From Streptomyces violaceusniger Tu 4113 (GTDB taxonomy: Bacteria > Actinomycetota > Actinomycetes > Streptomycetales > Streptomycetaceae), in contig NC_015957.1 in NCBI RefSeq assembly GCF_000147815.2, forward strand, positions 62,001 to 126,000: a DNA stretch of 64,000 nucleotides, written 5' to 3'. Position numbers and translations under genes: made by a program. Shown here one piece after another: positions 1 to 64,000 of the stretch; position 1 is the first letter of the stretch; each line of letters opens with the position of its first letter. The notes beneath the pieces are model-generated. The model was not told the origin of the DNA, ran no database searches, and saw nothing but the letters and a program-made list of their open reading frames with translations.

Positions 1-1
1 A

Positions 2-154
2 CCGCTCCCCTCCGGGCAGCCTTACGGTGCTCAGCGGACCGCCGCCGAGCCCAGCGAGCGGGCGATGCGGGTGCTGCCGCTGGGCACCGGTCTCGCGCTC
101 ACCGGTCTCGGCCTCGGCCTGGCGTTCTTCGGTCTGCGGCTGCGCCGCCGCTGA
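2..154 (+). CDS. Hypothetical membrane protein, C-terminal fragment
   Basis: The open frame enters from the left edge and ends at the TGA at 152-154. The visible 50 residues end in a Gly/Leu-rich hydrophobic stretch (LALTGLGLGLAFFGLRL) followed by three arginines. This looks like a C-terminal membrane helix with a positively charged cytoplasmic tail. The N-terminus and therefore the family lie outside the window. The gene runs in the same direction as bpa, about 60 bp upstream of it, so it may be in the same transcription unit. Function cannot be assigned. Confidence 0.5.
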   Translation, partial: PLPSGQPYGAQRTAAEPSERAMRVLPLGTGLALTGLGLGLAFFGLRLRRR

Positions 155-217
155 CATCGGCGCCGAATCCTCGACCCTCGCCCGCCGGACCGGATGCCGG
201 TGCGGAACAATAGGGGT

Positions 218-784
218 ATGAACCAGCCGATGAACGAACGAGCGCAGGAGAGCCCGCACGTCCTGGTCGTCGGTCCGGACGGCATGGCACTCGGCGGCGG
301 CCCTGCTTCTGGCGAGGGCAGTGGGGACGACGAGTCGCGCGAGATTCCCGTGACCGACATGGTCGAGCAGCCGGCGAAGGTCATGCGGATCGGCAGCATG
401 ATCAAGCAGCTTCTGGAGGAGGTGCGCGCCGCACCCCTCGACGAGGCCAGCCGGGTCCGGCTCAAGGAGATCCACTCCAGCTCGGTGAAGGAGCTGGAGG
501 ATGGGCTCGCACCCGAGCTGATCGGGGAGCTGGAGCGGCTGTCGCTGCCCTTCACGGACGAGGTGGTGCCGACCGAGGCGGAACTGCGCATCGCCCAGGC
601 CCAGTTGGTCGGCTGGCTGGAGGGGCTGTTCCACGGCATCCAGACGACCCTGTTCGCGCAGCAGATGGCGGCGCGTGCCCAGCTCGAGCAGATGCGCCGG
701 GCCCTGCCGCCCGGGCTCGGCGGGGGCGAGGAGGACGAGGACGTGCCCAAGCCCGGCGGCGCCCGCTCGGGCCCGTATCTCTGA
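218..784 (+). CDS. bpa: Bacterial proteasome activator Bpa (DUF2587)
   Basis: This 188-residue protein matches the Bpa/PafE family, ring-forming ATP-independent activators that open the 20S proteasome gate in actinobacteria. A disordered acidic N-terminus (about residues 1-45) precedes a helical body of about 110 residues with the family segments VMRIGSMIKQLLEEV and LKEIHSSSVKELEDGLAPEL. The protein ends in GPYL, equivalent to the C-terminal GQYL/HbYX-like motif known to dock into the 20S alpha ring. ATG at 218 is preferred over an in-frame ATG at 194 because the conserved region fits and a GGGG lies just upstream. The gene converges on the kinase gene at 913 across a strong hairpin. Confidence 0.9.
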   Translation: MNQPMNERAQESPHVLVVGPDGMALGGGPASGEGSGDDESREIPVTDMVEQPAKVMRIGSMIKQLLEEVRAAPLDEASRVRLKEIHSSSVKELEDGLAPELIGELERLSLPFTDEVVPTEAELRIAQAQLVGWLEGLFHGIQTTLFAQQMAARAQLEQMRRALPPGLGGGEEDEDVPKPGGARSGPYL

Positions 785-820
785 GCTACGCACCGTACGA
801 GCCACGCACCGTACGCCGAA

Positions 821-864
821 ACGACGCCGCGGGCCGCACCGGAAGGTGCGGCCCGCGGCGTCGT
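821..864. terminator. 20-bp perfect stem-loop between convergent genes
   Basis: ACGACGCCGCGGGCCGCACC (821-840) pairs perfectly with 845-864 around a GGAA tetraloop. It lies between the ends of bpa (784) and the minus-strand kinase gene (913), so it probably stops transcription from both sides. No U-tract is needed for such stems in Streptomyces. Before it, 790-815 holds two copies of a CGCACCGTACG motif. Confidence 0.85.
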
Positions 865-912
865 GTCCGTCGGAGGGAGTGCGCCGGGCGCGTGGTCGGC
901 GCAGAGCCGTGG

Positions 913-2559
913 CTACCCGGGGTTACCCGTGGAGACGGTCAGCTCGATGGTGTCCGTCTTGGGGTTGTACGGCTCGTAGTTCCGGTACGTGTAATTGAGG
1001 ACGGTGCCCTTGCCCCACAGATTCTCGTCCTGGGTCACCACGCGGTACTTCCAGCCCGCGGCCCGGATGCACTTCTTCACCGAGTCGATGTAGAGGTTCT
1101 GGAAGTCGGGTACCGAGTACGTGCCCTTCTCGTCGGAGTCCTCGTAGGCGTCGGTGCACTTCGATGTTTCGATCGCCTTGGCCTTGTCGCCCATGCGGAA
1201 GCCCGCGGCGGTGTCGGAGGCCGACGGCTTCGACGGCTTGGCGGCGCCGCCACCCCCGCCCCCCTTGCTCTCGTTCTTGGAGCCGCCGTCACCGCTGAAC
1301 GCGATGGCCAGGACCACGGCGATGACCGCGACGGCCGCGACGACGGCCGAACCTATGATCACGCGCTTGTTGCCGTTGCCGCCTCCGGACGGCGCCGAGG
1401 GCGAGATGCTGTACGGCGGCGGGGTGCTGGGGCCGTGGTACGACGGCGCCGGGGTCTGGTAGCCGTGCTGCCCCATCGGCGTGGTGGCCGGGGTCGGGGT
1501 GGACGGGCCGAAGGCGCCGTACTGCCCGGGGGAGGGCTGCGGCTGATACGGCGTCTGGACGCTGCCGGGGCCGGGGGCGGGCGTCTGCTGGTCGATCGGC
1601 GGGAAGACCGCCGAGCCGACGCCGAAGCCGCTGCGGGCCGGCGGACCGCCGCTGATGATGATCGGGGAGGCGCCGGTCTGCCCGGTACGGGCGACCCGGG
1701 CGCATTCGTCGCGCATGGCCTCGGCGGTCGGGAAGCGCTCGTTCGGGTTCTTCTTCAGGGCGCGGGCGACCAGCGCGTCCACCGCCGGGGGGATGGACTG
1801 GTTGATCGTGGAGGGCGCGACCGGCTCTTCCTGGACGTGCGCGTACGCGATGGCCAGTGGCGAGTCCGCGTCGAAGGGCAGCCGGCCGGTCAGCAGCTCG
1901 AAGAGCATGATGCCGACCGAGTACAGGTCGCTGCGGGCGTCGACGCCGCGGCCCAGCGCCTGCTCGGGGGAGAGGTACTGCGGGGTGCCGACGACCATGC
2001 CGGTCTGGGTCATGGAGGTGACCCCGGACTGCATGGCGCGGGCGATGCCGAAGTCCATGACTTTGACCACATTACGCTTGGTCATCATCACGTTACCGGG
2101 CTTGATGTCGCGGTGAACCAGCCCCATCTCATGGCTGATTTCCAGCGCCGCCAGCACATCGCCGGTGATCTTCAGCGCCTTTTCGGTCGGCATCGCACCG
2201 TATTGCCGGACATCGGTGTCCAGAACCGCGCGCAGCGGCTGGCCCTCGACGTACTCCATGACGATGTACGGCATCAGCGAGCCGTCGACCGAGTCCTCGC
2301 CGGTGTCGAAGACTGAGACGATATTGGTGTGCGTGAGTTTCGCTACAGCCTGGGCCTCGCGGCGGAACCGCTCGCGGAAGGACTGCTCGCGCCCCAACTC
2401 GGTGTGCAGCGTCTTGATCGCGACCTGACGGTCCAGTACGGAGTCATAGGCCAGGTGAACGGAGGCCATTCCGCCCTCGCCCAGCAGGTCACGCAGTTGA
2501 TAGCGGCCGTTCGCCAGAGAGTGGCCGTGATACCTGCCTGATGCGCCGTACTGGCTCAT
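913..2559 (-). CDS. Membrane Ser/Thr protein kinase (PknB type)
   Basis: This 548-residue Hanks-type kinase has a catalytic domain at about residues 20-285. Visible elements are the glycine loop GEGGMASV, the ATP lysine K49, the catalytic loop HRDIKPGN (D151) and DFG at 169-171. A Pro/Gln/Gly-rich linker leads to one membrane helix (RVIIGSAVVAAVAVIAVVLAIAF) and an outer domain ending in GTVLNY...DTIELTVSTG, which resembles one degenerate PASTA repeat. The ATG at 2559 has an AGGGGGAAG ribosome site; a frame up to 2670 exists but lacks family similarity. A second kinase gene reads away from it at 2871, forming a divergent pair that probably shares a regulatory region. Confidence 0.9.
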   Translation of the reverse strand: MSQYGASGRYHGHSLANGRYQLRDLLGEGGMASVHLAYDSVLDRQVAIKTLHTELGREQSFRERFRREAQAVAKLTHTNIVSVFDTGEDSVDGSLMPYIVMEYVEGQPLRAVLDTDVRQYGAMPTEKALKITGDVLAALEISHEMGLVHRDIKPGNVMMTKRNVVKVMDFGIARAMQSGVTSMTQTGMVVGTPQYLSPEQALGRGVDARSDLYSVGIMLFELLTGRLPFDADSPLAIAYAHVQEEPVAPSTINQSIPPAVDALVARALKKNPNERFPTAEAMRDECARVARTGQTGASPIIISGGPPARSGFGVGSAVFPPIDQQTPAPGPGSVQTPYQPQPSPGQYGAFGPSTPTPATTPMGQHGYQTPAPSYHGPSTPPPYSISPSAPSGGGNGNKRVIIGSAVVAAVAVIAVVLAIAFSGDGGSKNESKGGGGGGAAKPSKPSASDTAAGFRMGDKAKAIETSKCTDAYEDSDEKGTYSVPDFQNLYIDSVKKCIRAAGWKYRVVTQDENLWGKGTVLNYTYRNYEPYNPKTDTIELTVSTGNPG

Positions 2560-2870
2560 TTCGTACTTCCCCCTTGGCGCACTCACTACTCTGACGCGCA
2601 CGTTTCGACGCATTGATCTTGATGTTCTGGATATCGTGGCCAAGTCTGCCCCAGGCCACGGACACGTCAAGCCGCGTGCCCGTTCCGTGACCGGATGAGC
2701 AAGAACCCGTCACGCGATTTGCATCGCTGTGGCGTCAACAGGTTTGATGGCCGGTCCATCACCAACCGATGTACGGCGCGAAGGCTGTAGCGTGCCTAGC
2801 AGGAACCGTACCGCCCGTGGGCGGGGCGATCTTGACCAGACCCCCACCGAGAACGAGACGGCGAGGACCG

Positions 2871-4445
2871 ATGGCACCGACCCAGAGCGCCCAGGGGCCC
2901 TCCGAACCTGACGCCAGCGGGTCCGGAATGCCGGATTTGCCCGAAGCGTGGGGCAACGGAGGACTTGTCGGCGATGGCCGATATCGGCTTACCGGTCGTC
3001 TTGGCCGTGGCGGTATGGCGGAAGTCTTCGCCGCCGAGGACCTCCGGCTCGGTCGGACGGTCGCGGTCAAGCTGCTCCGCGCCGATCTGGCCGAGGACCC
3101 GGTGTCCAAGGCCCGCTTCACCCGCGAGGCACAGTCCGTCGCGGGGCTGAACCACCACGCCGTGGTGGCGGTTTACGACTCCGGCGAGGACACCGTCGGC
3201 CAGAACACCGTGCCGTACATCGTCATGGAGCTGGTCGAGGGCCGGACCATCCGCGATCTGCTGCTCAACGCCGAGGCCCCGCCGCCGGATCAGGCGCTGA
3301 TCATCGTCTCCGGGGTGCTGGAGGCGCTCGCCTACAGCCATCAGCACGGCATCGTGCACCGTGACATCAAGCCCGCCAACGTGATCATCACCCACAGCGG
3401 CGCGGTCAAGGTGATGGACTTCGGCATCGCCCGCGCCCTGCACGGCGCGCAGTCCACCATGACCCAGACCGGCATGGTCATGGGCACACCCCAGTACCTC
3501 TCGCCGGAGCAGGCCCTCGGCAAGGCCGTGGACCACCGCTCCGACCTGTACGCCACCGGCTGTCTGCTCTACGAGCTGCTGGCGCTCCGCCCGCCGTTCA
3601 CCGGGGAGACCCCGCTGTCGGTGGTCTACCAGCACGTCCAGGACACCCCGGTGCCGCCCTCGGAGACCTCCGGCACCGTGCCGCCGGAGCTGGACGGCAT
3701 GGTCATGCGCTCCCTCGCCAAGGACCCGGACGACCGGTTCCAGAGCGCCGAGGAAATGCGCGGAATGGTGCAGTACGCGCTGCAGATGCTCCACGAGGCG
3801 GGCGGCCACACCGGCGTGTGGAGCACCGGCCCGGTCACCCAGCACCTGGGCGCCGCCACCCCCGCCATGGGCATGCCGGGCGTGCCCGGGGCCACCACCG
3901 CGCTGCCCCACCCCGGCCACGGCGAGACCTCCCAGCAGCCGATCGTCACCGGTCCCGGGGGCGGTGGCGGCGGCTACCACGGCGGTTCCGGCCGCCGTAA
4001 GGGCCGCGGCAAGGTCTGGCTGATCGCGGTGCTCGCGATGATCGCGGTCGCGGCGGGGGTCGCCTTCGCCCTGCAGGCCGGCAAGAAGGACGACAACAAG
4101 CAGCCGCACAAGCCCAAGACGTCGGTCACCCAGGACAAGACCACCAAGCCGAGCGACCAGCCGACCGACGACACGAGCGACGGCTCGGTCCCGACCGACG
4201 ACTCCACCGCCGGGAACACGGGCGACGACTCCACCCCGTCCGAGGATCCGACGCCGACGTACTCCAACAACCCTACGGACGAGCCGACGGACTCGCAGAC
4301 GGACCCGGGCACCAACGTGCCCACCGAGGAGCCGACCACGCCGGGCGGCAATGATCCGAGCACCGAGCCCACCGGCGACGGGCCGACCGAGCCCACCGCC
4401 GATCCCACCGGTACGGCGGGCGCCACGGACGGCGGCATTCCGTAA
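2871..4445 (+). CDS. Membrane Ser/Thr protein kinase
   Basis: This 524-residue Hanks-type kinase has its catalytic domain at about residues 37-300: GRGGMAEV, K67, HRDIKPAN with D165, and DFG at 183-185. A Gly/His/Pro-rich linker precedes one membrane helix near residue 390 (VWLIAVLAMIAVAAGVAFAL). The outer part is a Thr/Pro/Asp-rich stalk of about 120 residues with no PASTA repeat, so any ligand is unclear. ATG at 2871 follows GGCGAGG; an upstream ATG at 2769 would add an unlikely Arg/Pro-rich extension. It is divergent from the kinase at 2559. Its kinase core closely resembles its neighbour's, suggesting an old duplication followed by exchange of the outer domain. Confidence 0.9.
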   Translation: MAPTQSAQGPSEPDASGSGMPDLPEAWGNGGLVGDGRYRLTGRLGRGGMAEVFAAEDLRLGRTVAVKLLRADLAEDPVSKARFTREAQSVAGLNHHAVVAVYDSGEDTVGQNTVPYIVMELVEGRTIRDLLLNAEAPPPDQALIIVSGVLEALAYSHQHGIVHRDIKPANVIITHSGAVKVMDFGIARALHGAQSTMTQTGMVMGTPQYLSPEQALGKAVDHRSDLYATGCLLYELLALRPPFTGETPLSVVYQHVQDTPVPPSETSGTVPPELDGMVMRSLAKDPDDRFQSAEEMRGMVQYALQMLHEAGGHTGVWSTGPVTQHLGAATPAMGMPGVPGATTALPHPGHGETSQQPIVTGPGGGGGGYHGGSGRRKGRGKVWLIAVLAMIAVAAGVAFALQAGKKDDNKQPHKPKTSVTQDKTTKPSDQPTDDTSDGSVPTDDSTAGNTGDDSTPSEDPTPTYSNNPTDEPTDSQTDPGTNVPTEEPTTPGGNDPSTEPTGDGPTEPTADPTGTAGATDGGIP

Positions 4446-4450
4446 CGGCC

Positions 4451-4477
4451 CGGGGGGCGCCCCTCCGGCGCCCCCCG
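4451..4477. terminator. G/C hairpin after kinase gene
   Basis: CGGGGGGCGCC (4451-4461) and GGCGCCCCCCG (4467-4477) form an 11-bp stem with a 5-base loop just after the kinase stop codon. It sits between convergent genes. Confidence 0.8.
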
Positions 4478-4482
4478 CCTCA

Positions 4483-4521
4483 GTCACCCGCGGAAGTCAC
4501 CCGCAGAGGTCACCCGCAGAA
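4483..4521. repeat. 13-bp tandem repeat x3 covering a stop codon
   Basis: GTCACCCGCRGAR occurs at 4483-4495, 4496-4508 and 4509-4521 without a gap. The right-hand copy contains the TGA stop (read on the minus strand at 4510-4512) and last codons of the phosphotransferase gene; the other two lie in the intergenic DNA. See the finding on stop-codon repeats. Confidence 0.85.
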
Positions 4522-5547
4522 GGCGTCCCGGACCGCGTCGTACTCCCGGGTCCACCACACCACCAGCGCGGCGGCCGCCGGGAACTGCGGATCGGCGCGC
4601 CGGTCCCCGCGCTGGTAGCGCCAGCGCAGCATCCAGAAGTCGTTGAGCCGCTCCCACCACACCCGGTGCACGGCCGCGGCCATCTCCGAGGCCCCGGCCC
4701 CCGCCGTGCAGCGGTACGCCCGCGCGTAGGAGCGCACCTTGGTGAGTTCCAGGGTGCCGTCCGGCCGTACGAAGAAGATCGCGGCGGCCCGGACCGCCTC
4801 CTCGGCGCGCGGCTGCACCCCGAGCCGGTCCCAGTCGACGATGGCGGCCGGTTCCGTGTCGCGGTAGAGCAGGTTCAGCGGGTGGAAGTCGCCGTGCACC
4901 CAGCCGGCGACCGGGACGGCGTGGGCCTCCGGGCGGCGGTGGGCGTGCCGCTCCAGCAGCGCCCGCCGCTCGACCAGGCGGTGCTCGGCGAGTTCGTCGA
5001 AGGTGTCGCGGTCCCGGCGCCCCCGGATCAGCGTGAGCAGCTCGTCGATGACGTCGAAGGTGTCCTCGGGGTCGGCCGCCTCCTCGGGCGGCCGGCGGTC
5101 GCCCGTACGGGCCCGCATGACGCGCTCCAGACAGGTGTGAACAAGCCCGAGCAGCCCGCCCAGCCGCCAGCACTGGGGGGCGGTCAGCTCTCCGCCGGCG
5201 CGGTGCTGTCCGTCGATCCAGGGGTGTAACGCGTAGCAGCGGCCGCCGATGACGGCGACCGTACGGCCGTCGGCGTCGGGGACCGGCGGGGCGACGGGCA
5301 CCCCGAGCGCGTCCAGCCGCTGGGTGACCCGGTGCTGGCGGGCGATGGCGGTGCGGTCGCCGTCGAGGTGGTGTTTGAGGAAGAACCGGCCGCGGGTGGT
5401 GGCGAGGCGGTAGCCCCGGTTGAGCAGCCCCTGGGCGAGCGGTTCGCAGGAGACGGCCTCACCGGCGCTGTCGTAGCGGCGGAGCAGGGCGCCCAGGGTT
5501 TCCCCGTCGGGAGCGGCCTCGGCGGAGTGTACATGTGAGCGCGGCAC
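4510..5547 (-). CDS. Aminoglycoside phosphotransferase-family protein
   Basis: This 345-residue protein has the APH/choline-kinase fold signature HGDFHPLN at residues 218-225, with catalytic Asp220, and IVDWDRLG with metal-binding Asp238. A FFLKHH segment near residue 56 supplies a likely ATP lysine. These are cytosolic small-molecule kinases; the substrate cannot be read from sequence, and a homoserine-kinase-type or antibiotic substrate is equally possible. Codon 107 is TTA (5227-5229), a bldA-dependent codon in Streptomyces. The start at 5547 is tentative because the ribosome site is weak. It lies downstream of the response-regulator gene, separated by a large palindrome. Confidence 0.75.
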   Translation of the reverse strand: MPRSHVHSAEAAPDGETLGALLRRYDSAGEAVSCEPLAQGLLNRGYRLATTRGRFFLKHHLDGDRTAIARQHRVTQRLDALGVPVAPPVPDADGRTVAVIGGRCYALHPWIDGQHRAGGELTAPQCWRLGGLLGLVHTCLERVMRARTGDRRPPEEAADPEDTFDVIDELLTLIRGRRDRDTFDELAEHRLVERRALLERHAHRRPEAHAVPVAGWVHGDFHPLNLLYRDTEPAAIVDWDRLGVQPRAEEAVRAAAIFFVRPDGTLELTKVRSYARAYRCTAGAGASEMAAAVHRVWWERLNDFWMLRWRYQRGDRRADPQFPAAAALVVWWTREYDAVRDAFCG

Positions 5548-5742
5548 CTGCCAGATGTTAGATCACCAGGGATCACCGCCACGGCGCGCGAGGACGACGC
5601 CGCACGGCACACCGGGGGACGGCCGGTTGACCGAGACGGGGCCGGCGCGTCTCGGTCCGCGTCGCCCGCCCGGGGCTGGGGTGTCCGACGGGTCTTGGCG
5701 CCTGCGACGGGCTGTTTCCCCTCCCCGCCCCTTCCCTCAACT

Positions 5743-5783
5743 GGGGCTTTGCCCCAGACCCCGGGGTCTGAGGGCAAGGCCCC
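5743..5783. repeat. Large intergenic palindrome, probable terminator
   Basis: GGGGCTTTGCCCCAGACCCC (5743-5762) is followed at once by its near-perfect inverted copy (5763-5783). The gene-free stretch 5548-5839 is otherwise G/C-rich with nothing coding. Elements of this style are scattered between genes in many Streptomyces chromosomes. It probably ends the response-regulator transcript. Confidence 0.7.
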
Positions 5784-5839
5784 TGCCACGCGGCGGACAC
5801 CCCCGTAGCGCTTCCGGGCCTGCGCCGCCTCCGCCAGGG

Positions 5840-6526
5840 CTAGTGCTTCTGGGGCTGCGTCGCCTGCATCCGGGCGACATAGGCCGCCGCCTGCGACCGG
5901 CGCTCCATGCCCAGCTTGGCGAGCAGGCTGGAGACATAGTTCTTGATCGTCTTCTCGGCGAGATGGAGCCGCTCGCCGATCGCCCGGTTGGTGAGCCCCT
6001 CCCCGATCAGCAGCAGGATCCGGCGCTCCTGCTCGGTGAGGGCGGCGAGCCGGTCGTCCGGTTTGGCGGCCGTCTGGCCGCGCAGCCGTTCCAGCACCCG
6101 GGCGGTGGCCACCGGGTCGAGCAGCGACCGGCCCGCGGCCACGTCCCGGACGGCGGAGAGCAGTTCCGCGCCGCGGATGTCCTTCAGGACGTAGCCGGAG
6201 GCGCCCGCGATGATGGCGTCGAAGAGCGCCTCGTCGTCGGCGAAGGAGGTGAGCATCATGCAGCGGATGTTCTCGTCGCGGGCGCGGATCTCCCGGCAGA
6301 CCTCGACCCCGCTGCGGTCGGGCAGCCGGATGTCCAGGACGGCGACATCCGGCCGGGCGGCCGGGATCCGCGCCAGGGCGTCGGCCGCGGTGCCCGCTTC
6401 GCCGACCACCTCCATGTCCGGCTCGCTCGCCAGCAGATCCCGTACGCCGCGTCGGACGACTTCATGGTCGTCAACCAGGAAAATCCCTATTTTTCCTTCT
6501 TCGCGCACGGATCCAGTCTCACACAC
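5840..6526 (-). CDS. Two-component response regulator, NarL/LuxR (DevR-like)
   Basis: This 228-residue protein has an N-terminal receiver domain (residues 13-130) with acidic pair D19/D20 in [12 protein letters not shown] and phosphoacceptor Asp65 in AVLDIRLPD. The later receiver lysine is in GYVLKDI. A LuxR-type HTH follows at about 160-220 ([40 protein letters not shown]). GTG at 6526 is chosen because GGGAAG lies 5 bases upstream; GTG 6508 is an alternative. The overall layout is that of DevR/DosR-type regulators. No sensor kinase gene is adjacent. It diverges from the dehydrogenase operon across a 304-bp region. Confidence 0.88.
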
Positions 6527-6621
6527 GATGTCTTCCCGTGCCCTTGTCCAGCGGGATAACGTGCGCTTGTCCGGCGGCCTGCGGGGCTGTGACCAGTGGA
6601 AGTTTCCCCCCTCACGCGATT

Positions 6622-6641
6622 TACTTGGATATCCAAGCAAA
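6622..6641. promoter_or_regulatory. Near-palindromic operator upstream of E1-E2 operon
   Basis: CTTGGATATCCAAG (6624-6637) is a perfect 14-bp palindrome, extending to 20 bp with one mismatched pair. It is AT-rich against its surroundings and lies in the 304-bp region (6527-6830) between the divergent response regulator and the dehydrogenase operon. A regulator of branched-chain or acyl-CoA metabolism is a plausible ligand by context, but this is inference. Confidence 0.65.
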
Positions 6642-6830
6642 ATTGCAGGTCAGGTGGGGTTTCGCAGACATGCGACGCACTGGGTAACGTGCCTTGTGCA
6701 GGGCCAGCCGCCGGGAACCTGTCACGCCCGGCCATGCCTCGGCGCACCCACCCCGTGTGCCGAGACGGAACGGGCGAGCCGCAACTGGCCGCCGGCGGAT
6801 CCCGGGGGCCGGACAGACGGAGGAGCACAC

Positions 6831-7997
6831 GTGACCGTGGAGAGCACTGCCGCGCGCAAGCCGCGCCGCAGCGGAGCCAAGCGCAGCACCACAGCGCGGG
6901 ACGCCAAGAAGCAGCCTGAGGGCCAGACCGAACTCGTACAGCTGCTGACCCCCGAGGGCGAGCGTGTCGAGCACCCCGACTACGCCATCGACCCGACCCC
7001 GGAGGAGCTGCGCGGTCTGTACCGGGACATGGTGCTGACACGGCGTTTCGACGCCGAGGCGACCACCCTGCAGCGCCAGGGCGAACTGGGCCTGTGGGCG
7101 TCGCTGCTCGGCCAGGAGGCGGCGCAGATCGGCTCCGGCCGGGCGCTGCACGACGACGACTACGTCTTCCCCACCTACCGCGAGCACGGTGTGGCCTGGT
7201 GCCGGGGCGTGGACCCGACCAATCTGCTGGGGATGTTCCGCGGGGTGAACCACGGCGGCTGGGACCCGAACAGCAACAACTTCCACCTGTACACCATCGT
7301 GATCGGCTCGCAGACGCTGCACGCGACCGGCTACGCGATGGGCGTCGCCAAGGACGGCGCCGACGCCGCGGTCCTGGCCTACTTCGGCGACGGCGCCTCC
7401 AGCCAGGGCGATGTCGCCGAATCGTTCACCTTCTCCGCGGTGTACAACGCCCCGGTGGTCTTCTTCTGCCAGAACAACCAGTGGGCCATCTCCGAGCCCA
7501 CCGAGAAGCAGACCCGGGTCCCGCTCTACCAGCGCGCCCAGGGCTACGGCTTCCCCGGGGTGCGGGTGGACGGCAATGACGTGCTCGCCTGCCTGGCCGT
7601 CACCAAGGCCGCGCTGGAGCGGGCGCGCACCGGGCAGGGCCCGATGCTCATCGAGGCGTTCACCTACCGCATGGGCGCCCACACCACCTCCGACGACCCG
7701 ACGCGCTACCGCTCCCCCGAGGAGCGGGAGCTGTGGGAGACCAAGGACCCGATCCTGCGGCTGCGCACCCTGCTGACCCGCGAGGGCCTGGCCGACGACG
7801 CGTACTTCGCCGAGCTGGAGCGGGAGAGCGACGCGCTCGCCAAGCGGGTGCGGGACGCGGTGCGGGCCATGCCCGACCCCGATGACATGGCGCTGTTCGA
7901 GCACACCTACGCCGACGGGCACGCGCTCGTCGACGAGGAGCGGGCGCAGTTCGCCGAGTACCAGGCTTCGTTCGTCACCGCAGAGGAGGGCATCTGA
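6831..7997 (+). CDS. bkdA: 2-oxoacid dehydrogenase E1 alpha subunit
   Basis: This 388-residue protein matches the E1 alpha subunit of pyruvate or branched-chain 2-oxoacid dehydrogenase, which decarboxylates the keto acid using thiamine diphosphate. The ThDP/Mg motif is GDGASSQGD through NNQWAIS. Entry segments LWASLLGQEAAQIGSG and FPTYREHG are typical. The first 45 residues are a basic Lys/Arg/Ser extension. GTG at 6831 has GGAGGAG upstream. It is first in an operon: E1 beta starts one base after its stop. Branched-chain specificity is favoured because this gene order resembles the second bkd cluster of Streptomyces, recalled from memory; pyruvate is the alternative. Confidence 0.88.
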   Translation: MTVESTAARKPRRSGAKRSTTARDAKKQPEGQTELVQLLTPEGERVEHPDYAIDPTPEELRGLYRDMVLTRRFDAEATTLQRQGELGLWASLLGQEAAQIGSGRALHDDDYVFPTYREHGVAWCRGVDPTNLLGMFRGVNHGGWDPNSNNFHLYTIVIGSQTLHATGYAMGVAKDGADAAVLAYFGDGASSQGDVAESFTFSAVYNAPVVFFCQNNQWAISEPTEKQTRVPLYQRAQGYGFPGVRVDGNDVLACLAVTKAALERARTGQGPMLIEAFTYRMGAHTTSDDPTRYRSPEERELWETKDPILRLRTLLTREGLADDAYFAELERESDALAKRVRDAVRAMPDPDDMALFEHTYADGHALVDEERAQFAEYQASFVTAEEGI

Positions 7998-7998
7998 C

Positions 7999-8979
<981 letters not shown>

Positions 8980-9001
8980 AGGGCTTGAGGAGATCGTGAC
9001 G

Positions 9002-10432
9002 ATGACCGCAGTCGAACAGCGCTTCCGTGAGTTCAAGATGCCCGATGTGGGCGAGGGGCTGACCGAGGCCGAGATCCTCAAGTGGTTCGTGGCGCCGGGC
9101 GACACCGTGACCGACGGTCAGGTGGTGTGCGAGGTCGAGACCGCCAAGGCCGCCGTCGAGCTGCCCATTCCCTTCGACGGCGTGGTGCACGAGGTGCGCT
9201 TCGACGAGGGCACCACCGTGGACGTGGGCACGCCGATCATCTCGGTGGACACCGACCCCGGTGCGGGGGAGGCGGCGCCCCAGGCCGCTCCCGCCGCCGG
9301 GAAGCCCGCCGAGGAGCCCGCCGCCGAGGCCGAGCCCGCCGAGAAGGAGGGCCGCCAGGCCAATCTGGTCGGCTACGGGGCGGCGCCCGCCTCCACCAAG
9401 CGCCGTCCGCGCAAACCGCTGCCGGGCCCCCAGCGCTCAGAGCCCGCCCCCTCCGCAGGGGCGCCCGCGCCCCAGGAGCACGCCCCCGCGCCCGCACGTC
9501 CCGAGGCCGCGCCCTCGCCCTCGCCCGAGCTGAACGGCAGCGGCCGGCCCGCCCGGCCGCTGGCGAAGCCGCCGGTCCGCAAGCTGGCCAAGGATCTGGG
9601 CATCGACCTGGAGGCGGTCACCCCGAGCGGGCCGGACGGGATCATCACCCGCGAGGACGTCCACGCGGCCGCCGAGGCCGTCCAGACGGCCCGGGAGACG
9701 CCCGTGGCGGCCCCGTCCAGGGCCGTGGAGGGCCGGGAGCGGCGGGTGCCCGTGAAGGGCGTACGGAAGGCCACCGCGCAGGCGATGGTCAACAGCGCCT
9801 TCACCGCCCCGCATGTGACCGAGTTCGTGACGGTCGACGTGACCCGCACGATGAAGCTCGTCGCCGACCTCAAGCAGGACCCGGCGATGGCCGGGCTGCG
9901 GGTCAACCCGCTGCTGCTGGTCGCCAAGGCCCTGCTGGTGGCCATCCGGCGCAACCCGGACGTCAACGCGACCTGGGACGAGGAGAACCAGGAGATCGTC
10001 TACAAGGACTACGTCAATCTGGGCATCGCGGCTGCCACGCCGCGCGGGCTGATCGTCCCCAACATCAAGGACGCCCACGCCAAGACCCTGCCCGAACTGG
10101 CGTCCGCCCTGGGTGAGCTGGTCACCACCGCCCGTGAGGGCAAGACCACCCCGGCCGAGATGTCCGGCGGCACGGTCACCATCACCAACGTCGGCGTCTT
10201 CGGCATCGACGCGGGCACGCCGATCCTCAACCCCGGTGAGTCCGCGATCCTCGCCTTCGGCGCCGTCAAGCTCCAGCCGTGGATCCACAAGGGCGAGGTC
10301 AAGCCCCGCCAGGTCACCACGCTCGCGCTCTCCTTCGACCACCGGCTGGTCGACGGCGAGCTGGGCTCCAAGGTGCTCGCGGACGTCGCGGCCGTCCTGG
10401 AGCGCCCCAAGCGCCTCATCACGTGGACCTGA
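9002..10432 (+). CDS. bkdC: Dihydrolipoamide acyltransferase E2 subunit
   Basis: This 476-residue protein has an N-terminal lipoyl domain with lipoylation lysine in EVETAKAAVELP. A long Ala/Pro/Glu linker follows, then a peripheral-subunit-binding domain (PPVRKLAKDLGIDLEAVTPSGPDGIITREDV), and a C-terminal acyltransferase domain with the catalytic DHRLVDG (SFDHRLVDGELGSK). It has one lipoyl domain, as is usual for branched-chain E2. ATG 9002 is chosen because GAGGAG (8987-8992) is 9 bases upstream; GTG 8996 is too close. The E3 gene is not in the operon, so lipoamide dehydrogenase must come from elsewhere. Confidence 0.9.
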   Translation: MTAVEQRFREFKMPDVGEGLTEAEILKWFVAPGDTVTDGQVVCEVETAKAAVELPIPFDGVVHEVRFDEGTTVDVGTPIISVDTDPGAGEAAPQAAPAAGKPAEEPAAEAEPAEKEGRQANLVGYGAAPASTKRRPRKPLPGPQRSEPAPSAGAPAPQEHAPAPARPEAAPSPSPELNGSGRPARPLAKPPVRKLAKDLGIDLEAVTPSGPDGIITREDVHAAAEAVQTARETPVAAPSRAVEGRERRVPVKGVRKATAQAMVNSAFTAPHVTEFVTVDVTRTMKLVADLKQDPAMAGLRVNPLLLVAKALLVAIRRNPDVNATWDEENQEIVYKDYVNLGIAAATPRGLIVPNIKDAHAKTLPELASALGELVTTAREGKTTPAEMSGGTVTITNVGVFGIDAGTPILNPGESAILAFGAVKLQPWIHKGEVKPRQVTTLALSFDHRLVDGELGSKVLADVAAVLERPKRLITWT

Positions 10433-10457
10433 CTTAGCTACGGCTCGGTTCGCCTCC

Positions 10458-10549
10458 GGGGCGCTTTCAGCCGGTGTCGACGGTCGGCCGTGCTCGGTCC
10501 CTCGTTCCTCGGGACCTGCGCGCGCTCCCTTTCGACACCGGCGCGCCCC
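10458..10549. repeat. Large structured intergenic element
   Basis: GGGGCGC (10458-10464) and GCCGGTGTCGA (10470-10480) pair in order with TCGACACCGGC (10532-10542) and GCGCCCC (10543-10549), leaving only a 5-base bulge. Inside, GGTCCC (10496-10501) pairs with GGGACC (10511-10516). The whole 92-bp element is palindromic and non-coding. It could be a terminator or a dispersed Streptomyces intergenic repeat. Confidence 0.65.
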
Positions 10550-10622
10550 TTCGGCTCGCCCCCGGCTATCGCTGGGAGGTGCCCCCGGCCGGAAGAACTC
10601 AGCGCCCCGAAGCGGTAGGTGC

Positions 10623-10647
10623 CCCCCGTCCGCATCGCGGACGGGGG
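10623..10647. terminator. 11-bp hairpin before GntR promoter
   Basis: CCCCCGTCCGC (10623-10633), loop ATC, GCGGACGGGGG (10637-10647). It lies about 190 bp after the E2 stop and just upstream of the GntR gene, insulating the two units. Confidence 0.75.
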
Positions 10648-10671
10648 ATGGGTGCGCATGCATCTTGTATC

Positions 10672-10688
10672 TATGATGTGCGCATCAT
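10672..10688 (+). promoter_or_regulatory. Putative -10 box and 16-bp palindrome on a start codon
   Basis: TATGAT (10672-10677) is a good -10 sequence. ATGATGTGCGCATCAT (10673-10688) is a palindrome with one non-pairing position per arm, and its right end includes the first two bases of the GntR start codon. No ribosome site precedes that ATG, so the mRNA may be leaderless. The palindrome is a natural autorepression site for the encoded GntR protein. Confidence 0.6.
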
Positions 10689-11346
10689 GAGTCCCGCCGA
10701 TACGGCCACCAAGCCGCCCCCTGCCGCCGAACGCGTCTACCACCACGTCAAACAAGCCGTCCTCGACCGCCGCTACGAGGGCGGCACACTGCTGAGCGAG
10801 GGCGAACTCGCGGACGCCGTCGGGGTCTCCCGTACGCCCGTCCGGGAGGCGCTGCTGCGCCTGGAGGCCGAGGGGCTGCTCAAGCTCTATCCGAAGAAGG
10901 GCGCCCTGGTGCTGCCCGTCTCCTCCCAGGAGATCGCGGACGTGGTCGAGACCCGGCTGCTGGTGGAGCAGCACGCGGTCGCCAAGGTCGTACCGGCCGG
11001 GCAGCAGCTCCTGGGGCGGCTCGAGGAGCTGCTGGAGGAGCAGAAGGTGCACGCGGCGGCCGGGGATCTGGCCGCCTTCGCGGCCGCCGACCGCTGCTTC
11101 CACGCGGCGATCGTCAGGGCGGCGGGAAACGCCATCCTGGCGCAGCTCTACGACCAGTTGAGGGACCGTCAGTTGCGGATGGGCGTGGCCACCATGCACG
11201 CCGAGCCCGGCCGCATCGCCAAGAACATCACCGAGCACACGGAGATCCTCCGGGCCCTGCGCGCCGGGGACGCCGGGTTCGCGTCCGGGCTGGTGCAGCG
11301 CCACATCAGTTGGGTGAACAACCTCGCCCGGGGTGAGGAGCGATGA
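10687..11346 (+). CDS. GntR-family regulator, FCD subgroup (FadR-like)
   Basis: This 219-residue protein has an N-terminal winged HTH (about 15-75) with SEGELADAVGVSRTPVREALLRLEAEGLL, the GntR signature. A helical FCD effector domain follows (VVETRLLVEQHAV, DRCFHAAIVRAAGN, EHTEILRALRAGD), with acidic and His residues that usually bind metal in this subgroup. The ligand is likely a small carboxylate. It overlaps the MFS gene by ATGA, so it probably controls that transporter and itself through the palindrome on its own start codon. The start at 10687 is supported by the HTH register and promoter spacing. Confidence 0.85.
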   Translation: MSPADTATKPPPAAERVYHHVKQAVLDRRYEGGTLLSEGELADAVGVSRTPVREALLRLEAEGLLKLYPKKGALVLPVSSQEIADVVETRLLVEQHAVAKVVPAGQQLLGRLEELLEEQKVHAAAGDLAAFAAADRCFHAAIVRAAGNAILAQLYDQLRDRQLRMGVATMHAEPGRIAKNITEHTEILRALRAGDAGFASGLVQRHISWVNNLARGEER

Positions 11347-12638
11347 CCTCGGCCCAGTTGCCCGGGGATCCGCCCGGCGGCCGTCGTGCCGTCGCCGTGT
11401 GGGGTCTGGGCGTCGCCGTCTACTTCGTCGCCATCACCTATCGCACCAGCCTCGGCGTCGCCGGTATCGACGCCGCCGAGCGCTTCCACATCAACGCCTC
11501 GGCGCTGTCGACCTTCTCCATCCTGCAGGTGCTGGTCTACGCCGGGATGCAGATACCGGTCGGGCTCATGGTCGACCGTCTCGGCACCCGTAAGGTGCTC
11601 ATGTTGGGCGTGGTGCTCTTCACCCTGGGGCAGTTCGGCTTCGCGTTCTCCCACTCCTACGCGATGGCGCTGGGCTCCCGGGCGCTGCTCGGCTGCGGTG
11701 ACGCGATGACGTTCATCAGCGTGCTGCGGCTCGGCTCGCGCTGGTTCCCGGCCCGCCGCGGGCCGCTCATCGCCCAGATCGCCGCGCTCTTCGGCATGGC
11801 GGGCAACCTGGTCTCCACGCTGGTGATCGCCCGGTCCCTGCACGGCGTCGGCTGGACCACGACCTTCGCGGGCAGCGCGCTCGGCGGCCTGGCCGTCTTC
11901 CTCCTGGTGCTGTTCTTCCTCAAGGACCACCCGGAGGGCTTCGAGCCCGCGCCCGCCACCCACCTGGGCGCCGACTACGTCCGCCGGCAGATCGCGGACG
12001 CCTGGCGCGAGCCCGGCACCCGGCTCGGCATGTGGGTGCACTTCACCACCCAGTTCCCGGCGATGGTCTTCCTGCTGCTGTGGGGGATGCCGTTCCTGGT
12101 CGAGGCGGAGGGGCTGTCCCAGGCGACCGCGGGTCAGCTCCTGACCCTCGTGGTGCTCTCCAACATGGCGGTCGGCCTGGTCTACGGGCAGGTCATCGCC
12201 CGGCACCACGCCGCCCGCGCCCCGCTGGCCCTCAGCACGGTCGGCGCCACCGCGCTGCTGTGGGGCACCATGCTGGTCTGGCCGTCCGCCCACGCGCCCA
12301 TGTGGCTGCTGGTGGTCCTGTGCGTGGTGCTCGGCGCCTGCGGGCCCGCGTCGATGATCGGCTTCGACTTCGCCCGGCCCGCCAATCCGCCCGAGCGGAT
12401 CGGCACCGCGTCGGGAATCGTCAACATGGGCGGCTTCACGGCGTCGATGACCACACTGCTGGCCGTCGGCGTGCTGCTGGACCTGACCGGCCAGAACTAC
12501 CGGATCGCGTTCGCCTCGGTGTTCGTGCTGCAGGCGCTCGGCATCAGCCAGATCCTGCGGCTGCGCGGCCGGGCGCACCGCCGGGAGCGCGAGCGCGTGG
12601 TCGCGAGCCGTGTCGAGGCCGTGCACGTACCGGCGTGA
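11343..12638 (+). CDS. Major facilitator superfamily transporter
   Basis: This 431-residue integral membrane protein has about 12 predicted helices. The MFS loop 2-3 motif is visible as GLMVDRLGTRKVLMLG, and helix 4 has SRALLGCGDAMTFISVLRL. A hydrophilic central loop follows helix 6 (FLKDHPEGFEPAP...). Its start ATGA overlaps the GntR stop (11343-11346), making a two-gene operon. Family resemblance is to anion/organic acid or nitrate-type MFS carriers, but the substrate is unknown; regulation by the coupled GntR protein suggests uptake or export of that regulator's ligand. Confidence 0.85.
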   Translation: MTSAQLPGDPPGGRRAVAVWGLGVAVYFVAITYRTSLGVAGIDAAERFHINASALSTFSILQVLVYAGMQIPVGLMVDRLGTRKVLMLGVVLFTLGQFGFAFSHSYAMALGSRALLGCGDAMTFISVLRLGSRWFPARRGPLIAQIAALFGMAGNLVSTLVIARSLHGVGWTTTFAGSALGGLAVFLLVLFFLKDHPEGFEPAPATHLGADYVRRQIADAWREPGTRLGMWVHFTTQFPAMVFLLLWGMPFLVEAEGLSQATAGQLLTLVVLSNMAVGLVYGQVIARHHAARAPLALSTVGATALLWGTMLVWPSAHAPMWLLVVLCVVLGACGPASMIGFDFARPANPPERIGTASGIVNMGGFTASMTTLLAVGVLLDLTGQNYRIAFASVFVLQALGISQILRLRGRAHRRERERVVASRVEAVHVPA

Positions 12639-12871
12639 CCCCCAGGGGCGTCACGGCGAGCTCCCCGGGGCGGCTCACGGCGTGACCCCCAGGGGGCTTA
12701 CGGCGTGATCCCAGGCGCTGTGCGCCCCGACCCTACGGGCGGCGTTACGGCGTGATCCCAGCGCTTGTACGGCTGACCCTGCGGGCGGCGCTACGGCGTG
12801 ATCCCAGGCGGCTGCGCGGCCCGACCCTCCGCGAGGCGCCAGGGCCCTCCGGGAGGCGTTACGGCGTGATC
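12632..12871. repeat. Degenerate repeats of a gene 3' end between convergent genes
   Basis: TTACGGCGTGATC occurs at 12698-12710, 12745-12757 and 12859-12871, with CTACGGCGTGATC at 12791-12803. Spacings are 47, 46 and 68 bp. The 12859 copy is the real 3' end of the isomerase gene, where TTA is its TAA stop read on the minus strand. Related ACGGCGTGACCCCCAGGGG units run from the MFS stop at 12636. The 220-bp gap is therefore almost entirely repeat-derived. Confidence 0.8.
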
Positions 12872-13683
12872 GCGAAGTGCCCGAGGATCGCCTCGGCGAG
12901 CTGCTGATCGCCCTCGATCTTCAGCCGCTCGGAGACCGCCTCGGGCCGCACCCGCCCACAGGCCAGCCGGACGTAGGTCTCCCAGTCCAGGGAGAGGGTG
13001 GCCGTCGGCCCGAGCGAGACACTGCCGTCGATGCTGCCCTGGCCGTCCGCGTCGACCCGGACCGTCCGCATGAACTCCAGCGGGCCGTTCACATCGAAGA
13101 CGACGGCCGACTGGGGCGCCGCGCCCGCGTCCTTGGCGACGACCTTCGGCAGCGCCGACAGCAGCAGGTCACGGGTGATCGTGGCGCCCGGCGAGTCCAG
13201 ATTGCCGGGCTTGTTCAGGGCCCGGCGCAGATCCTGCTCATGCACCCAGACGTCGAAGACCCGCTTCATCAGGGCCTCCCCCAGCGTGACCTCGGAGCCG
13301 CCGGGCCAGCGCACCATGGCGTCCGCGGCGCGCTTCTCGTTCCGCAACTGGCGGCCCCGCCGGATGACGGTGTACTCCAGGTCGGAGGTCATCTCGGGCG
13401 CGGTGTGACAGCGCCGGACGTCGACCTGGACCTCCATGTACCGCGACAGCTCGTTGGTGACGTGGAAAAGGTCGCGCGGCAGTGTGTGGATGGGGCGGGG
13501 GTCGCCGAGCATCTCGCATTCGAGTCCGATGACATGCGAGACGACGTCCCGCACCGACCACCCCGGGCACTCGGTGGCGAGGTTCCACTCGCGCTCCGCG
13601 AGCGGATTCACCAACTCCGATATCGCGTCGATGGAGTGCGTCCAGGCGTCGATGGAGGTCTGAAGGCTGGGATGGACGGTCAC
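12859..13683 (-). CDS. Mycothiol-dependent maleylpyruvate isomerase-family protein
   Basis: This 274-residue protein has the DinB-like N-terminal helical domain of the family: W14-H16, NLATECPGWSVRDVVSHVIGLE, and a later VFDVWVHEQDLRRAL. The His in VSHVIG and the E and H in VHEQD are in the places where metal ligands sit in these enzymes. A C-terminal SCP2-like domain follows (about 180-270). Mycothiol is the actinobacterial thiol cofactor of characterised members, but most paralogues have unknown substrates. It is divergently oriented to the thioredoxin-NHL gene and convergent with the MFS gene. Confidence 0.8.
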   Translation of the reverse strand: MTVHPSLQTSIDAWTHSIDAISELVNPLAEREWNLATECPGWSVRDVVSHVIGLECEMLGDPRPIHTLPRDLFHVTNELSRYMEVQVDVRRCHTAPEMTSDLEYTVIRRGRQLRNEKRAADAMVRWPGGSEVTLGEALMKRVFDVWVHEQDLRRALNKPGNLDSPGATITRDLLLSALPKVVAKDAGAAPQSAVVFDVNGPLEFMRTVRVDADGQGSIDGSVSLGPTATLSLDWETYVRLACGRVRPEAVSERLKIEGDQQLAEAILGHFAITP

Positions 13684-13927
13684 GGGACCCCTCGGGCGGT
13701 TGGTGCGCGGGCTGGGTGCTGGTGTGTGCGTTCAAGTTACGCTGCCCACGAGCGCGCGGGCAGTGCTTTCGGCTCTGATCGTAGGCCGGGATCGGCGGCT
13801 GGCGGCCTGCTCGCGATGGTAGTGTGCGCCCGCCCTCTCCTTATCTCCGGACATACCCCCGCACATCGGGCGAAAGCCATCGGGGGGCGGGGGAATGAGA
13901 CGGGTGGGGCTGCTGTTTCATGGGGAT

Positions 13928-15742
13928 ATGGCTCCACGTGCACGCGTCCGCGCCCCCGAACTGATCGGCCGGGGCGGCTGGCTCAATACCGGCGGCAACG
14001 ACCTCACCCTCACCGACCTGCGAGGGCGCATCGTCATCCTCGACTTCTGGACGTTCTGCTGTGTGAACTGTCTGCATGTCCTGGACGAACTGCGCGAGCT
14101 GGAGGAGAAGCACCGCGACACCGTGGTGATCGTCGGGGTGCACTCGCCGAAGTTCGTCCACGAGGCGGAGCACCAGGCGGTCGTGGACGCCGTGGAGCGC
14201 TACGAGGTGCACCACCCGGTCCTCGACGACCCCGAGCTAGCCACCTGGAAGCAGTACGCGGTACGGGCCTGGCCCACCCTCGTCGTCATCGACCCCGAGG
14301 GCTATGTGGTCGCCCAGCACGCGGGCGAGGGCCACGCACACGCCCTGGAGACCCTCGTGGGGCAGCTCGAGGCCGAGCACGCCGCCAAGGGCACCCTGCG
14401 GCGCGGCGACGGCCCGTACGTGCCCCCGGAGCCGGTCCCCACCGAGCTGCGCTTCCCCGGTAAGGCGCTGCTGCTGCCCGGCGGCACCTTCCTCGTCTCG
14501 GACACCACCCGCCATCAACTGGTGGAGCTCGCGGCGGACGGCGAGAGCGTGGTGCGGCGGATCGGCGCGGGCGAGCGCGGCCTTACGGATGGCACGGGCG
14601 AGCGGGCCCGCTTCAGCGAGCCCCAGGGGCTCGCCCTGCTCCCCGACGGCACCGTGGCCGTCGCCGACACCGTGAACCACGCACTGCGCCGCTTCGACCC
14701 GGCCACCGGCGAGGTCACCACGCTCGCCGGGACCGGCCGCCAGTGGTGGCAGGGGTCGCCCACCGAGGGGCCCGCCCGCGAGGTCGACCTGTCCTCCCCC
14801 TGGGACGTCGCCTGGTTCGCCGGCCGGCTGTGGATCGCCATGGCGGGTGTCCACCAGTTGTGGACCTACGACCCGGAGGCCCAGGCCGTACGGGCCGCCG
14901 CCGGGACCACCAACGAGGGTCTGGTCGACGGCCCCGCCGAGGAGGCGTGGTTCGCCCAGCCCTCCGGGCTCGCCGCCACCGAGGACCGGCTGTGGATCGC
15001 CGACTCCGAGACGTCCGCGCTGCGGTACGTCGAGCGCGACGGCGACGGCTTCGCCGTCCGTACGGCCGTCGGCACCGGGCTCTTCGACTTCGGCCACCGG
15101 GACGGCGCCGCCGAACAGGCGCTGCTCCAGCATCCGCTGGGCGTCACCGCGCTGCCCGACGGCTCGGTGGCGATCTCGGACACCTACAACCACGCGCTGC
15201 GCCGCTACGACCCGGCCACCGGCGAGGTCTCCACGCTCGCCACGGATCTGCGCGAGCCCTCCGGCGCGGTCCTGGCCGACGGGGACGTCGTCGTGGTGGA
15301 GTCCGCCCGGCACCGGCTGACCCGGCTGCGGCTGCCGGAGGAGGCCGTAAGGGTCGACGCGGTGGCCCACCGCACCCAGCGGGCCGCGACCGACATCGCC
15401 CCGGGGACACTGCGGCTGGACGTGGTCTTCCAGGCGCCCGAGGGGCAGAAGCTGGACACCCGCTACGGCCCCTCCACCCGGCTGCTGGTCAGCTCCACCC
15501 CGCCCGAGCTGCTGGCCGAAGGAGACGGCGCGGGCACGGATCTTAACCGTGAGCTGGTCCTTACGGAGGGCATGACCGAGGGCGTGCTGCATGTCTCGGC
15601 CATGGCCGCCTCCTGTGACGACGACCCGTCCAACGAGTACCCGGCCTGCCATGTGCACCAGCAGGACTGGGGCGTCCCGGTGCGGATCACCGAGGGCGGC
15701 GCGACCCGGCTGCCGCTGGTGCTCTCCGGGATGGACGGCTGA
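13928..15742 (+). CDS. Thioredoxin-fold / NHL beta-propeller protein
   Basis: This 604-residue protein begins with a TlpA-like thioredoxin domain (about 10-140) whose CxxC site is WTFCCVNCLHVLDEL. A beta-propeller of NHL repeats follows (about 170-480), each with a pattern like GLALLPDGTVAVADTVNHALRRFD. A C-terminal beta domain (about 500-600) resembles disulfide-isomerase-type DsbD N-terminal folds. This matches NHLRC2-type proteins. No signal peptide is evident, so it is probably cytosolic and may act in thiol redox. ATG at 13928 is chosen by homology; ATG at 13895, with GGGGGA before it, would add 11 residues. Confidence 0.8.
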   Translation: MAPRARVRAPELIGRGGWLNTGGNDLTLTDLRGRIVILDFWTFCCVNCLHVLDELRELEEKHRDTVVIVGVHSPKFVHEAEHQAVVDAVERYEVHHPVLDDPELATWKQYAVRAWPTLVVIDPEGYVVAQHAGEGHAHALETLVGQLEAEHAAKGTLRRGDGPYVPPEPVPTELRFPGKALLLPGGTFLVSDTTRHQLVELAADGESVVRRIGAGERGLTDGTGERARFSEPQGLALLPDGTVAVADTVNHALRRFDPATGEVTTLAGTGRQWWQGSPTEGPAREVDLSSPWDVAWFAGRLWIAMAGVHQLWTYDPEAQAVRAAAGTTNEGLVDGPAEEAWFAQPSGLAATEDRLWIADSETSALRYVERDGDGFAVRTAVGTGLFDFGHRDGAAEQALLQHPLGVTALPDGSVAISDTYNHALRRYDPATGEVSTLATDLREPSGAVLADGDVVVVESARHRLTRLRLPEEAVRVDAVAHRTQRAATDIAPGTLRLDVVFQAPEGQKLDTRYGPSTRLLVSSTPPELLAEGDGAGTDLNRELVLTEGMTEGVLHVSAMAASCDDDPSNEYPACHVHQQDWGVPVRITEGGATRLPLVLSGMDG

Positions 15743-15756
15743 GCCCCGACCGGCGG

Positions 15757-16611
15757 TCAGTCGGGGCAGTTGGGCAGCGTGGAGTACTGCACCTGGTCCT
15801 GGCGGATCCGGATGCCCGGCACCCACATCCGCTTGCCGTCCTGTAAGACGCGGAACCACATGCTGCTGTGCCCGCCCGCCTCGTCGGTCACCGTGACGCC
15901 GTTGGCGATGCGGCAGTCGGCGCGCAGTGCGTCGCCGTGCCAGGCCCGGCCCACGATGTTCGACGGGCGGTAGGCGACGTACGGATCCTCGGCCAGGCCC
16001 AGGGAGCAGGCGCGGACCCGCTTGTGCCGGCAGTCCTTCTCGGCGTTGTAGACGGTGATCCGGGCGTCGCCCAGGGACGAGGAGCCCGCCGCGCCGCCCG
16101 GGGACCCGCCGTCGCCGGACGACCGGAGGGCGATCACGCCGGCCGTGCCCCCGGCGATGACGACGACGGCGCCCACCGCCGCGAGCGTGAGCCGCAGCCG
16201 GCGCCGGGACGGCCGGCCCTCCGGAGGCTGTCCCGGGGGCGGCGACGCGGTCGCGCCGGGCTCCGGCCCGGTCCCCTCGGCGGCTTGTACGGCGGCCTCG
16301 GCTTCGGTGGCCCGGTGCAGCAGGGTCACCAGTTCGGGCAGCCGGTCCTCGGCGGTGAAGGAGAGCTTGCCCCACTGGACCAGGAGCCGCTCGTCGGGAA
16401 GGCTCTGGCCGCGCAGATAGCGGGAGAGGGAGGACCGGCTCGCGGGCAGCCGCCCCTCCAGTTCCTTCAGGCTGAGTCCCAGCTCGCCGTGCATCCGGCG
16501 CAGTGCGGTCACGAATTCCCGTACCGGGCCGGAGAGTTCCTCGGGAAGCGGGGCAAGGGGCTTGCGTCGCCGGTTCTCTGGGCGATTCGGATGCGCTGCC
16601 ACGTACACCAT
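15757..16611 (-). CDS. Helix-turn-helix protein with one membrane helix
   Basis: This 284-residue protein has an N-terminal XRE-type HTH (about 30-85: LSLKELEGRLPASRSSLSRYLRGQSLP), a Pro/Gly-rich linker and a membrane helix (LTLAAVGAVVVIAGGTAGVIAL, about 143-164). The outer domain of about 110 residues contains three Cys in DCRHKRVRACSLG and ADCRIANG. It reads like a membrane-tethered regulator or sensor, a type common in Streptomyces. The outer domain (VTDEAGGHSSMWFRVLQDGKRMWVPGIRI) looks SH3-like. Codon 256 is TTA (15844-15846), so translation may need bldA. Function is unknown. Confidence 0.7.
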   Translation of the reverse strand: MVYVAAHPNRPENRRRKPLAPLPEELSGPVREFVTALRRMHGELGLSLKELEGRLPASRSSLSRYLRGQSLPDERLLVQWGKLSFTAEDRLPELVTLLHRATEAEAAVQAAEGTGPEPGATASPPPGQPPEGRPSRRRLRLTLAAVGAVVVIAGGTAGVIALRSSGDGGSPGGAAGSSSLGDARITVYNAEKDCRHKRVRACSLGLAEDPYVAYRPSNIVGRAWHGDALRADCRIANGVTVTDEAGGHSSMWFRVLQDGKRMWVPGIRIRQDQVQYSTLPNCPD

Positions 16612-16701
16612 TGCAGCACGGGATCATGAACATGCCGAGCGACACGTCCACACCCCCGAGGTGGACGTGCCGCTCGTTACAGGAACCGGGTCAGGAACGC
16701 A

Positions 16702-17691
16702 TCAGTCCATGAACTTCAGCGGCCGGTAGGGCTTGTACTCGCTGCCCGGCTCCAGTCCGTAGCGACGGGTCGTGTGATCCGTCCCGAAGTCGCCGCGCTG
16801 CTCGTAGGAGGTGTACGAGGTGTGGGCGGCATCGTTCCACTTCTCGAACATCACGACATGGCGGGTGTTGTTGTTCCCGGAGGCGTCGATCAGCAGATCC
16901 CCGGGCCGCAGGTCGTTCAGGGCGATCGGCTTGGTGATGCCGGAGCCGGTGAGGCCCACGGTGTTGCTGCCGGGCGCCTGGAGGCCCAGCGCCATGGAGA
17001 CATAGCCCGAGCAGTCCTGGCGGTAGCCGTCCGTCCAGACCTGGGCCTGGCTGTACGGCACCCGGCCGCCGTTGTTGGCGGTCAGCCAGGTGGCGGCCCG
17101 CTGCAGCGCCTCGGCGCGGGTGCCGCCGGTCTGCGGCGGCTTCGGCGGCTCACCACCGCCGTTCTGCACCGGGACCCCGGGCAGCGAGTCCTGCGGGATG
17201 TCCACCGCGACGACGGTCACAAAGCCGCTGACCGGACCGGTGATATGGGCCATGTAGGTCGAGCAGGCCCCGTCCTCGCAGACCTTCTTTCCGGTGTTGA
17301 CCTGGTAGTCGGCGGTGATGCGGTCCTGGCCCGGGGCGTCCTTGTTGAGCATCCCGACGGACGGGGAGCCGGTGTCGGCGCTCTGGTGGACCACCCAGCG
17401 GGTGCCCCAGGTGGGGAAGTCGGCGGTGGCCGCGGCCTTGGTGCCGAACTCGCCCGTGGTCGTCTTCAGTTTGAGGGCGGCGGCCCCGCCCTGGGCCGAG
17501 GTGGTGTCGCGGCTCGTCACACCCTTCTCGGCGACCTTCCCGGCCTTCGCCGCCTTGGCGTCATGGCCCGCGGTGTCGCCTGAACCCGAGCAGCCCACGA
17601 GCCCGGTGGCGCCGATGCCCGCCGCGGCGATCGCGGGGACCACCCTGCGCAGGAAGATCCGGCGTCGGCCGCCGCTGATGGAGTGCGTCAT
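16702..17691 (-). CDS. Exported NlpC/P60-like cysteine peptidase, Tat/lipoprotein signal
   Basis: This 329-residue protein starts with RRRIFLRR, a twin-arginine-like motif, then a hydrophobic stretch ending in the lipobox LVGC. It is therefore probably exported folded and lipid-anchored. The C-terminal part has Cys in RQDCSGYVSMALGL, followed by LRPGDLLID and His in RHVVMFEKW: the Cys-His arrangement of NlpC/P60-like peptidases that cut peptidoglycan stem peptides. The middle region (about 60-180) has no recognised domain. ATG at 17691 has AGGGGGA eight bases upstream. A cell-wall role is inferred; amidase activity on another substrate is possible. Confidence 0.75.
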   Translation of the reverse strand: MTHSISGGRRRIFLRRVVPAIAAAGIGATGLVGCSGSGDTAGHDAKAAKAGKVAEKGVTSRDTTSAQGGAAALKLKTTTGEFGTKAAATADFPTWGTRWVVHQSADTGSPSVGMLNKDAPGQDRITADYQVNTGKKVCEDGACSTYMAHITGPVSGFVTVVAVDIPQDSLPGVPVQNGGGEPPKPPQTGGTRAEALQRAATWLTANNGGRVPYSQAQVWTDGYRQDCSGYVSMALGLQAPGSNTVGLTGSGITKPIALNDLRPGDLLIDASGNNNTRHVVMFEKWNDAAHTSYTSYEQRGDFGTDHTTRRYGLEPGSEYKPYRPLKFMD

Positions 17692-17927
17692 GTAGGGATT
17701 CCCCCTTGGTGAGAGCGCCGACGGCGGGCGTCGGCACGGCTCGGTCGAGGCCGCCGGGCCGTTCGTCGCGGCGACGGGAACCACTGTGGGCCGCGGGGCG
17801 GGGCCTTTCCGGGGCCGAGCCGTCCTTCGGGACGTCCCAGCCGGGCGCGCCCCTGATGACCTGCCAGGACGCCCATGGGAGAGGCCAGGAGCGGGACATG
17901 GAGGGCGGTGCCGTGGGACATGACGAG

Positions 17928-17953
17928 ACGGCCCCCGCCGAGGCGGGGGCCGT
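17928..17953. terminator. 12-bp hairpin downstream of the DUF4232 gene
   Basis: ACGGCCCCCGCC (17928-17939) pairs with GGCGGGGGCCGT (17942-17953). A second hairpin, AGGTAGCCG / CGGCTACCT, lies at 17961-17986. The gene-free stretch 17692-18085 otherwise holds only the 23-bp repeat array and the leader of the peptidase gene. Confidence 0.75.
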
Positions 17954-18012
17954 CCGGGGCAGGTAGCCGGGGGGAGGCGGCTACCTGTCCGGCTGAGGGG
18001 CTCGGAATCGGG

Positions 18013-18090
18013 CGGTCACCGGAGTGGAAGGCCAGGCGGTCACCGGAGGGAAGGCCGGGCGGTCACCGGAGGGAAGGCCGGGCGGTCACC
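18013..18090. repeat. 23-bp tandem repeat x4 ending in a stop codon
   Basis: GCGGTCACCGGAGGGAAGGC-type units have TCACC at 18016, 18040, 18063 and 18086, giving periods of 24, 23 and 23 bp. The last TCA (18086-18088) is the TGA stop of the DUF4232 gene on the minus strand. Copies extend only into the intergenic side. Confidence 0.85.
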
Positions 18091-18781
18091 AGAGCAGGGC
18101 GTCGGACGCGTCGCTCTGCCAGTAGCCGACCTCCGTCCCGTCGCCGACCTCCACCGAGTCGCCGGGAAGGTCGACGGCGCGGCGGCTGTCCTCCCCGGGG
18201 AGGGAGACGGTCAACCCGGTGGCCTTACGGCCGCCGTCGGCCGGGGCGTCGGCCGCGGAGGTGGTCAGGCCCGCGTAACCGCTCTCGCCGGGCGGCAGCG
18301 TGACGACCGTCTGGGGCCGGGTGTCCCCGTCCTGCGGCACGGCCGCCCGCCCGTCGTCGAACCGCGCCACGGGGGAGCCGATGAGACGGCAGGTCACCCC
18401 GGACTGGTTGGTGATCTCCAGCAGCAGATGGTTGGCCGGCCGGGGGACGGAGGTGACGCTCACCGACATCGTGTCGAGACGGCAGACGCCGGTCTCGCCC
18501 TCGACGCCGCTGTCGGCCCGCAGACCGCCCTGGGCCCCGGCGTCGGCCCCGCCCGCCACCGTCTCCCGCGCGGCCTGCTGGGCGCCGCCCTGGAGGCCGT
18601 CCTCGTGGACGGTGGGGACGGCCGAGGCCATGCTCTCGGCCTTGCCGGCCGTCTTCACGCCCGACGCGTCGGCGGTGCCGCACGCCGCGAGGGTGATGCC
18701 CGCGGCGACGATCGTAAGGCCGGCCGCGACCGAGCGCAGGGTGCCGGCGCGGTGGGCGAGGCGAGCGGTGGTGAGCGGCAT
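18086..18781 (-). CDS. DUF4232 lipoprotein
   Basis: This 231-residue protein has an N-terminal signal with lipobox LAAC (GITLAACGTADASG), so it is probably anchored to the outer face of the membrane. After an Ala/Gln-rich linker, residues about 100-231 fit DUF4232: CRLDTMSVSVTSVP, HLLLEITNQSGVTCRLIGSPVARF and LPPGESGYAGL, with a conserved cysteine pair. The fold is a beta sandwich of unknown function, common in Streptomyces. ATG at 18781 follows GGGGAG. Its stop codon lies within the last unit of a 23-bp tandem repeat. It precedes the peptidase gene, but a terminator separates them. Confidence 0.8.
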   Translation of the reverse strand: MPLTTARLAHRAGTLRSVAAGLTIVAAGITLAACGTADASGVKTAGKAESMASAVPTVHEDGLQGGAQQAARETVAGGADAGAQGGLRADSGVEGETGVCRLDTMSVSVTSVPRPANHLLLEITNQSGVTCRLIGSPVARFDDGRAAVPQDGDTRPQTVVTLPPGESGYAGLTTSAADAPADGGRKATGLTVSLPGEDSRRAVDLPGDSVEVGDGTEVGYWQSDASDALLW

Positions 18782-18913
18782 GGCGGGTCTCCCCTCAGCG
18801 GGCGTTCGGGCGTTTTCCGGTACGGCTCAAGCCTGTCCGGACCCGCTGCCGTTCGGCTGGTGAACGGCTGCCGCCCGCTAACGTCCCGCTAACGCCCCGC
18901 TGTTCACCCCTGC

Positions 18914-20875
18914 TCAGGCCCCCTGTGACGGTTCGCCGGAGGCCCCGCCGGACCCCTCGCCGGGGGTCTTGCCGCGCCCGCTCCCGTCGCCCTGGGCGAA
19001 GAGCTTCACCAGGTCGCTCATGACGTAGCGGTTGGTGGCCTCCTCGTCCAGCAGATGCATCTCCGCCAGCCGCTCCAGGGAGTCCTGGATCAGCTCGGGG
19101 TCCGCGCCCGACAGGGCGGCCGCCTCGGCGGTGTTGACCTCCCGTGCGAAGCCGGTGCCCAGGGCCCGCAGCAACTGCGCGTCGTCCGCCGAGAGCCGGG
19201 CCACGGAGTTGCGCAGCGCGGCGGCCACTCCGGTGTCCTCGGCCGACAGCAGCGCCAGCCTGCGGCGCTCGTCGCGCAGCGCGGTGGCCAGCCGGGCCAG
19301 CCGCCAGCGCGGCCGGGCCATCAGCTGGGCGGAGGCGGCGCGCAGCGCCAGCGGCAGCCCGTCGCACAGGGCCACCAGCTCCCGCGCGGCCTCCGGGTCC
19401 TCGGCGACCCGGGCGGGGCCCAGCAGCGCGCCCAGCAGGGCCGCCCCGTCCTCGGTGCCGAGGGCGTGCAGCCGTACGGGGCGGGCGGTGTCGGTGGCGA
19501 TCAGCCCGTCCAGCCTGCTGCGGCTGGTGACCAGCGTGGCGCAGTGGGGTCCGCCGGGCAGCAGCGGGCGCACCTGGGCGGAGCTGCCCGCGTTGTCCAG
19601 CACCACCAGCAGCCGGCGGCGGGCGGCCAGCGAGCGGTACAGCGCGGACGCGGCCTCGGTCGAGGTGGGGATCTGCTCGGCCGGGGTGCCCAGGGCGAGC
19701 AGGAATTCGCGCAGCACCTCGGCGGGCACCGTGGCCTCGCCGCCGCTGAAGCCGCGCAGATCCGCGAAGAGCCGTCCGTCGGGGAAGGCGGCGGCCTGGG
19801 CATGGCCCCAATGGACCGCCAGACCGGTCTTGCCGACCCCGGCGGGCCCGGTGAGCAGCGCGATACCGCCCTCCTGGGGGTAGCCGCCGGAGCCGCCCGC
19901 CGCGCCGCCCTGGGCCGGTTCGGCGCTGCCCCGGGCCAGCCGGGTCAGCTCGGCCAGCTCCGCACCCCGGCCTTGGAAGCCCGCCGGGGGCCGGGGGAGC
20001 AGCTCGGGCACGGACGCGGCGGCGGCCACGGACTGCTGATGCGACGGGGTCGACGGCCCCGGCTGCCCCGAGGGGCCCGGCGCTCCGGCGCTCTGGGCGC
20101 CGCCCTGCGGCCCGTCCGCCTCGGGGGCCGCCCGCAGGATCTCCTGGTACGCGGCGCTCAGCCGCTGGCCCGGGTCGACCCCCAGATCGTCGTCGAGCAA
20201 CTGCCGGGTGCGGTGGAACCAGGCGATCGCGTCGGACTGCCGTCCGGAGCGGTACAGCGCCAGCATCAGGGCGGCGATCAGCCCCTCGCGCAGCGGGTTG
20301 GCGACGGCGGCGGGGTGCAGGGCGCGCACCGCCTCCTCATGCTCGCCCAGCGCCTTGTGCGCCCGGGCCAGGGCCTCCACGGCGCTCAGCCGGCGCTCCT
20401 CCAGGGCGTGCGCGGCCGCCGCGAACGGCGGGCTGGCCACGGTCCCGGTGAGCGCCGGGCCGCGCCACAGGCCGAGCGCCTGGCGGAGCAGCCGGACCGC
20501 CTCGCCGGGGGCGGACTCCGGGCTGGCCTGGGCGGTCAGCGCGTCGAAGCGCTGGGTGTCGATCAGGGACTCGGGGATGCGCAGCAGATAGGCGGAGCTG
20601 TGGGTGGCCAGCTCGACACCGTGGTCCTCGGCGCCGCCCTCGGCCAGCGCGGCACGGAGCCGGGAGACATGGCCCTGGATGACGGTCCGGGCGTGGGCCG
20701 GCGGCTCGTCCTCCCACAGGCTGGTTATCAACTGCTCGACGGACACCGTCGCGTTGGGCCGCAGCAGCAGCATCGCGAGCACGCTGCGCCGTTTGGCGGG
20801 CCCCAGCGGAAGCTCGATGGGCGCTGCCGGCGGTCCCGCGATGACGGTCACCGGTCCCAGCACGGAGAAGTCCAA
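18914..20875 (-). CDS. SARP/AfsR-type regulator: BTAD plus NB-ARC ATPase
   Basis: This 653-residue protein has an OmpR-type winged HTH (about 1-95: LGPAKRRSVLAMLLLRPNATVS) and a BTAD domain (about 100-245). After a Gln/Gly/Pro-rich linker comes an NB-ARC ATPase with Walker A GPAGVGKTGLAVHWG and Walker B-like RRLLVVLDNAG. Full-length AfsR proteins continue into TPR repeats; this one stops about 100 residues after the ATPase core, so the sensor part is missing or elsewhere. The start is TTG at 20875 with GGAGGG upstream, one base after the aminopeptidase stop, indicating coupling. It probably activates nearby or secondary-metabolism genes. Confidence 0.85.
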   Translation of the reverse strand: MDFSVLGPVTVIAGPPAAPIELPLGPAKRRSVLAMLLLRPNATVSVEQLITSLWEDEPPAHARTVIQGHVSRLRAALAEGGAEDHGVELATHSSAYLLRIPESLIDTQRFDALTAQASPESAPGEAVRLLRQALGLWRGPALTGTVASPPFAAAAHALEERRLSAVEALARAHKALGEHEEAVRALHPAAVANPLREGLIAALMLALYRSGRQSDAIAWFHRTRQLLDDDLGVDPGQRLSAAYQEILRAAPEADGPQGGAQSAGAPGPSGQPGPSTPSHQQSVAAAASVPELLPRPPAGFQGRGAELAELTRLARGSAEPAQGGAAGGSGGYPQEGGIALLTGPAGVGKTGLAVHWGHAQAAAFPDGRLFADLRGFSGGEATVPAEVLREFLLALGTPAEQIPTSTEAASALYRSLAARRRLLVVLDNAGSSAQVRPLLPGGPHCATLVTSRSRLDGLIATDTARPVRLHALGTEDGAALLGALLGPARVAEDPEAARELVALCDGLPLALRAASAQLMARPRWRLARLATALRDERRRLALLSAEDTGVAAALRNSVARLSADDAQLLRALGTGFAREVNTAEAAALSGADPELIQDSLERLAEMHLLDEEATNRYVMSDLVKLFAQGDGSGRGKTPGEGSGGASGEPSQGA

Positions 20876-20876
20876 C

Positions 20877-22166
20877 TCAGCCCTCCAGAAAGGCGTGCAA
20901 TGCCTTGGCCAGCAGCCGCGGGTCCTGCACTCCGCACAGTTCGCGTGCCGAGTGCATGGACAGGATCGCGATGCCGATGTCGACGGTGGCGATGCCGTGC
21001 CGGGCGGCGGTGATCGGACCGATCGTGGTGCCGCACGGCATCGAGTTATGGGAGACGAAGCTCTGCCAGGGCACCCCGGCGCGCTCGCAGGCGGCGGCGA
21101 AGACGGCCCGCCCGGCGCCGTCGGTGGCGTATCTCTGGTTGACGTTCACCTTGAGGATCGGGCCGCCGTTGGGCCGTGGGTGGTGGCCCGGCTCATGGCG
21201 CTCGGCGTAGTTGGGGTGAACGGCGTGGCCGGTGTCGGAGGACAGGCAGACGGTGCCCGCGAAGGCGCGGGCCCGGTCCTCGTACGCGCCGCCGCGGGCG
21301 AAGACCGAGCGCTCCAGCACCGTGCCGAGCAGCGGGCCGTCGGCGCCGGTGTCGGACTGGCTGCCGTTCTCCTCGTGGTCGAAGGCGGCCAGTACGGGGA
21401 TGTACGGCAGCTTGGGGCGGGCGGCGGCGATGAGCGCGGCCGTACCGGCGTGCACGGAGACAAGGTTGTCCATCCGGGGCCCGGCGAGCAGCTCGCGGTC
21501 CCGGCCGAGGTAGGCGGGCGGCTCGACGCTGTGCGTCATCAGGTCCCAGCCGGCGATCTCCTCGGCCGCGACACCGGTCTCCTCGGCGACGAAGCGGATC
21601 AGGTCGCCCTCCTCGACGCCGCCGAGCCCCCAGATGGGCGTCATATGGCGCTGCTTGTCGAGCTTGAGGCCTTCGGTGTTGACGGACCGGTCGAGGTGGA
21701 CGGCCAACTGGGGCACTCGCAGCAGCGGCCGGTCGATGGTGACGAGATGGTGTGAGCCGTCCTTGAGCGAGATCCGGCCGGAGAGCCCGAGGTCGCGGTC
21801 GAGCCAGGTGTTGAGCAGCACCCCGCCGTAGACCTCGACGGCGATCTGTCTCCAGCCGTGCGCACCGGTGTCGGGAATCGGCTTGACCCGCAAATTGGGA
21901 GAGTCGGTATGAGCACCGACAATTCGGTACGGAGTGGCGGGGTCCGCCCCCTCCGGTACGTACCACGCGATGATCGCACCGCCTCGCAGCACGAACCGAC
22001 CACCGGCCGCGCCGTCCCAGGGCGCGGTCTCCTCGACCCGCTGGAACCCGGCCTTCTCCAGCCGCTCAGCGGCGCACGCCACAGCGTGGTACGGCGATGG
22101 GCTGGCGCGGAGGAAGGACATCAGGTCATCGGTGTGGCCGCGGTCGATGCCGGGTTGTGCGCTCAT
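20877..22166 (-). CDS. M18-family aminopeptidase
   Basis: This 429-residue protein matches M18 metallo-aminopeptidases (aspartyl aminopeptidase type), dodecameric cytosolic enzymes with two zinc ions. Metal-site segments are VGAHTDSPNLRVKP, AAFDHEENGSQSDTGADGP, SSDTGHAVHPNY and SFVSHNSMPCGTTIGP. The length is normal for the family. ATG at 22166 is used; the frame continues upstream without family similarity. The SARP gene begins one base after its stop, an odd pairing of a housekeeping peptidase with a regulator. The 184-bp region upstream is shared with the divergent TNT gene. Confidence 0.9.
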   Translation of the reverse strand: MSAQPGIDRGHTDDLMSFLRASPSPYHAVACAAERLEKAGFQRVEETAPWDGAAGGRFVLRGGAIIAWYVPEGADPATPYRIVGAHTDSPNLRVKPIPDTGAHGWRQIAVEVYGGVLLNTWLDRDLGLSGRISLKDGSHHLVTIDRPLLRVPQLAVHLDRSVNTEGLKLDKQRHMTPIWGLGGVEEGDLIRFVAEETGVAAEEIAGWDLMTHSVEPPAYLGRDRELLAGPRMDNLVSVHAGTAALIAAARPKLPYIPVLAAFDHEENGSQSDTGADGPLLGTVLERSVFARGGAYEDRARAFAGTVCLSSDTGHAVHPNYAERHEPGHHPRPNGGPILKVNVNQRYATDGAGRAVFAAACERAGVPWQSFVSHNSMPCGTTIGPITAARHGIATVDIGIAILSMHSARELCGVQDPRLLAKALHAFLEG

Positions 22167-22350
22167 GTGCTCAGCATAGATTCGCCGGGGGGTGGCTCGC
22201 CCTGGGGCGGGTCGTGGCATCCATCCGTGGGGCCACGTTGATCCAATCTGATGAAAGCACGTCAGGTAAGGCGAAGATTCGGGAGAATCGGTCGATATTC
22301 CCCGTGTACCGAGCAACGCCGCACTGAGTCGTAAGTCAAGGGGATACCGG

Positions 22351-23106
22351 ATGCGCGTTCTTCGCCACCTGCTTGTCGTTCTGGGGTCGCTGCTGCTGCT
22401 GTGCGCAGGCGGGCCTGCCATGGCCAAGCCTGTCACGGATTTCGCCGCGGGGCTCGCGCCCGTGGCCTCTCCGGAGCCGGCAGCCGCGCCCTCGCCCGGC
22501 CCGCGTCCGGGGAACGGCGGGGACAGTGAGGGCAAGGGCCACCCTCCCTGTCCGACCATGGACCGCATCGGGGGGACCAGCCTCGCACCCAACCCGCCGC
22601 GTGAGCGCTACTACCAGGGTGACTGGCGGCTCGGCCCCGCCCAGCTCCCCCGGTACGGCGCCATCGGGCGGATGCTCGAAGGCTACGAACGGCTCGACCA
22701 CTTCCGCACCTCCTCCGCGTTCCTCGACTGCTACTGGAACGAGCAGACGAGCGGCTGGTGGTTCCCCTACCCCGACGGCTGGGTTCTGCTCAACGGGTCA
22801 CCGCTGCACACCACGATCAGGATGAAGGTCGGTCAGAAGGTCGATCTCTTCGGGAGCGGTTTCGGCCACTTCCTCGCCCCGGCGGGCACGCCCTACGCGG
22901 AGCGCGCGCTGCCGCCCAGCAACCTCAACACCATCGACCCGGCGTATCCGAACGGCTATCACCTCTATGAGGTCACCGAAGCCTTCCTGGTCGAGGCCGG
23001 TCCCATCCGGCCATGGTTCGGACAACCGGGCTTCGGGCTCCAGTATCTGACCGGTCCTTCGATCCCCCAGTTGGTCGCGGCGGGTAATCTGCGCGCACTC
23101 AACTGA
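22351..23106 (+). CDS. Secreted TNT-domain protein (predicted NAD glycohydrolase toxin)
   Basis: This 251-residue protein has a signal peptide (MRVLRHLLVVLGSLLLLCAGGPAMA, cut near residue 25) and a Pro/Ala linker. The C-terminal part has the layout of the tuberculosis necrotizing toxin fold: GQKVDLFGSGFGHFLAPAGTPYAERALPP, then YHLYEVTEAFLVEAGPIRPWF, then GQPGFGLQYL and a closing VAAGNLRAL. TNT of M. tuberculosis CpnT hydrolyses NAD(P). The Gln of GFGLQY falls where the family has its conserved Gln. AAGGGG precedes ATG 22351. A small gene follows 17 bp later on the same strand and may encode an antidote. Catalytic activity is inferred. Confidence 0.8.
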   Translation: MRVLRHLLVVLGSLLLLCAGGPAMAKPVTDFAAGLAPVASPEPAAAPSPGPRPGNGGDSEGKGHPPCPTMDRIGGTSLAPNPPRERYYQGDWRLGPAQLPRYGAIGRMLEGYERLDHFRTSSAFLDCYWNEQTSGWWFPYPDGWVLLNGSPLHTTIRMKVGQKVDLFGSGFGHFLAPAGTPYAERALPPSNLNTIDPAYPNGYHLYEVTEAFLVEAGPIRPWFGQPGFGLQYLTGPSIPQLVAAGNLRALN

Positions 23107-23123
23107 GGGCGGATCCTGAACCG

Positions 23124-23507
23124 GTGGACAGAACGGAACTCGTCACAACCCTGCGCGACGAACAGGTGCCGGACGCGCTGTACGACATCCCGGGAGTGCA
23201 CGACATCCCGGTGCAGCCCGACGCCTACTACTACCTGCGCCCCGCCGCGGACGGCGGCTGGGAGACCGGGCTGAGGGAGCGCTCCCTGGACCGGGACACC
23301 AGCCGGTTCGCCACGGAGGACGAGGCGTGCCGGGACCTGCTGGAGAAGCTGAGGGCCCGCCCGCGCCCGCCGGAGGGCGGGGGCGAGTCGGTCGACGAAC
23401 TCCTCGCCCAGGGCGAGGACCTCCGGCGGTGGGCCCGGGAAGAGGTCGAACGGGCCCTGCGCGAGCGGCCGCCCGACGAAACGAGGAACGGTGACGAGGA
23501 ACGGTGA
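23124..23507 (+). CDS. Small acidic protein downstream of TNT gene; possible immunity protein
   Basis: This 127-residue protein starts at GTG 23124 and has no signal peptide or membrane helix, so it should be cytosolic. It is rich in Asp, Glu and Arg. The first 75 residues (DALYDIPGVHDIPVQPDAYYYLRPAADGGWETGLRER) look folded; the rest is mostly charged helix (SVDELLAQGEDLRRWAREEVERAL). I do not recognise the family. Its position 17 bp behind a secreted TNT-domain gene is where an immunity factor would sit. Its 3' end runs into a 13-bp tandem repeat that carries the stop codon. Confidence 0.6.
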   Translation: MDRTELVTTLRDEQVPDALYDIPGVHDIPVQPDAYYYLRPAADGGWETGLRERSLDRDTSRFATEDEACRDLLEKLRARPRPPEGGGESVDELLAQGEDLRRWAREEVERALRERPPDETRNGDEER

Positions 23508-23536
23508 CGAGGAGCGGTGACCAGGAGCGGTGACGA
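23485..23536. repeat. 13-bp tandem repeat x4 spanning a stop codon
   Basis: GGAACGGTGACGA occurs at 23485-23497 and 23498-23510, with GGAGCGGTGACCA at 23511-23523 and GGAGCGGTGACGA at 23524-23536. The used TGA stop (23505-23507) is in copy two. Because the period is not a multiple of three, the same TGA is out of frame in copy one. Confidence 0.9.
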
Positions 23537-23616
23537 CGTCCGCGGGCACAGGCCAGGGGCCGGCCGCCCCGCTGGAGAATGGGACGGCCGACCCCCTGGA
23601 CGAGGGAAGAGAGCTC

Positions 23617-25443
23617 TCAGAACGCGGACTCGTCCAGGTCCATGAGGCTCTTGTCGACCGACTCGGCCAGCGAGCGCTGCACCGAGACGCCCGGCAGCAC
23701 CTCTTGGGCGAAGAACTTCGCGGCGGCGATCTTGCCCGCGTAGAAGGACCGGTCCTTCGTGGAGGCGGTGCCCAGCTTCTCGGTGGCCACGGCCGCGCCC
23801 CTGAGGAGCAGGTAGCCGATGATCACGTCACCGGAGGCCAGCAGCAGCCGGGTGGAGTTGAGACCGACCTTGTAGATCGAGCTGACGTCCTGCTCGGTGG
23901 CGGCCAGGTCGGTGAGCATCGCTCCGACGATCGCCTCCAGGTCCACCGCGGCCTGGGCGAGCTGGTCGCGGGCGGCTTCCAGCTCCTCGCCACCGGCGGC
24001 CTCGGCCAGGAACTTCTTGATCTCCTCCGAGACGACGGTCAGGGCCTGGCCCTGGTCCCGGACGATCTTGCGGAAGAAGTAGTCCTGCCCCTGGATGGCG
24101 GTGGTGCCCTCGTAGAGCGTGTCGATCTTGGCGTCCCGGATGTACTGCTCCAGCGGATACTCCTGGAGGTAACCGGAGCCGCCGATGGTCTGCAGGGACT
24201 GCGCGAGCTGCTCGTACGCCTTCTCCGAGCCGTAGCCCTTGACGATGGGCAGCAGCAGGTCGTTGAGGCGGCTCACGGCGGAGGCGTCCTCGCCCGCGGC
24301 CTCCTTGACCAGGATCTCGTCCTGGACGGAGGCGGTGTAGAGGACCAGGGCGCGCAGGCCCTCCGCGTACGCCTTCTGCGTCATCAGCGAGCGACGCACA
24401 TCCGGGTGGTGGGTGATGGTCACGCGCGGGGCGGTCTTGTCGGTGAAGGCCGCCAGGTCCGGGCCCTGCACCCGCTCCTTGGCGTACTCCAGGGCGTTGA
24501 GGTAGCCGGTGGAGAGCGTGGCCATGGCCTTCGTGCCGACCATCATCCGGGCGAACTCGATGATCTTGAACATCTGGCGGATGCCGTCGTGCTTGTCGCC
24601 CAGCAGCCAGCCCTTGGCCGGGTGGTCGGCGCCGAAGGTCAGCTCACAGGTGTTGGAGGCGCGCAGACCCATCTTGTGCTCGACGTTGGTGGCGTAGACG
24701 CCATTGCGCTCGCCGAGCTCACCGGAGTCCCAGTCGAAGTCGTACTTGGGGACGACGAACAGCGACAGCCCCTTGGTGCCGGGCCCCGCGCCCTCGGGCC
24801 GGGCCAGCACGAAGTGGATGATGTTGTCGGAGAGGTCGTGCTCACCGGAGGTGATGAACCGCTTCACACCCTCGATGTGCCAGCTTCCGTCCTCCTGCTG
24901 GGCGGCCTTGGTGCGGCCCGCGCCGACGTCGGAGCCGGCGTCCGGCTCGGTCAGCACCATGGTGGAGCCCCACTGCCTGTCCACCATGAGCTGGGCGATC
25001 TTGAGCTGCTCCTCGGTGCCCTCGTCGTGCAGCACACCCGCGAAGGCCGGGCCCGAGGCGTACATCCAGATCGGGGTGTTGGAGCCGAGGATGGTCTCGG
25101 CCGAGCCCCACAGCAGCGAGCGGGGGCAGGCCGTGCCACCGAGCTCCTCCGGGACGCCCAGCCGCCACCACTCGGCCTCCATGTAGGCCCGGTAGCTCTT
25201 CTTGAACGACTCGGGAAGCGGTGCCGTGTGGGTCTTGGGGTCGAAGACGGGCGGGTTCCGGTCGGAGTCGGTGTAGCTCTCGGCCAGCTCGTGCTCGGAG
25301 AGCCGGGATATCTCCGCGAGCACGCTCTTGGCGGTCTCGACGTCCATCTCCGCGAACGGGCCGGTGCCGTACACCGTGTCGCGCCCGAGCACCTCGAAGA
25401 GGTTGAACTCGATGTCGCGGAGATTCGACTTGTAGTGCCCCAT
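23617..25443 (-). CDS. Acyl-CoA dehydrogenase, long (608 aa) actinobacterial type
   Basis: This 608-residue flavoprotein has the acyl-CoA dehydrogenase core: [23 protein letters not shown] (FAD/substrate loop) and [29 protein letters not shown]. The C-terminal helical domain has [18 protein letters not shown], whose Glu sits at the usual catalytic-base position. It is about 200 residues longer than classical short- or medium-chain enzymes, with an extra C-terminal helical domain as in the FadE5/long-chain group. It oxidises acyl-CoA to 2-enoyl-CoA in beta-oxidation. ATG at 25443. A TACCCGTGGGTA palindrome lies 77 bp upstream in the divergent promoter region. Confidence 0.9.
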
Positions 25444-25519
25444 GGCGACGGCTCCGTAAGGGATCGGGAGGCCAGGACCTCTGCGTTGACGCGTATCGGA
25501 TGAGCTGTCGCCATGATGC

Positions 25520-25531
25520 TACCCGTGGGTA
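25520..25531. promoter_or_regulatory. TACCCGTGGGTA palindrome, putative operator
   Basis: This perfect 12-bp palindrome lies between the divergent acyl-CoA dehydrogenase (25443) and SseB-like (25582) genes. A related TTACCC/GGGT pair is at about 25541-25557. On the minus strand TAGCAT just after it could be a -10 box, so a bound repressor would block the dehydrogenase promoter. A TetR-type regulator is a reasonable guess. Confidence 0.5.
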
Positions 25532-25581
25532 ATAAAGGGCAACCCTCAACCGGGTAACTGTGACTCAGTACGCTTCTTCGC

Positions 25582-26079
25582 ATGTACGGCTACGACCAGA
25601 ACGCGAGCGCAGGGCAGGGTTATGCCGCTCCGCCACCTCCGCCGCAACAGCAGCCGCATGCGTCACATCACGCGCAGGCGGGTGCGGGCTACGGCCAGCA
25701 GCCGCTCTACCCGGAGCCCTCGCCGCCGTCGCTCGCCGACGCGGTGCGCGCCTTCACCACCGGTTCGATGCCGGCCGAGGACTTCCAGCAGATCTTCGCG
25801 GGCTCGAAGGTCTACTGCCCGCGAGGTGACAACCCCGGCTTCCTGGCGCTGCACAACACCCAGCAGCCGGTGATCCCCATGTTCACCTCGCTCAAGGAGC
25901 TGCGGCGGTATGCGGGCAAGGAGTCCAAGTACTTCGTGATCACCGGCGCCGAGGTGATCGACCTGCTGCCCACCGGCTACGGCTTCGTCCTCGACATGGA
26001 GGGTGAGCACCGGATCGTCTTCGACGCGAAGGCGGTGGAGCAGATGGTGGACTTCGCGATGAGGCGTATGTACGGATAG
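25582..26079 (+). CDS. SseB-family protein
   Basis: This 165-residue protein has a Gly/Pro/Gln/His/Ala-rich disordered N-terminus (about 1-50) and an SseB-like domain: SLADAVRAFTTGSMPAEDFQQIFAGSKVYCPRGDNPGFLALHNTQQPVIPMFTSLKELRRYAGKE. The family is small, cytosolic and linked in some bacteria to type III/VII secretion accessory roles; in Streptomyces its job is unknown. No ribosome site is seen before ATG 25582, so a leaderless mRNA is possible. It is divergent from the acyl-CoA dehydrogenase. Confidence 0.75.
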   Translation: MYGYDQNASAGQGYAAPPPPPQQQPHASHHAQAGAGYGQQPLYPEPSPPSLADAVRAFTTGSMPAEDFQQIFAGSKVYCPRGDNPGFLALHNTQQPVIPMFTSLKELRRYAGKESKYFVITGAEVIDLLPTGYGFVLDMEGEHRIVFDAKAVEQMVDFAMRRMYG

Positions 26080-26152
26080 GCCCGGACAGGTCCGGATATC
26101 GCCGTTCGCCTCGCGGGCCGCTCGGGCGGAAATAAAGGCCCTCTTGCGAGTT

Positions 26153-26183
26153 GTTCACCATTCAATTAAGTTGAATGGTGAAC
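26153..26183. promoter_or_regulatory. 13-bp perfect inverted repeat upstream of pirin
   Basis: GTTCACCATTCAA (26153-26165), spacer TTAAG, TTGAATGGTGAAC (26171-26183). It ends 16 bp before the pirin ATG. The inner TTCAA-N5-TTGAA is typical of MarR-type operators. The AT content is unusual for this chromosome. No MarR gene is adjacent. Confidence 0.75.
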
Positions 26184-26199
26184 GACCGAGGAGGCCGTC

Positions 26200-27186
26200 A
26201 TGCCCGCAGTGACCGTAGAGAACCCGCTGACCCTGCCGCGCGTCGCGGCACCCGCCGAGGCACGACACCGCCCCGTGCTCGCCGTCACCACCGCCCCCAG
26301 CGGTTTCGAGGGGGAGGGCTTCCCGGTGCGCCGGGCCTTCGCGGGCATCGACTACCAGCACCTCGACCCGTTCATCATGATGGACCAGATGGGCGAGGTG
26401 GATTACGCGCCGGGCGAGCCCAAGGGCACCCCCTGGCACCCCCACCGCGGCTTCGAGACCGTCACGTACATCATCGACGGGATCTTCGACCACCAGGACA
26501 GCCAGGGTGGTGGCGGCACCATCACCAACGGTGACACCCAGTGGATGACGGCCGGCTCGGGTCTGCTCCACATAGAGGCGCCGCCGGAGTCGCTGGTCAT
26601 GGCGGGCGGCCTCTTCCACGGTCTGCAGCTCTGGGTGAACCTCCCGGCCAAGGACAAGATGATGGCGCCGCGCTACCAGGACATCCGCGGCGGCAACGTG
26701 CAACTGCTGACGACCCCGGACGGCGGCGCGCTGCTGCGGGTCATCGCCGGTGAGCTGGACGGCCACCAGGGTCCCGGTATCACCCACACGCCGATCACGA
26801 TGATCCACGCCACGCTGGCGCCGGGTGCGGAGATCACCCTGCCGTGGCGGGAGGACTTCAACGGTCTCGCGTACGTCCTCGCGGGCCGCGGCACCGTCGG
26901 CACCGAGCGCCGCCCCGTTCAGGTGGGTCAGACGGCGGTCTTCGGCGACGGCGGCTCGCTGACCGTCCGAGCGGACGAGAAGCAGGACTCCCACACTCCG
27001 GAGCTTGAAGTCGTCCTTCTGGGCGGACAGCCCATCCGCGAGCCGATGGCCCACTACGGCCCGTTCGTCATGAACACCCGCAAGGAGCTCCAGCAGGCGT
27101 TCGAGGACTTTCAGAAGGGGCGTCTCGGCACGGTCCCGGCCGTGCACGGGATGTCCGAGGGCGGGATGTCCGAGGGCGGGATGTAA
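26200..27186 (+). CDS. Pirin-family cupin protein
   Basis: This 328-residue protein has two cupin domains. The N-terminal metal-binding segments are FIMMDQMGEVDYAPGEPKGTPWHPHRGFETVTYIIDG, QWMTAGSGLLHIEAPPES and FHGLQLWVNLP, giving the usual three His and one Glu. Pirins bind iron and some have quercetinase activity or tune pyruvate metabolism; which applies here is unknown. GAGGAGG precedes ATG 26200. The C-terminus is MSEGGMSEGGM, an in-frame 15-bp tandem duplication. It is probably controlled through the 13-bp inverted repeat upstream. Confidence 0.88.
   Translation: MPAVTVENPLTLPRVAAPAEARHRPVLAVTTAPSGFEGEGFPVRRAFAGIDYQHLDPFIMMDQMGEVDYAPGEPKGTPWHPHRGFETVTYIIDGIFDHQDSQGGGGTITNGDTQWMTAGSGLLHIEAPPESLVMAGGLFHGLQLWVNLPAKDKMMAPRYQDIRGGNVQLLTTPDGGALLRVIAGELDGHQGPGITHTPITMIHATLAPGAEITLPWREDFNGLAYVLAGRGTVGTERRPVQVGQTAVFGDGGSLTVRADEKQDSHTPELEVVLLGGQPIREPMAHYGPFVMNTRKELQQAFEDFQKGRLGTVPAVHGMSEGGMSEGGM
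27150..27185 (+). repeat. 15-bp in-frame duplication at pirin 3' end
   Basis: ATGTCCGAGGGCGGG is repeated directly and then followed by ATG and the TAA stop, giving the tail MSEGGMSEGGM. This is another 3'-end duplication, here kept in frame because its length is a multiple of three. Confidence 0.9.
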
Positions 27187-27209
27187 GGCTCGCCGGGACC
27201 ACACGCGAA

Positions 27210-27239
27210 CGAGCCCCGTCCGGATATGGACGAGGCTCG
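27210..27239. terminator. Hairpin between convergent genes
   Basis: CGAGCCCCGTCC (27210-27221), loop GGATAT, GGACGAGGCTCG (27228-27239): a 12-bp stem with one mismatch between pirin and the LAXTG protein gene. Confidence 0.8.
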
Positions 27240-27279
27240 TCGGCGCTTACGGGCGGATCACCCGTCTTTCCGTGGTGTC

Positions 27280-29892
27280 TCAGTGTTGCCTGGCGCGACG
27301 CTTCCGGGTCATGAACGCGACTGCCGTGCCCGCACCGGCCAGCAGGGCACTGAGGGAGATGATCTCCAGCAGGCCGGACGTGCCCGTGTTGGCCAGCGAG
27401 CCACCGCCTCCGCCAGTCCCCGAGCCTCCGCTGGTCCCCGAGCCTCCGCCAGTCCCCGAGCCTCCGCCTGTCCCGGAGCCTCCGCCGGACTGGGGGCCTG
27501 GCTCGTTGGGCGGCTCAGAGGTCGGCGGCTCGGACGACGACGGAGTGGGCGTCGGCGTAGGAGTCGGCGATTTCTTGGGGATGTACACGCCGGCGTCAAT
27601 CGTGTGATCGACCTCTCCCGGCTTGTCCGGCGCCGTGACAGGTGCGCGTCCGTTGCACAGCCGCCCGGTCGTCGGCGGGGTCACATTCGAGTCATGTGCC
27701 CGGTTGTCACCGGCCCGCGGGAGCGTGAACCGCAGCTTGGTGGCCGGCGGCTCAGTCGGCACCTCGCTGGTGTCCGCGGTACACACATCGAACTGCACCG
27801 TGTACTTCGCACCCGGCTTGAGCTCGTAGGCGGCGCCGACTCCGCCGAAGTAGTACTCGCCGGCGGCATCGGTCTTGGTCGTGGCGACCTGCTTGCCGTC
27901 GGCGTCCAACAGGTTGATCGTCGCGTCCGGCAGCGGCACTTCGGCGGGACCCTCGGGATCCTGGATCCCATTGTGGTCGCCGTCGAACCACACCCGGTTG
28001 CCGATCTGGATCGGCGCGTTCGCCGCCTCGTACGCGATATCGCCGAGCCCACCGGCCTTACCGAACCCATTGTCGGTCGAATTCACGAACTGGTACGCGT
28101 TGGCGGAATGGTTGTTACCGGGACCCTGGCCGGTCTGGATGTCGTAGTAACCGGTCCCGTCGGTGCTGTAGTTGTCGGTCGGGTCCATCTGCGTGCTGAC
28201 GACCCATTGCTGCTGCGGAATGTAGGCGACCGCCCCTTGGGAGGCTTCGTTGTGCACTCCTTGGACCTGCTCCGGGGCGCCGTTGTTCCGAACGTAGTCG
28301 CCCGGGAAGTATTCGACGACGCCGCTGTTCTGGTTGCCGTCGGTGGCGGGGTCGGCGTGGTTGGGGCAGTTCCCGGTGCCTTCCCACGAGTATCCACCGT
28401 CGGGATTGGCGCAGGCCATGTTGATGTCACCACCGGACATGCCGCTTTCCGGGGTGTCGTTGCCCGGCCGAGGGTCCAGCCCGCCCCCACTGACCACGTC
28501 CATGAACCGGTCGCGGAAACCGAGGATCATCGAACCGTCACGGGCGAAGGCCAGGGTGGAGAGCTCCGGCTGCGGATCGACGAGGAGAGTTCCTCCGTTT
28601 ACTTTGAATTTGTCCCAAGTTGCCAGGTTGGTGTTCCACGGGTTCCAGTGATTTGCCTGGTCATTCCCCGCGGCACCGGCATAGACGGGACCGCGCTCGG
28701 CGGTGAGCGGCTGGGTCAGCACTGTGTCGAACCGCTCGCCGTCGTAGGCGTAGACGACGGTCTTCAGGTCCTCGCGCTTCTGCGTGCTCTCCGCGCTGCA
28801 CACGCCACCGACGTAGAGCTTGTTGTCGTGGGTGGACAGCGCGAACGGCCGCCAGTCGCCGGCCACCGCGCAGCCCGGGTCCGGGATGCGCACCGTCGCC
28901 TTGGGCGCGGACGCGGTGGTCCCGGTGGCGTCGAAGCTGACCAGGGACCGGGTCCGCAGGTTCACCGCGTACAGCGTCGAGCCGTCCTCCGACAGGGCCA
29001 GGCCGCCGATGCTCTCCTTGCCCGCCGCATCGGTGAACCCGGCGTCTTTGTTCATGTTGCCGGTGTCGTGCGGCGTCACCGCGGCGCCCGGCACCTTCGC
29101 GAACAGGGTCGTCGCGCCCTCACCGTTGGTCGGCACGGTGTAGATCGCGTCACCGCCGTCCGGCCCGTACGGGGTGTACCGCCGGGCGAACTCGCCCTGG
29201 AACAGTCGCTTCCGGTTCTTGTCGTAGGCCAGTGCGAACGTGGTGCCCACCTGGTCCTGCGTGTTGAGCGCGGTCGGGCACGCCGTCTGATCAGGACACG
29301 TACCTCGTTTGTCCGTCCCGAACGCCACCAGTGCCCGGGTGTCTTTCCCGCCGGCCGCGTTGTGGATGGGTACGAAATAGCGCGAGTCCGGCAGTGCGTA
29401 GTCGGCTGGGTTCCAGACCCCGGTCATGACCGAGTCGTCCTTGCCGTCCGACACGTCCACGAACGTCGTGAAGCTGTCGAAGTGGTTTTCCGCCGTCGAG
29501 GCCGGCGCCGCCTGAAGATACTTGTTGTACGGCGCCGGGATGGTGACGTCGACGCGGTACTGGCCGCCGGTCAGTTCGGTCGACTTCGAGACCACCACCT
29601 TTCCGGTGGCATCCGTGGTGCCGGTGACCCGATGGCCGGCAGGGTCGGTTACCCGAACCTTCATGCCCCGCTGCGGCACGTCCATGGCCGCGTTGATCAC
29701 GCCGGTGCCGAAGAAATCCCGCAGGACCTGAACCGTCAGAGTTCCGTCGCCAGTCGAAGCGGTGGCCGTCCCGGCCGTCGCGCCCATGGCGCTGCCCAAC
29801 AGTACGAAAGTGCAGAGGCCCACTCGTGCCAGTGGCCCCGTACGCTTCCCGGCTGTCCGGCGTAACCTGCTACACACTCTTCGCACAGCCAT
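27280..29892 (-). CDS. Cell-wall-anchored (LAXTG) surface protein with SdrD-like domain
   Basis: This 870-residue protein has a signal peptide (RVGLCTFVLLGSAMGATAGTATAS) and a beta-rich N-terminal domain. A large central domain reads like a beta-propeller or collagen-binding region (ALSEDGSTLYAVNLRTRSLVSFD, LSTLAFARDGSMILGF). An SdrD B-like repeat follows (IGNRVWFDGDHNGIQDPEGPAEVPLPDATINLLDADGK). Then come a Pro/Ser/Thr stalk, GGGSGT repeats and the sorting signal LANTG, a hydrophobic helix and RKRRARQH. LAXTG is the class E sortase motif used in Streptomyces; no sortase gene is nearby. ATG 29892 has GGGGAG. Codon 10 is TTA (29863-29865), inside the signal region. Confidence 0.85.
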   Translation of the reverse strand: MAVRRVCSRLRRTAGKRTGPLARVGLCTFVLLGSAMGATAGTATASTGDGTLTVQVLRDFFGTGVINAAMDVPQRGMKVRVTDPAGHRVTGTTDATGKVVVSKSTELTGGQYRVDVTIPAPYNKYLQAAPASTAENHFDSFTTFVDVSDGKDDSVMTGVWNPADYALPDSRYFVPIHNAAGGKDTRALVAFGTDKRGTCPDQTACPTALNTQDQVGTTFALAYDKNRKRLFQGEFARRYTPYGPDGGDAIYTVPTNGEGATTLFAKVPGAAVTPHDTGNMNKDAGFTDAAGKESIGGLALSEDGSTLYAVNLRTRSLVSFDATGTTASAPKATVRIPDPGCAVAGDWRPFALSTHDNKLYVGGVCSAESTQKREDLKTVVYAYDGERFDTVLTQPLTAERGPVYAGAAGNDQANHWNPWNTNLATWDKFKVNGGTLLVDPQPELSTLAFARDGSMILGFRDRFMDVVSGGGLDPRPGNDTPESGMSGGDINMACANPDGGYSWEGTGNCPNHADPATDGNQNSGVVEYFPGDYVRNNGAPEQVQGVHNEASQGAVAYIPQQQWVVSTQMDPTDNYSTDGTGYYDIQTGQGPGNNHSANAYQFVNSTDNGFGKAGGLGDIAYEAANAPIQIGNRVWFDGDHNGIQDPEGPAEVPLPDATINLLDADGKQVATTKTDAAGEYYFGGVGAAYELKPGAKYTVQFDVCTADTSEVPTEPPATKLRFTLPRAGDNRAHDSNVTPPTTGRLCNGRAPVTAPDKPGEVDHTIDAGVYIPKKSPTPTPTPTPSSSEPPTSEPPNEPGPQSGGGSGTGGGSGTGGGSGTSGGSGTGGGGGSLANTGTSGLLEIISLSALLAGAGTAVAFMTRKRRARQH

Positions 29893-29979
29893 CACTCTCC
29901 CCTCGTGATGTGAACCGACCACCCGCTTCGAGCCGTACATCCGCTTCCCGGCCCCCGGGTGACACGTCGGCCATGAAAA

Positions 29980-30005
29980 GGGCCCACCGCTGTTTCGGTG
30001 GGCCC
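29980..30005 (-). terminator. Hairpin followed by T4 on the minus strand
   Basis: GGGCCCACCG and CGGTGGGCCC (29980-29989 and 29996-30005) form a 10-bp perfect stem. On the minus strand it is followed by TTTTC, so it would stop right-to-left transcripts about 90 bp before the LAXTG gene. It may be an attenuator in that gene's leader. The gene-free stretch 29893-30193 also holds the potential pseudoknot at 30046-30080. Confidence 0.7.
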
Positions 30006-30045
30006 GGTCGTTCTTGGTCGTCCTGGCGGATGGAGCGAATTCAGG

Positions 30046-30080
30046 GACTCGGGAGTGCCTTTCCCAGGCGAGTCGCACTC
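30046..30080. ncRNA. Potential H-type pseudoknot, candidate RNA leader element
   Basis: GACTCG (30046-30051) pairs with CGAGTC (30069-30074), and GAGTGC (30053-30058) pairs with GCACTC (30075-30080). The two 6-bp stems cross. An alternative small hairpin CGAGT/ACTCG at 30069-30081 could compete. It lies 40-100 bp upstream (minus strand) of the hairpin terminator before the LAXTG gene. No known riboswitch consensus was recognised. Confidence 0.35.
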
Positions 30081-30193
30081 GTCCTCGCCTTCCCACACGG
30101 AAAGAGAACAAGAGTCTGAATAGTGATCCTGAACCGCCTCACCAGCAGCGATACTGTAGCGGGTGGACGCCAAGATCGGGGGGAGAGTAGGGA

Positions 30194-31021
30194 ATGAATA
30201 AGCAGAACGTGTTAGCAATGCACCGTGTGCGGAGTCTGAAAATCAGACACGTTCTCTCGCGGCGTGCGGCCGGCCGGCGCCGATGGCTGCGGCCACGCTG
30301 GGTGGCAGTCGTCATCGGTGGTGTGGCCGTCGCGGTGACCACGTTCCTGGTCGCCGACAGCGGCTCCGGCCCTACCGGTCCGAAGGCGTTGACCTCGGAT
30401 CAGGCGAGCCGTCTGGCGGTGACACGGTTCCTCAACTACCAGGCGGGCGGGCGCGCCCTGACGATCAACGTGCCGAACACCGCTGGTGGGCTGACCATCA
30501 CCGGATCCATCGACTACCGCGGCAAGATCGGTTACGGCGTGGTGCACGGCACCGGGCGCGATACGTCCAGCGACGGGCTGATCGAGTGGACGGCCACCAC
30601 CGTGTTCGTCCACCCGATGGCGAAGGCCCCGGCCAAGGCGCCCGCACGGCCGCCGGGTTCGGGCTGGTACAGCCGTCCGCTGCAGAGGTACGGCAGTTCG
30701 CTGGACAGTTCGCTGGCCATCGCGCTGAAGCTCGGTAGCGACCGGCCGGACAATGCCGAACTCCTGCCGCAGAACGGTGCCGCCTGGGTGGGACAGGACC
30801 GGTTGGACGGCCATCAGGTGGACATCATGACCGGGCCGAGCGCCCGTGCGACGTCCGGTCCGGCGGGGGCGGGTGCCGTGCGCTACTGGATCGGCTCGGA
30901 CGGCACCATGTACCGGGTTCGCGTCGGCGTGGCGTCCGCATCGGAGCCGGTGGTCATCGATTTCGACACCCAGAAGTACGTTCCGGTCCGGCCGGTACCC
31001 GGAGCCACCCCGACGCGGTAG
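30194..31021 (+). CDS. Membrane-anchored exported protein, unknown function
   Basis: This 275-residue protein has a basic N-terminus, one membrane helix (VAVVIGGVAVAVTTFLVA, about 37-54) and an exported domain. LTSDQASRLAVTRFLNYQAGGRALTINVP, GSIDYRGKIGYGVVHG and AVRYWIGSDGTMYRVRVG suggest a LolA/LppX-like half-barrel fold, by pattern only. GGGGGAGAG precedes ATG 30194 by 6 bases. With that start, codon 7 is TTA (30212-30214); the next ATG (30218) has no ribosome site. It is divergent from the LAXTG gene and convergent with the beta-helix gene. A cell-envelope role is likely. Confidence 0.65.
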   Translation: MNKQNVLAMHRVRSLKIRHVLSRRAAGRRRWLRPRWVAVVIGGVAVAVTTFLVADSGSGPTGPKALTSDQASRLAVTRFLNYQAGGRALTINVPNTAGGLTITGSIDYRGKIGYGVVHGTGRDTSSDGLIEWTATTVFVHPMAKAPAKAPARPPGSGWYSRPLQRYGSSLDSSLAIALKLGSDRPDNAELLPQNGAAWVGQDRLDGHQVDIMTGPSARATSGPAGAGAVRYWIGSDGTMYRVRVGVASASEPVVIDFDTQKYVPVRPVPGATPTR

Positions 31022-31028
31022 CCGCCGC

Positions 31029-32372
31029 TCAGGACGTCCGCACCCGCGCGGCTTCGGCGAGCAGTGACGTCGGCGGCAGCCGGACGCCCGCCGTGTCCGG
31101 CAGCGCCGGAACGGCCGGAACGGCGGTGGCGCCCGCGGTCCTGGCGTTCGGGAACTGCGGCTGTCGCTTGGGTGCCGCCACGTCGGTGAACGGGATTCCG
31201 CCAGGTGCCGTCGGCTTCGCCCAGGTGCCGGACGGCGAGGGCGACCGGGCGGGACGCGGGCAGGACGCGGTTGTCGCGAGCCGGGCGGGCACCGTCGTTC
31301 GCAGCTCATTGCCGCGCAGGCAGTTGCCCCGTCCCTTCGTGGCGGTGGGGAACGTCCAGCCGACGTCGACGCTGTTGGCGGCGAAGGTGTTGTCCAGGAT
31401 CCGGTTGCCGTCCGGCTTGATGTCGGCGGTCGCGGTGATCACCAGCCCGGCGTTGCTGTTGCCGGCGACTCGGTTGCGGATGAACTGGTTGTCGGTGCCG
31501 CCGTCGACGCCGATGCCGATGCCCCACCCGCCGTCGGCCTGTTCGGGGGTGGCCGCCTGCTGGTTGGCCGCGATCAGGTTGCCCGCGATGACGGCGTCCT
31601 GCTGCGGGAGCAGCTTCTCCTGGTGGTCGGAGTTGGTGGTGAGCCCGACCCGGTTGCCGACCAGACGGTTGCCGACCACGTACATGTCGCCACTGGCATT
31701 GGTGCCTTCGTATCCGACCGCGTTGAGTTCGGCGATGTTGTCCCGCACCACGATGCGACAGGGCTTGCACTGTCCGGCATAGATCCCCGAGTCGGCCGAG
31801 CCCGAGGTGTACGAGTGCTCGATGACACCGTTTTGTGCGGAGAACGCGTAGATGCCGTACAGCCCGTTGCGGGTCGCGGTCACGTGGGAGACCAGGAATG
31901 ACTTCAGGAAGGTGACGGGTTCGTCGCCGGTGTCGTAGCCGCCGGACTGCCCCGGCATTCCGGCGGCCGCCTTCGCCGAGCCGGTGACCAGGACCCCGTT
32001 CTGGGTGTTGTTCTCCACGGTCAGGTTCTCCACGGCCACCCCGGGGGCGGTGACGACGACGCCGTTCGGCTGCCGCAACCGCCCGTCGATGACGACCTTG
32101 TCCCGAGACGCGCCGCGAAGAGTGATGCGAGCCGTCGATATCTTCACCGACTCGTGGTACTTGCCCGGTGCGACCAGCACAAGATCGCCGGGCCGAGCCA
32201 GAGAAACCGCGGCCGAGATCGTCGGGGCGTCGGCCGGCACGTTGATCGTCACATGCGCACCGGACGGTCGTCGGCCCTGATCCGATCCGTCATCGTCCGC
32301 GCCGCAGCCGACCATGACGGGTGTCAGTGTGCCGAGTAACGCGGCCATCAGGCGCAGACGGAGACGAGGCAT
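31029..32372 (-). CDS. Right-handed parallel beta-helix lipoprotein
   Basis: This 447-residue protein has a signal peptide ending in a lipobox-like MVGC. The repeats are typical of a right-handed beta-helix (NosD/pectate-lyase-like): LVAPGKYHESVKISTARITLRGASRDKVVIDG, NGVVVTAPGVAVENLTVENN, then NGLYGIYAFSAQNGVIEHSYTSGSADSGIYAG. No clear polysaccharide lyase active site was seen, so it may bind or modify a surface glycan. Codon 12 is TTA (32337-32339), inside the signal peptide. It is divergent from the DyP peroxidase gene with only about 67 bp between the starts. Confidence 0.75.
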   Translation of the reverse strand: MPRLRLRLMAALLGTLTPVMVGCGADDDGSDQGRRPSGAHVTINVPADAPTISAAVSLARPGDLVLVAPGKYHESVKISTARITLRGASRDKVVIDGRLRQPNGVVVTAPGVAVENLTVENNTQNGVLVTGSAKAAAGMPGQSGGYDTGDEPVTFLKSFLVSHVTATRNGLYGIYAFSAQNGVIEHSYTSGSADSGIYAGQCKPCRIVVRDNIAELNAVGYEGTNASGDMYVVGNRLVGNRVGLTTNSDHQEKLLPQQDAVIAGNLIAANQQAATPEQADGGWGIGIGVDGGTDNQFIRNRVAGNSNAGLVITATADIKPDGNRILDNTFAANSVDVGWTFPTATKGRGNCLRGNELRTTVPARLATTASCPRPARSPSPSGTWAKPTAPGGIPFTDVAAPKRQPQFPNARTAGATAVPAVPALPDTAGVRLPPTSLLAEAARVRTS

Positions 32373-32439
32373 GGCCTCATCCTGGCACGGGCGCCGACGG
32401 GGTCGCAGGCGCCGATTCGGATATGGCACAGTTCACGCT

Positions 32440-33591
32440 GTGCGCCAAGCCGACTCCCGCCCGTCACGCCGCACGTTTCTCGGTGCCACCGGCACCGTGA
32501 CCGCCGTCGGCCTCTCCGCCGGGTGCCAATCGCGTTCCGACCCGCCGGACCGGGACGATGCCCCCGCGCCGACCCCGCCGGTGTCACCAACGGGCCGGTA
32601 CCAGGCGGGCATCACGCTTCCACAACCAGCCCAGCGGAACCTGCTGGCCGTGGTGGCCGACCTCGTTGACGCCGTGCCTGTCCGTCCGTTGCTGGCCGAA
32701 CTCGGCGAGGCAGTCCGGACACTCACCGCGGGGATCGACACACGGTTGATGGGCCTGCCGCCGGGCGATCTGACCGTGACGATCGGGGTGGGCCCCCGGC
32801 TGGTGCGCACGGTCGATCCTGCCCTGCCCGGCGCGAAGGACCTCCCACGGTTCTCCCGCGAACAGATCGCCTCCCGGGCACGCGGCGGCGACCTGCTGAT
32901 ACAGATCTGCGCCGGCGACGCCTTGGTGGTACCGGTCGTGGCTGCCGCGCTTCTGGAGCAGGCCGGTGACCGGATACAGGAACGCTGGCGGCAGTCCGGA
33001 GTCCGTGGTGCGAACGTGCCGGTGGATCGGGGCCGTGCCGCGCCACGAAACCTCTTCGGTTTCGTCGACGGCATCGTGGGCCCCCACACGAGGGCCGAAC
33101 AGGAACGCGACCTGTGGTTGGCCGGGCCGGCTCCGGTCGCCGGCGGCACCCTCGCCGTACTACGACGCATGGAACTCGATCTGCCGCGGTTCGCCAAGCT
33201 GTCCGTCCCCGAACAGGAAGCGGTCTTCGGCCGGCGCCGAACCACTGGCGTGCCCCTCTCCGGTGGCTCCATCGCCTCGGGCCCGGACCTCGGCGCGAAA
33301 ACGCCGGACGGACGCTACCTCGTCCCGGCGGAGGCCCATGCCCGCAGAGCACACGCCACCGCGGTCGGCGTCGGCCTCATGCTCCGTCGCTCCTACAGCA
33401 CCGACGGACCCGCCCCCGGCCTGCTCTTCATGAGCTTCCAGAACGACATACGGACATTCACCAACACCCTCACCCGTATGGACAATTCCGATGCCCTGCT
33501 GGAATACACGACCACGACCGCCAGTGCGACCTTTCTGATACTTCCCGGTTTCGACGAACAACACCCGCTTGGTTCCCGGCTCTTCCGCTGA
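32440..33591 (+). CDS. Tat-exported DyP-type peroxidase
   Basis: This 383-residue protein has a twin-arginine signal (PSRRTFLGATGTVTAVGLSAGC), possibly also a lipobox. The DyP body has the heme-region motif GFVDGIVGP (GxxDG catalytic Asp). The C-terminal part has EAHARRAHATAVGVGLMLRRSYSTDG with the proximal His and distal Arg, and GLLFMSFQNDI near the end. DyP enzymes oxidise dyes, lignin-like phenolics or heme-related substrates with peroxide. The neighbouring genes do not form an EfeUOB iron system. GTG at 32440 has no good ribosome site; a leaderless start is possible. Confidence 0.82.
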   Translation: MRQADSRPSRRTFLGATGTVTAVGLSAGCQSRSDPPDRDDAPAPTPPVSPTGRYQAGITLPQPAQRNLLAVVADLVDAVPVRPLLAELGEAVRTLTAGIDTRLMGLPPGDLTVTIGVGPRLVRTVDPALPGAKDLPRFSREQIASRARGGDLLIQICAGDALVVPVVAAALLEQAGDRIQERWRQSGVRGANVPVDRGRAAPRNLFGFVDGIVGPHTRAEQERDLWLAGPAPVAGGTLAVLRRMELDLPRFAKLSVPEQEAVFGRRRTTGVPLSGGSIASGPDLGAKTPDGRYLVPAEAHARRAHATAVGVGLMLRRSYSTDGPAPGLLFMSFQNDIRTFTNTLTRMDNSDALLEYTTTTASATFLILPGFDEQHPLGSRLFR

Positions 33592-33634
33592 ACGGCCCGG
33601 CCGCCTCGGCACCATCCCGGACGGCGCGAGCTGA

Positions 33635-35851
33635 TCACGCGCGGGGGGCCGACCCGTCCGCCGCCGGGCCGGGCCGCTCGTTCGGGCTTGCCTCGTACAG
33701 CTCGTACCAGATGCATTTGCCGTCGCCGCGCGGATCCACCCCCCAGATGTCGGCGAGCATCTCCAGGAGCAGCAGCCCGCGCCCCGACGAGGCCAGCTCG
33801 CCCGGCCGCCGGCGGTGCGGCAGCTCATCGCTGCTGTCGGCGACGTCCAGCCGCAGCCGCCGGGCCCCGTGCCGCCCGCTGACCTCGGCCACCAGCAGGG
33901 CGTCTCCGTCGGTGTGCACCAAAACGTTGGTGACCATCTCGGAGAGCATCAGCACCGCCGACTCCACCTGGTCCGGGTCGGCCCAGTCGTGCAGCATGTC
34001 GCGCAGTTGCTGCCGGGTGCCCGCTATGCGCTCCGGCTCGGCCTGCGCGACCGTGACCGCGGTCCGCCGCACCGGCGCCGAACCGGGCCCGACCAGGCAC
34101 ACCTCCGCCTCCCGGCGGATCAGCAACAGCGCTATGTCGTCCTCGCGCCGGTCCGCGAGCGGGCCGGTGGTGTGGTGGGAGGGCGGCCCGTGCACGGCCT
34201 GCACCAGGGAGTCGGCGAGGGCTTCGAGGTCGTCGGAGTCGAGGCCGCCTGAGGGCAGGCCGTCGGAGGGCAGAGCACCGGAGGGGAGGGTGCCGGAGTC
34301 GTTCGTGAGGGTGGCGGGCCGCTCGAAGACCTTACGGATCCGGTCCCAGCCGGTCTCCAGATCGTGCCCGCCGGTCTCAATCAGCCCGTCGGTGCACATC
34401 AGCAGCGTCTCGCCGGGCTCCAGCACCACCCGGGTGGTCGGATAGTCGGTGTCCGGGTCGATGCCCAGCGGCAGCCCGCCCGACGTGGGCCTGACCACCA
34501 TCGTGCCGTCGGCGAGCCGGACCGCCGGGTCGGGGTGGCCCGCGCGGGCGATGTCCAGGGTGCCGGCGACCGGGTCCACCTCCATATAGAGGCAGGTGGC
34601 GAACCTCGGGTCGTACCGGCCGTCCGGGCCGTCGGGCCCCGACAGCCCGGCGAGGAAGCGGGACGCGCGGGAGAGCACCGCGTCGGGGTGGTGCCCCTCG
34701 GAGGCGTACGCCCGGACCGCGATCCGTAGCTGCCCCATGATCCCCGCGGCGTGCACATCGTGGCCCTGCACATCGCCGATCACCAGCGCGGTACGCCCCG
34801 AGGGCAGCCCGATCACGTCGTACCAGTCGCCGCCGACCTGTAGTCCGCCGCCGGTCGGCACATAGCGCGCGGCCACCGTCAGCCCCGGGATATCGGGCTT
34901 GCTGGCGGGCAGCATCGAGCGCTGCAGCCCGTCCGCCAGCTCCCGCTCGGTCTCCTGGAGCGCGGTGCGGGACAGCGCCTGGGCCAGCATCCGCGCGATC
35001 GTGGTCAGCACCGATCGCTCATCGGGCGAGAACGACACCGGATGGGCGAATCCGGCCATCCACGCGCCGATGGTGCGGCCCGCGACGATCAGTGGCAGAA
35101 ACGCCCAGGACCGGCGCTTACGGGGCCGGCCGAGCGACCAGGCGGCCGGAAACCGGCCGCGGTACTCCTCCGGTGTGGGCAGATAGACCGCCCGGCCGGT
35201 GCGGACCACCTCGGCCGCCGGATAGTCGGTGCCCAGCCCGATGTCGTGAAAGGGGTGATCGGCGCCCGCCCGCGGCCCGTGGTGGCCGATCACCGAGATC
35301 CGCTCGCCCTGGACGCCGAAGACCGCGAGCCCCTCCGGGGAGAAGCCCGGCATGGACAGCCCCGCCGCGACCCGCAGCACCTCGGCGGTGGACATCGCCT
35401 CCGCCAGCGCCCGCCCCGCGTCCAGCAGGAACGCCTCGCGGTTGCGCCGCCAGTCGCCGGTGACCGGCGGGCCCGCGGCCGAGGTGCCGGGCAGCGGGTC
35501 GGGGACCTCCTGGAGGGTGCCGAGCAGGTAGTAGCCGTCCTCGCTGCCGCCCCGCGCTATCGGCCGGGACCGGGTGCGCACGGTCCGCAACACGGTGCCC
35601 TTCTCGTCCACGATGCGCAGCCGGGCCTCGGCGAGCGTGCCCTCGGCCACCGCGAGGTCGACGATCGCCTGGACCTCCAGCCAGTCCGCGGGGTGGAAGC
35701 ACGCGCGGGCGGCGGCCTCGGGAAGGGTGACGGGCTCGGCGGGCAGGCCCACCAGCCGGGCCGCCTCGGCGTCATAGCTGACGGCGCCCGAGACACTGTC
35801 CCAACGCCATAGGCCGGTCGCTATGGCGGCCAGCAGGTCCTCGGTGCGCAT
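33635..35851 (-). CDS. PAS-GAF-PP2C phosphatase with C-terminal HATPase
   Basis: This 738-residue protein has an N-terminal PAS-like domain (about 10-115), a GAF domain (about 140-290), a SpoIIE-type PP2C domain (about 310-540) and an anti-sigma-factor-type HATPase (about 590-715). The PP2C motifs are VGGDWYDVI, VIGDVQGHD and the late REDDIALLL, giving the metal-binding aspartates. The HATPase N box is LSEMVTNVLVHT and the G box is SSGRGLLLL. Such proteins can both dephosphorylate an anti-anti-sigma factor and act as its kinase/anti-sigma factor. An in-frame microrepeat (LPSGALPSDGLPSGGLDSDD) lies between the two domains. ATG 35851 follows AAGG. Confidence 0.88.
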   Translation of the reverse strand: MRTEDLLAAIATGLWRWDSVSGAVSYDAEAARLVGLPAEPVTLPEAAARACFHPADWLEVQAIVDLAVAEGTLAEARLRIVDEKGTVLRTVRTRSRPIARGGSEDGYYLLGTLQEVPDPLPGTSAAGPPVTGDWRRNREAFLLDAGRALAEAMSTAEVLRVAAGLSMPGFSPEGLAVFGVQGERISVIGHHGPRAGADHPFHDIGLGTDYPAAEVVRTGRAVYLPTPEEYRGRFPAAWSLGRPRKRRSWAFLPLIVAGRTIGAWMAGFAHPVSFSPDERSVLTTIARMLAQALSRTALQETERELADGLQRSMLPASKPDIPGLTVAARYVPTGGGLQVGGDWYDVIGLPSGRTALVIGDVQGHDVHAAGIMGQLRIAVRAYASEGHHPDAVLSRASRFLAGLSGPDGPDGRYDPRFATCLYMEVDPVAGTLDIARAGHPDPAVRLADGTMVVRPTSGGLPLGIDPDTDYPTTRVVLEPGETLLMCTDGLIETGGHDLETGWDRIRKVFERPATLTNDSGTLPSGALPSDGLPSGGLDSDDLEALADSLVQAVHGPPSHHTTGPLADRREDDIALLLIRREAEVCLVGPGSAPVRRTAVTVAQAEPERIAGTRQQLRDMLHDWADPDQVESAVLMLSEMVTNVLVHTDGDALLVAEVSGRHGARRLRLDVADSSDELPHRRRPGELASSGRGLLLLEMLADIWGVDPRGDGKCIWYELYEASPNERPGPAADGSAPRA

Positions 35852-35968
35852 TGCGCTACCTTATGGGGATTTGCCAACCGCTTACCAGTGAGGGTCGCGG
35901 CGCCGGTAGGCTTGGCCGGAAGTTCACGAGGGTACGCACGCCTCCCGATCAGACGACTTGGATGAATG

Positions 35969-37831
35969 ATGCATCGGTACCGGTCGCACACCTGTGGTCA
36001 GCTCCGCGCCGCTGACGTCGACACCGACGTCCGGCTCTCCGGCTGGCTCCACAATCGACGGAACCTGGGCGGCATCCTCTTCATCGATCTCCGCGACCAC
36101 TACGGCCTGGTCCAGCTCGTGGTGCGCCCCGACACCGCCGCCAACGAGGCGCTGAGCTCGATCAGCAAGGAGACCGTCGTCCGTATCGACGGCCGGGTCA
36201 TCGCGCGCGGCGCGGACAACGTCAACCCCGAACTGCCCACCGGCGAGATCGAGGTCGAGGTCGCCGACGTCGAGGTGCTCGGCGCCGCCGACCCGCTGCC
36301 CTTCACGGTCTTCCCCGAGGACGGGGTCGGCGAGGAACGGCGCCTGGAGTACCGCTTCCTGGACCTGCGCCGCGAGCGTATGCACCGCAACATCATGCTC
36401 CGCTCCGCCGTCATCTCCGCCATCCGGCAGAAGATGACCGCGCAGGGGTTCAACGAGCTGGCTACCCCGATCCTGTCCGCCACCTCGCCGGAGGGCGCCC
36501 GGGACTTCCTGGTCCCCTCCCGGCTGCACGCGGGCAAGTTCTACGCGCTGCCGCAGGCCCCGCAGCAGTTCAAGCAGCTCCTGATGATCGCGGGCTTCGA
36601 CCGCTACTTCCAGATCGCGCCCTGCTTCCGCGACGAGGACGCCCGCGCCGACCGCTCGCCGGGCGAGTTCTACCAGCTCGACGTCGAGATGAGCTTCGTC
36701 GAGCAGGAGGACGTCTTCGGCGTCATCGAGAAGGTGATGACCGAGCTCTTCGAGGAGTTCGGCGGCGGCCGGCATGTGACCTCGCCCTTCCCGCGGATCC
36801 CGTTCCGCGAGGCCATGCTGAAGTACGGCTCCGACAAGCCGGATCTGCGGGCCCAGCTCGAGCTGCGGGACGTCAGCCACATCTTCGAGGGCTCCGGCTT
36901 CAAGGCGTTCGCGGACAAGCACGTACGCGCGCTGGCGGTGCCGGACACCGCCGACCAGCCGCGGAAGTTCTTCGACCAGCTCGGCGAGTTCGCCTCTCTG
37001 CAGGGCGCCAAGGGGCTGGCCTGGGTGCGGATCGGCGAGGACGCCAAGCTGACCGGGCCGATCGCGAAGTTCCTCAACCACGAGGACGTCGAGAAGCTGA
37101 TCACCGAGGTCCAGGGCAAGCCCGGCACGTCGATCTTCTTCGGCGCGGGTGAGTTCGACGAGGTCTCCAAGATCATGGGCGCGGTGCGGGTCGAGGCCGC
37201 CAAGCGGACCGGCCACTTCGAGGAGGGCGTCTTCCGCTTCTGCTGGATCGTGGACTTCCCCATGTTCGAGCGGAACGAGGACACCGGGCAGATCGAGTTC
37301 TCCCACAACCCCTTCTCCATGCCGCAGGGCGGTCTGGAGGCCCTGGAGACCAAGGACCCGCTGGACATTCTGGCGTGGCAGTACGACATCGTCTGCAACG
37401 GTGTGGAGCTGTCCTCCGGCGCCATCCGGAACCACGAGCCGGACGTCATGTACAAGGCGTTCGCGCTCGCGGGCTACGACCGCGACGAGGTCGAGCGCGA
37501 GTTCGGCGGCATGCTGCGCGCGTTCCACTTCGGCGCCCCGCCGCACGGCGGCATCGCCCCCGGCGTCGACCGCATCGTGATGCTGCTGGCCGATGAGCCC
37601 AACATCCGCGAGACCATCGCCTTCCCGCTCAACGGCAACGCGCAGGACCTGCTGATGGGCGCGCCCAGCGAGGTGGACGAGGCGCGGCTGCGGGAGCTGC
37701 ACCTGTCGGTGCGCAAGCCGCCGCAGGTCAAGAAGGCCGAGACCTCCGAGAAGGCCGAGACCTCCGAGAAGGCTGAGAAGGCAGATAAGGCTGAGAAGAC
37801 GGCCGCCGAGGCCGAGAAGCCCGCCGAGTAG
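35969..37831 (+). CDS. aspS: Aspartyl-tRNA synthetase
   Basis: This 620-residue class II synthetase charges tRNA-Asp. It has an N-terminal OB-fold anticodon-binding domain ([36 protein letters not shown]), motif 2 in [19 protein letters not shown], a GAD insertion domain (about 290-410) and motif 3 in [13 protein letters not shown]. Leu in RRNLGG sits where non-discriminating enzymes have His, which suggests a discriminating enzyme (inference). ATG 35969 is favoured over 35966 by conservation. No ribosome site is clear. The Lys/Glu/Ala tail carries KAETSE repeats not needed for catalysis. Confidence 0.95.
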
Positions 37832-37852
37832 GCGGGCCGGACGAGACCCACA

Positions 37853-37886
37853 GGGCGGGGGCGTGCCGAACGGCGCGCCCCCGCCC
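37853..37886. terminator. aspS terminator hairpin
   Basis: GGGCGGGGGCG (37853-37863) pairs with CGCCCCCGCCC (37876-37886); inner GCCG/CGGC bases extend the stem. Confidence 0.8.
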
Positions 37887-37979
37887 CGCGTCTGCGGATG
37901 GCCGAATGACGCGCTTCGCACAGCCATTCACAGCCGGCACCCATGGGGCTGCCAGCTTGCCTCCCTACTGTCCCGGGCC

Positions 37980-38894
37980 ATGACCGAACAGCAGAGCAAC
38001 GACCTGGATCCCGAGCGGGACCTGACGAGGCGGCGGGTCGTGGTGGCCGGCGGCGCGGCCGTCGCGGCGGCGGGCCTGGGAACGGCCATCGCCACCACCG
38101 CCTCGGCGGGCGAGACCTCCGCGACCTCCGCCACCCCCTCGGCCTCCGCCTCCTCCCCGTCCGGGGAGGTCTGTTACCGGCTCACCTCGGAGACGACCGA
38201 GGGGCCGTACTACATCGACGCGGACAAGATCAGAAAGGACATCACCGAGCACAAGGAGGGCATTCCGATGACCCTCCGCCTCAAAGTGATCGACTCCGAT
38301 AGCTGCAAACCCGTGGCGAAGGCCGCCGTCGACATCTGGCACTGCGACGCGCTGGGGCTCTACTCGGGCTATGAGAGCTCGAGCAGCGGTGGGGGCGGCA
38401 CCCCGCCCACCGGCACCCCGCCCACCGACGCCCCGACGGGTGCTCCGACCGGTGGCCCGCCCGGCGGCGGCCACCAGGATCCGACCGACGACAAGCGGTA
38501 TCTGCGCGGCACCCAGTTGACCGACCGGCACGGCTTCGTCGAGTTCACCACGGTCTTCCCCGGCTGGTACCGGGGCCGCTGTGTGCACGTCCACACCAAG
38601 GTGCACGTCGGCGGCAAGCTCACGGACGCCGGTTACGAGGGCGGCCACACCTGCCACACCGGTCAGCTCTTCTTCGCCGAGGAGGCGGTGCTCGCCTCGG
38701 CCGAGGTGGCCCCGTACAACACCAGCACCACCGAGCGCACCACCCTCGACGAGGACGGGATCTACCCCGGCAACGGCGCGCAGGGCGGTCTGCTGAACCT
38801 GAAGTACCGCAAGGGAAAGATCGAGAAGGGTGTCACCGGAAGCCTCACCCTGGGGGTCGACCCCGACGAGACCCACGAGGGCACCGACCTCTGA
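37980..38894 (+). CDS. Exported intradiol dioxygenase-like protein
   Basis: This 304-residue protein has a twin-arginine signal (DLTRRRVVVAGGAAVAAAGLG) cut before SAGE. The intradiol ring-cleavage fold shows the iron ligands: Tyr in TTEGPYYIDAD, Tyr in FPGWYRGRC and two His in CVHVHTKV. VDIWHCDALGLYSGY is also typical. A Gly/Pro/Thr insert (GGGGTPPTGTPPTDAPTGAPTGG) interrupts the domain. Exported members of this family act on aromatic compounds outside the cell; the substrate is unknown. ATG 37980 is set by the Tat signal. The gene is followed directly by an 18-bp repeat array starting at its stop codon. Confidence 0.82.
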   Translation: MTEQQSNDLDPERDLTRRRVVVAGGAAVAAAGLGTAIATTASAGETSATSATPSASASSPSGEVCYRLTSETTEGPYYIDADKIRKDITEHKEGIPMTLRLKVIDSDSCKPVAKAAVDIWHCDALGLYSGYESSSSGGGGTPPTGTPPTDAPTGAPTGGPPGGGHQDPTDDKRYLRGTQLTDRHGFVEFTTVFPGWYRGRCVHVHTKVHVGGKLTDAGYEGGHTCHTGQLFFAEEAVLASAEVAPYNTSTTERTTLDEDGIYPGNGAQGGLLNLKYRKGKIEKGVTGSLTLGVDPDETHEGTDL

Positions 38895-38980
38895 AGCCCC
38901 GGGGTGAAGTGGAGCCCCGGGGTGAAGTGAAGCCCTGAGGCGAGGTGAAGACCTGAGGCGAGGTGAAGCCCTGGGCGCCC
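38892..38980. repeat. 18-bp tandem repeat, about 4.5 copies, starting at a stop codon
   Basis: TGAAGCCCCGGGGTGAAG-type units run at 38892-38909, 38910-38927, 38928-38945 and 38946-38963, then a partial copy. The first TGA is the stop codon of the dioxygenase gene. The array ends next to the truncated receiver gene, whose missing C-terminal part would lie here. Confidence 0.88.
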
Positions 38981-38985
38981 TCGGG

Positions 38986-39381
38986 TCAAAGCCTCCGGTC
39001 CACGCCGCACGGTGTGCCACGGTCCGCGCGGGCGGCCCGGTGCACGGCGCGCAACAGCCGCTTCGGCGTGGTCCGGTGCTGCCATAAGACGGCTTGCACG
39101 CCGTACTCCATCACCGCCATCAGCTCCGTCTCACGGAGCTCGCCCGCGATCAGCACCACCCGCTGCCGACCGCCCCGCACCAGGCGGCGCAGCTCCGCCC
39201 CGGCGCGGTCGTCGAGGCGCTCGGCGAGCATGACGGCGACGGCGCCGCGGGGTTCGTCGCCGGGCGGGCACGGCCGGTCGACCAGCTCGACGCTGGGCTG
39301 ATGCTGCAGATGACGCACGACCCCGGCCCGGCTGAGCGGGTCGGGGCCGTGGACCGTCACCGTGACACGTGCGTCCGGCAC
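38986..39381 (-). CDS. Truncated receiver-like regulator lacking its HTH
   Basis: This 131-residue protein reads like the N-terminal pseudo-receiver half of a LuxR-type orphan regulator: VTVHGPDPLSRAGVVRHLQHQPSVELV, ERLDDRAGAELRRLVRG, RVVLIAGELRETELMAVMEYGVQAVLWQHRTTPKRLL. It lacks the acidic pair and a clear phosphoacceptor Asp. Relatives carry a DNA-binding HTH after this point; here the frame ends at VDRRL and runs into the 18-bp repeat array, so the HTH has been lost. Codon 99 is TTA (39085-39087). It may be a decaying gene or a dominant-negative fragment. Confidence 0.6.
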   Translation of the reverse strand: MPDARVTVTVHGPDPLSRAGVVRHLQHQPSVELVDRPCPPGDEPRGAVAVMLAERLDDRAGAELRRLVRGGRQRVVLIAGELRETELMAVMEYGVQAVLWQHRTTPKRLLRAVHRAARADRGTPCGVDRRL

Positions 39382-39473
39382 TGCTTCCTCGACTCCCCGG
39401 TGGCTATGGACTCCACAGGGTCACCGAGGGGACTAAACGAACGGTTGCCGCGCGATCAACACGCGCATGAGCG

Positions 39474-39511
39474 GCTATGCGGCGCCCGCTCGCCGACCGC
39501 TACGCGGCGCC
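39474..39511. repeat. Duplicate of the metG 3' end
   Basis: GCTATGCGGCGCC (39474-39486) is a one-mismatch copy of GCTACGCGGCGCC (39499-39511), which contains the metG stop codon (TAG, minus strand 39500-39502) and last codons. Confidence 0.6.
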
Positions 39512-41233
39512 GTTCCCGTTCTGCTCCGCACCGCCGAAGCGCTCCCGGAAGGACTCCAGGTCCTCCTCGGTGATCTTCGCGAAGAGCACCGGGGGAACGG
39601 TGAAGGCCGTGCCCGCCGGAACCGACGCCAGCGCCTTCGCCTCCTCCTGGCCGACCCAGACCGCGGTGTCCTCGCTCAGCGCGAACGCCGACCGCATGGC
39701 CCGTGCCGAGGACGGGATGAACGGCTCGGAGACGATCGCGTAGAGGTGGATGAGGTTCATCGCCGTACGCAGGGTGAGGGCCGCGGCCTCCTGGTCGGTC
39801 TTGATCTCCAGCCAGGGGGCCTTCTCCTCCAGGTAGGAGTTGCCCGCGCTCCACAGGGCGCGCAGCGCCGCCGCGGCCTTGCGGAACTGGAGCGCGTCCA
39901 TGTGCTCCTCGTACTCCGCCAGCAGCCGCGCGATCTCCTCGCCCAGGCGCTCCTCCGCCTCCCCGGCGGCCTGCCCGGCCGGGACCTCGTCCCCGAACCG
40001 CTTGCGGGAGAAGGACAGCACGCGGTTGACGAAGTTGCCGAGAGTGTCGGCCAGGTCCTTGTTGACGGTGGCGGTGAAGTGCTCCCAGGTGAAGGAGGTG
40101 TCGTCGGACTCCGGGGCGTTCGCCATCAGGAAGTAGCGCCAGTAGTCGGCGGGCAGCACCTCGAGCGCGGCGTCGGTGAACACCCCGCGCTTCTGGGAGG
40201 TGGAGAACTTCCCGCCGTAGTACGTCAGCCAGTTGAACGCCTTGACGTAGTCGACCTTCTTCCAGGCGTCCCGGGTGCCGAGGAGGGTGGCCGGGAACAT
40301 CACGGTGTGGAACGGGACGTTGTCCTTGGCCATGAACTCGGTGTAGCGGACGGTCTCGTCCACGTCGTACCACCACGACTTCCAGTCGCGGTTCTCCGGG
40401 TCCAGATCCGCCCATTCCTTGGTGGCCCCGATGTACTCGATCGGCGCGTCGAACCAGACGTAGAAGACCTTGCCCTCGGCCGCCAGCTCCGGCCAGGTGT
40501 CGGCCGGCACCGGCACGCCCCAGTCCAGGTCGCGGGTGATCGCCCGGTCCTGCAGCCCCTCGTTCAGCCACTTGCGGGCGATCGAGGAGGCCAGCGTCGG
40601 CCAGTCCTTGCCGCGCTCGTCGACCCAGGAGGCGACCTCCTCCGCCAGCTTGGACTGGAGGAGGAAGAGGTGCTTGGTCTCCCGGACCTCCAGATCGCTG
40701 CTGCCGCTGATCGCGGAGCGGGCGTCGATCAGGTCGGTCGGGTCGAGCACGCGGGTGCAGTTCTCGCACTGGTCGCCGCGGGCCTTGTCGTAGCCGCAGT
40801 GCGGACAGGTGCCCTCGATATAGCGGTCGGGGAGGAAGCGGCCGTCGGCGTTGGAGTACACCTGGCGGATCGAGCGCTCCTCGATGAAGCCGTTCGCCTT
40901 GAGCTCACGTGCGATCGTCTGGGTGATCTGCACGTTCTGCGCGGAGGAGCTGCGGCCGAAGTAGTCGAAGGCGAGCCCGAAGCCGTCGTAGATCGCCTTC
41001 TGCGCCTCGTGCTGCTGGGCGCAGAACTCGTCGACCGGCAGCCCGGCCTCCTTGGCGGCCAGCTCGGCGGGGGTGCCGTGCTCATCGGTGGCGCAGATGT
41101 AGAGGACGTCATGGCCGCGCTGGCGCATATAGCGGGAGTAGACGTCGGCCGGGAGCATGGACCCCACCATGTTGCCCAGGTGCTTGATCCCGTTGATGTA
41201 GGGAAGGGCGCTGGTGATGAGGTGTCGAGCCAT
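39500..41233 (-). CDS. metG: Methionyl-tRNA synthetase
   Basis: This 577-residue class I synthetase charges tRNA-Met. The HIGH-type site is KHLGN near residue 18, and the KMSKS loop is the variant KFSTSQKRG. The knuckle insertion has a zinc site, [17 protein letters not shown]. The C-terminal helical anticodon-binding domain starts near residue 390 ([24 protein letters not shown]). There is no C-terminal Trbp111-like dimerisation domain, so the enzyme is probably monomeric. ATG 41233. A hairpin at 41308-41350 separates it from the following VWA gene. Confidence 0.95.
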
Positions 41234-41307
41234 TGCAGGCTGCTCCCGAGTCGATACGGTAAGTGACGTCCGGCTCTACTGAGCCGCCCATATCGTATCC
41301 GAGTGAC

Positions 41308-41350
41308 GGGGGCCACCCGCGCGGCGTTTTTTCCGCGGCGGATGGCCCCC
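41308..41350. terminator. Stem-loop between metG and the VWA gene
   Basis: GGGGGCCA (41308-41315) pairs with TGGCCCCC (41343-41350), with further CCGCG/CGCGG pairing around a T6 loop. It probably ends the VWA transcript before the metG promoter. Confidence 0.65.
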
Positions 41351-41393
41351 GATGTGGTGCCCGGTGGGTTGTCGGGTGTGGTGCGGCCCCTGG

Positions 41394-43595
41394 TCAGCCC
41401 TGCTTACGGGCGGTCAGCCAGCCCGGGAACTTCTTCATGATCTCCCGGTACAGCTCGGCGTCGGCGACCGCACGCGGGTCGAGCCCGGCGTGGAAGAAGC
41501 CGGTGTTGTCGACCGCCCGCTTCTCCGGGACGGCGAGCGCGGGCGCGGTGTCCAGCTTCCGGAGGAAGTCGAACCCCTTCGCCTCCGGGTCCCCGAACGC
41601 CAGGAACTGCCAGAACAGTGGCAGCCCCGCCGCCTCGCACAGCGCCTTCTCGGCCGCGGTCTTCGCGGTGGGCGCGCCGTCCGTCTGGAAGATCACGAAC
41701 GCGGGGGCGGTGGTACCGGACGCCTTGTAGTGCTCGATGACGGCGTTGACGGCGGTGTGGTAGTTCGTCCGCCCCATGTGGCCGAGCGAGCCGTGCAGCT
41801 CCTCGATGCGGCCGGTGTGCTGGTCCAGCTCGAGGTCGGCGGTGCCGTCGATGTCGGTGGAGAAGAACACGACGGGCACGGTGCCGGTGGCGTCGAACTG
41901 TGCGGACAGGGCGAGCGCCTGCTCGGCGAGGTGCTGAACCGTGCCGTCCTTGAAGTACCCCCGCATCGACCCGGACCGGTCCAGCACGAGGTAGACGACC
42001 GCCCGCTGCCCGGCCAGCCCATGCGCCTGGACGGCCTCCCCCGCGGCGGCGAAGGCCCCGACCAGCCCGGGCGCCCGCGATGCGAGGTCGGCGGGCGCGA
42101 TGGCTGACGCGGTGGCGGGTGCGGTGGCGGGTGCTTCGGTCTTGGCGGCGGTGGGTGCGGCGGCTGCGGCTGCCACCGGCTCGGCCTCCGCCTCGGCGGG
42201 CTTGCCATCGGTCGTGGTCGCGGGGGCGGCTTCGCCGTCGTTCGCGGGCGTGGCCTCCGCCGGGGCCTCCGGTTCGGCTTCCGCCTTGGCCTCGGCCTCT
42301 GCCGCAGCGGGCTTGTCGTCGCTCGTGCCGGCGGGCATGGCCTCGTCGTCGGTCTCTGCTGCCGCTTCGGCTTCGGCCTTGGGCTCGGTGTCGGCACTCG
42401 CTGCCGCCGGGGCCGCCGTGGCATCGCCGTCGACCGCGAGCTCGGCCTCCGCCGGGGCCTCCGGTTCGGCTTCCGCCTTGGCCTCGGCCTCTACCGTGGC
42501 GGGCTTGTCGTCGCTCGTGGCGGCGGCCACGGGCATGGCCTCGTCGCTCGTGGCGGCGGGCATGGCCTCGTCGTCAGCCTCTGCCGCTGCCTCACCCTCG
42601 GGCGCGGCGGCAGTTGCCGTCTCCGCCGTGGCGGGCTCCGGCGCGGGGTCCTCCACAACCTCGGCCTCGGGCGTGGTGTCGGCCTCCGCCGAGGATGCGT
42701 CGGCGGCTTCCGCTACCCGCTCGGTGGCCTCCGGCGCGGGGTCGGTTGCGGGCGCGGGCTCAGGCTCGGCCTTCGCCACGGCCTCGGCCGTGGTCTCGGC
42801 GGGCTCGTCACCGGTCTTGGTCTCGGCAGCGGCCTCGGTGCCTGCCTTCGTCTCGGCTCCGGCGTCGGCACTCGCCTCCGCCGCCGGGGCGTCCGCGGCT
42901 GCGGCAGCCTCAGGCGCGGTGGCGGGCTCCGCCTCGGCCTCGGCTGCCGGTTCGGGCGTCGGCTCGGGTTCGGCGTCGGCCGCCGGGGTGGTGGGGGACG
43001 TGGCGTCGGCACCGTCCGACGACGTGGGCTGGGCGTCAACGTCCGGCTCGGGCGTGGCCTTTGGCTCGTCCTCGGTGGCGGGCTTGGGCTTGTCCGCCCC
43101 TGCCTTCGCCTCCGTCTTCGCGTCGGCCGCTGCCGCTGCCTCACTCGGCGCGTCGTCGCCGGAGGTTGTCGTGTCCTCGGGCGCCGGGGACTTCAGGATC
43201 TCGTCCAGGGACTTCAGCGGAGCCGACAGGGCCGGGTCGTGCGTGGATTCGTCGTCGGGGGAGTCCGGGGCCGGTGCCATGTCCGCGGTCGGCTCAGGCT
43301 TCGGCTCAGGCTTCGGCTCAGCCTTCGGCTCAGCCTTCGGCTCGGGCTCGGGCTCGGCTTCGGCCTCCACCTCGCCCTTCGGCTCGACGCCGGACTCTGC
43401 AGCCTTCGGCTCGGCGGCCGACTCAGCCTTGGACTTGGCCTTCTCGTCCGCCGTCTGCTCTACCGTCGGCTGTGCCGACTTCTCGGCCGACTGGGGGTCC
43501 GGGACAACCTCCGCCTCCGGCGCGGCAGAAGCTTCGTCCACCCCCGTGGTTCGGGAGCGGCCGAAAACTTTGCGCAGTAGGTCCCGTATGCCCAT
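41394..43595 (-). CDS. VWA (TerF-like) protein with very long disordered A/E/P/K segment
   Basis: This 733-residue protein opens with [15 protein letters not shown], then about 480 residues of low-complexity Ala/Glu/Pro/Lys/Thr sequence. It ends in a VWA domain of about 220 residues: [16 protein letters not shown] (DxSxS metal site), [37 protein letters not shown] and [20 protein letters not shown]. This resembles the TerF/TerY VWA proteins of tellurite-type stress systems, though no ter genes are adjacent. The disordered part contains long DNA repeats, including a 49-bp exact repeat at 42252 and 42444. It is probably cytosolic; partners are unknown. Confidence 0.85.
42252..42492. repeat. 192-bp period repeat inside the VWA gene
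   Basis: The 49 bp at 42252-42300 recur exactly at 42444-42492, with similar sequence continuing on either side. They encode [20 protein letters not shown] segments. Such repeats can expand or contract by recombination, so protein length probably varies between strains. Confidence 0.85.
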
Positions 43596-43704
43596 GGGAG
43601 ATACCTCTCACGTGTCGAGTGCGGTGCATGGCGGTGCATGACCGTGGTGCCGAAAGGCTAGCGGGCCGTTGGGCGGCCCTCTTCCGCCGATTCCGCTCGC
43701 GCTT

Positions 43705-43737
43705 CGTTCACCTCTGGTTCAGGCGTTCTTCGACACC
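43705..43737 (+). promoter_or_regulatory. PHO box (PhoP site) upstream of phoX
   Basis: CGTTCACCTCT (43705-43715) and GGTTCAGGCGT (43716-43726) are adjacent 11-bp units close to the PhoP consensus GGTTCACCCGG; TCTTCGACACC (43727-43737) is a weaker third unit. TAGCTT at 43755-43760 is a possible -10 box. It lies between the divergent VWA and phoX genes. Confidence 0.7.
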
Positions 43738-43864
43738 GTGCGGTTCTACGCCCATAGCTTCGCCGCCAAAGGATCCCGACGTCATGTCGGCCCGACCGCG
43801 TCGGCGTACTGCCCATGCGGGGCCCTGCGAAGCCCATACGTGACACCCTTACGGAGGGGAAGAC

Positions 43865-45946
43865 GTGCGCAACCTCCTGCCGCTCATCAGCTCGCACCCG
43901 GGCGGTCGTTCCGCGCTGACGTGCCGGTACCGCTGTGGCGACGCCTGCTTTCACGAGACGCCGAACACCAGCGACAACGCCTACGTGGGTGACGTCATCG
44001 CCGGTGCCGCCTCGCGCCGTTCCCTTCTGCGGGCCGGTGCGGTGGTGACCGTGGCGGCCGCGACCGGAGTCGTGGCGGTCGAGCGGGCGCCGCAGGCGTC
44101 CGCCGCGTCCGGCGACGCCGCCACCGCCGGTGCCGCCGCCGAGGCGACGCACAACAAGGCCGCCCGCGGCCTCCGCTTCTCGCCGGTGGCCCCCAACACC
44201 GAGGACGCCGTGGTCGCCGCCGAGGGCCACGACCAGAACGTGGTGCTCCGCTGGGGCGACCCGATCCTGCGCGGTGCGCCCGCGTTCGACCCGGCCAAGC
44301 AGAGCGCCAAGGCCCAGGCGGGCCAGTTCGGTTACAACAACGACTACATGGCGGTGCTGGACGTCCCCGGCGAGCGCGACCATCAGCTCCTCGTGGTCAA
44401 CCATGAGTACACCGACGAGGTGCTGATGTTCGCCGGGTACGACCCGGAGAACCCCACCCGCGAGCAGGCCGAGATCGGCTGGGCCGCGCACGGGCTGTCC
44501 GTGGTCATGACGGCCGAGGAGCGCCGGCTGGGCCGGCTCACCGCCGTGCCCCGCCACCACCTCAACCGCCGTATCACCGCGACCACTCCGTTCGAGGTCA
44601 CCGGCCCGGCGGCGGGCAGTAAGCTGCTGCGCACCTCCGCCGACCCGTCGGGCAAGCGCATCCTCGGCACGCTGAACAACTGCGGTGGCGGCATCACGCC
44701 GTGGGGCACGGTGCTCTCCGGCGAGGAGAACTTCAACCAGTACTTCGCCAACCCCGACAAGGTGACCGACCCGACCGTCAAGGCGGCCCTGAAGCGGTAC
44801 GGCTTCAAGGACGGCGCCTCCGAGCGCAAGTGGGAGCGTTTCGACGACCGCTTCGACCTCGCCAAGGAGCCCAACGAGGCGCACCGCTTCGGCTGGGTCA
44901 TCGAGGTCGACCCGTTCGACCCCGACTCCACTCCGCGCAAGCTGACCGCGCTGGGCCGCTTCAAGCACGAGGCCGCCGAGCCCCGGTTGACCACCGACGG
45001 CCGTCCGGTCCTCTACATGGGCGACGACGAGAAGTTCGACTACTTCTACAAGTTCGTCTCCGCCAAGCGGATGATGAAGGGCAACAGCCGCACCGCCCGC
45101 GAGCACAACCGCACGCTGCTGGACGAGGGCACGCTGTACGTCGCCAAGTTCACCGGCGACAGCCCGTCCGCCGAGATCGACGGCACCGGAAAGCTGCCCA
45201 AGGACGGCGAGTTCGACGGCGGCGGTGAGTGGATCGCGCTGGCCTGCGGCGACCGCTCCTTCGTGGCGGGGATGACCGCCGAGGAGGTGTACGTCTTCAC
45301 GCGGCTGGCCGCCGACAAGGCCGGTGCGACGAAGATGGACCGCCCCGAGGACGTCGAGCCGAGCCCGCGCACCGGTCGCGTGTACATCGCGCTGACCAAC
45401 AACACGGACCGTGGCAAGGAGGGCAAGGCCGCCGTCGACGAGGCCAACCCGCGCAACGCCAACAAGCACGGCCAGATCCTCGAGCTGACCGAGCGCTGGA
45501 ACAACCCGGGCTCCACCCGCTTCAACTGGCGGCTGTTCCTGGTCTGCGGCGATCCCGAGGACCCGAGCACCTACTTCGGCGGCTTCCCCAAGGACCAGGT
45601 CAGCCCGATCTCCTGCCCGGACAACATCACCTTCGACGCGCACGGCAATCTGTGGATCTCCACGGACGGCAACGCGCTCGGCAACCACGACGGGCTGTTC
45701 GGCGTGGCGACGGCGGGCAGCCGCCGCGGCCAGGTCAAGCAGTTCCTGACCGTGCCGAACGGCGCCGAGACCTGCGGCCCGATCGTGCAGGAGCGGCGGG
45801 TGCTGGTGGCCGTGCAGCACCCGGGTGAGCTCGACGGCGCGAGCGTGGAGAAGCCCGCGTCCACCTGGCCCGACGGCCCGGGCAAGCTGACCCGGCCGTC
45901 CGTGGTCAGCGTCTGGCGGCGCGACGGCGGCGACATCGGCGCCTGA
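43865..45946 (+). CDS. phoX: PhoX-type alkaline phosphatase (DUF839)
   Basis: This 693-residue protein matches the PhoX family, calcium- and iron-dependent phosphatases exported by the Tat route. A twin-arginine motif is in AASRRSLLRAGAVVTVAAATG, cut near QASA. Family segments include NHEYTDEVLMF, NNCGGGITPWGTVLSGEENFNQYF, RFGWVIEVDPFDP, YMGDDEKFDYFYKFVS and ISCPDNITFDAHGNLWISTDGN. GTG 43865 follows GGAGGGGAAG. The upstream PHO box predicts induction by PhoP when phosphate is scarce. A copy of its 3' end, with the stop codon, is repeated 36 bp downstream. Confidence 0.9.
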   Translation: MRNLLPLISSHPGGRSALTCRYRCGDACFHETPNTSDNAYVGDVIAGAASRRSLLRAGAVVTVAAATGVVAVERAPQASAASGDAATAGAAAEATHNKAARGLRFSPVAPNTEDAVVAAEGHDQNVVLRWGDPILRGAPAFDPAKQSAKAQAGQFGYNNDYMAVLDVPGERDHQLLVVNHEYTDEVLMFAGYDPENPTREQAEIGWAAHGLSVVMTAEERRLGRLTAVPRHHLNRRITATTPFEVTGPAAGSKLLRTSADPSGKRILGTLNNCGGGITPWGTVLSGEENFNQYFANPDKVTDPTVKAALKRYGFKDGASERKWERFDDRFDLAKEPNEAHRFGWVIEVDPFDPDSTPRKLTALGRFKHEAAEPRLTTDGRPVLYMGDDEKFDYFYKFVSAKRMMKGNSRTAREHNRTLLDEGTLYVAKFTGDSPSAEIDGTGKLPKDGEFDGGGEWIALACGDRSFVAGMTAEEVYVFTRLAADKAGATKMDRPEDVEPSPRTGRVYIALTNNTDRGKEGKAAVDEANPRNANKHGQILELTERWNNPGSTRFNWRLFLVCGDPEDPSTYFGGFPKDQVSPISCPDNITFDAHGNLWISTDGNALGNHDGLFGVATAGSRRGQVKQFLTVPNGAETCGPIVQERRVLVAVQHPGELDGASVEKPASTWPDGPGKLTRPSVVSVWRRDGGDIGA

Positions 45947-45993
45947 GGCCCATGGGGTCCATGAGGCTCCTTAGGCGCCTGAGGCCCCTGGGG
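45938..45993. repeat. 20-bp repeat of the phoX 3' end
   Basis: GGCGCCTGAGGCCCATGGGG (45938-45957, containing the stop TGA 45944-45946) recurs as GGCGCCTGAGGCCCCTGGGG (45974-45993) with one change. Confidence 0.85.
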
Positions 45994-46001
45994 CTCAAGC
46001 G

Positions 46002-46940
46002 CTAGCCTTCGCCCTCCGCGAGCCGCCGCAGCCGCTCGCGGGGGGCGCGCAGGGAACGGCCCCTGGTGTCCGTACGGGCCCAGGGGTCGTCCGCGAGCCG
46101 CTCGCCGACGGTCCGCAGCGTCCAGCGGTCGGCGCTCAGCGCCGGGTCGTCCAGCTCAGCCGCGTCGATGGGCGTGGCGACGGGGGCTCCGGGGCGGGCG
46201 CGCACCGCGTACGGGGCGACGGCGGTCTGGGCGTAGGCGTTGCGCCGGATGTCCAGATAGAGCCGACCGCGCCGCTTCGCCTTGCGCGGCTCGGTGGTGA
46301 GCCGGTCGGGGTGGCGGGCGGCCAGCAGCTCGGCGGCATCGCGCGCGAAGGACCGTACGGTGTCGAAGTCGGCGCGGCGGTCCAGCGGGACGATGACATG
46401 CAGTCCGTGGGAGCCGGTGGTCATCAGCAGCCCCGGCAGCCCGAGCTCGCCGAGCAGCCCGCAGCAGCGCCGGGCCGTCCAGCGCACCTCCTCGAATGCG
46501 GACTCCTCCGCCGGGGGCGGATCGAGGTCGAAGACCAGCCGGTCGGGGTGGTCGGGCCGGTCGGCGCGGGAGAGCCAGCGGTGCGGGGTGACGCACGCCT
46601 GGTCGGCGAGGTAGAGGAGGGTCGCGGTGTCGTCGCAGACCACATGAGTGACCTCGCCGCCCTCTTTGGGCAGTACGGCGCGGCGCACCCAGTCCGGAAA
46701 GTAGTCGGGGGCGTTCTTCTGCATCAGCGGCTTGCCGCCGATTCCGTCCGGATGGCGTTCCATCATCAAAGGGCGGCCGCGCAACTGCGGAATGATGCGC
46801 CGGGAGACCGAGCGGTAGTACGCGACGAGATCCCACTTCGTGATCCCGTCGTCGGGGAAGAGCACCTTTTCCGGGCGGCTGATCCGTACGGTGCGGCTCC
46901 CGGCCCTGACGTTTCGCGCATCGGTCCGCTTCTCGCTCAT
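46002..46940 (-). CDS. Stand-alone LigD-type polymerase/primase domain
   Basis: This 312-residue protein matches the polymerase domain of LigD, an archaeo-eukaryotic-primase-fold enzyme that adds nucleotides at broken DNA ends during non-homologous end joining. The catalytic metal site DLDPPP is present (LVFDLDPPPAEESAF), with GSHGLHVIVPLDRRADF and TTEPRKAKRRGRLYLDIRRNAYAQTAVAPYAVRARPGAPVATP. The LKNApDYFPDWV-like segment is PLMQKNAPDYFPDWVRR. No ligase or nuclease domain is fused. ATG at 46940 is used; longer frames overlap the divergent LysR gene. A separate ATP-dependent ligase is encoded at 50748, but no Ku gene is in the window. Confidence 0.88.
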   Translation of the reverse strand: MSEKRTDARNVRAGSRTVRISRPEKVLFPDDGITKWDLVAYYRSVSRRIIPQLRGRPLMMERHPDGIGGKPLMQKNAPDYFPDWVRRAVLPKEGGEVTHVVCDDTATLLYLADQACVTPHRWLSRADRPDHPDRLVFDLDPPPAEESAFEEVRWTARRCCGLLGELGLPGLLMTTGSHGLHVIVPLDRRADFDTVRSFARDAAELLAARHPDRLTTEPRKAKRRGRLYLDIRRNAYAQTAVAPYAVRARPGAPVATPIDAAELDDPALSADRWTLRTVGERLADDPWARTDTRGRSLRAPRERLRRLAEGEG

Positions 46941-47021
46941 ATCGGACCCGGGTAACCGTGTGGATAGCTGACTAAACTCTGGAGTCAGGAAAACGGGAGA
47001 AGTTGAAAAGCGGGGGAAATC

Positions 47022-48146
47022 ATGGTGAGACCCGGGTCGATCGGCCCACCGACGACGGATCGGCGCGGCCGTTGGGCGCAGAGCCCACTCGCGCTCATGG
47101 ACACCACGATGGACCAGTTGCGCACCCTGATCATGGTCCATGAGGCCGGTACCGCACTGGGCGCCGCACGGATTCTGGGCCGTGAACAGTCCAGTGTGCA
47201 AAAGCAGATCGACACCATGAACCGGAACTTTCGCGAGCTTTGCGGCGAACCCCTCATACTCAAGCAGGGGCGCGGCAAGGACGTGCTGTTCACCGGCACC
47301 GGAGAAGCCCTGGTCGAATTGGCGCGCGGAACTCTCGGCGAGTGGCTGGACGGCATCCATGAGTCACGGCGCCGCCTGGGGAAAACCCTGGTGGTGGGCA
47401 CCACCCGATTTACCCTCAGCTATCTGGCGGGCGCCGGGGAGCGGGTGTCCGAGGAGTTCCGGCAGCGCGCCATCGACCTCAAGGTGGGCCATGTGCGCAC
47501 CCGGGACGTACTGGCCAAGCTGCGCGCCAAGGATGTCGACCTGGTGTGCGGCTCCGTGGTGACCCGGCCCGAGGGCGACGATGAACTCGCCGCCTTCGAT
47601 GTGATGGAGTGGCGCCGCAGCGGGGTCTCGCTGCTGACCAATCTGTCCGAGGCCGAGCTGCCCGGTCCCACCGCCCCGAGCAGCGCGCTGCGCTCCCTGC
47701 CGCTGGTGGTCTCGGCCAGCGGGCTGATGGCCGGGGTGCTGCACACCTGGTTCGGCGGCGACTACCGCAACAAGCTGCGCATCGCCGCCGAGATCGACAC
47801 CGTCAACTACGGTTTCGAGCTGCTGCGCTCCGGTCTGCTGCGCGGCTGCATGCTGGTCACGAAGGGGGTGGCGGACGCGGCGGGCGATCCGCGGGTGGCG
47901 TACGGACGCGGGCTGCGCGCGGTCGAGCTGGTCAATGACACCGGGCCCCGGCTGGAGGTGCTGCTGGGCGCCTTCACCCGGCGCGGTGAGCGCGCGTCCT
48001 ATGACGCGGGCCATCCGCTCAATCTGCTCTGGGACGCGCTCGCGCAGGAGAACGCGCGCTGGCAGCGGGAGCAGCGCTGGCCCACGGCGGGCCTGGAGCC
48101 CGATCCGTTCGAGCTGGCCAACTCCTACAACCCGAGCGAGAGCTGA
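47022..48146 (+). CDS. LysR-type transcriptional regulator
   Basis: This 374-residue protein has an N-terminal LysR-like HTH (about 27-85: MDQLRTLIMVHEAGTALGAARILGREQSSVQKQIDTMNRNF) and a long effector domain (about 115-340). It is about 70 residues longer than classical LysR proteins, with an atypical HTH and C-terminus. GGGGGAA precedes ATG 47022. It is divergent from the LigD polymerase gene with 81 bp between the starts, so it may regulate it. Its stop codon lies in the first unit of a 23-bp tandem repeat. Confidence 0.75.
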   Translation: MVRPGSIGPPTTDRRGRWAQSPLALMDTTMDQLRTLIMVHEAGTALGAARILGREQSSVQKQIDTMNRNFRELCGEPLILKQGRGKDVLFTGTGEALVELARGTLGEWLDGIHESRRRLGKTLVVGTTRFTLSYLAGAGERVSEEFRQRAIDLKVGHVRTRDVLAKLRAKDVDLVCGSVVTRPEGDDELAAFDVMEWRRSGVSLLTNLSEAELPGPTAPSSALRSLPLVVSASGLMAGVLHTWFGGDYRNKLRIAAEIDTVNYGFELLRSGLLRGCMLVTKGVADAAGDPRVAYGRGLRAVELVNDTGPRLEVLLGAFTRRGERASYDAGHPLNLLWDALAQENARWQREQRWPTAGLEPDPFELANSYNPSES

Positions 48147-48195
48147 GTCGCGACCCGGGCGAGGGCTGAGTCGCGATCCGGGCGAGGGCTCAGCC
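48136..48195. repeat. 23-bp tandem repeat at a stop codon
   Basis: GCGAGAGCTGAGTCGCGACC-type units begin at 48136, 48159 and 48182. The first contains the TGA stop (48144-48146) of the LysR-type gene; the later ones are intergenic. Confidence 0.85.
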
Positions 48196-48200
48196 GCCGG

Positions 48201-49307
48201 TCAGCCCTGTGGCCCGTACAGGTCCAGCTCCACCAGCAGCGCCCGGTGGTCGGTGTGCGGCAGCTCCAGGAAGCGGGCCGTGCGCGGCCGCAGCGCCCGG
48301 CTGGCCAGCACATGGTCGATCTGCGCCCCCAGCACCGGGGCCGTGGCGCTCGGCCAGCTCGGCGTGCGGGAGACTCCGGTGGCCCGTGCGCTGTCCCGCA
48401 GCCCGGTGTCCAGGACGGCCCGGAAGGCGGCGTGGTCCTGGGTGGCGTTGAAGTCGCCCGCGATCAGGGTGGGTTCCTCGCCCCGCCCGGCGGCGTAGGA
48501 CCGCAGCCGCCCCAGCTCGGTGCGCCAGACGTCCAACTGGCCGGGCATCGGCGGCATGGGATGCGCGACCTGCAGCCGCAGCCGCTGTCCGGCGATCCGG
48601 ACGACCGCCCCCGGCATCCGCAGCGTCCCGCGCACCCCTTCCTCCCGGGTCAGCGGGTGGCGGCTGAGGATCGCCGAGCCCGCGGCGGGGCTGTCGCCGA
48701 GGGCGATGCTCCGGTACGGGTAGGCCGTGCGGACGGCGGCCGTCTCCAGCGCCTCGGCGCACTCCGTGTCGCACTCCTGGACCGCGACCAGGTCCGGCCG
48801 CTCCCGGCGCAGCGCGGTCAGCAGTCCGTCCCTGGCCTGGCCGAATTCGAGGTTCGCGGTCATCACCCGCAGCCGGGCGAGGACCGGTCCGTGCGGCTCG
48901 GGCGGGGTGCCGCCGTCGTACGGCTGGATGAACCATCCGGTGGCCGCGGCTGCCGCCAGCGCCCAGCCGCACCCCAGTGGCCAGCGGGCGGCCGTGCCGA
49001 GCAGCAGCCCGAGCGCCGCCGGGACCAGCAGCCAGGGCAGAAAGGCCAGTAGCTGCGGCATGGGGGTGATGCCGTCGATGTCCGTGGCCCGGCATAGCAC
49101 CACCGCGCTGACCAGGGCCAGCGGCACCATCGCGGACCAGGCCGCCGTCCGCCGGGCCCGTCCATCGGGGAGCCGGAGCAGCCGGGCGACGGCGCCCCGG
49201 GTGCCCCGGGGGCCGCGCGGGGCGCCGGACGGGCGGCCGGGGCCGGTGCCTTGGTCCTCCGCGACTGTCGTCTCCACGCTGGGCCTCTCGATCGGGGCGG
49301 GGCGCAC
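48201..49307 (-). CDS. Endonuclease/exonuclease/phosphatase-family membrane protein
   Basis: This 368-residue protein has three N-terminal membrane helices (about 57-75, 83-103, 108-125) and then an EEP domain facing outside. The EEP motifs are RVMTANLEFGQ, LVAVQECDTE with metal Glu, IAGDFNATQDHAAF and the closing LPHTDHRALLVELDL with catalytic His. Members of this layout include exported nucleases and phospholipid phosphodiesterases; the substrate here is unknown. GTG 49307 has AGGAGAG upstream. Confidence 0.82.
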   Translation of the reverse strand: MRPAPIERPSVETTVAEDQGTGPGRPSGAPRGPRGTRGAVARLLRLPDGRARRTAAWSAMVPLALVSAVVLCRATDIDGITPMPQLLAFLPWLLVPAALGLLLGTAARWPLGCGWALAAAAATGWFIQPYDGGTPPEPHGPVLARLRVMTANLEFGQARDGLLTALRRERPDLVAVQECDTECAEALETAAVRTAYPYRSIALGDSPAAGSAILSRHPLTREEGVRGTLRMPGAVVRIAGQRLRLQVAHPMPPMPGQLDVWRTELGRLRSYAAGRGEEPTLIAGDFNATQDHAAFRAVLDTGLRDSARATGVSRTPSWPSATAPVLGAQIDHVLASRALRPRTARFLELPHTDHRALLVELDLYGPQG

Positions 49308-49434
49308 ATTCTCTCCTACGCCCCGCAGGTCTAGACCTTGACGTGTTCATGGGCTAACTTCCCGGAGCATCGCAGGAGTTCATGTCGGCATCCGTCGTTC
49401 ATATACGCGAACCCCACCGTCAGGAGCCGCCCCC

Positions 49435-50643
49435 ATGCGCACCAGAGCCCTGTATCTCGCCCTCGCGGCAGCGCTGGCCGCGCTGTTCGCGGGCATCCTC
49501 AGCGGTCCGGCCACGGCCGGGCAGACCCAGCGGTCCGCCGAACCCAAGGCCGCCGCCGCCTTCACCCACCCCGGCGTCCTGGTCAGCCAGGCCCAGCTCG
49601 ACTTCGTCCGCTCCAAGGTGAACGCCGGCGCGCAGCCCTGGAAGGGCGCGTACGACGCGATGCTGTCGAGCCCGTACGCCTCGCTGTCGCGCACCCCCAA
49701 GCCGCGGGCGGTCGTCGAATGCGGGCCCTACTCCGACCCCAACCTCGGCTGCACCGATGAGCGCCAGGACGCGCTCGCCGCCTACTCGCTCTCGCTGGCC
49801 TGGTACATCACCCGGGACAGCCGCTACGCCGACAAGGCGATCCAGATCATGGACGCCTGGTCCGCCACCATCAAGGACCACACCAACAGCAACGCCCCGC
49901 TGCAGACCGGCTGGGCCGGATCCTCCTGGCCCCGGGCGGCCGAGATCATCCGCTACACCTACGACGGCTGGTCGGACGCCTCCATCAGCCGCTTCTCCAC
50001 GATGCTGCGGAACGTCTACCTCCCGAAGGTCATCGGCGGCTCAAACTCCAACGGCAACTGGGAGCTGGTGATGATGGAGGCCGCCACCGGCATCTCCGTC
50101 TTCCTCGACGACCGGGCCGGCTACGACAAGGCCGTCGCGAAGTTCCGCGGCCGCGTCCCGGCGTACATCTACCTGCAGTCCGACGGCTCCCTGCCCAAGA
50201 CCGCGCCCGGCAGCGGCCTGGACACCCGCGACAAGATCGTCAAGTACTGGCAGGGCCAGACGACCTTCGTCACCGGCCTCACCCAGGAGACCTGCCGCGA
50301 CTTCACCCACACCGGATACGGCATCGCCTCCATCGCGCATGTCGCCGAGACCAGCCGCATCCAGGGCCAGGACCTCTACCCCGAGGTGGGCGAGCGGCTG
50401 CGGCAGGCGCTGGGCTTCCAGGCGAAGTACGAACTCGGCGAGGGCGTGCCGTCCTGGCTGTGCGGCGGCAGCGTCAAGCGGGGCCTCGGCCCGATCACCG
50501 AGGTCGGCTACAACGCCCTGCACACCCGCCTCGGCATCGCCATGGCCAACACCCAGAAGCTCACCGAGCAGCAGCGCCCGGCGGGCACCAACAGCCTCTT
50601 CCTGGGCTGGGAGACCCTGACCCACGCGGAGAACCCCTCCTGA
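49435..50643 (+). CDS. Secreted alginate-lyase-family protein
   Basis: This 402-residue protein has a signal peptide ending at about GPATAG. The body matches the alginate lyase (PL5-like, alpha/alpha toroid) domain: HPGVLVSQAQLDFVRSKV, PWKGAYDAML, ALAYSLSLAWYIT-like ALAAYSLSLAWYITRDSRYADKA, SSWPRAAEIIRYTYDGW, NGNWELVMMEAATGISVFLDD and DFTHTGYGIASIAHVAETS. The Asn-Trp and His-Tyr positions correspond to family active-site segments. It probably cleaves an acidic polysaccharide outside the cell. AGGAG precedes ATG 49435. Confidence 0.82.
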   Translation: MRTRALYLALAAALAALFAGILSGPATAGQTQRSAEPKAAAAFTHPGVLVSQAQLDFVRSKVNAGAQPWKGAYDAMLSSPYASLSRTPKPRAVVECGPYSDPNLGCTDERQDALAAYSLSLAWYITRDSRYADKAIQIMDAWSATIKDHTNSNAPLQTGWAGSSWPRAAEIIRYTYDGWSDASISRFSTMLRNVYLPKVIGGSNSNGNWELVMMEAATGISVFLDDRAGYDKAVAKFRGRVPAYIYLQSDGSLPKTAPGSGLDTRDKIVKYWQGQTTFVTGLTQETCRDFTHTGYGIASIAHVAETSRIQGQDLYPEVGERLRQALGFQAKYELGEGVPSWLCGGSVKRGLGPITEVGYNALHTRLGIAMANTQKLTEQQRPAGTNSLFLGWETLTHAENPS

Positions 50644-50657
50644 GCGCACCCGATCCC

Positions 50658-50694
50658 GCGAGACCCCGGACCGCCCGGCGGCCCGGGGTCTCGC
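50658..50694. terminator. 12-bp hairpin between convergent genes
   Basis: GCGAGACCCCGG (50658-50669) pairs with CCGGGGTCTCGC (50683-50694); CCG/CGG pairs extend the stem. It lies between the alginate-lyase-like and DNA ligase genes. Confidence 0.85.
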
Positions 50695-50747
50695 GGTCCT
50701 GGGCCCCGGACCGCCCGGGGCCGCGCGGGTCTGCCGGCCCCGGCCGG

Positions 50748-52286
50748 TCACTCGCCGCGCAGCGCCAGCACCGCCTCGACCGTGTCCGCCTGATCCGCCG
50801 GCTTGTCCTCCCGGTAGCGCAGCACCCGCGCGAACCGCAGTGTGACGCCCGCCGGATAGCGGGACGAGCGCTGCAGCCCGTCGAAGGCCACCTCCACCAC
50901 CAGCTCCGGCCGCACCCGCACCACCCAGCCGTCGTCGCTGACCGCGATCCCCAGCAGCGCCTGCGTCTGCCACTCCAGCATCGCGTCGGTGAGCCCCTTG
51001 AAGGTCTTGCCCAGCATCAGATACGTGCCGTCCGCCGCTCGCGCGCCCAGGTGCAGGTTGGACAGCTTCCCGGTGCGGCGGCCGTGTCCCCACTCCGCCG
51101 CCAGCACCACCAGGTCCAGCGTGTGCACCGGTTTGACCTTCAGCCAGGACGCCCCGCGCCGGCCCGCGCCGTACGGCGCCTCCAGCGCCTTGACCAGCAC
51201 CCCCTCATGCCCCCGGGCCAGCACGTCGGCGGCGAACTCCCGTGCCGCCCGCCGGGTTTCCGGATCCGCCGGGTCGTCGGTCACCAGCCGCCGCACCCGC
51301 CGGGGCCCGGGGGCGATCCGGGCGAGTTCGGCATGGCGCTCGCGGGCCGGCAGGTCGAGCAGATCGCGGTCGTCCACGACGAGCAGATCGAAGAAGACGG
51401 GGGACAGCGGCAGCGCGGCCGACGCCCCGGCCACATCGAGCCGGGAGCCGACCCGGGCGGAGGTCTCCTGGAACGGCCGTGGCCGCCCCTCGCCGTCCAG
51501 CAGGATCACCTCACCGTCGAGGATCGCCCGGTCCACCGCCAGTTCCCGTGCCGCCGTGACGACCTCCGGCAGCCGGTCGGTGATCTCGTCGAGGGTGCGG
51601 GTGTAGATCCGTACGTCCTCGCCGTCCCGGTGCACCTGGACCCGGATCCCGTCCAGCTTCTCCTCGACCGCGCACGGTCCCAGCCGGTCGATGGCCTCGT
51701 CGAGGTCCTTGGCGCTCTGCGCGAGCATCGGCAGCACCGGCCGCCCCACTTCGAGCCGGAAGCCGGCCAGCGCCTCCGGGCCGCGCGCCAGCAGCGCCTC
51801 GGCGACGGTGCCCAGCGAACCGCCGACCATCACCGCCCGCCGCACCTCGGCGGCCGGTGCGCCCACGGCCTGGGCGAGCCCCTCGACGGCCAGCCCTTCC
51901 AGGGCCCCCTGCCGCAGCTCCCCGCCGATCAGCCCGAGCAGAAAGCCCTGCTCCTCCTTGGTCGCGGCGGCCAGCAGCTCGCCCACCAGCCGCTTGCGGG
52001 CCGCCGTCGCGCCGGTGCCGGAGACCGCCGCGACCCGGGTGAGGGCCTCGTCCACATCGAGCACCGCGAGCGTCGGCTCGGCGGCGGGTTCCTGCCGGTG
52101 GCGCAGGGTGGACCAGCCCACTCCGGTCCGGCGCTGGGGCAGTTTGCCCGCCAGGTAGGTGATCACCACGGCCGCCTCGGCCGGTTCCGTACGCCGGAAC
52201 AGCCGGGCCAGTGCGGCGATCTTCTCCGAGCGGGCGGAGGTGGCCGCGACCTGGCGGGAGGTCAGCGCGACATCAGCCAGCAGCAT
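50748..52286 (-). CDS. ATP-dependent DNA ligase (LigB type)
   Basis: This 512-residue ligase has an N-terminal helical DNA-binding domain (about 1-175), a nucleotidyltransferase domain with active-site lysine in VEEKLDGIRVQVHRDG (KxDG), and RAILDGEVILLD, SPVFFDLLVVD, GHEGVLVKALEAPY and ASWLKVKP. An OB-fold with the C-terminal segments SNLHLGARAADGTYLMLGKTFKGLTD closes it. It joins nicked DNA using ATP, unlike the NAD-dependent replicative LigA. With the separate LigD-type polymerase at 46002 it may serve end joining or repair. ATG 52286. Confidence 0.9.
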   Translation of the reverse strand: MLLADVALTSRQVAATSARSEKIAALARLFRRTEPAEAAVVITYLAGKLPQRRTGVGWSTLRHRQEPAAEPTLAVLDVDEALTRVAAVSGTGATAARKRLVGELLAAATKEEQGFLLGLIGGELRQGALEGLAVEGLAQAVGAPAAEVRRAVMVGGSLGTVAEALLARGPEALAGFRLEVGRPVLPMLAQSAKDLDEAIDRLGPCAVEEKLDGIRVQVHRDGEDVRIYTRTLDEITDRLPEVVTAARELAVDRAILDGEVILLDGEGRPRPFQETSARVGSRLDVAGASAALPLSPVFFDLLVVDDRDLLDLPARERHAELARIAPGPRRVRRLVTDDPADPETRRAAREFAADVLARGHEGVLVKALEAPYGAGRRGASWLKVKPVHTLDLVVLAAEWGHGRRTGKLSNLHLGARAADGTYLMLGKTFKGLTDAMLEWQTQALLGIAVSDDGWVVRVRPELVVEVAFDGLQRSSRYPAGVTLRFARVLRYREDKPADQADTVEAVLALRGE

Positions 52287-52334
52287 GGCTCCAGCCTGCC
52301 CCGCGCCCCGCCGGGAAGCCAGGCGCCGCGGCTC

Positions 52335-52793
52335 TCAGGCGGTACGTCCCACCTCGCCGCGTCCTCCCGCGCCGCCACGGCTCGGCCCGGCGCACAGCGA
52401 CCAGATGACGAGGGCGTCGACGATGAGCAGCACGGTGGCCCAGACCGGGAAGTACGGCAGCCACAGGAAGTTGGCGACCAGCGCGAGCCCGGCCAGCGCC
52501 ACCCCCGCGACCCGGGCCCACATCGCACCGGTGAACACCGCGAACCCGGCGAGCAGGAGGGCGATTCCGACGCCGAAGTGGACCCATCCCCATCCGGCGA
52601 GGTCGAACTGGAAGATATAGCTCTGCGTGACCAGGAACACCTGGTCGGTCCGGATGGCCGAGATGCCCTGGAGCAGGTTCATCAGCCCACTGAAGATCAT
52701 CATGACCGCCGCGAAGACGAGCCATCCGCTCACCGCCCGGTGCGCGTGGCCCGGGGCGACCCCTGTATGAACTCCACCGGCGTGACTGGCCAT
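52335..52793 (-). CDS. Small DUF7144-like integral membrane protein
   Basis: This 152-residue protein has four predicted membrane helices: VSGWLVFAAVMMIFSGLMNLLQG, WGWVHFGVGIALLLAGFAV, MWARVAGVALAGLALVANFL and YFPVWATVLLIVDALVIWSL. The pattern matches a widespread actinobacterial membrane family (DUF7144) of unknown function. ATG 52793 has AAGGAG six bases upstream. The frame extends far upstream but only as the antisense of the phosphatase gene. The stretch 52794-53048 (255 bp), between divergent genes, is less G/C-rich but holds no recognised feature. Confidence 0.8.
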   Translation of the reverse strand: MASHAGGVHTGVAPGHAHRAVSGWLVFAAVMMIFSGLMNLLQGISAIRTDQVFLVTQSYIFQFDLAGWGWVHFGVGIALLLAGFAVFTGAMWARVAGVALAGLALVANFLWLPYFPVWATVLLIVDALVIWSLCAGPSRGGAGGRGEVGRTA

Positions 52794-53048
52794 GTCGGGC
52801 TCCTTCGTCAGGCGCAATCGATGTCCCGATGGCACCGATTGACGGCAGTAAGGGTGAATTGCCCTTTTTCTCAGATTTGCATAGACCCCCGGCTTCGGCA
52901 CCTCGCCATCGTGAATACGTCCCACGAGAGCAGTGTGTAATCGAGTCGGCACGCAAAGTCGTCCCACCGTATGTGCCTTGTCGTTTCGCGCCTGGCCGAC
53001 GGAAGCGGAGATTCGCCTTCCAGGATTTCCCGGTGTAGATGTATGTGT

Positions 53049-55799
53049 ATGGCCCGGTTTATGGGTCGATCGTGGGCTGCCCGCATGATCCCCGGTCGGC
53101 GCCCACGGAGTCGGCGCCGGGAGCGCCCGGAGGTGGCGGGCCGGCGCTTTCGATCGTGGCTGAGCGTCCGCAGCGTCGCCGGCCAGGTCTTCGTCCTCCA
53201 ACTCGTGATCGTGCTGCTCCTCGGCGCGGCGGCGACCATCGCCCTGGTGCTCCAGGTGCGGCACGACGCCACCGACGAGGCCCGCGGCCGGTCCGTCGCG
53301 GTCGCCGAGGCCTTCGCCAACTCCCCCGGCATCGTCCAGGCCCTGCACAGCCGCAACCCGACCAAGGTGCTCCAGCCGAGAGCCGAGGCCGCCCGGAAGA
53401 AATCCGGGCTCGACTTCGTCGTGGTCGTGACCCCGAAGGGCATCCGGCTCACCCACCCCAAGCCCAATCGGATCGGCAAGCACTTCATCGGCGCCATCGG
53501 CCGCCCGCTGCGGGGGCACACCATCACCGAGAGCCGCCCCGGGACCCTCGGCCCGGCGATGCAGGCGGTTGCCCCGATCTTCGACAGCCATCACAGGGTC
53601 GTCGGCCTGGTGGGCGCGGGGATCACGATCCAGAAGGTGAGCGGGCTCGCCAACCGCCAGCTCCCGCTGCTCGTCGGCGCCGTCTCCGCCTCCCTCGTCC
53701 TCGCCACCGGCGGCACCGCCCTGGTGAGCAGGCGGCTGCGGCGGCAGACCCGCGGCCTGGACCCGGTGGAGATGACGCGGATGTACGAGCACCATGACGC
53801 GGTGCTGCACTCGGTGCGCGAGGGCGTGCTGATCGTCGGCGGCGACGGGCGGCTGGTGCTCGCCAACGACGAGGCGCGCCGGCTGCTCGATCTGCCGCCG
53901 CGGCCGGAGGGGCGGCTGGTCGACGATCTGGGCCTGGAGCCCCATGTCGCCGACGTCCTGGCCGCCGGGCGCGATGTCACCGACGAGGTGCTGGTGGCCG
54001 GTGACCGGCTGCTGGCCATCAACAACCGGCTGACCGACCGCGACGGCGGCCCGCCCGGCAGCGTCGCCACCTTGCGCGACTCCACCGAACTGCGCGCCCT
54101 CTCCGGCCGCGCCGACGTGGCCCAGAAGCGGCTCAAGCTGCTGTACGACGCGAGCGTGGAGATCGGCACCACGCTCGATGTGGCCCGGACCGCCGAGGAG
54201 CTGGCGCAGGTGGCGGTGGACCGCTTCGCCGACTTCGTCACGGTCGACCTGGCGGAGCCCGTGGCGCGCGGCGATGAGCCGCTGGCGGTCGGGGGTGTCG
54301 AGATGCGCCGGGAGGCGGTCCACGGGATCCGGCCCGGCCAGAGCCACCCCTTCTATCCGGTCGGCCGGGTGTTCTCGTTCGTCCCGACCTCGCCCCAGGC
54401 GTTCGGGCTGAGCAGGGGGGAGCCGGTCGTCGAGGCCGATCTCACCGAGTCCCCCGGCTGGCAGGCGCAGGACCCCGAGCGGACCGCCAAGATCATCGAA
54501 TACGGCGTCCGGTCGCTGGTCACCGTGCCGCTGCGGGCCCGGGGCGTGCTGCTGGGCGTGGTCAGCTTCTGGCGGATGAAGCAGCGCGAGCCCTTCGAAG
54601 AGGAAGAGGTGTCCCTCGCCGAGGAGCTCGCCGCGCATGCCGCGGTCTGTATCGACAACGCCCGCCGCTACACCCGCGAACACACGATGGCGGTCACCCT
54701 GCAGCACAGCCTGCTGCCCCGAGCCCTGCCGGAGCAGAACGCGCTGGATGTGGCCTTCCGCTATCTGCCGGCCGAGTCGGGGGTCGGGGGCGACTGGTTC
54801 GACGTCATCCCGTTGCCCGGAGCGCGGGTGGCGCTGGTGGTGGGCGATGTGGTGGGGCATGGTCTGCATGCGGCGGCGACGATGGGGCGGCTGCGGACGG
54901 CGGTGCACAACTTCTCCACGCTCGATCTCCCGCCCGATGAGATCCTGTCCCATCTCGACGATCTGATCGCCCGGATCGACCAGGACGAGGGCCCTGGCGG
55001 GCCGGATGGCGACGGCGGTGGGGGTGAGGGGATCACCGGGGCGACGTGTCTGTACGCGATCTACGATCCGGTGACGCGGCGGTGCACGATGGCGCGGGCC
55101 GGTCATCCGCCGCCCGCGCTGGTGCGTCCGGACGGCTCCGTGGAGTTCCTCGATCTCCCGGCCGGGCCGCCGCTGGGCCTGGGCGGGCTGCCGTTCGAGA
55201 CCGCCGAGGTGCAACTGGCCGAGGGCAGCAATCTCGTCCTCTATACCGACGGGCTCATCGAGGACCGCCGCCGGGAGATCGACACCGGTCTTGAGATGCT
55301 GCGCGACGCCCTGTCCCACCCCGACCGGACGCCCGAGGAGATCTGCACCGAGGTGCTGGACGCGCTGCTGCCCAGCAACCCGAGCGATGACATCGCCCTG
55401 ATCGCCGCCCGTACCCGGGTCGTCGGCGGCGACCGGGTGGCCTCCTGGGACGTGCCGTCCGACCCCGCCGCCGTGGCCGGGGTGCGAGCCGAGGTGATGC
55501 GGAAGCTGGCGGAGTGGGGGCTGGACGAGGCGGCGTTCACCGCCGAGCTGGTGCTCAGCGAACTGATCACCAACGCCATCCGCCACGCCACCGGCCCGAT
55601 CCGGGTGCAGTTGCTCCGCGACAAGGCCCTGATCTGCGAGGTCTCCGACACCAGCAGCACCTCCCCGCATCTGCGGTACGCGGCGACGACGGACGAGGGC
55701 GGCCGGGGGCTCTTCCTGGTCGCCCAGTTCGCCGAGCGCTGGGGCACCCGCTACACCTCGGACGGCAAGGTCATCTGGGCCGAGCTGGCGATTCCGTGA
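53049..55799 (+). CDS. Membrane sensor PP2C phosphatase (Cache-PAS-GAF-PP2C-HATPase)
   Basis: This protein of about 916 residues has a basic N-terminus, a first membrane helix (VFVLQLVIVLLLGAAATIALVL), an outer CitA-like Cache domain (about 75-205), a second helix (LLVGAVSASLVLATGGTALV), PAS (about 250-350), GAF (about 370-550), a PP2C SpoIIE-type domain (VGGDWFDVIPLP, VVGDVVGHG, SDDIALIAAR) and a C-terminal HATPase (LVLSELITNAIRHAT, EGGRGLFLV). It should sense an external carboxylate-like ligand and control an anti-sigma pathway. The start is uncertain; ATG 53049, 53061 and 53085 all lack a clear ribosome site. It precedes the conservon by 246 bp. Confidence 0.85.
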   Translation: MARFMGRSWAARMIPGRRPRSRRRERPEVAGRRFRSWLSVRSVAGQVFVLQLVIVLLLGAAATIALVLQVRHDATDEARGRSVAVAEAFANSPGIVQALHSRNPTKVLQPRAEAARKKSGLDFVVVVTPKGIRLTHPKPNRIGKHFIGAIGRPLRGHTITESRPGTLGPAMQAVAPIFDSHHRVVGLVGAGITIQKVSGLANRQLPLLVGAVSASLVLATGGTALVSRRLRRQTRGLDPVEMTRMYEHHDAVLHSVREGVLIVGGDGRLVLANDEARRLLDLPPRPEGRLVDDLGLEPHVADVLAAGRDVTDEVLVAGDRLLAINNRLTDRDGGPPGSVATLRDSTELRALSGRADVAQKRLKLLYDASVEIGTTLDVARTAEELAQVAVDRFADFVTVDLAEPVARGDEPLAVGGVEMRREAVHGIRPGQSHPFYPVGRVFSFVPTSPQAFGLSRGEPVVEADLTESPGWQAQDPERTAKIIEYGVRSLVTVPLRARGVLLGVVSFWRMKQREPFEEEEVSLAEELAAHAAVCIDNARRYTREHTMAVTLQHSLLPRALPEQNALDVAFRYLPAESGVGGDWFDVIPLPGARVALVVGDVVGHGLHAAATMGRLRTAVHNFSTLDLPPDEILSHLDDLIARIDQDEGPGGPDGDGGGGEGITGATCLYAIYDPVTRRCTMARAGHPPPALVRPDGSVEFLDLPAGPPLGLGGLPFETAEVQLAEGSNLVLYTDGLIEDRRREIDTGLEMLRDALSHPDRTPEEICTEVLDALLPSNPSDDIALIAARTRVVGGDRVASWDVPSDPAAVAGVRAEVMRKLAEWGLDEAAFTAELVLSELITNAIRHATGPIRVQLLRDKALICEVSDTSSTSPHLRYAATTDEGGRGLFLVAQFAERWGTRYTSDGKVIWAELAIP

Positions 55800-55903
55800 A
55801 GCTTCGGCGGCGAAACGCTTCCCGGGCCGTGACGTTTTCGGGGCCGTGACGCTTGCGAGCGATGGCAGCGGCATATGCGTCCGGAACGTGACGCTTCTCA
55901 GTG
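55794..55903. repeat. Degenerate repeats of a phosphatase gene 3' end
   Basis: CCGTGAAGCTT at the stop codon (TGA 55797-55799) is echoed by GCCGTGACGTTTT near 55828, GCCGTGACGCTT near 55843 and ACGTGACGCTT near 55886. The copies are diverged but share the CCGTGA-CGCTT core. Beyond them up to 56045 nothing else is recognised. Confidence 0.55.
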
Positions 55904-56045
55904 CTCCGATTTGACGGACCGTCATGCTCCATGTCATGAGCGGGACCGGTCAAAGTGACGTGACTCCACTAACATGTGGCGCCCACGGCTTGATGTCCGC
56001 GTGGTCCAGCCAAAAACCCTCAACGCGCCCATGAGGACCTGATAG

Positions 56046-57653
56046 ATGTCAGCACACATATCCAGCCATCCGCACAAAGGGCCCTCGGTGACACGTGGGG
56101 CCCTGACCGTCCCCCTGCTGGCAGCCGTCGTCGCCGGTGGAGCGGGACTGTGGGTGACCACCGCCGTGCCGTCCGCCCAGCGCGCCTCCGTCGCCGTCTT
56201 CTGCTCAGTGGCGGCCGTGCTGCTGGGGGTGGCGCTCGCGGTCGCCACCAACCGCTCGCGGACCATCGGCCGTCTCCAGGAGCGGGTCACGGAGCTGGAG
56301 ACCACGGCCGCCGCCAAGGAGATCGAGGCCACCCGGCTCGCCGAGGAAACGATTCCGTCCGCGGTGCGGAGACTGCGCGAGGGCGGCTCGGCGGAAACCG
56401 TGATCACCCGCATGGAGCGCCCCACCAGCCGGGCCCATCAGCAGCTCCTGCGGGTGTTGCTGCGCGAGATCGGCGACGGTGAGCGGATGCGCGCCTCCGC
56501 GATGGCCGCGTGCGCCAACGCCGCGGGCCGCGTCCAGGCGCTGGCCACCAGCATGCTGGCCGATCTGCGGGAAATGGAGAACCGCCACGACGAGACCGTC
56601 CTCGGCGATCTGCTGAAGTTGGACCACACCACTGCCCAGGCGGGCCGGATCGCGGACAGTATCGCGGTGCTGACCGGTGCGCGCTCCGGGCGCCGCTGGA
56701 CCAAGCCGATCGTCATGGAGTCCGTGCTGCGCGGCGCGATCGGCCGGATCAGCGCCTTCCAGCGGGTACGGGTCCACTCGGCCAGCAACGCCGCGGTGGC
56801 CGGTTACGCGGCCGAGGGCGTCATGCACGCCCTCGCCGAACTGATGGACAACGCCGCCAGCTTCTCGCCTCCCACCGAGGAGGTGCATGTGTACGTCGAG
56901 GAGACGCACGCGGGCGTCGTGGTGACCATCGAGGACGGCGGACTCGTGATGGGCCCGGCCGCCCTGGACCGCGCCCAGAAGTCCGTCTCCTCCGAGAGCC
57001 TGGACCTGATGAGCCTGTCCGGCACCCGGCTGGGCCTGGCGGTCGTCGGCTGTCTGGCCCGTAAGCACGGGCTGACCGTCTCCTTCCGGCCGTCCGCGCG
57101 GGGCGGCACCGGCGTGATCGTCCTGATCCCGCAGCAGTTGATCACGCACGTCAACCAGGACGCGGTCGTTCTCGACACACCGGGCTCCGTCCGCTCCGGG
57201 GTCCCCCGGCAGGCGTCCGCCCAGGCCGTCGGGTCCACGGCCACCACCACCGCGGCGCCCGCCGCGACGGCCCCCGCACCCGCCACCTCGCCGTCCCCTT
57301 CGCTGTCCCCTTCGCCGTCGTCCGCGCCGGAGCCCGCCGCGCCGGAGCCCGCCGCGCAGCCCTCACGGCCCGTCAACGGACTGCCCAAGCGGCGCCGTGG
57401 CGAGACGCTGGCCGCCGCCACCCGGTCGGCCGCCCAGGCGGCCGAGGCGGAACCCAAGGCCAAGACCAGCCGTCCACGACCCGAGGAAGCCGGAGCCCGC
57501 TTCGGCGCCTTCCGCCAGGCGGCCCGCCGTGGTTCCGCCACCGGTGCTCCGTGTGACACCGAGCCTTCGGTATCCGCAGATCACAACGAGACCGCCGAGT
57601 CCGCCGCCGAGCCTGCCGAGTCCGCCGAGCCTGCCGAGAACGACAAGCCGTGA
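56046..57653 (+). CDS. cvnA: Conservon sensor-kinase-like protein CvnA
   Basis: This 535-residue protein has two N-terminal membrane helices (about 20-40 and 48-70), a coiled-coil stretch, a helical region with LLKLDHTTAQAGRIADSIAVL and an HATPase domain with N box HALAELMDNAASFSPP and G-rich EDGGLVMG. The C-terminal third is a disordered Pro/Ala/Ser tail. In known conservons CvnA senses a signal and works with CvnB-D in a G-protein-like relay at the membrane. It is the first gene of a tight five-gene unit. ATG 56046; the short leader gives no clear promoter. Confidence 0.9.
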   Translation: MSAHISSHPHKGPSVTRGALTVPLLAAVVAGGAGLWVTTAVPSAQRASVAVFCSVAAVLLGVALAVATNRSRTIGRLQERVTELETTAAAKEIEATRLAEETIPSAVRRLREGGSAETVITRMERPTSRAHQQLLRVLLREIGDGERMRASAMAACANAAGRVQALATSMLADLREMENRHDETVLGDLLKLDHTTAQAGRIADSIAVLTGARSGRRWTKPIVMESVLRGAIGRISAFQRVRVHSASNAAVAGYAAEGVMHALAELMDNAASFSPPTEEVHVYVEETHAGVVVTIEDGGLVMGPAALDRAQKSVSSESLDLMSLSGTRLGLAVVGCLARKHGLTVSFRPSARGGTGVIVLIPQQLITHVNQDAVVLDTPGSVRSGVPRQASAQAVGSTATTTAAPAATAPAPATSPSPSLSPSPSSAPEPAAPEPAAQPSRPVNGLPKRRRGETLAAATRSAAQAAEAEPKAKTSRPRPEEAGARFGAFRQAARRGSATGAPCDTEPSVSADHNETAESAAEPAESAEPAENDKP

Positions 57654-57667
57654 CAGAAGGAACGCCG

Positions 57668-58102
57668 ATGAACACCACCGACCGCAGCTTGGACTGGCTG
57701 TTGGAGAACCTGCTGGAGAAGACCCCGGGGTCGCGCCACGCGCTGGTGCTGTCGCGGGACGGGCTCAAACTGTGCCTCTCCTCCGGGTTGTCCGTGGACC
57801 AGGCCGATCAGCTGGCGGCCATCGCGTCGGGCATCCAGAGCCTCGCCCATGGCGCGTCCATCGAGTTCGGCGACGGCAGCGGCGGCGTACGGCAGTCGAT
57901 GACGGAGTTCCACGGGGGAATTCTGTTCATCGTCGAGGCCGGCGAAGGCGCCCATCTCGCCGTGGTGGCCCATGACGAGGCCGATGTCGGCATCATCGGC
58001 CACAACATGAACGAGCTGGTCGAGCAGATCGGCGACCATCTGCGAGCCGCCCCGAGGGTGGCCGCGGGCGACAGCGACACCGGCGGCGGGGCGACGGCAT
58101 GA
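57668..58102 (+). CDS. cvnB: Conservon roadblock/LC7 protein CvnB
   Basis: This 144-residue protein is a roadblock/LC7 domain: LDWLLENLLEKTPGSRHALVLSRDGLKLCLSSGLSVDQADQLAAIASGIQSLAHGASIEFG. Related MglB proteins act on a small GTPase as GAP or GEF, so CvnB probably regulates CvnD. AAGGA lies 7 bases before ATG 57668; a GTG at 57650 overlapping the cvnA stop is an alternative start. Its stop overlaps cvnC by ATGA. Confidence 0.92.
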   Translation: MNTTDRSLDWLLENLLEKTPGSRHALVLSRDGLKLCLSSGLSVDQADQLAAIASGIQSLAHGASIEFGDGSGGVRQSMTEFHGGILFIVEAGEGAHLAVVAHDEADVGIIGHNMNELVEQIGDHLRAAPRVAAGDSDTGGGATA

Positions 58103-58461
58103 TCCGAGGGCCGCTGGACAAGGAGGGGCCGGACCGGCTGTACACCGTCACCGGCGGCCGCAGCCGGGCGGACGAGAGCCGGTTCGACATGGTCACGCTG
58201 ATCGTCAGCGAAAGCGACCCCACCCCCGGGATGCAGTCCGAGCACGTCCGGATCCTGCGGATGTGCCGCCGCCCCCTGTCGGTCGTGGAGATCTCCTCGT
58301 ATCTGGAACTGCCCGTCAGCGTGGTCAAGATCCTGCTGTGCGATCTGCTGGACACCGGCCGGATCACCGCGCGCCATCCGCAGGCGGCGGCCCGTCCCGG
58401 TGGCCGGCTGCCCGGGCCCGAAACCCTGAAGAAGGTGCTCGTTGCACTCCAGAATCTCTGA
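58099..58461 (+). CDS. cvnC: Conservon DUF742 protein CvnC
   Basis: This 120-residue protein matches DUF742: RLYTVTGGRSRADESRFDMVTLIV, then SEHVRILRMCRRPLSVVEISSYLELPVSVVKILLCDLLDTGRI. The second half looks like a winged helix. It is an invariant conservon component whose biochemical role is unknown. The start overlaps cvnB (ATGA at 58099), and its last 20 bases overlap cvnD, so the three are translationally coupled. Confidence 0.92.
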   Translation: MIRGPLDKEGPDRLYTVTGGRSRADESRFDMVTLIVSESDPTPGMQSEHVRILRMCRRPLSVVEISSYLELPVSVVKILLCDLLDTGRITARHPQAAARPGGRLPGPETLKKVLVALQNL

Positions 58462-59086
58462 CGACACCGTCAGCATGGCACTCCCCGGCAGCACCGGACA
58501 CGCTCCGCTGCGGGAGAGCGCGAGCAACGGTCTCAAGATCGTGATCGTGGGCGGGTTCGGCGTCGGCAAGACGACGATGGTGCGGTCGGTCAGCGAGATC
58601 CGCCCGCTGAGCACCGAGGAGACGATGACGCAGGCGGGCGTCGGCATCGACGACGCCTCGTTCGTACGGCACAAGACCACCACCACGGTGGCCTTCGACT
58701 TCGGCCGGATCAGCCTGGACGAGCAGATGGTGCTCTATCTGTTCGGCGCCCCGGGCCAGGAGCGGTTCTGGTTCCTGTGGGACCGGCTCTTCTCCGGGAC
58801 CCTGGGCGCGGTCGTCCTGGTGGACACCAATCGGCTGTCCGACTCCTGGTACGCCCTGGACCGGCTGGAGCACCACGGCACGCCGTTCATCGTGGCCCGC
58901 AACAACTTCACCGAGCCGCAGCACTCGCTGGAGGAGGTGCGGGAGGCCCTCGACCTCCCGCCCGAGGTGCCGATGATCGACTGCGACGCCCGTAAGCGCG
59001 ACTCCAGCAAGGCCGTACTGGTCGCGCTCGCCCGCTACCTCTACTCCCTCTCCACCAACGGCGCCGCCGGGGAGAGCACCGCGTGA
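58442..59086 (+). CDS. cvnD: Conservon Ras-like GTPase CvnD
   Basis: This 214-residue GTPase has the P-loop GGFGVGKTTMVRSVSEI, a switch segment with TTTTVAFDFGRI, the G3-type FGAPGQERFWFLWDRL and a G4-like region at VARNNF. It lacks the canonical NKxD, as conservon GTPases usually do. It is expected to switch with CvnA/B at the membrane. The start is TTG 58442, inside cvnC; ATG 58475 is an alternative that keeps the whole GTPase. The stop overlaps the P450 gene (59083-59086). Confidence 0.92.
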   Translation: MHSRISDDTVSMALPGSTGHAPLRESASNGLKIVIVGGFGVGKTTMVRSVSEIRPLSTEETMTQAGVGIDDASFVRHKTTTTVAFDFGRISLDEQMVLYLFGAPGQERFWFLWDRLFSGTLGAVVLVDTNRLSDSWYALDRLEHHGTPFIVARNNFTEPQHSLEEVREALDLPPEVPMIDCDARKRDSSKAVLVALARYLYSLSTNGAAGESTA

Positions 59087-60429
59087 CCACGCCCGACCCC
59101 ACGTCCCCGTTCGAGGACCTGTCGGAGGACCTGCCCGAGGATTTGTCGGAGGACTCGCCCGAGGACCTGGCCGAGGACCCGCCCGAGCCCGTCTTCCGGT
59201 CCGCCCCCGCGCCGCCCGACGGGGTGGTGCCCACCGGGTCGCTGCCGCTGGACTACCAGCGGTTCCGGGACGAACCGCTGGACCTCTACCGGGAGTTGCG
59301 CCGGGACCACGGCCCGGTCGTGCCCGTCCTGCTGGACGGCAAGATCCCCGTCTGGGCGGTGCTCGGCTACCGCGAGGTGGTCCGGGTCACCACCGATCCC
59401 CGGCTGTTCGCCCGCGACTCCCGCCGCTGGCACTCCTGGCATCTGGTGCCGCCCGACTGGGAGTTGATGACCTTCGTCGGCTACCGCCCGACCATGCTCT
59501 TCAGCGAGGGCGCCGAGCACCAGCGGCGGGCCGAGGCGATCTGGGACGGTCTGGCATCGGTGGACCAGTTCGAACTGCGCACGCAGTGCGAGCGCGTCGC
59601 CGACCGGCTGATCGACACCTTCGCGGGCAGCGGCCGGGCCGATCTGGTGGCGGAGTACGCCAGCCAGATCCCGCTGCGCGTGGTGACCCGGCTGTACGGT
59701 CTGGACGACACCGAATCCGCCGCCATCCAGGACGACGCGCTCCACCTCACCGGACCCGAAGGCCCCCTCGCGCTGCGGAACATGCAGACCAGGACGGAGG
59801 CGCTGATCAAGCGCGTCCGGGAGAACCCCGGCCAGGTCAACGTCGCCGCCCATCTGGTGGCCCACCCCGCCGGGCTCACCGACGACGAGATCGTCAACGA
59901 CCTGCTCGGCAGCGTCTACGCCGTCCAGCAGCCCACCAGCGACCTGATCGGCAACGCCCTCCGGCTGATGCTGACGGACGAACGGTTCGCCATCACCCTC
60001 TCCGGCGGCCGGCGCAGCGTCGGCCAGGCGCTCAACGAGGTGCTGTGGGAGGACACCCCGGTCCCGTTCTGGATCGGCCGCTGGGCCGCCGAGGACACCA
60101 TGCTCGGCGGACGCCGCATCAGGAAGGGCGACTGTCTGATGCTGGGCCTCGCCGCGGCCAACGCCGACCCCGACGTACGCCCGGACTTCCACTCCGGCGC
60201 GGGCGGCAGCCAGGCCCATATGGCCTTCAGCCACGGCAAGCACGGCTGCCCCTCGGCCGCCCGTGAGATCGCCGAGGTCATCGCCGGCGCCGCGGTCGAG
60301 GTCCTGCTCGACCGCCTCCCGGACGTCACCCTGTCCGTCGCCCCGGACGACCTCGAATGGCGGGTCACGCTGATGATGCGCGGCGTGGCCGCCCTCCCGG
60401 TCCGGTTCACCCCGGCCCACCTGGACTGA
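59083..60429 (+). CDS. Conservon-linked cytochrome P450, CYP157-like
   Basis: This 448-residue P450 has the heme-ligand Cys in FSHGKHGCPSAAREIAE. The K-helix reads ALNEVLWEDTPVPFW: the Glu is present but Trp replaces the Arg of ExxR, as described for CYP157 proteins. The I-helix reads SVYAVQQPTSDLIG, without the usual acid-alcohol pair. The first 35 residues are an acidic repeat (EDLSEDLPEDLSEDSPEDLAED). GTG 59083 overlaps the cvnD stop. P450s commonly close conservons; the substrate is unknown. The last 23 bp overlap the convergent DUF7848 gene. Confidence 0.88.
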   Translation: MTTPDPTSPFEDLSEDLPEDLSEDSPEDLAEDPPEPVFRSAPAPPDGVVPTGSLPLDYQRFRDEPLDLYRELRRDHGPVVPVLLDGKIPVWAVLGYREVVRVTTDPRLFARDSRRWHSWHLVPPDWELMTFVGYRPTMLFSEGAEHQRRAEAIWDGLASVDQFELRTQCERVADRLIDTFAGSGRADLVAEYASQIPLRVVTRLYGLDDTESAAIQDDALHLTGPEGPLALRNMQTRTEALIKRVRENPGQVNVAAHLVAHPAGLTDDEIVNDLLGSVYAVQQPTSDLIGNALRLMLTDERFAITLSGGRRSVGQALNEVLWEDTPVPFWIGRWAAEDTMLGGRRIRKGDCLMLGLAAANADPDVRPDFHSGAGGSQAHMAFSHGKHGCPSAAREIAEVIAGAAVEVLLDRLPDVTLSVAPDDLEWRVTLMMRGVAALPVRFTPAHLD

Positions 60430-60793
60430 CCCGCTCTCCGTCCCCCGGCCCGGTCCCCCGGCGGTGCGTCGCGGCCGGGGGACGGGGACCGCCAGGACAC
60501 TCTGCACCGAGTCGAGGCGTTACCTCGGTCCAATTCGCGTGCGGCTCCTCGCCGGGGTCGGTCATGGCGGCGTTGAAGTACTGGAACGCCGACAGCTCGT
60601 AGCCGCTGTGGTGCGTCAGGCCCGCGTGCTTGAGACACCACATCTGGGCGTCATCCGCGTCGGCGGTGTCGGCGGAGCGTTCGCCGCAGGTGAGGCACTT
60701 GCCGAAGTGACGCACAGCCATGGCGGGCATGGCTGTCAGCGTCCATTCGGCAAATCGGTATCGGCCTCGCGTGATCCCGTTGCCCGCGCTCAT
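60407..60793 (-). CDS. Small Cys-containing protein (DUF7848-like)
   Basis: This 128-residue protein has the pattern of a small actinobacterial family: YRFAEWTLTAMPAMAVRHFGKCLTCGERSADTADADDAQMWCLKHAGLTHHSGYELSAFQYFNAAM. CLTC plus a later C and H could hold zinc. The Pro/Gly-rich C-terminus overlaps the P450 3' end. ATG 60793 overlaps the upstream gene's TGA (ATGA), and GAGG lies seven bases before it. It is third in a three-gene coupled operon reading leftwards. Function is unknown. Confidence 0.65.
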   Translation of the reverse strand: MSAGNGITRGRYRFAEWTLTAMPAMAVRHFGKCLTCGERSADTADADDAQMWCLKHAGLTHHSGYELSAFQYFNAAMTDPGEEPHANWTEVTPRLGAECPGGPRPPAATHRRGTGPGDGERVSPGGPG

Positions 60794-61185
60794 CCGCATG
60801 CCTCAGCCGGAAGCTGCGGCCCGTCGCCGTCGGCGCCGCCGTCCTGGTCGCTGTCGTCGGCTTCGTGTTCGTCGTCGGGTACGGGCAGGCGGGCGCCCCG
60901 GCTGTCGGCGATGCGCAACACATCGCCGAGGCACTGCCTGGCCGCCCGCAGCGCGAGGCGTAGCGCGTACTCCCCGGCTTTGCGGTCGTCCAGGACGGCT
61001 TGGACACCCTTGAGGACGTCGGCGCCGTCGCGCAACTGGTCTGCCTCGATCTCGTCCGCGATACGGGTCAGTGCGCCCGGGGAGCCGTTCGTGGACAGGA
61101 AGCACGGCTTGCCGGTGTCGGTCTCCCACGGCAGCAGGCGCAGCCCCGGCGTGGGTCCGGGAGCGGCGTTGCGGTCGTAGCTCAT
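60790..61185 (-). CDS. Hypothetical protein, middle gene of coupled operon
   Basis: This 131-residue protein has no recognised domain. The middle is helical (LTRIADEIEADQLRDGADVLKGVQAVLDDRKAGEYALRLALRAARQCLGDVLRIADSRG) and the C-terminus is acidic. It has no signal peptide. Its ATG overlaps the stop of the preceding gene (ATGA at 61182-61185) and its stop overlaps the next start, so all three proteins are probably made together. Genes of this type often accompany Streptomyces HTH regulators, as here. Confidence 0.65.
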   Translation of the reverse strand: MSYDRNAAPGPTPGLRLLPWETDTGKPCFLSTNGSPGALTRIADEIEADQLRDGADVLKGVQAVLDDRKAGEYALRLALRAARQCLGDVLRIADSRGARLPVPDDEHEADDSDQDGGADGDGPQLPAEACG

Positions 61186-61484
61186 CGGGCTGTCACCTTC
61201 ATGCCGTGAATCCGGCGCGGGCCGATGTCGACGCCGTACGTCGCGAGCACCAGCGCCCGCCGTCGCGCCCGTTGGCGCCGCTCCTGCTGTCGCCGCTCGT
61301 GCGCGAGGAGGTAGGGGCGGACAAGGCCGCTGTCCTCACCCCGCAACACGGAGACGCGCGGGAGACGGGCCATCGACACGTCCACGGTCGGTACGGGGAC
61401 TGTCTCAGCGCTGCGGTGCCGTCCCGGTGCGGGGAGCAGTAACCGCAACAGCAATTCGAAGATGCGGGCGATACAGTGCGGCAT
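61182..61484 (-). CDS. Hypothetical basic protein, first gene of coupled operon
   Basis: This 100-residue protein starts at ATG 61484, with GGAGG eight bases upstream. It begins with an amphipathic or hydrophobic segment (CIARIFELLLRLLLPAPG) and ends basic and arginine-rich (AHERRQQERRQRARRRALVLATYG). No family is recognised. Codon 15 is TTA (61440-61442), so translation of the whole coupled operon may depend on bldA. It is divergent from the HTH regulator at 61668, with the putative operator between them. Confidence 0.6.
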   Translation of the reverse strand: MPHCIARIFELLLRLLLPAPGRHRSAETVPVPTVDVSMARLPRVSVLRGEDSGLVRPYLLAHERRQQERRQRARRRALVLATYGVDIGPRRIHGMKVTAR

Positions 61485-61586
61485 GTCGTCAACCTCCACA
61501 GGGTTGGTGGCCACGTCCCCGGGCCGTCGCCACGGTCGCGGGGGTCTGTGCGTCAGTCATCCCCCACACTTCCGCCCCTGGTTGCG

Positions 61587-61619
61587 CGTTCCTACTTCGT
61601 TCCATGACCGTTAGGAACG
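61587..61619. promoter_or_regulatory. Inverted repeats between divergent genes, putative operator
   Basis: CGTTCCTA (61587-61594) and TAGGAACG (61612-61619) are perfectly inverted. A second CGTTCC is at 61598-61603. The site lies midway between the leftward small-gene operon and the rightward HTH gene, suiting autoregulation by the HTH protein. Confidence 0.6.
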
Positions 61620-61667
61620 GAATGGGTCTACCGTGGGAAACGTGCCTAACGTCCCAGGGGGTTGCCG

Positions 61668-62423
61668 GTGAACGAAGCACTGCGCCGCGCCATGCTTCAA
61701 ACCCGTATGACAGACCGCCAGTTGGCGGAAAAGTGCGGCGTGGACGTCAAGACTGTCGGCCGATGGATCACCGAGACGGCACGGATCCCCCGTGCCCGCC
61801 ATAGGTGGGCCGTCTGTGAGGCACTCGGAGAGGAGGAGGCGGTGTTATGGCCAGCGGCCGCAAGGAAGGCGATCAAGGTCGGTCCGGACCGTGAGGTCGT
61901 TTCGGTCTATCCGTACCGGTCCGGCTGTCCGGCTTCCCTGTGGCGGTCTTTGATCACCAAAGCCGAGCGTGAGCTGACGTTCGCCGGTTACACCAATTAC
62001 TTCCTGTGGCTCGAACAGGCCCGATTCGGCACCGCGTTGCGGCGCAAGGCAGCGCAGGGGTGCCGAGTCCGCTTCGTGCTCGGCGACCCGGACAGCGACC
62101 TCACACGGTCCCGCGAGCAAGACGAAGCTGTCGCGCTCACGCTGTCGACGCGTATCCGCGTGACGCTGGCCGAGTTGCAGAAGATCAGGAGCCAGCCGGG
62201 CGTTGACGCGAGGTTCAGCGACGGACATGCGTACCTGTCGGTGTTCCGCTTCGATGACGACATGATCGTTACGCCCTTGCTGACGCATAGCGTTGGGCAC
62301 GATGCGCCTACGCTGCATCTGCGTCGTCACCAGGACGACGGCATTTTTGATCGCTTCGCTTCGCACGTTGAGGAACTGTGGAAACGGGGCACTCCGGTAT
62401 GGGAAGAGAAGGGCAATGGGTAG
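61668..62423 (+). CDS. HTH (XRE) regulator with C-terminal PLD-like domain (DUF5919 type)
   Basis: This 251-residue protein has an N-terminal HTH (about 1-60: LQTRMTDRQLAEKCGVDVKTVGRWITETARIP). The C-terminal domain resembles phospholipase-D-like folds: KAERELTFAGYTNYFLWLEQARFGTALRRKAAQGCRVRFVLGDPDSDLT, then FSDGHAYLSVFRFDDDMIVTPL. The HxK motif of active PLDs is not evident, so it may sense rather than cut a nucleotide or phosphoester. GTG 61668 follows GGGGG. Codon 60 is TTA (61845-61847). Its last 8 bases overlap the NUDIX gene. Confidence 0.75.
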   Translation: MNEALRRAMLQTRMTDRQLAEKCGVDVKTVGRWITETARIPRARHRWAVCEALGEEEAVLWPAAARKAIKVGPDREVVSVYPYRSGCPASLWRSLITKAERELTFAGYTNYFLWLEQARFGTALRRKAAQGCRVRFVLGDPDSDLTRSREQDEAVALTLSTRIRVTLAELQKIRSQPGVDARFSDGHAYLSVFRFDDDMIVTPLLTHSVGHDAPTLHLRRHQDDGIFDRFASHVEELWKRGTPVWEEKGNG

Positions 62424-62883
62424 GCGCGATTACGAGGACGACCCGAACGCCCCAGCCGCGAACAGCTTGGTTCCGGCTGCTTCTGTCGTCGTCGCCGACG
62501 ACTCGGGGCGCATTCTCCTTCAGCGTCGACGCGACAACGACATGTGGGCGCTTCCCGGTGGTGCCATGCACATTGGCGAGTCATTGCCGGACTGCGCGAT
62601 TCGGGAGACGAGCGAAGAGACTGGTATCAATGTCGAGATCATCGGCATCGTCGGGACCTACACCAACCCCCGTCACGTCTTCGCCTACGACGATGGCGAG
62701 GTACGGCAAGAGTTCTCCGTCTGCTTCCTGGCTCGTCCTGTGGCAGGGCAACTCGCGGCGTCCGAGGAATCCACCGATGTCCGCTGGTTCGAGCCCGCAG
62801 AGGTTGATGCCCTCCCCATGGTCGCCAGCATCCGGAAACGAGTGAACGACTGGCGCGACGGCAACATGCCCGCAGCCCGGTAG
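62416..62883 (+). CDS. NUDIX hydrolase
   Basis: This 155-residue protein has the Nudix box GGAMHIGESLPDCAIRETSEETGI, matching Gx5Ex7REUxEExGU except Thr at the first U position. The fold segments VPAASVVVADDSGRILLQRRRDNDMWALPGG and EFSVCFLARPVAG are typical. Nudix enzymes hydrolyse nucleoside diphosphates linked to another group; the substrate is unknown. ATG 62416 overlaps the HTH gene's end, so the two are coupled. A Nudix protein next to an HTH regulator recalls the Pif immunity factor of the integrative plasmid pSAM2, which is a comparison only. Confidence 0.85.
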   Translation: MGRRDYEDDPNAPAANSLVPAASVVVADDSGRILLQRRRDNDMWALPGGAMHIGESLPDCAIRETSEETGINVEIIGIVGTYTNPRHVFAYDDGEVRQEFSVCFLARPVAGQLAASEESTDVRWFEPAEVDALPMVASIRKRVNDWRDGNMPAAR

Positions 62884-62903
62884 TCGGCACGCGCGGACAC
62901 GTT

Positions 62904-62930
62904 GACCCCCGTTGCTTCCTGGCGGGGGTC
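62904..62930. terminator. Hairpin after the NUDIX gene
   Basis: GACCCCCG (62904-62911) and CGGGGGTC (62923-62930) form an 8-bp stem with an 11-base loop, 20 bp after the NUDIX stop codon. The DNA from 62940 to 63081 holds no recognised gene. Confidence 0.75.
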
Positions 62931-63081
62931 GTTGCTGTATGAGCCTTAGGGTCTGTCCTGTGGATCTTGGCCGCCCAGGGCGTGTAACGAAAACGGACCT
63001 TGGGTCGGCTTGGCATCTAAGGCGAGCGCCCGCCTCGCAAATCGGCAGCGGTCGGTGAGCAGGTGCGGGTAGTGGTCGGGC

Positions 63082-63546
63082 ATGACAGGAGAGCTTTGGA
63101 CCCCCGTGATTTCGATGGTCGGTGTGGCTGTGGGAGGTGCGTTGACGTATCTGACCCAACGCGCGACGCAGCGGGGAGCCGATCGGGCTGAGGAACATAG
63201 ACGGGCTGCGGCGCTGGCGGAGGAGCGGCGTGCCGAGCAGATCAGGACTGTGCTGGAGTTCATCCGGTTTGCGCTGGAGGCTGAGGGTGTGGCTCATGCC
63301 CGGCCGCCCGCATGGGAGGTCGGTGACGAGTGGTACCGGACAGCCAGGCCGGCGATAGACGGCCTGCGCATAGCCGAGAATGGTGTCCACCTGCTGTGCG
63401 CCCCTGGCCTTCACACGCCGACGACCGCCTACGCCCGTGCCCTTAACCAGGCAGTCTGGCAGGAGCACGGCGAAGCGAGTCTGGCCGAGCGCCTGGAACC
63501 GGTCAAGGTGAAGTTCCTAGCCGTCGCGCGCCGCAGTCTGACCTGA
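63082..63546 (+). CDS. Small membrane-anchored coiled-coil protein, unknown
   Basis: This 154-residue protein begins with one hydrophobic segment (LWTPVISMVGVAVGGALTYLTQRATQRG), then a charged helix likely to form a coiled coil (ADRAEEHRRAAALAEERRAEQIRTVLEFIRFALEAEG). The remaining 75 residues look like a small helical domain. The N-in/C-in topology resembles many short Streptomyces proteins of unknown function. ATG 63082. It stands alone between the NUDIX terminator and the next gene. Confidence 0.6.
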   Translation: MTGELWTPVISMVGVAVGGALTYLTQRATQRGADRAEEHRRAAALAEERRAEQIRTVLEFIRFALEAEGVAHARPPAWEVGDEWYRTARPAIDGLRIAENGVHLLCAPGLHTPTTAYARALNQAVWQEHGEASLAERLEPVKVKFLAVARRSLT

Positions 63547-63704
63547 CGGCCATGGGCGGGCCTGCCTGGTGAGCGCCACTTCGGCGACGCGTTCGTCGTC
63601 GGGGCGGCGCTGCCGCTTGAGCAGACCGTGGCCCTTGACGGGGGCCGTGACGTCGGAATGGGGGATGGCATTGTCAGCCCGATCTACCATTCGTCGCCGT
63701 TTCA

Positions 63705-64000
63705 ATGAATTTTGTGTCGCATAAGGCGGTGGCTGCAGACCCGACGGCCGCCGCACAGACCGCGTCCAACGCGTGCACGGGAAAGTCGAAGAAGCACGTC
63801 GTCAAGACGTACTACCGGGGCCCTGCCACGGTAGTGCTGCGTTGCGGCACGAGGAATTGGGGATACCGTCATCTGGTGGCTCATGGGCGGTGGAGTGCCA
63901 ACTTCAGCAAAAAGATCAAGAACGCGATCTGGAGTGGCGACGTCGTGATCGACGTACCGGGTCAGCGTGTCTACGAGCGGCGAGTGATCCAGTGTCCGCC
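63705..64000 (+). CDS. Hypothetical protein, 3' part outside window
   Basis: An open frame starts at ATG 63705 (or GTG 63714) and continues off the right edge. The visible residues include DPTAAAQTASNACTGKSKKHVVKTYYRGPATVVLRCGTRNWGYRHLVAHGRWSANF. It is basic with Cys in SNACTGK, LRCGT and IQCP. The local base composition is lower in G/C than the core genes, suggesting acquired DNA. I do not recognise the family; an exported small enzyme or toxin domain cannot be excluded. Confidence 0.45.
   Translation, partial: MNFVSHKAVAADPTAAAQTASNACTGKSKKHVVKTYYRGPATVVLRCGTRNWGYRHLVAHGRWSANFSKKIKNAIWSGDVVIDVPGQRVYERRVIQCP

Follow-up and report, generated by a model that had tools for sequence, protein, structure and literature searches.

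Whether early TTA codons in three adjacent genes of the window (the whole 64,000-nucleotide stretch analyzed) act as a gate on translation or merely coincide is the question raised by this locus. Decoding of UUA requires the bldA tRNA, which is reported to accumulate late in growth. The original prediction held that three genes with TTA at the same early place represent a developmentally timed envelope module. The codons were confirmed, as g1, g2, and g3 contain exactly one TTA each (Table 1), and in g1 and g3 it does lie inside the signal peptide, in the n-region and h-region, respectively. The places are alike only in being early, since codons 10, 7, and 12 are not homologous. In all three genes, the TTA is in frame downstream of the start codon, as in bldA-dependent TTA genes, with starts assigned from sequence: those of g1 (GGGGAGAGTG-ATG) and g3 (GATGAGGCC-ATG) are plausible by eye, and that of g2, also by eye, is GGGGGGAG followed by ATG. 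The genome carries a tRNA-Leu(UAA) gene (one pattern match; tRNA-Leu (taa) in ARAGORN).

Table 1. Coordinates of the four genes and their features in the window
Feature	Positions	Strand	Basis
g1, LAXTG (class E type) wall-anchored surface protein, 870 aa	27280..29892	-	translation, profile search
Only TTA of g1, codon 10, signal peptide n-region	29863..29865	-	
SdrD_B-like domain of g1, residues 629-768	27589..28008	-	PF17210 E 1.5e-17
LANTG sorting motif of g1, then hydrophobic stretch and RKRRARQH tail	27382..27396	-	translation
g2, 275 aa, N-terminal membrane anchor	30194..31021	+	by eye (anchor)
Likely ribosome-binding site of g2, GGGGGGAG, similar in most of 16 clade members	30178..30185	+	
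Only TTA of g2, codon 7; homologous TTAGCGT resembles a -10 element in other clades	30212..30214	+	
g3, NosD-like right-handed beta-helix lipoprotein, 447 aa; lipobox Cys 23	31029..32372	-	by eye (lipobox)
Only TTA of g3, codon 12, h-region of lipoprotein signal peptide	32337..32339	-	
Fourth module gene, DyP-type peroxidase, Tat lipoprotein-like leader (SRRTFLG...GLSAGC), divergent from g3	32440..33591	+	

The g1 protein has a signal peptide, a strand-rich region, the SdrD_B-like domain, a PT-rich stretch, and the sorting signal. A signal peptide together with a C-terminal LAXTG, hydrophobic stretch, and basic tail would make it a class E sortase substrate, and LAXTG is present in 10 of the 11 g1 sequences compared, the window included (the other, from locus L080, has LPFTG). 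The strand-rich region is a possible beta-propeller, but only as a lead: the structure model has a mean pLDDT of 45.6 with a confident stretch only at residues ~291-400, and its top 50 Foldseek matches, many of which we take to be propeller proteins, have low TM-scores. Profile searches placed g2 in no Pfam family and gave a weak match to the CU044_5270 family below cut-off; its structure model (mean pLDDT 36.6) was too poor to use. Assignment of g3 as NosD proper was rejected, as NCBIfam TIGR04247 scored 57.7 bits against a cut-off of 300, leaving it NosD-like only, and a PDB sequence search with g3 returned no match.

The fourth gene belongs to the same unit, which the prediction had limited to three genes. 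Both of its Dyp domains pass curated cut-offs (PF20628, 100.7 bits; PF04261, 54.8 bits), NCBIfam TIGR01413 is above cut-off, and the deferrochelatase equivalog TIGR01412 is below its own. The neighborhood of DyP gene, g3, g2, and g1 is conserved across 79 loci, so the predicted envelope module stands in that respect. Its g2 is carried by 29 of 295 Streptomyces genomes, counting that of the window, and g1 is present on megaplasmids. S. clavuligerus ATCC 27064 likewise has the complete set of four. The four genes make up an accessory, mostly Streptomyces envelope module, which is patchy and probably mobile.

The three-way coincidence was discarded as proof of a shared gate. In a 984-kb sample of the genome that includes the window, TTA falls within codons 2-40 in 18 of the 679 other genes called, and nowhere but in the trio do early-TTA genes stand next to each other. 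Assuming 9500 genes per genome, ~0.18 such triples are expected at that per-gene rate and ~2.4 if signal-peptide-like genes (7/111) set the rate, so the triple alone is compatible with chance. Coding density in the first gene calls was 0.70-0.72, so genes were under-called. Upstream starts were kept when they had a ribosome-binding site and a signal-peptide-like N-terminus; this rule places the window's g1 one codon early, at a GTG before the ATG, and the trio was excluded from the background counts. The triple itself is not conserved within the clade either: among 14 violaceusniger-like rows with g1, early TTA occurs in g1 and g2 in all 14 and in g3 only in the window, L013, and L016, and all three genes thus have it in 3 of the 14.

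It is in g1 that the pattern exceeds chance. TTA occurs within codons 2-40 of 68 of 71 Streptomycetaceae orthologues, in every case at codons 3-28, whereas the 2990 later Leu codons include no TTA. The first background sample predicts 5.1 later TTA codons in g1 (P 0.006) and a larger one 3.9 (P ~0.02), although per-row tests overstate significance because the orthologues are related. Another 14 of 15 Streptomycetaceae g1 genes from outside the first set also have an early TTA; 13 of these 15 came through a genus draw made with g2 and two from plasmid records. Loci in which g1 was absent, fragmentary, or off contig were dropped (6 of 79: L010, L011, L029, L034, L054, and L062), as were the g1 of L074, which is in two pieces, and that of L159; 13 new g1 rows were removed as duplicates by identical ends. 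Four g1 starts were set by hand at GTG (L018, L030, L147, and L158).

The site of the codon wanders while the codon is kept. With sites aligned by hand across three N-terminal classes, the tree demands at least 45 site changes versus three gene-level changes. Within the window's clade, 13 of 15 g1 genes have TTA at codon 10 only and two at codon 26 only, the latter on separate branches. L015 has a further g1 copy, in which codon 10 reads CTA and codon 26 TTA, and all three clade copies lacking TTA at codon 10 thus carry it at codon 26. The original prediction named orthologues without TTA at these sites as grounds for refutation, and formally these exist for g1, codon 10 being other than TTA in most orthologues; as these have TTA elsewhere in the signal peptide, the fixed position is lost and the idea of a selected early TTA is strengthened.

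A tree simulation with independent sites gave no signal over all 71 rows (mean 3.0, observed 3). One site, P3, occurs only in a single signal-peptide class whose N-terminus is its own; for this reason the model was judged unsuitable, and a repeat on the 50 rows of two homologous N-terminal classes was chosen once the first result had been seen. It predicted 22 g1 genes without TTA where three were seen (P 0.005), or 10.5 when the total TTA number was matched (P 0.02). Column shuffles of g1 were weak for the MPL class (P 0.33). Together, the orthologue counts argue that TTA is retained in g1 beyond chance.

Early TTA could also arise by chance if codon use at 5' ends is relaxed or biased toward A/T, due to weak mRNA structure near the start or AT-rich horizontal DNA. 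A/T-ending codons are indeed more frequent at 5' ends, and the patchy, probably mobile distribution of the module fits such an origin. The first 40 codons of g1 are also raised in CCA (4.5-fold), ATA (3.6), ACA (3.2), TCT (3.2), and AGA (2.8), and a general trend at 5' ends may thus account for part of the effect. However, TTA in g1 is 12-fold above the other signal peptides of this genome while the next codon reaches 4.5-fold, TTA also occurs at codons 24-28, far from the start, and neither the codon 26 replacements nor the TTA-free body of g1 fits such a bias, which overall is quite improbable. It has more in its favor for the neighbors, where other codons are raised equally or nearly so: in g2, CTA is raised 10.2-fold, nearly as much as TTA (11.2), and in g3, CCT is raised 11.3-fold and TTA, TCT, and CTT 5.7-, 5.7-, and 5.4-fold. 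Among the trio, TTA specificity is established for g1 only.

Another possibility is that a slow codon in the signal peptide aids targeting or folding during export, with TTA as a pause and not a developmental switch. In this genome, early TTA is more frequent among exported genes (10/168) than among non-exported ones (18/1080; P 0.002). Two secreted families, labeled LPMO-like and GH-like by eye, were used for the contrast between early and late positions: TTA is early in 15 of 29 and 11 of 30 members and late in one and none, at varying codons, in counts which include the window genome's member and paralogues and in which early frequencies are biased upward because each family was chosen for that genome's own early-TTA member. 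Two control families (early TTA in 3/7 for c114 and 1/3 for c118) were too small to use. CTA is rare too, yet it is not raised in exported genes, making up 0.82% of their early Leu codons and 0.79% in others, and among 454 early Leu codons of g1 there are 95 TTA and 7 CTA. The ratio TTA/(TTA+TTG) is 0.67 versus 0.04 for CTA/(CTA+CTG) in g1 of 40 other Streptomyces. Moreover, g1 outside Streptomycetaceae is exported too, yet has early TTA in only 4 of 20 cases. Export kinetics thus seems unlikely.

The triplets may instead be DNA elements, parts of a promoter -10 region or operator, and not selected codons. For g2 this deserves attention: in Saccharopolyspora, Kutzneria, Actinokineospora, and several Streptomyces, TTAGCGT, TTACAGT, or TTAACGT lies 8 nt upstream of a GTG start, and no good start was seen further upstream in those homologues, both by eye. 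The window alone would permit a g2 start past the TTA, at ATG codon 9 or GTG codon 12. In the 16 clade members, though, the first codon is ATG or GTG throughout, whereas three lack ATG at codon 9 and seven lack GTG at codon 12, most have a likely ribosome-binding site for the upstream start, and the TTA is constant in all 16 amid varying codons 6, 8, 9, and 12. The g2 TTA is coding in the window's clade and appears to derive from a promoter element, which weakens the trio as a unit. Outside the clade, g2 was rejected as an independent TTA gate, the triplet there fitting a -10 element upstream of the start; in other Streptomyces, early TTA occurs at other codons in 6 of 40 g2 rows. The g2 of L004, L029, and L069 were dropped as their starts could not be assigned, although L004 is in the 16-member count. 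In g3, early TTA is present in 30 of 60 Streptomyces rows and missing from half, a further departure from the predicted unit, and its codon-4 TTA lies in a stretch where other codons are conserved too, which would suit a DNA element. We consider g3 a weaker, less TTA-specific version of the g1 pattern. As a general account of the triplets, DNA elements are highly improbable; the g1 site shifts by up to 25 codons, unlike a fixed element.

Our preferred reading, which we hold with moderate confidence, is that selection keeps a UUA gate in the g1 signal peptide, presumably read by the bldA tRNA, such that the surface protein would be made late or developmentally. At least one UUA would be kept in the signal-peptide stretch of g1, and perhaps of g3, with the site unfixed. 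Until the bldA tRNA is available, translation would pause or be aborted before about codon 30, and the protein would therefore appear only late or during development. This reading starts from observed features, namely the codons, the conserved neighborhood, retention with site turnover, the TTA specificity of g1, and the tRNA-Leu(UAA) gene; from these we infer bldA dependence, timing, and an oxidative or glycan-related envelope role of the module. Expression independent of bldA is known for some TTA genes, as reported in PMC4932002.

Because g1 TTAs fall at codons 3-28 and early TTA is enriched in exported genes, we tentatively raise, as a speculative extension, a "UUA-before-exit" rule for Streptomyces exported proteins. 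A ribosome waiting so early would hold the entire nascent chain in its exit tunnel, and no half-made signal peptide would reach SRP or the Sec channel. The codon would be free within roughly the first 30 codons, hence the wandering site.

Near-universal TTA recalls the adpA/bldA switch, where Table 2 of PMC4255298 gives TTA in 14/14 Streptomyces orthologues of adpA. There the gene encodes a regulator and its TTA separates the parts coding for two domains, whereas g1 encodes a surface protein of an accessory module with TTA wandering in the signal peptide. The same table lists amf, SCO0381-0383, and celB/celS2 (cellulose utilization), clusters in which the gene with TTA varies. They resemble the present locus in having TTA scattered over neighbors with a likely shared role, but here g1 alone keeps it almost always and within the first 28 codons. 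PMC10327506 gives 18 orthogroups in which half or more of 213 species have a TTA, whatever its position, along with 11 fixed codons. As in such orthogroups, most species having g1 retain TTA; g1 is accessory, however, and would belong with those whose TTA is free in position, its sites substituting for each other. The DtpA-GlxA system, in which, according to PMC4736821, a DyP-type peroxidase exported by Tat is linked to morphogenesis in Streptomyces, is similar in its peroxidase, as the module's DyP protein has a Tat lipoprotein-like leader and DtpA is among its PDB relatives. It differs in the neighbors, which here are a beta-helix lipoprotein, an uncharacterized membrane-anchored protein, and a LAXTG protein.

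Conservation screens that proceed position by position overlook a regulatory codon retained in a gene at shifting sites. Provided that retention should be judged per gene, current lists probably understate the bldA regulon among surface and secreted proteins, and g1 would allow a clean test of whether UUA gates export. A bias of TTA toward gene starts is already known for Streptomyces, as noted in PMC4255298, and drifting early UUA could explain it, at least for exported proteins. The DyP gene has no TTA in the window and has it in 37 of 76 Streptomycetaceae rows, often further in. Across the Streptomycetaceae module copies with the DyP gene, g3, and g1, at least one gene bears TTA in 70 of 70 and two or three do so in 57.

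The TTA codons predicted for three neighbouring surface genes were all confirmed, at codon 10 of the LAXTG surface-protein gene (g1), codon 7 of the membrane-anchored protein gene (g2) and codon 12 of the beta-helix lipoprotein gene (g3), and each is the only TTA of its gene. The SdrD_B-like domain of the g1 product is PF17210, and its strand-rich region is possibly a propeller, in a model of low overall confidence. No Pfam family matched the g2 product.

Features of the window and of fetched loci (window positions unless a locus, L, is named)
Feature	Position	Strand	Description
g1	27280-29892	minus	870-aa surface protein: signal peptide, strand-rich region, SdrD_B-like domain, LANTG sorting signal
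g2	30194-31021	plus	275-aa membrane-anchored protein
g3	31029-32372	minus	NosD-like beta-helix lipoprotein
DyP-type peroxidase gene	32440-33591	plus	Tat lipoprotein-like leader; adjoins g3, divergent from it
tRNA-Asp call (ARAGORN)	48826-48911		unusual anticodon ATC; possibly a false call or relic
Tandem g1 copies, S. sparsogenes	L015 10483-14698		two copies
LPMO-like gene (label by eye)	L085 14839-15507		relatives L181-L209
GH-like gene (label by eye)	L116 10478-11518		relatives L210-L239

A scan of a genome collection with g3 as query yielded 79 loci in Streptomyces, Actinacidiphila, Amycolatopsis, Kutzneria, Saccharopolyspora, Actinokineospora, Saccharothrix, Catenulispora and Actinoallomurus. 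The DyP-type peroxidase gene accompanied g3 in all 79 (L002-L080), g2 in 77 and g1 in 73 (before later exclusions). These four were the only orthogroups common to most fetched stretches (69-79 loci each; the next reached 14). Orientation of g1 relative to g2 was divergent in 48 of the 73 loci and co-directional in 25 (falling between L018 and L079), with the neighbourhood intact in both arrangements. In L034 and L159, g1 is missing or matched at its C-terminal end only, next to the remaining module genes. The source genome has 11.1 Mb; its nearest relatives are Streptomyces violaceusniger and similar species, whose g3 shares 91-93% identity with its own. The four-gene module is accessory, since g2 was found in 29 of 295 genomes drawn from the genus (own genome counted; E up to 1e-60) and megaplasmids carry all or part of it: one of S. 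clavuligerus has the whole module, and one of Streptantibioticus cattleyicolor has g1 without the other three genes in the stretch fetched.

Early TTA, taken as codons 2-40, is present in 68 of 71 Streptomycetaceae g1 rows (exceptions L020, L028 and L143), and beyond that stretch TTA is absent from all 2990 leucine codons. All sites lie at codons 3-28, namely 3 (19 cases), 5 (1), 9 (4), 10 (13), 11 (10), 12 (1), 13 (1), 15 (9), 18 (1), 24 (20), 26 (2) and 28 (14). A further 15 Streptomycetaceae g1 genes, 13 of them taken from the sample of the genus and two from plasmids, include 14 with an early TTA. Outside the family, 4 of 20 rows have an early and 5 of 20 a later TTA.

A quick protein tree was built from the g1 body (91 rows; support is weak for 25 of 88 inner branches). 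On it the TTA sites, matched by hand between N-terminal classes, undergo no fewer than 45 changes. The presence of an early TTA changes three times among the 71 Streptomycetaceae rows and seven times over all 91. Codon 10 is the sole TTA site in 13 of 15 members of the window's violaceusniger-like clade; the other two, L006 (codon 10 TTG) and L014 (codon 10 GCA), have their sole TTA at codon 26 and fall on different branches with moderate support. One of the two S. sparsogenes copies has TTA at codon 10, and the other has CTA there and TTA at codon 26. Compared with column shuffles within the three N-terminal classes, fewer TTA-less rows were observed than expected in the clade class (0 vs 1.7, P 0.01) and the MNR class (3 vs 6.1, P 0.05), with 0 vs 0.8 in the MPL class (P 0.33). 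Simulated independent gain and loss over 50 rows predicted 22 TTA-less rows where three were observed (P 0.005), or 10.5 with total TTA matched (P 0.02); over all 71 rows this simulation gave no signal.

Background rates came from 1.784 Mb of this genome (1300 genes, trio left out), with genes and signal peptides called by our own simple rules. An early TTA occurs in 29 of the 1300, and TTA accounts for 0.62% of leucine codons in the early stretch against 0.13% further on. Early TTA is commoner in exported genes than in those without a signal peptide (10/168 vs 18/1080, P 0.002; 1.50% vs 0.47% of early leucine codons), and one of 52 polytopic membrane genes has it. The likewise rare CTA does not differ (0.82% in exported genes vs 0.79%).

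Across the first 40 codons of g1, TTA stands 12-fold above its level in the genome's other signal peptides, followed by CCA (4.5), ATA (3.6) and ACA (3.2), with CTA at 2.6 and TTG at 2.3, and A/(A+G) is 0.67 at TTR vs 0.04 at CTR codons (40 other Streptomyces). There is therefore an overall tilt towards A/T-ending codons in g1, plus a far bigger TTA-specific effect. The same comparison showed no such TTA-specific excess in g3, where CCT (11.3) and TCT (5.7) exceed or match TTA (5.7), or in g2, where CTA (10.2) is close to TTA (11.2).

Two other secreted families, meant as controls, also resemble g1 in early TTA, found from 12 codons before to 40 after the aligned start in 15/29 LPMO-like relatives (later 1/29) and, at many different codons, in 11/30 GH-like relatives (later 0/30); only the early/late contrast counts, because both were picked for early TTA here and a few TTAs may precede the start. 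Fuglsang reportedly studied the intragenic position of UUA. The early bias of Streptomyces TTA is described in PMC4255298 and PMC2635970. According to PMC10327506, 18 orthogroups have TTA somewhere in the gene in at least half of 213 species and 11 TTA codons are fixed; conservation is low for most. Turnover of TTA sites in signal peptides was unreported in the titles and abstract starts of the open-licence matches listed. A near case to the shifting early TTA in secreted enzymes comes from S. halstedii, where a TTA codon is described as co-regulating a pair made up of an endoglucanase and a cellulose-binding protein (Garda 1997, cited in PMC9820598).

The genome encodes a tRNA-Leu(taa), and UUA in g1 would be decoded by the bldA tRNA. 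An early UUA might halt translation before any chain is exposed outside the ribosome, and would limit how much of a large wall protein is made in vain. The ribosome exit tunnel holds about 30-40 residues, a limit that the confinement of Streptomycetaceae g1 TTAs to codons 3-28 would fit. The bldA tRNA is described as the sole S. coelicolor tRNA able to translate UUA efficiently (PMC2000904), and for its Streptomyces genomes PMC4932002 reports no other tRNA gene fit for UUA by correct or wobble pairing, but cites hints that misreading occurs in bldA mutants.

The original prediction treated all three early TTAs as a translation gate in one developmentally timed envelope module. This is partly supported: orthologues retain an early TTA in g1, although its place shifts, and in g2 within the clade of the window. 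In g3 the picture is less clear, with TTA within the first 25 codons in 30 of 60 Streptomyces rows (22 of them at codon 4, five at codon 12, three elsewhere). The codon-4 TTA may have a DNA-level cause, because its surroundings are conserved too (CCT CGA TTA GCT CTT CGC). In the clade of the window, g2 begins with ATG or GTG, has a GGGGGAG-like site in most members, and has TTA at codon 7 in 16/16, with codons 6, 8, 9 and 12 variable. Outside it, TTAGCGT, homologous to the codon-7 region, lies 8 nt before GTG and reads like the -10 element of a leaderless g2; no good upstream start was seen there by eye. The spacing points to a g2 transcript without a leader, with the -10 element having turned into codons 7-8 in the violaceusniger-like clade. 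The motif or a close variant stands there in L017, L027, L040, L059 and L076.

The DyP gene has TTA in 37 of 76 Streptomycetaceae rows, never in the first 40 codons. Of these 44 TTAs, 34 fall within codons 86-89 or 164-171, which apparently correspond to the two sites seen in Saccharopolyspora (84, 164) and Amycolatopsis taiwanensis (84). In DyP of Streptomyces, some Saccharopolyspora and some Amycolatopsis, the two recurrent TTA places are thus near codons 84-89 and 164-171. TTA occurs in one or more of DyP, g3 and g1 in every one of the 70 complete Streptomycetaceae copies (57 have it in two or three of these genes) and in 13 of 20 copies from other genera.
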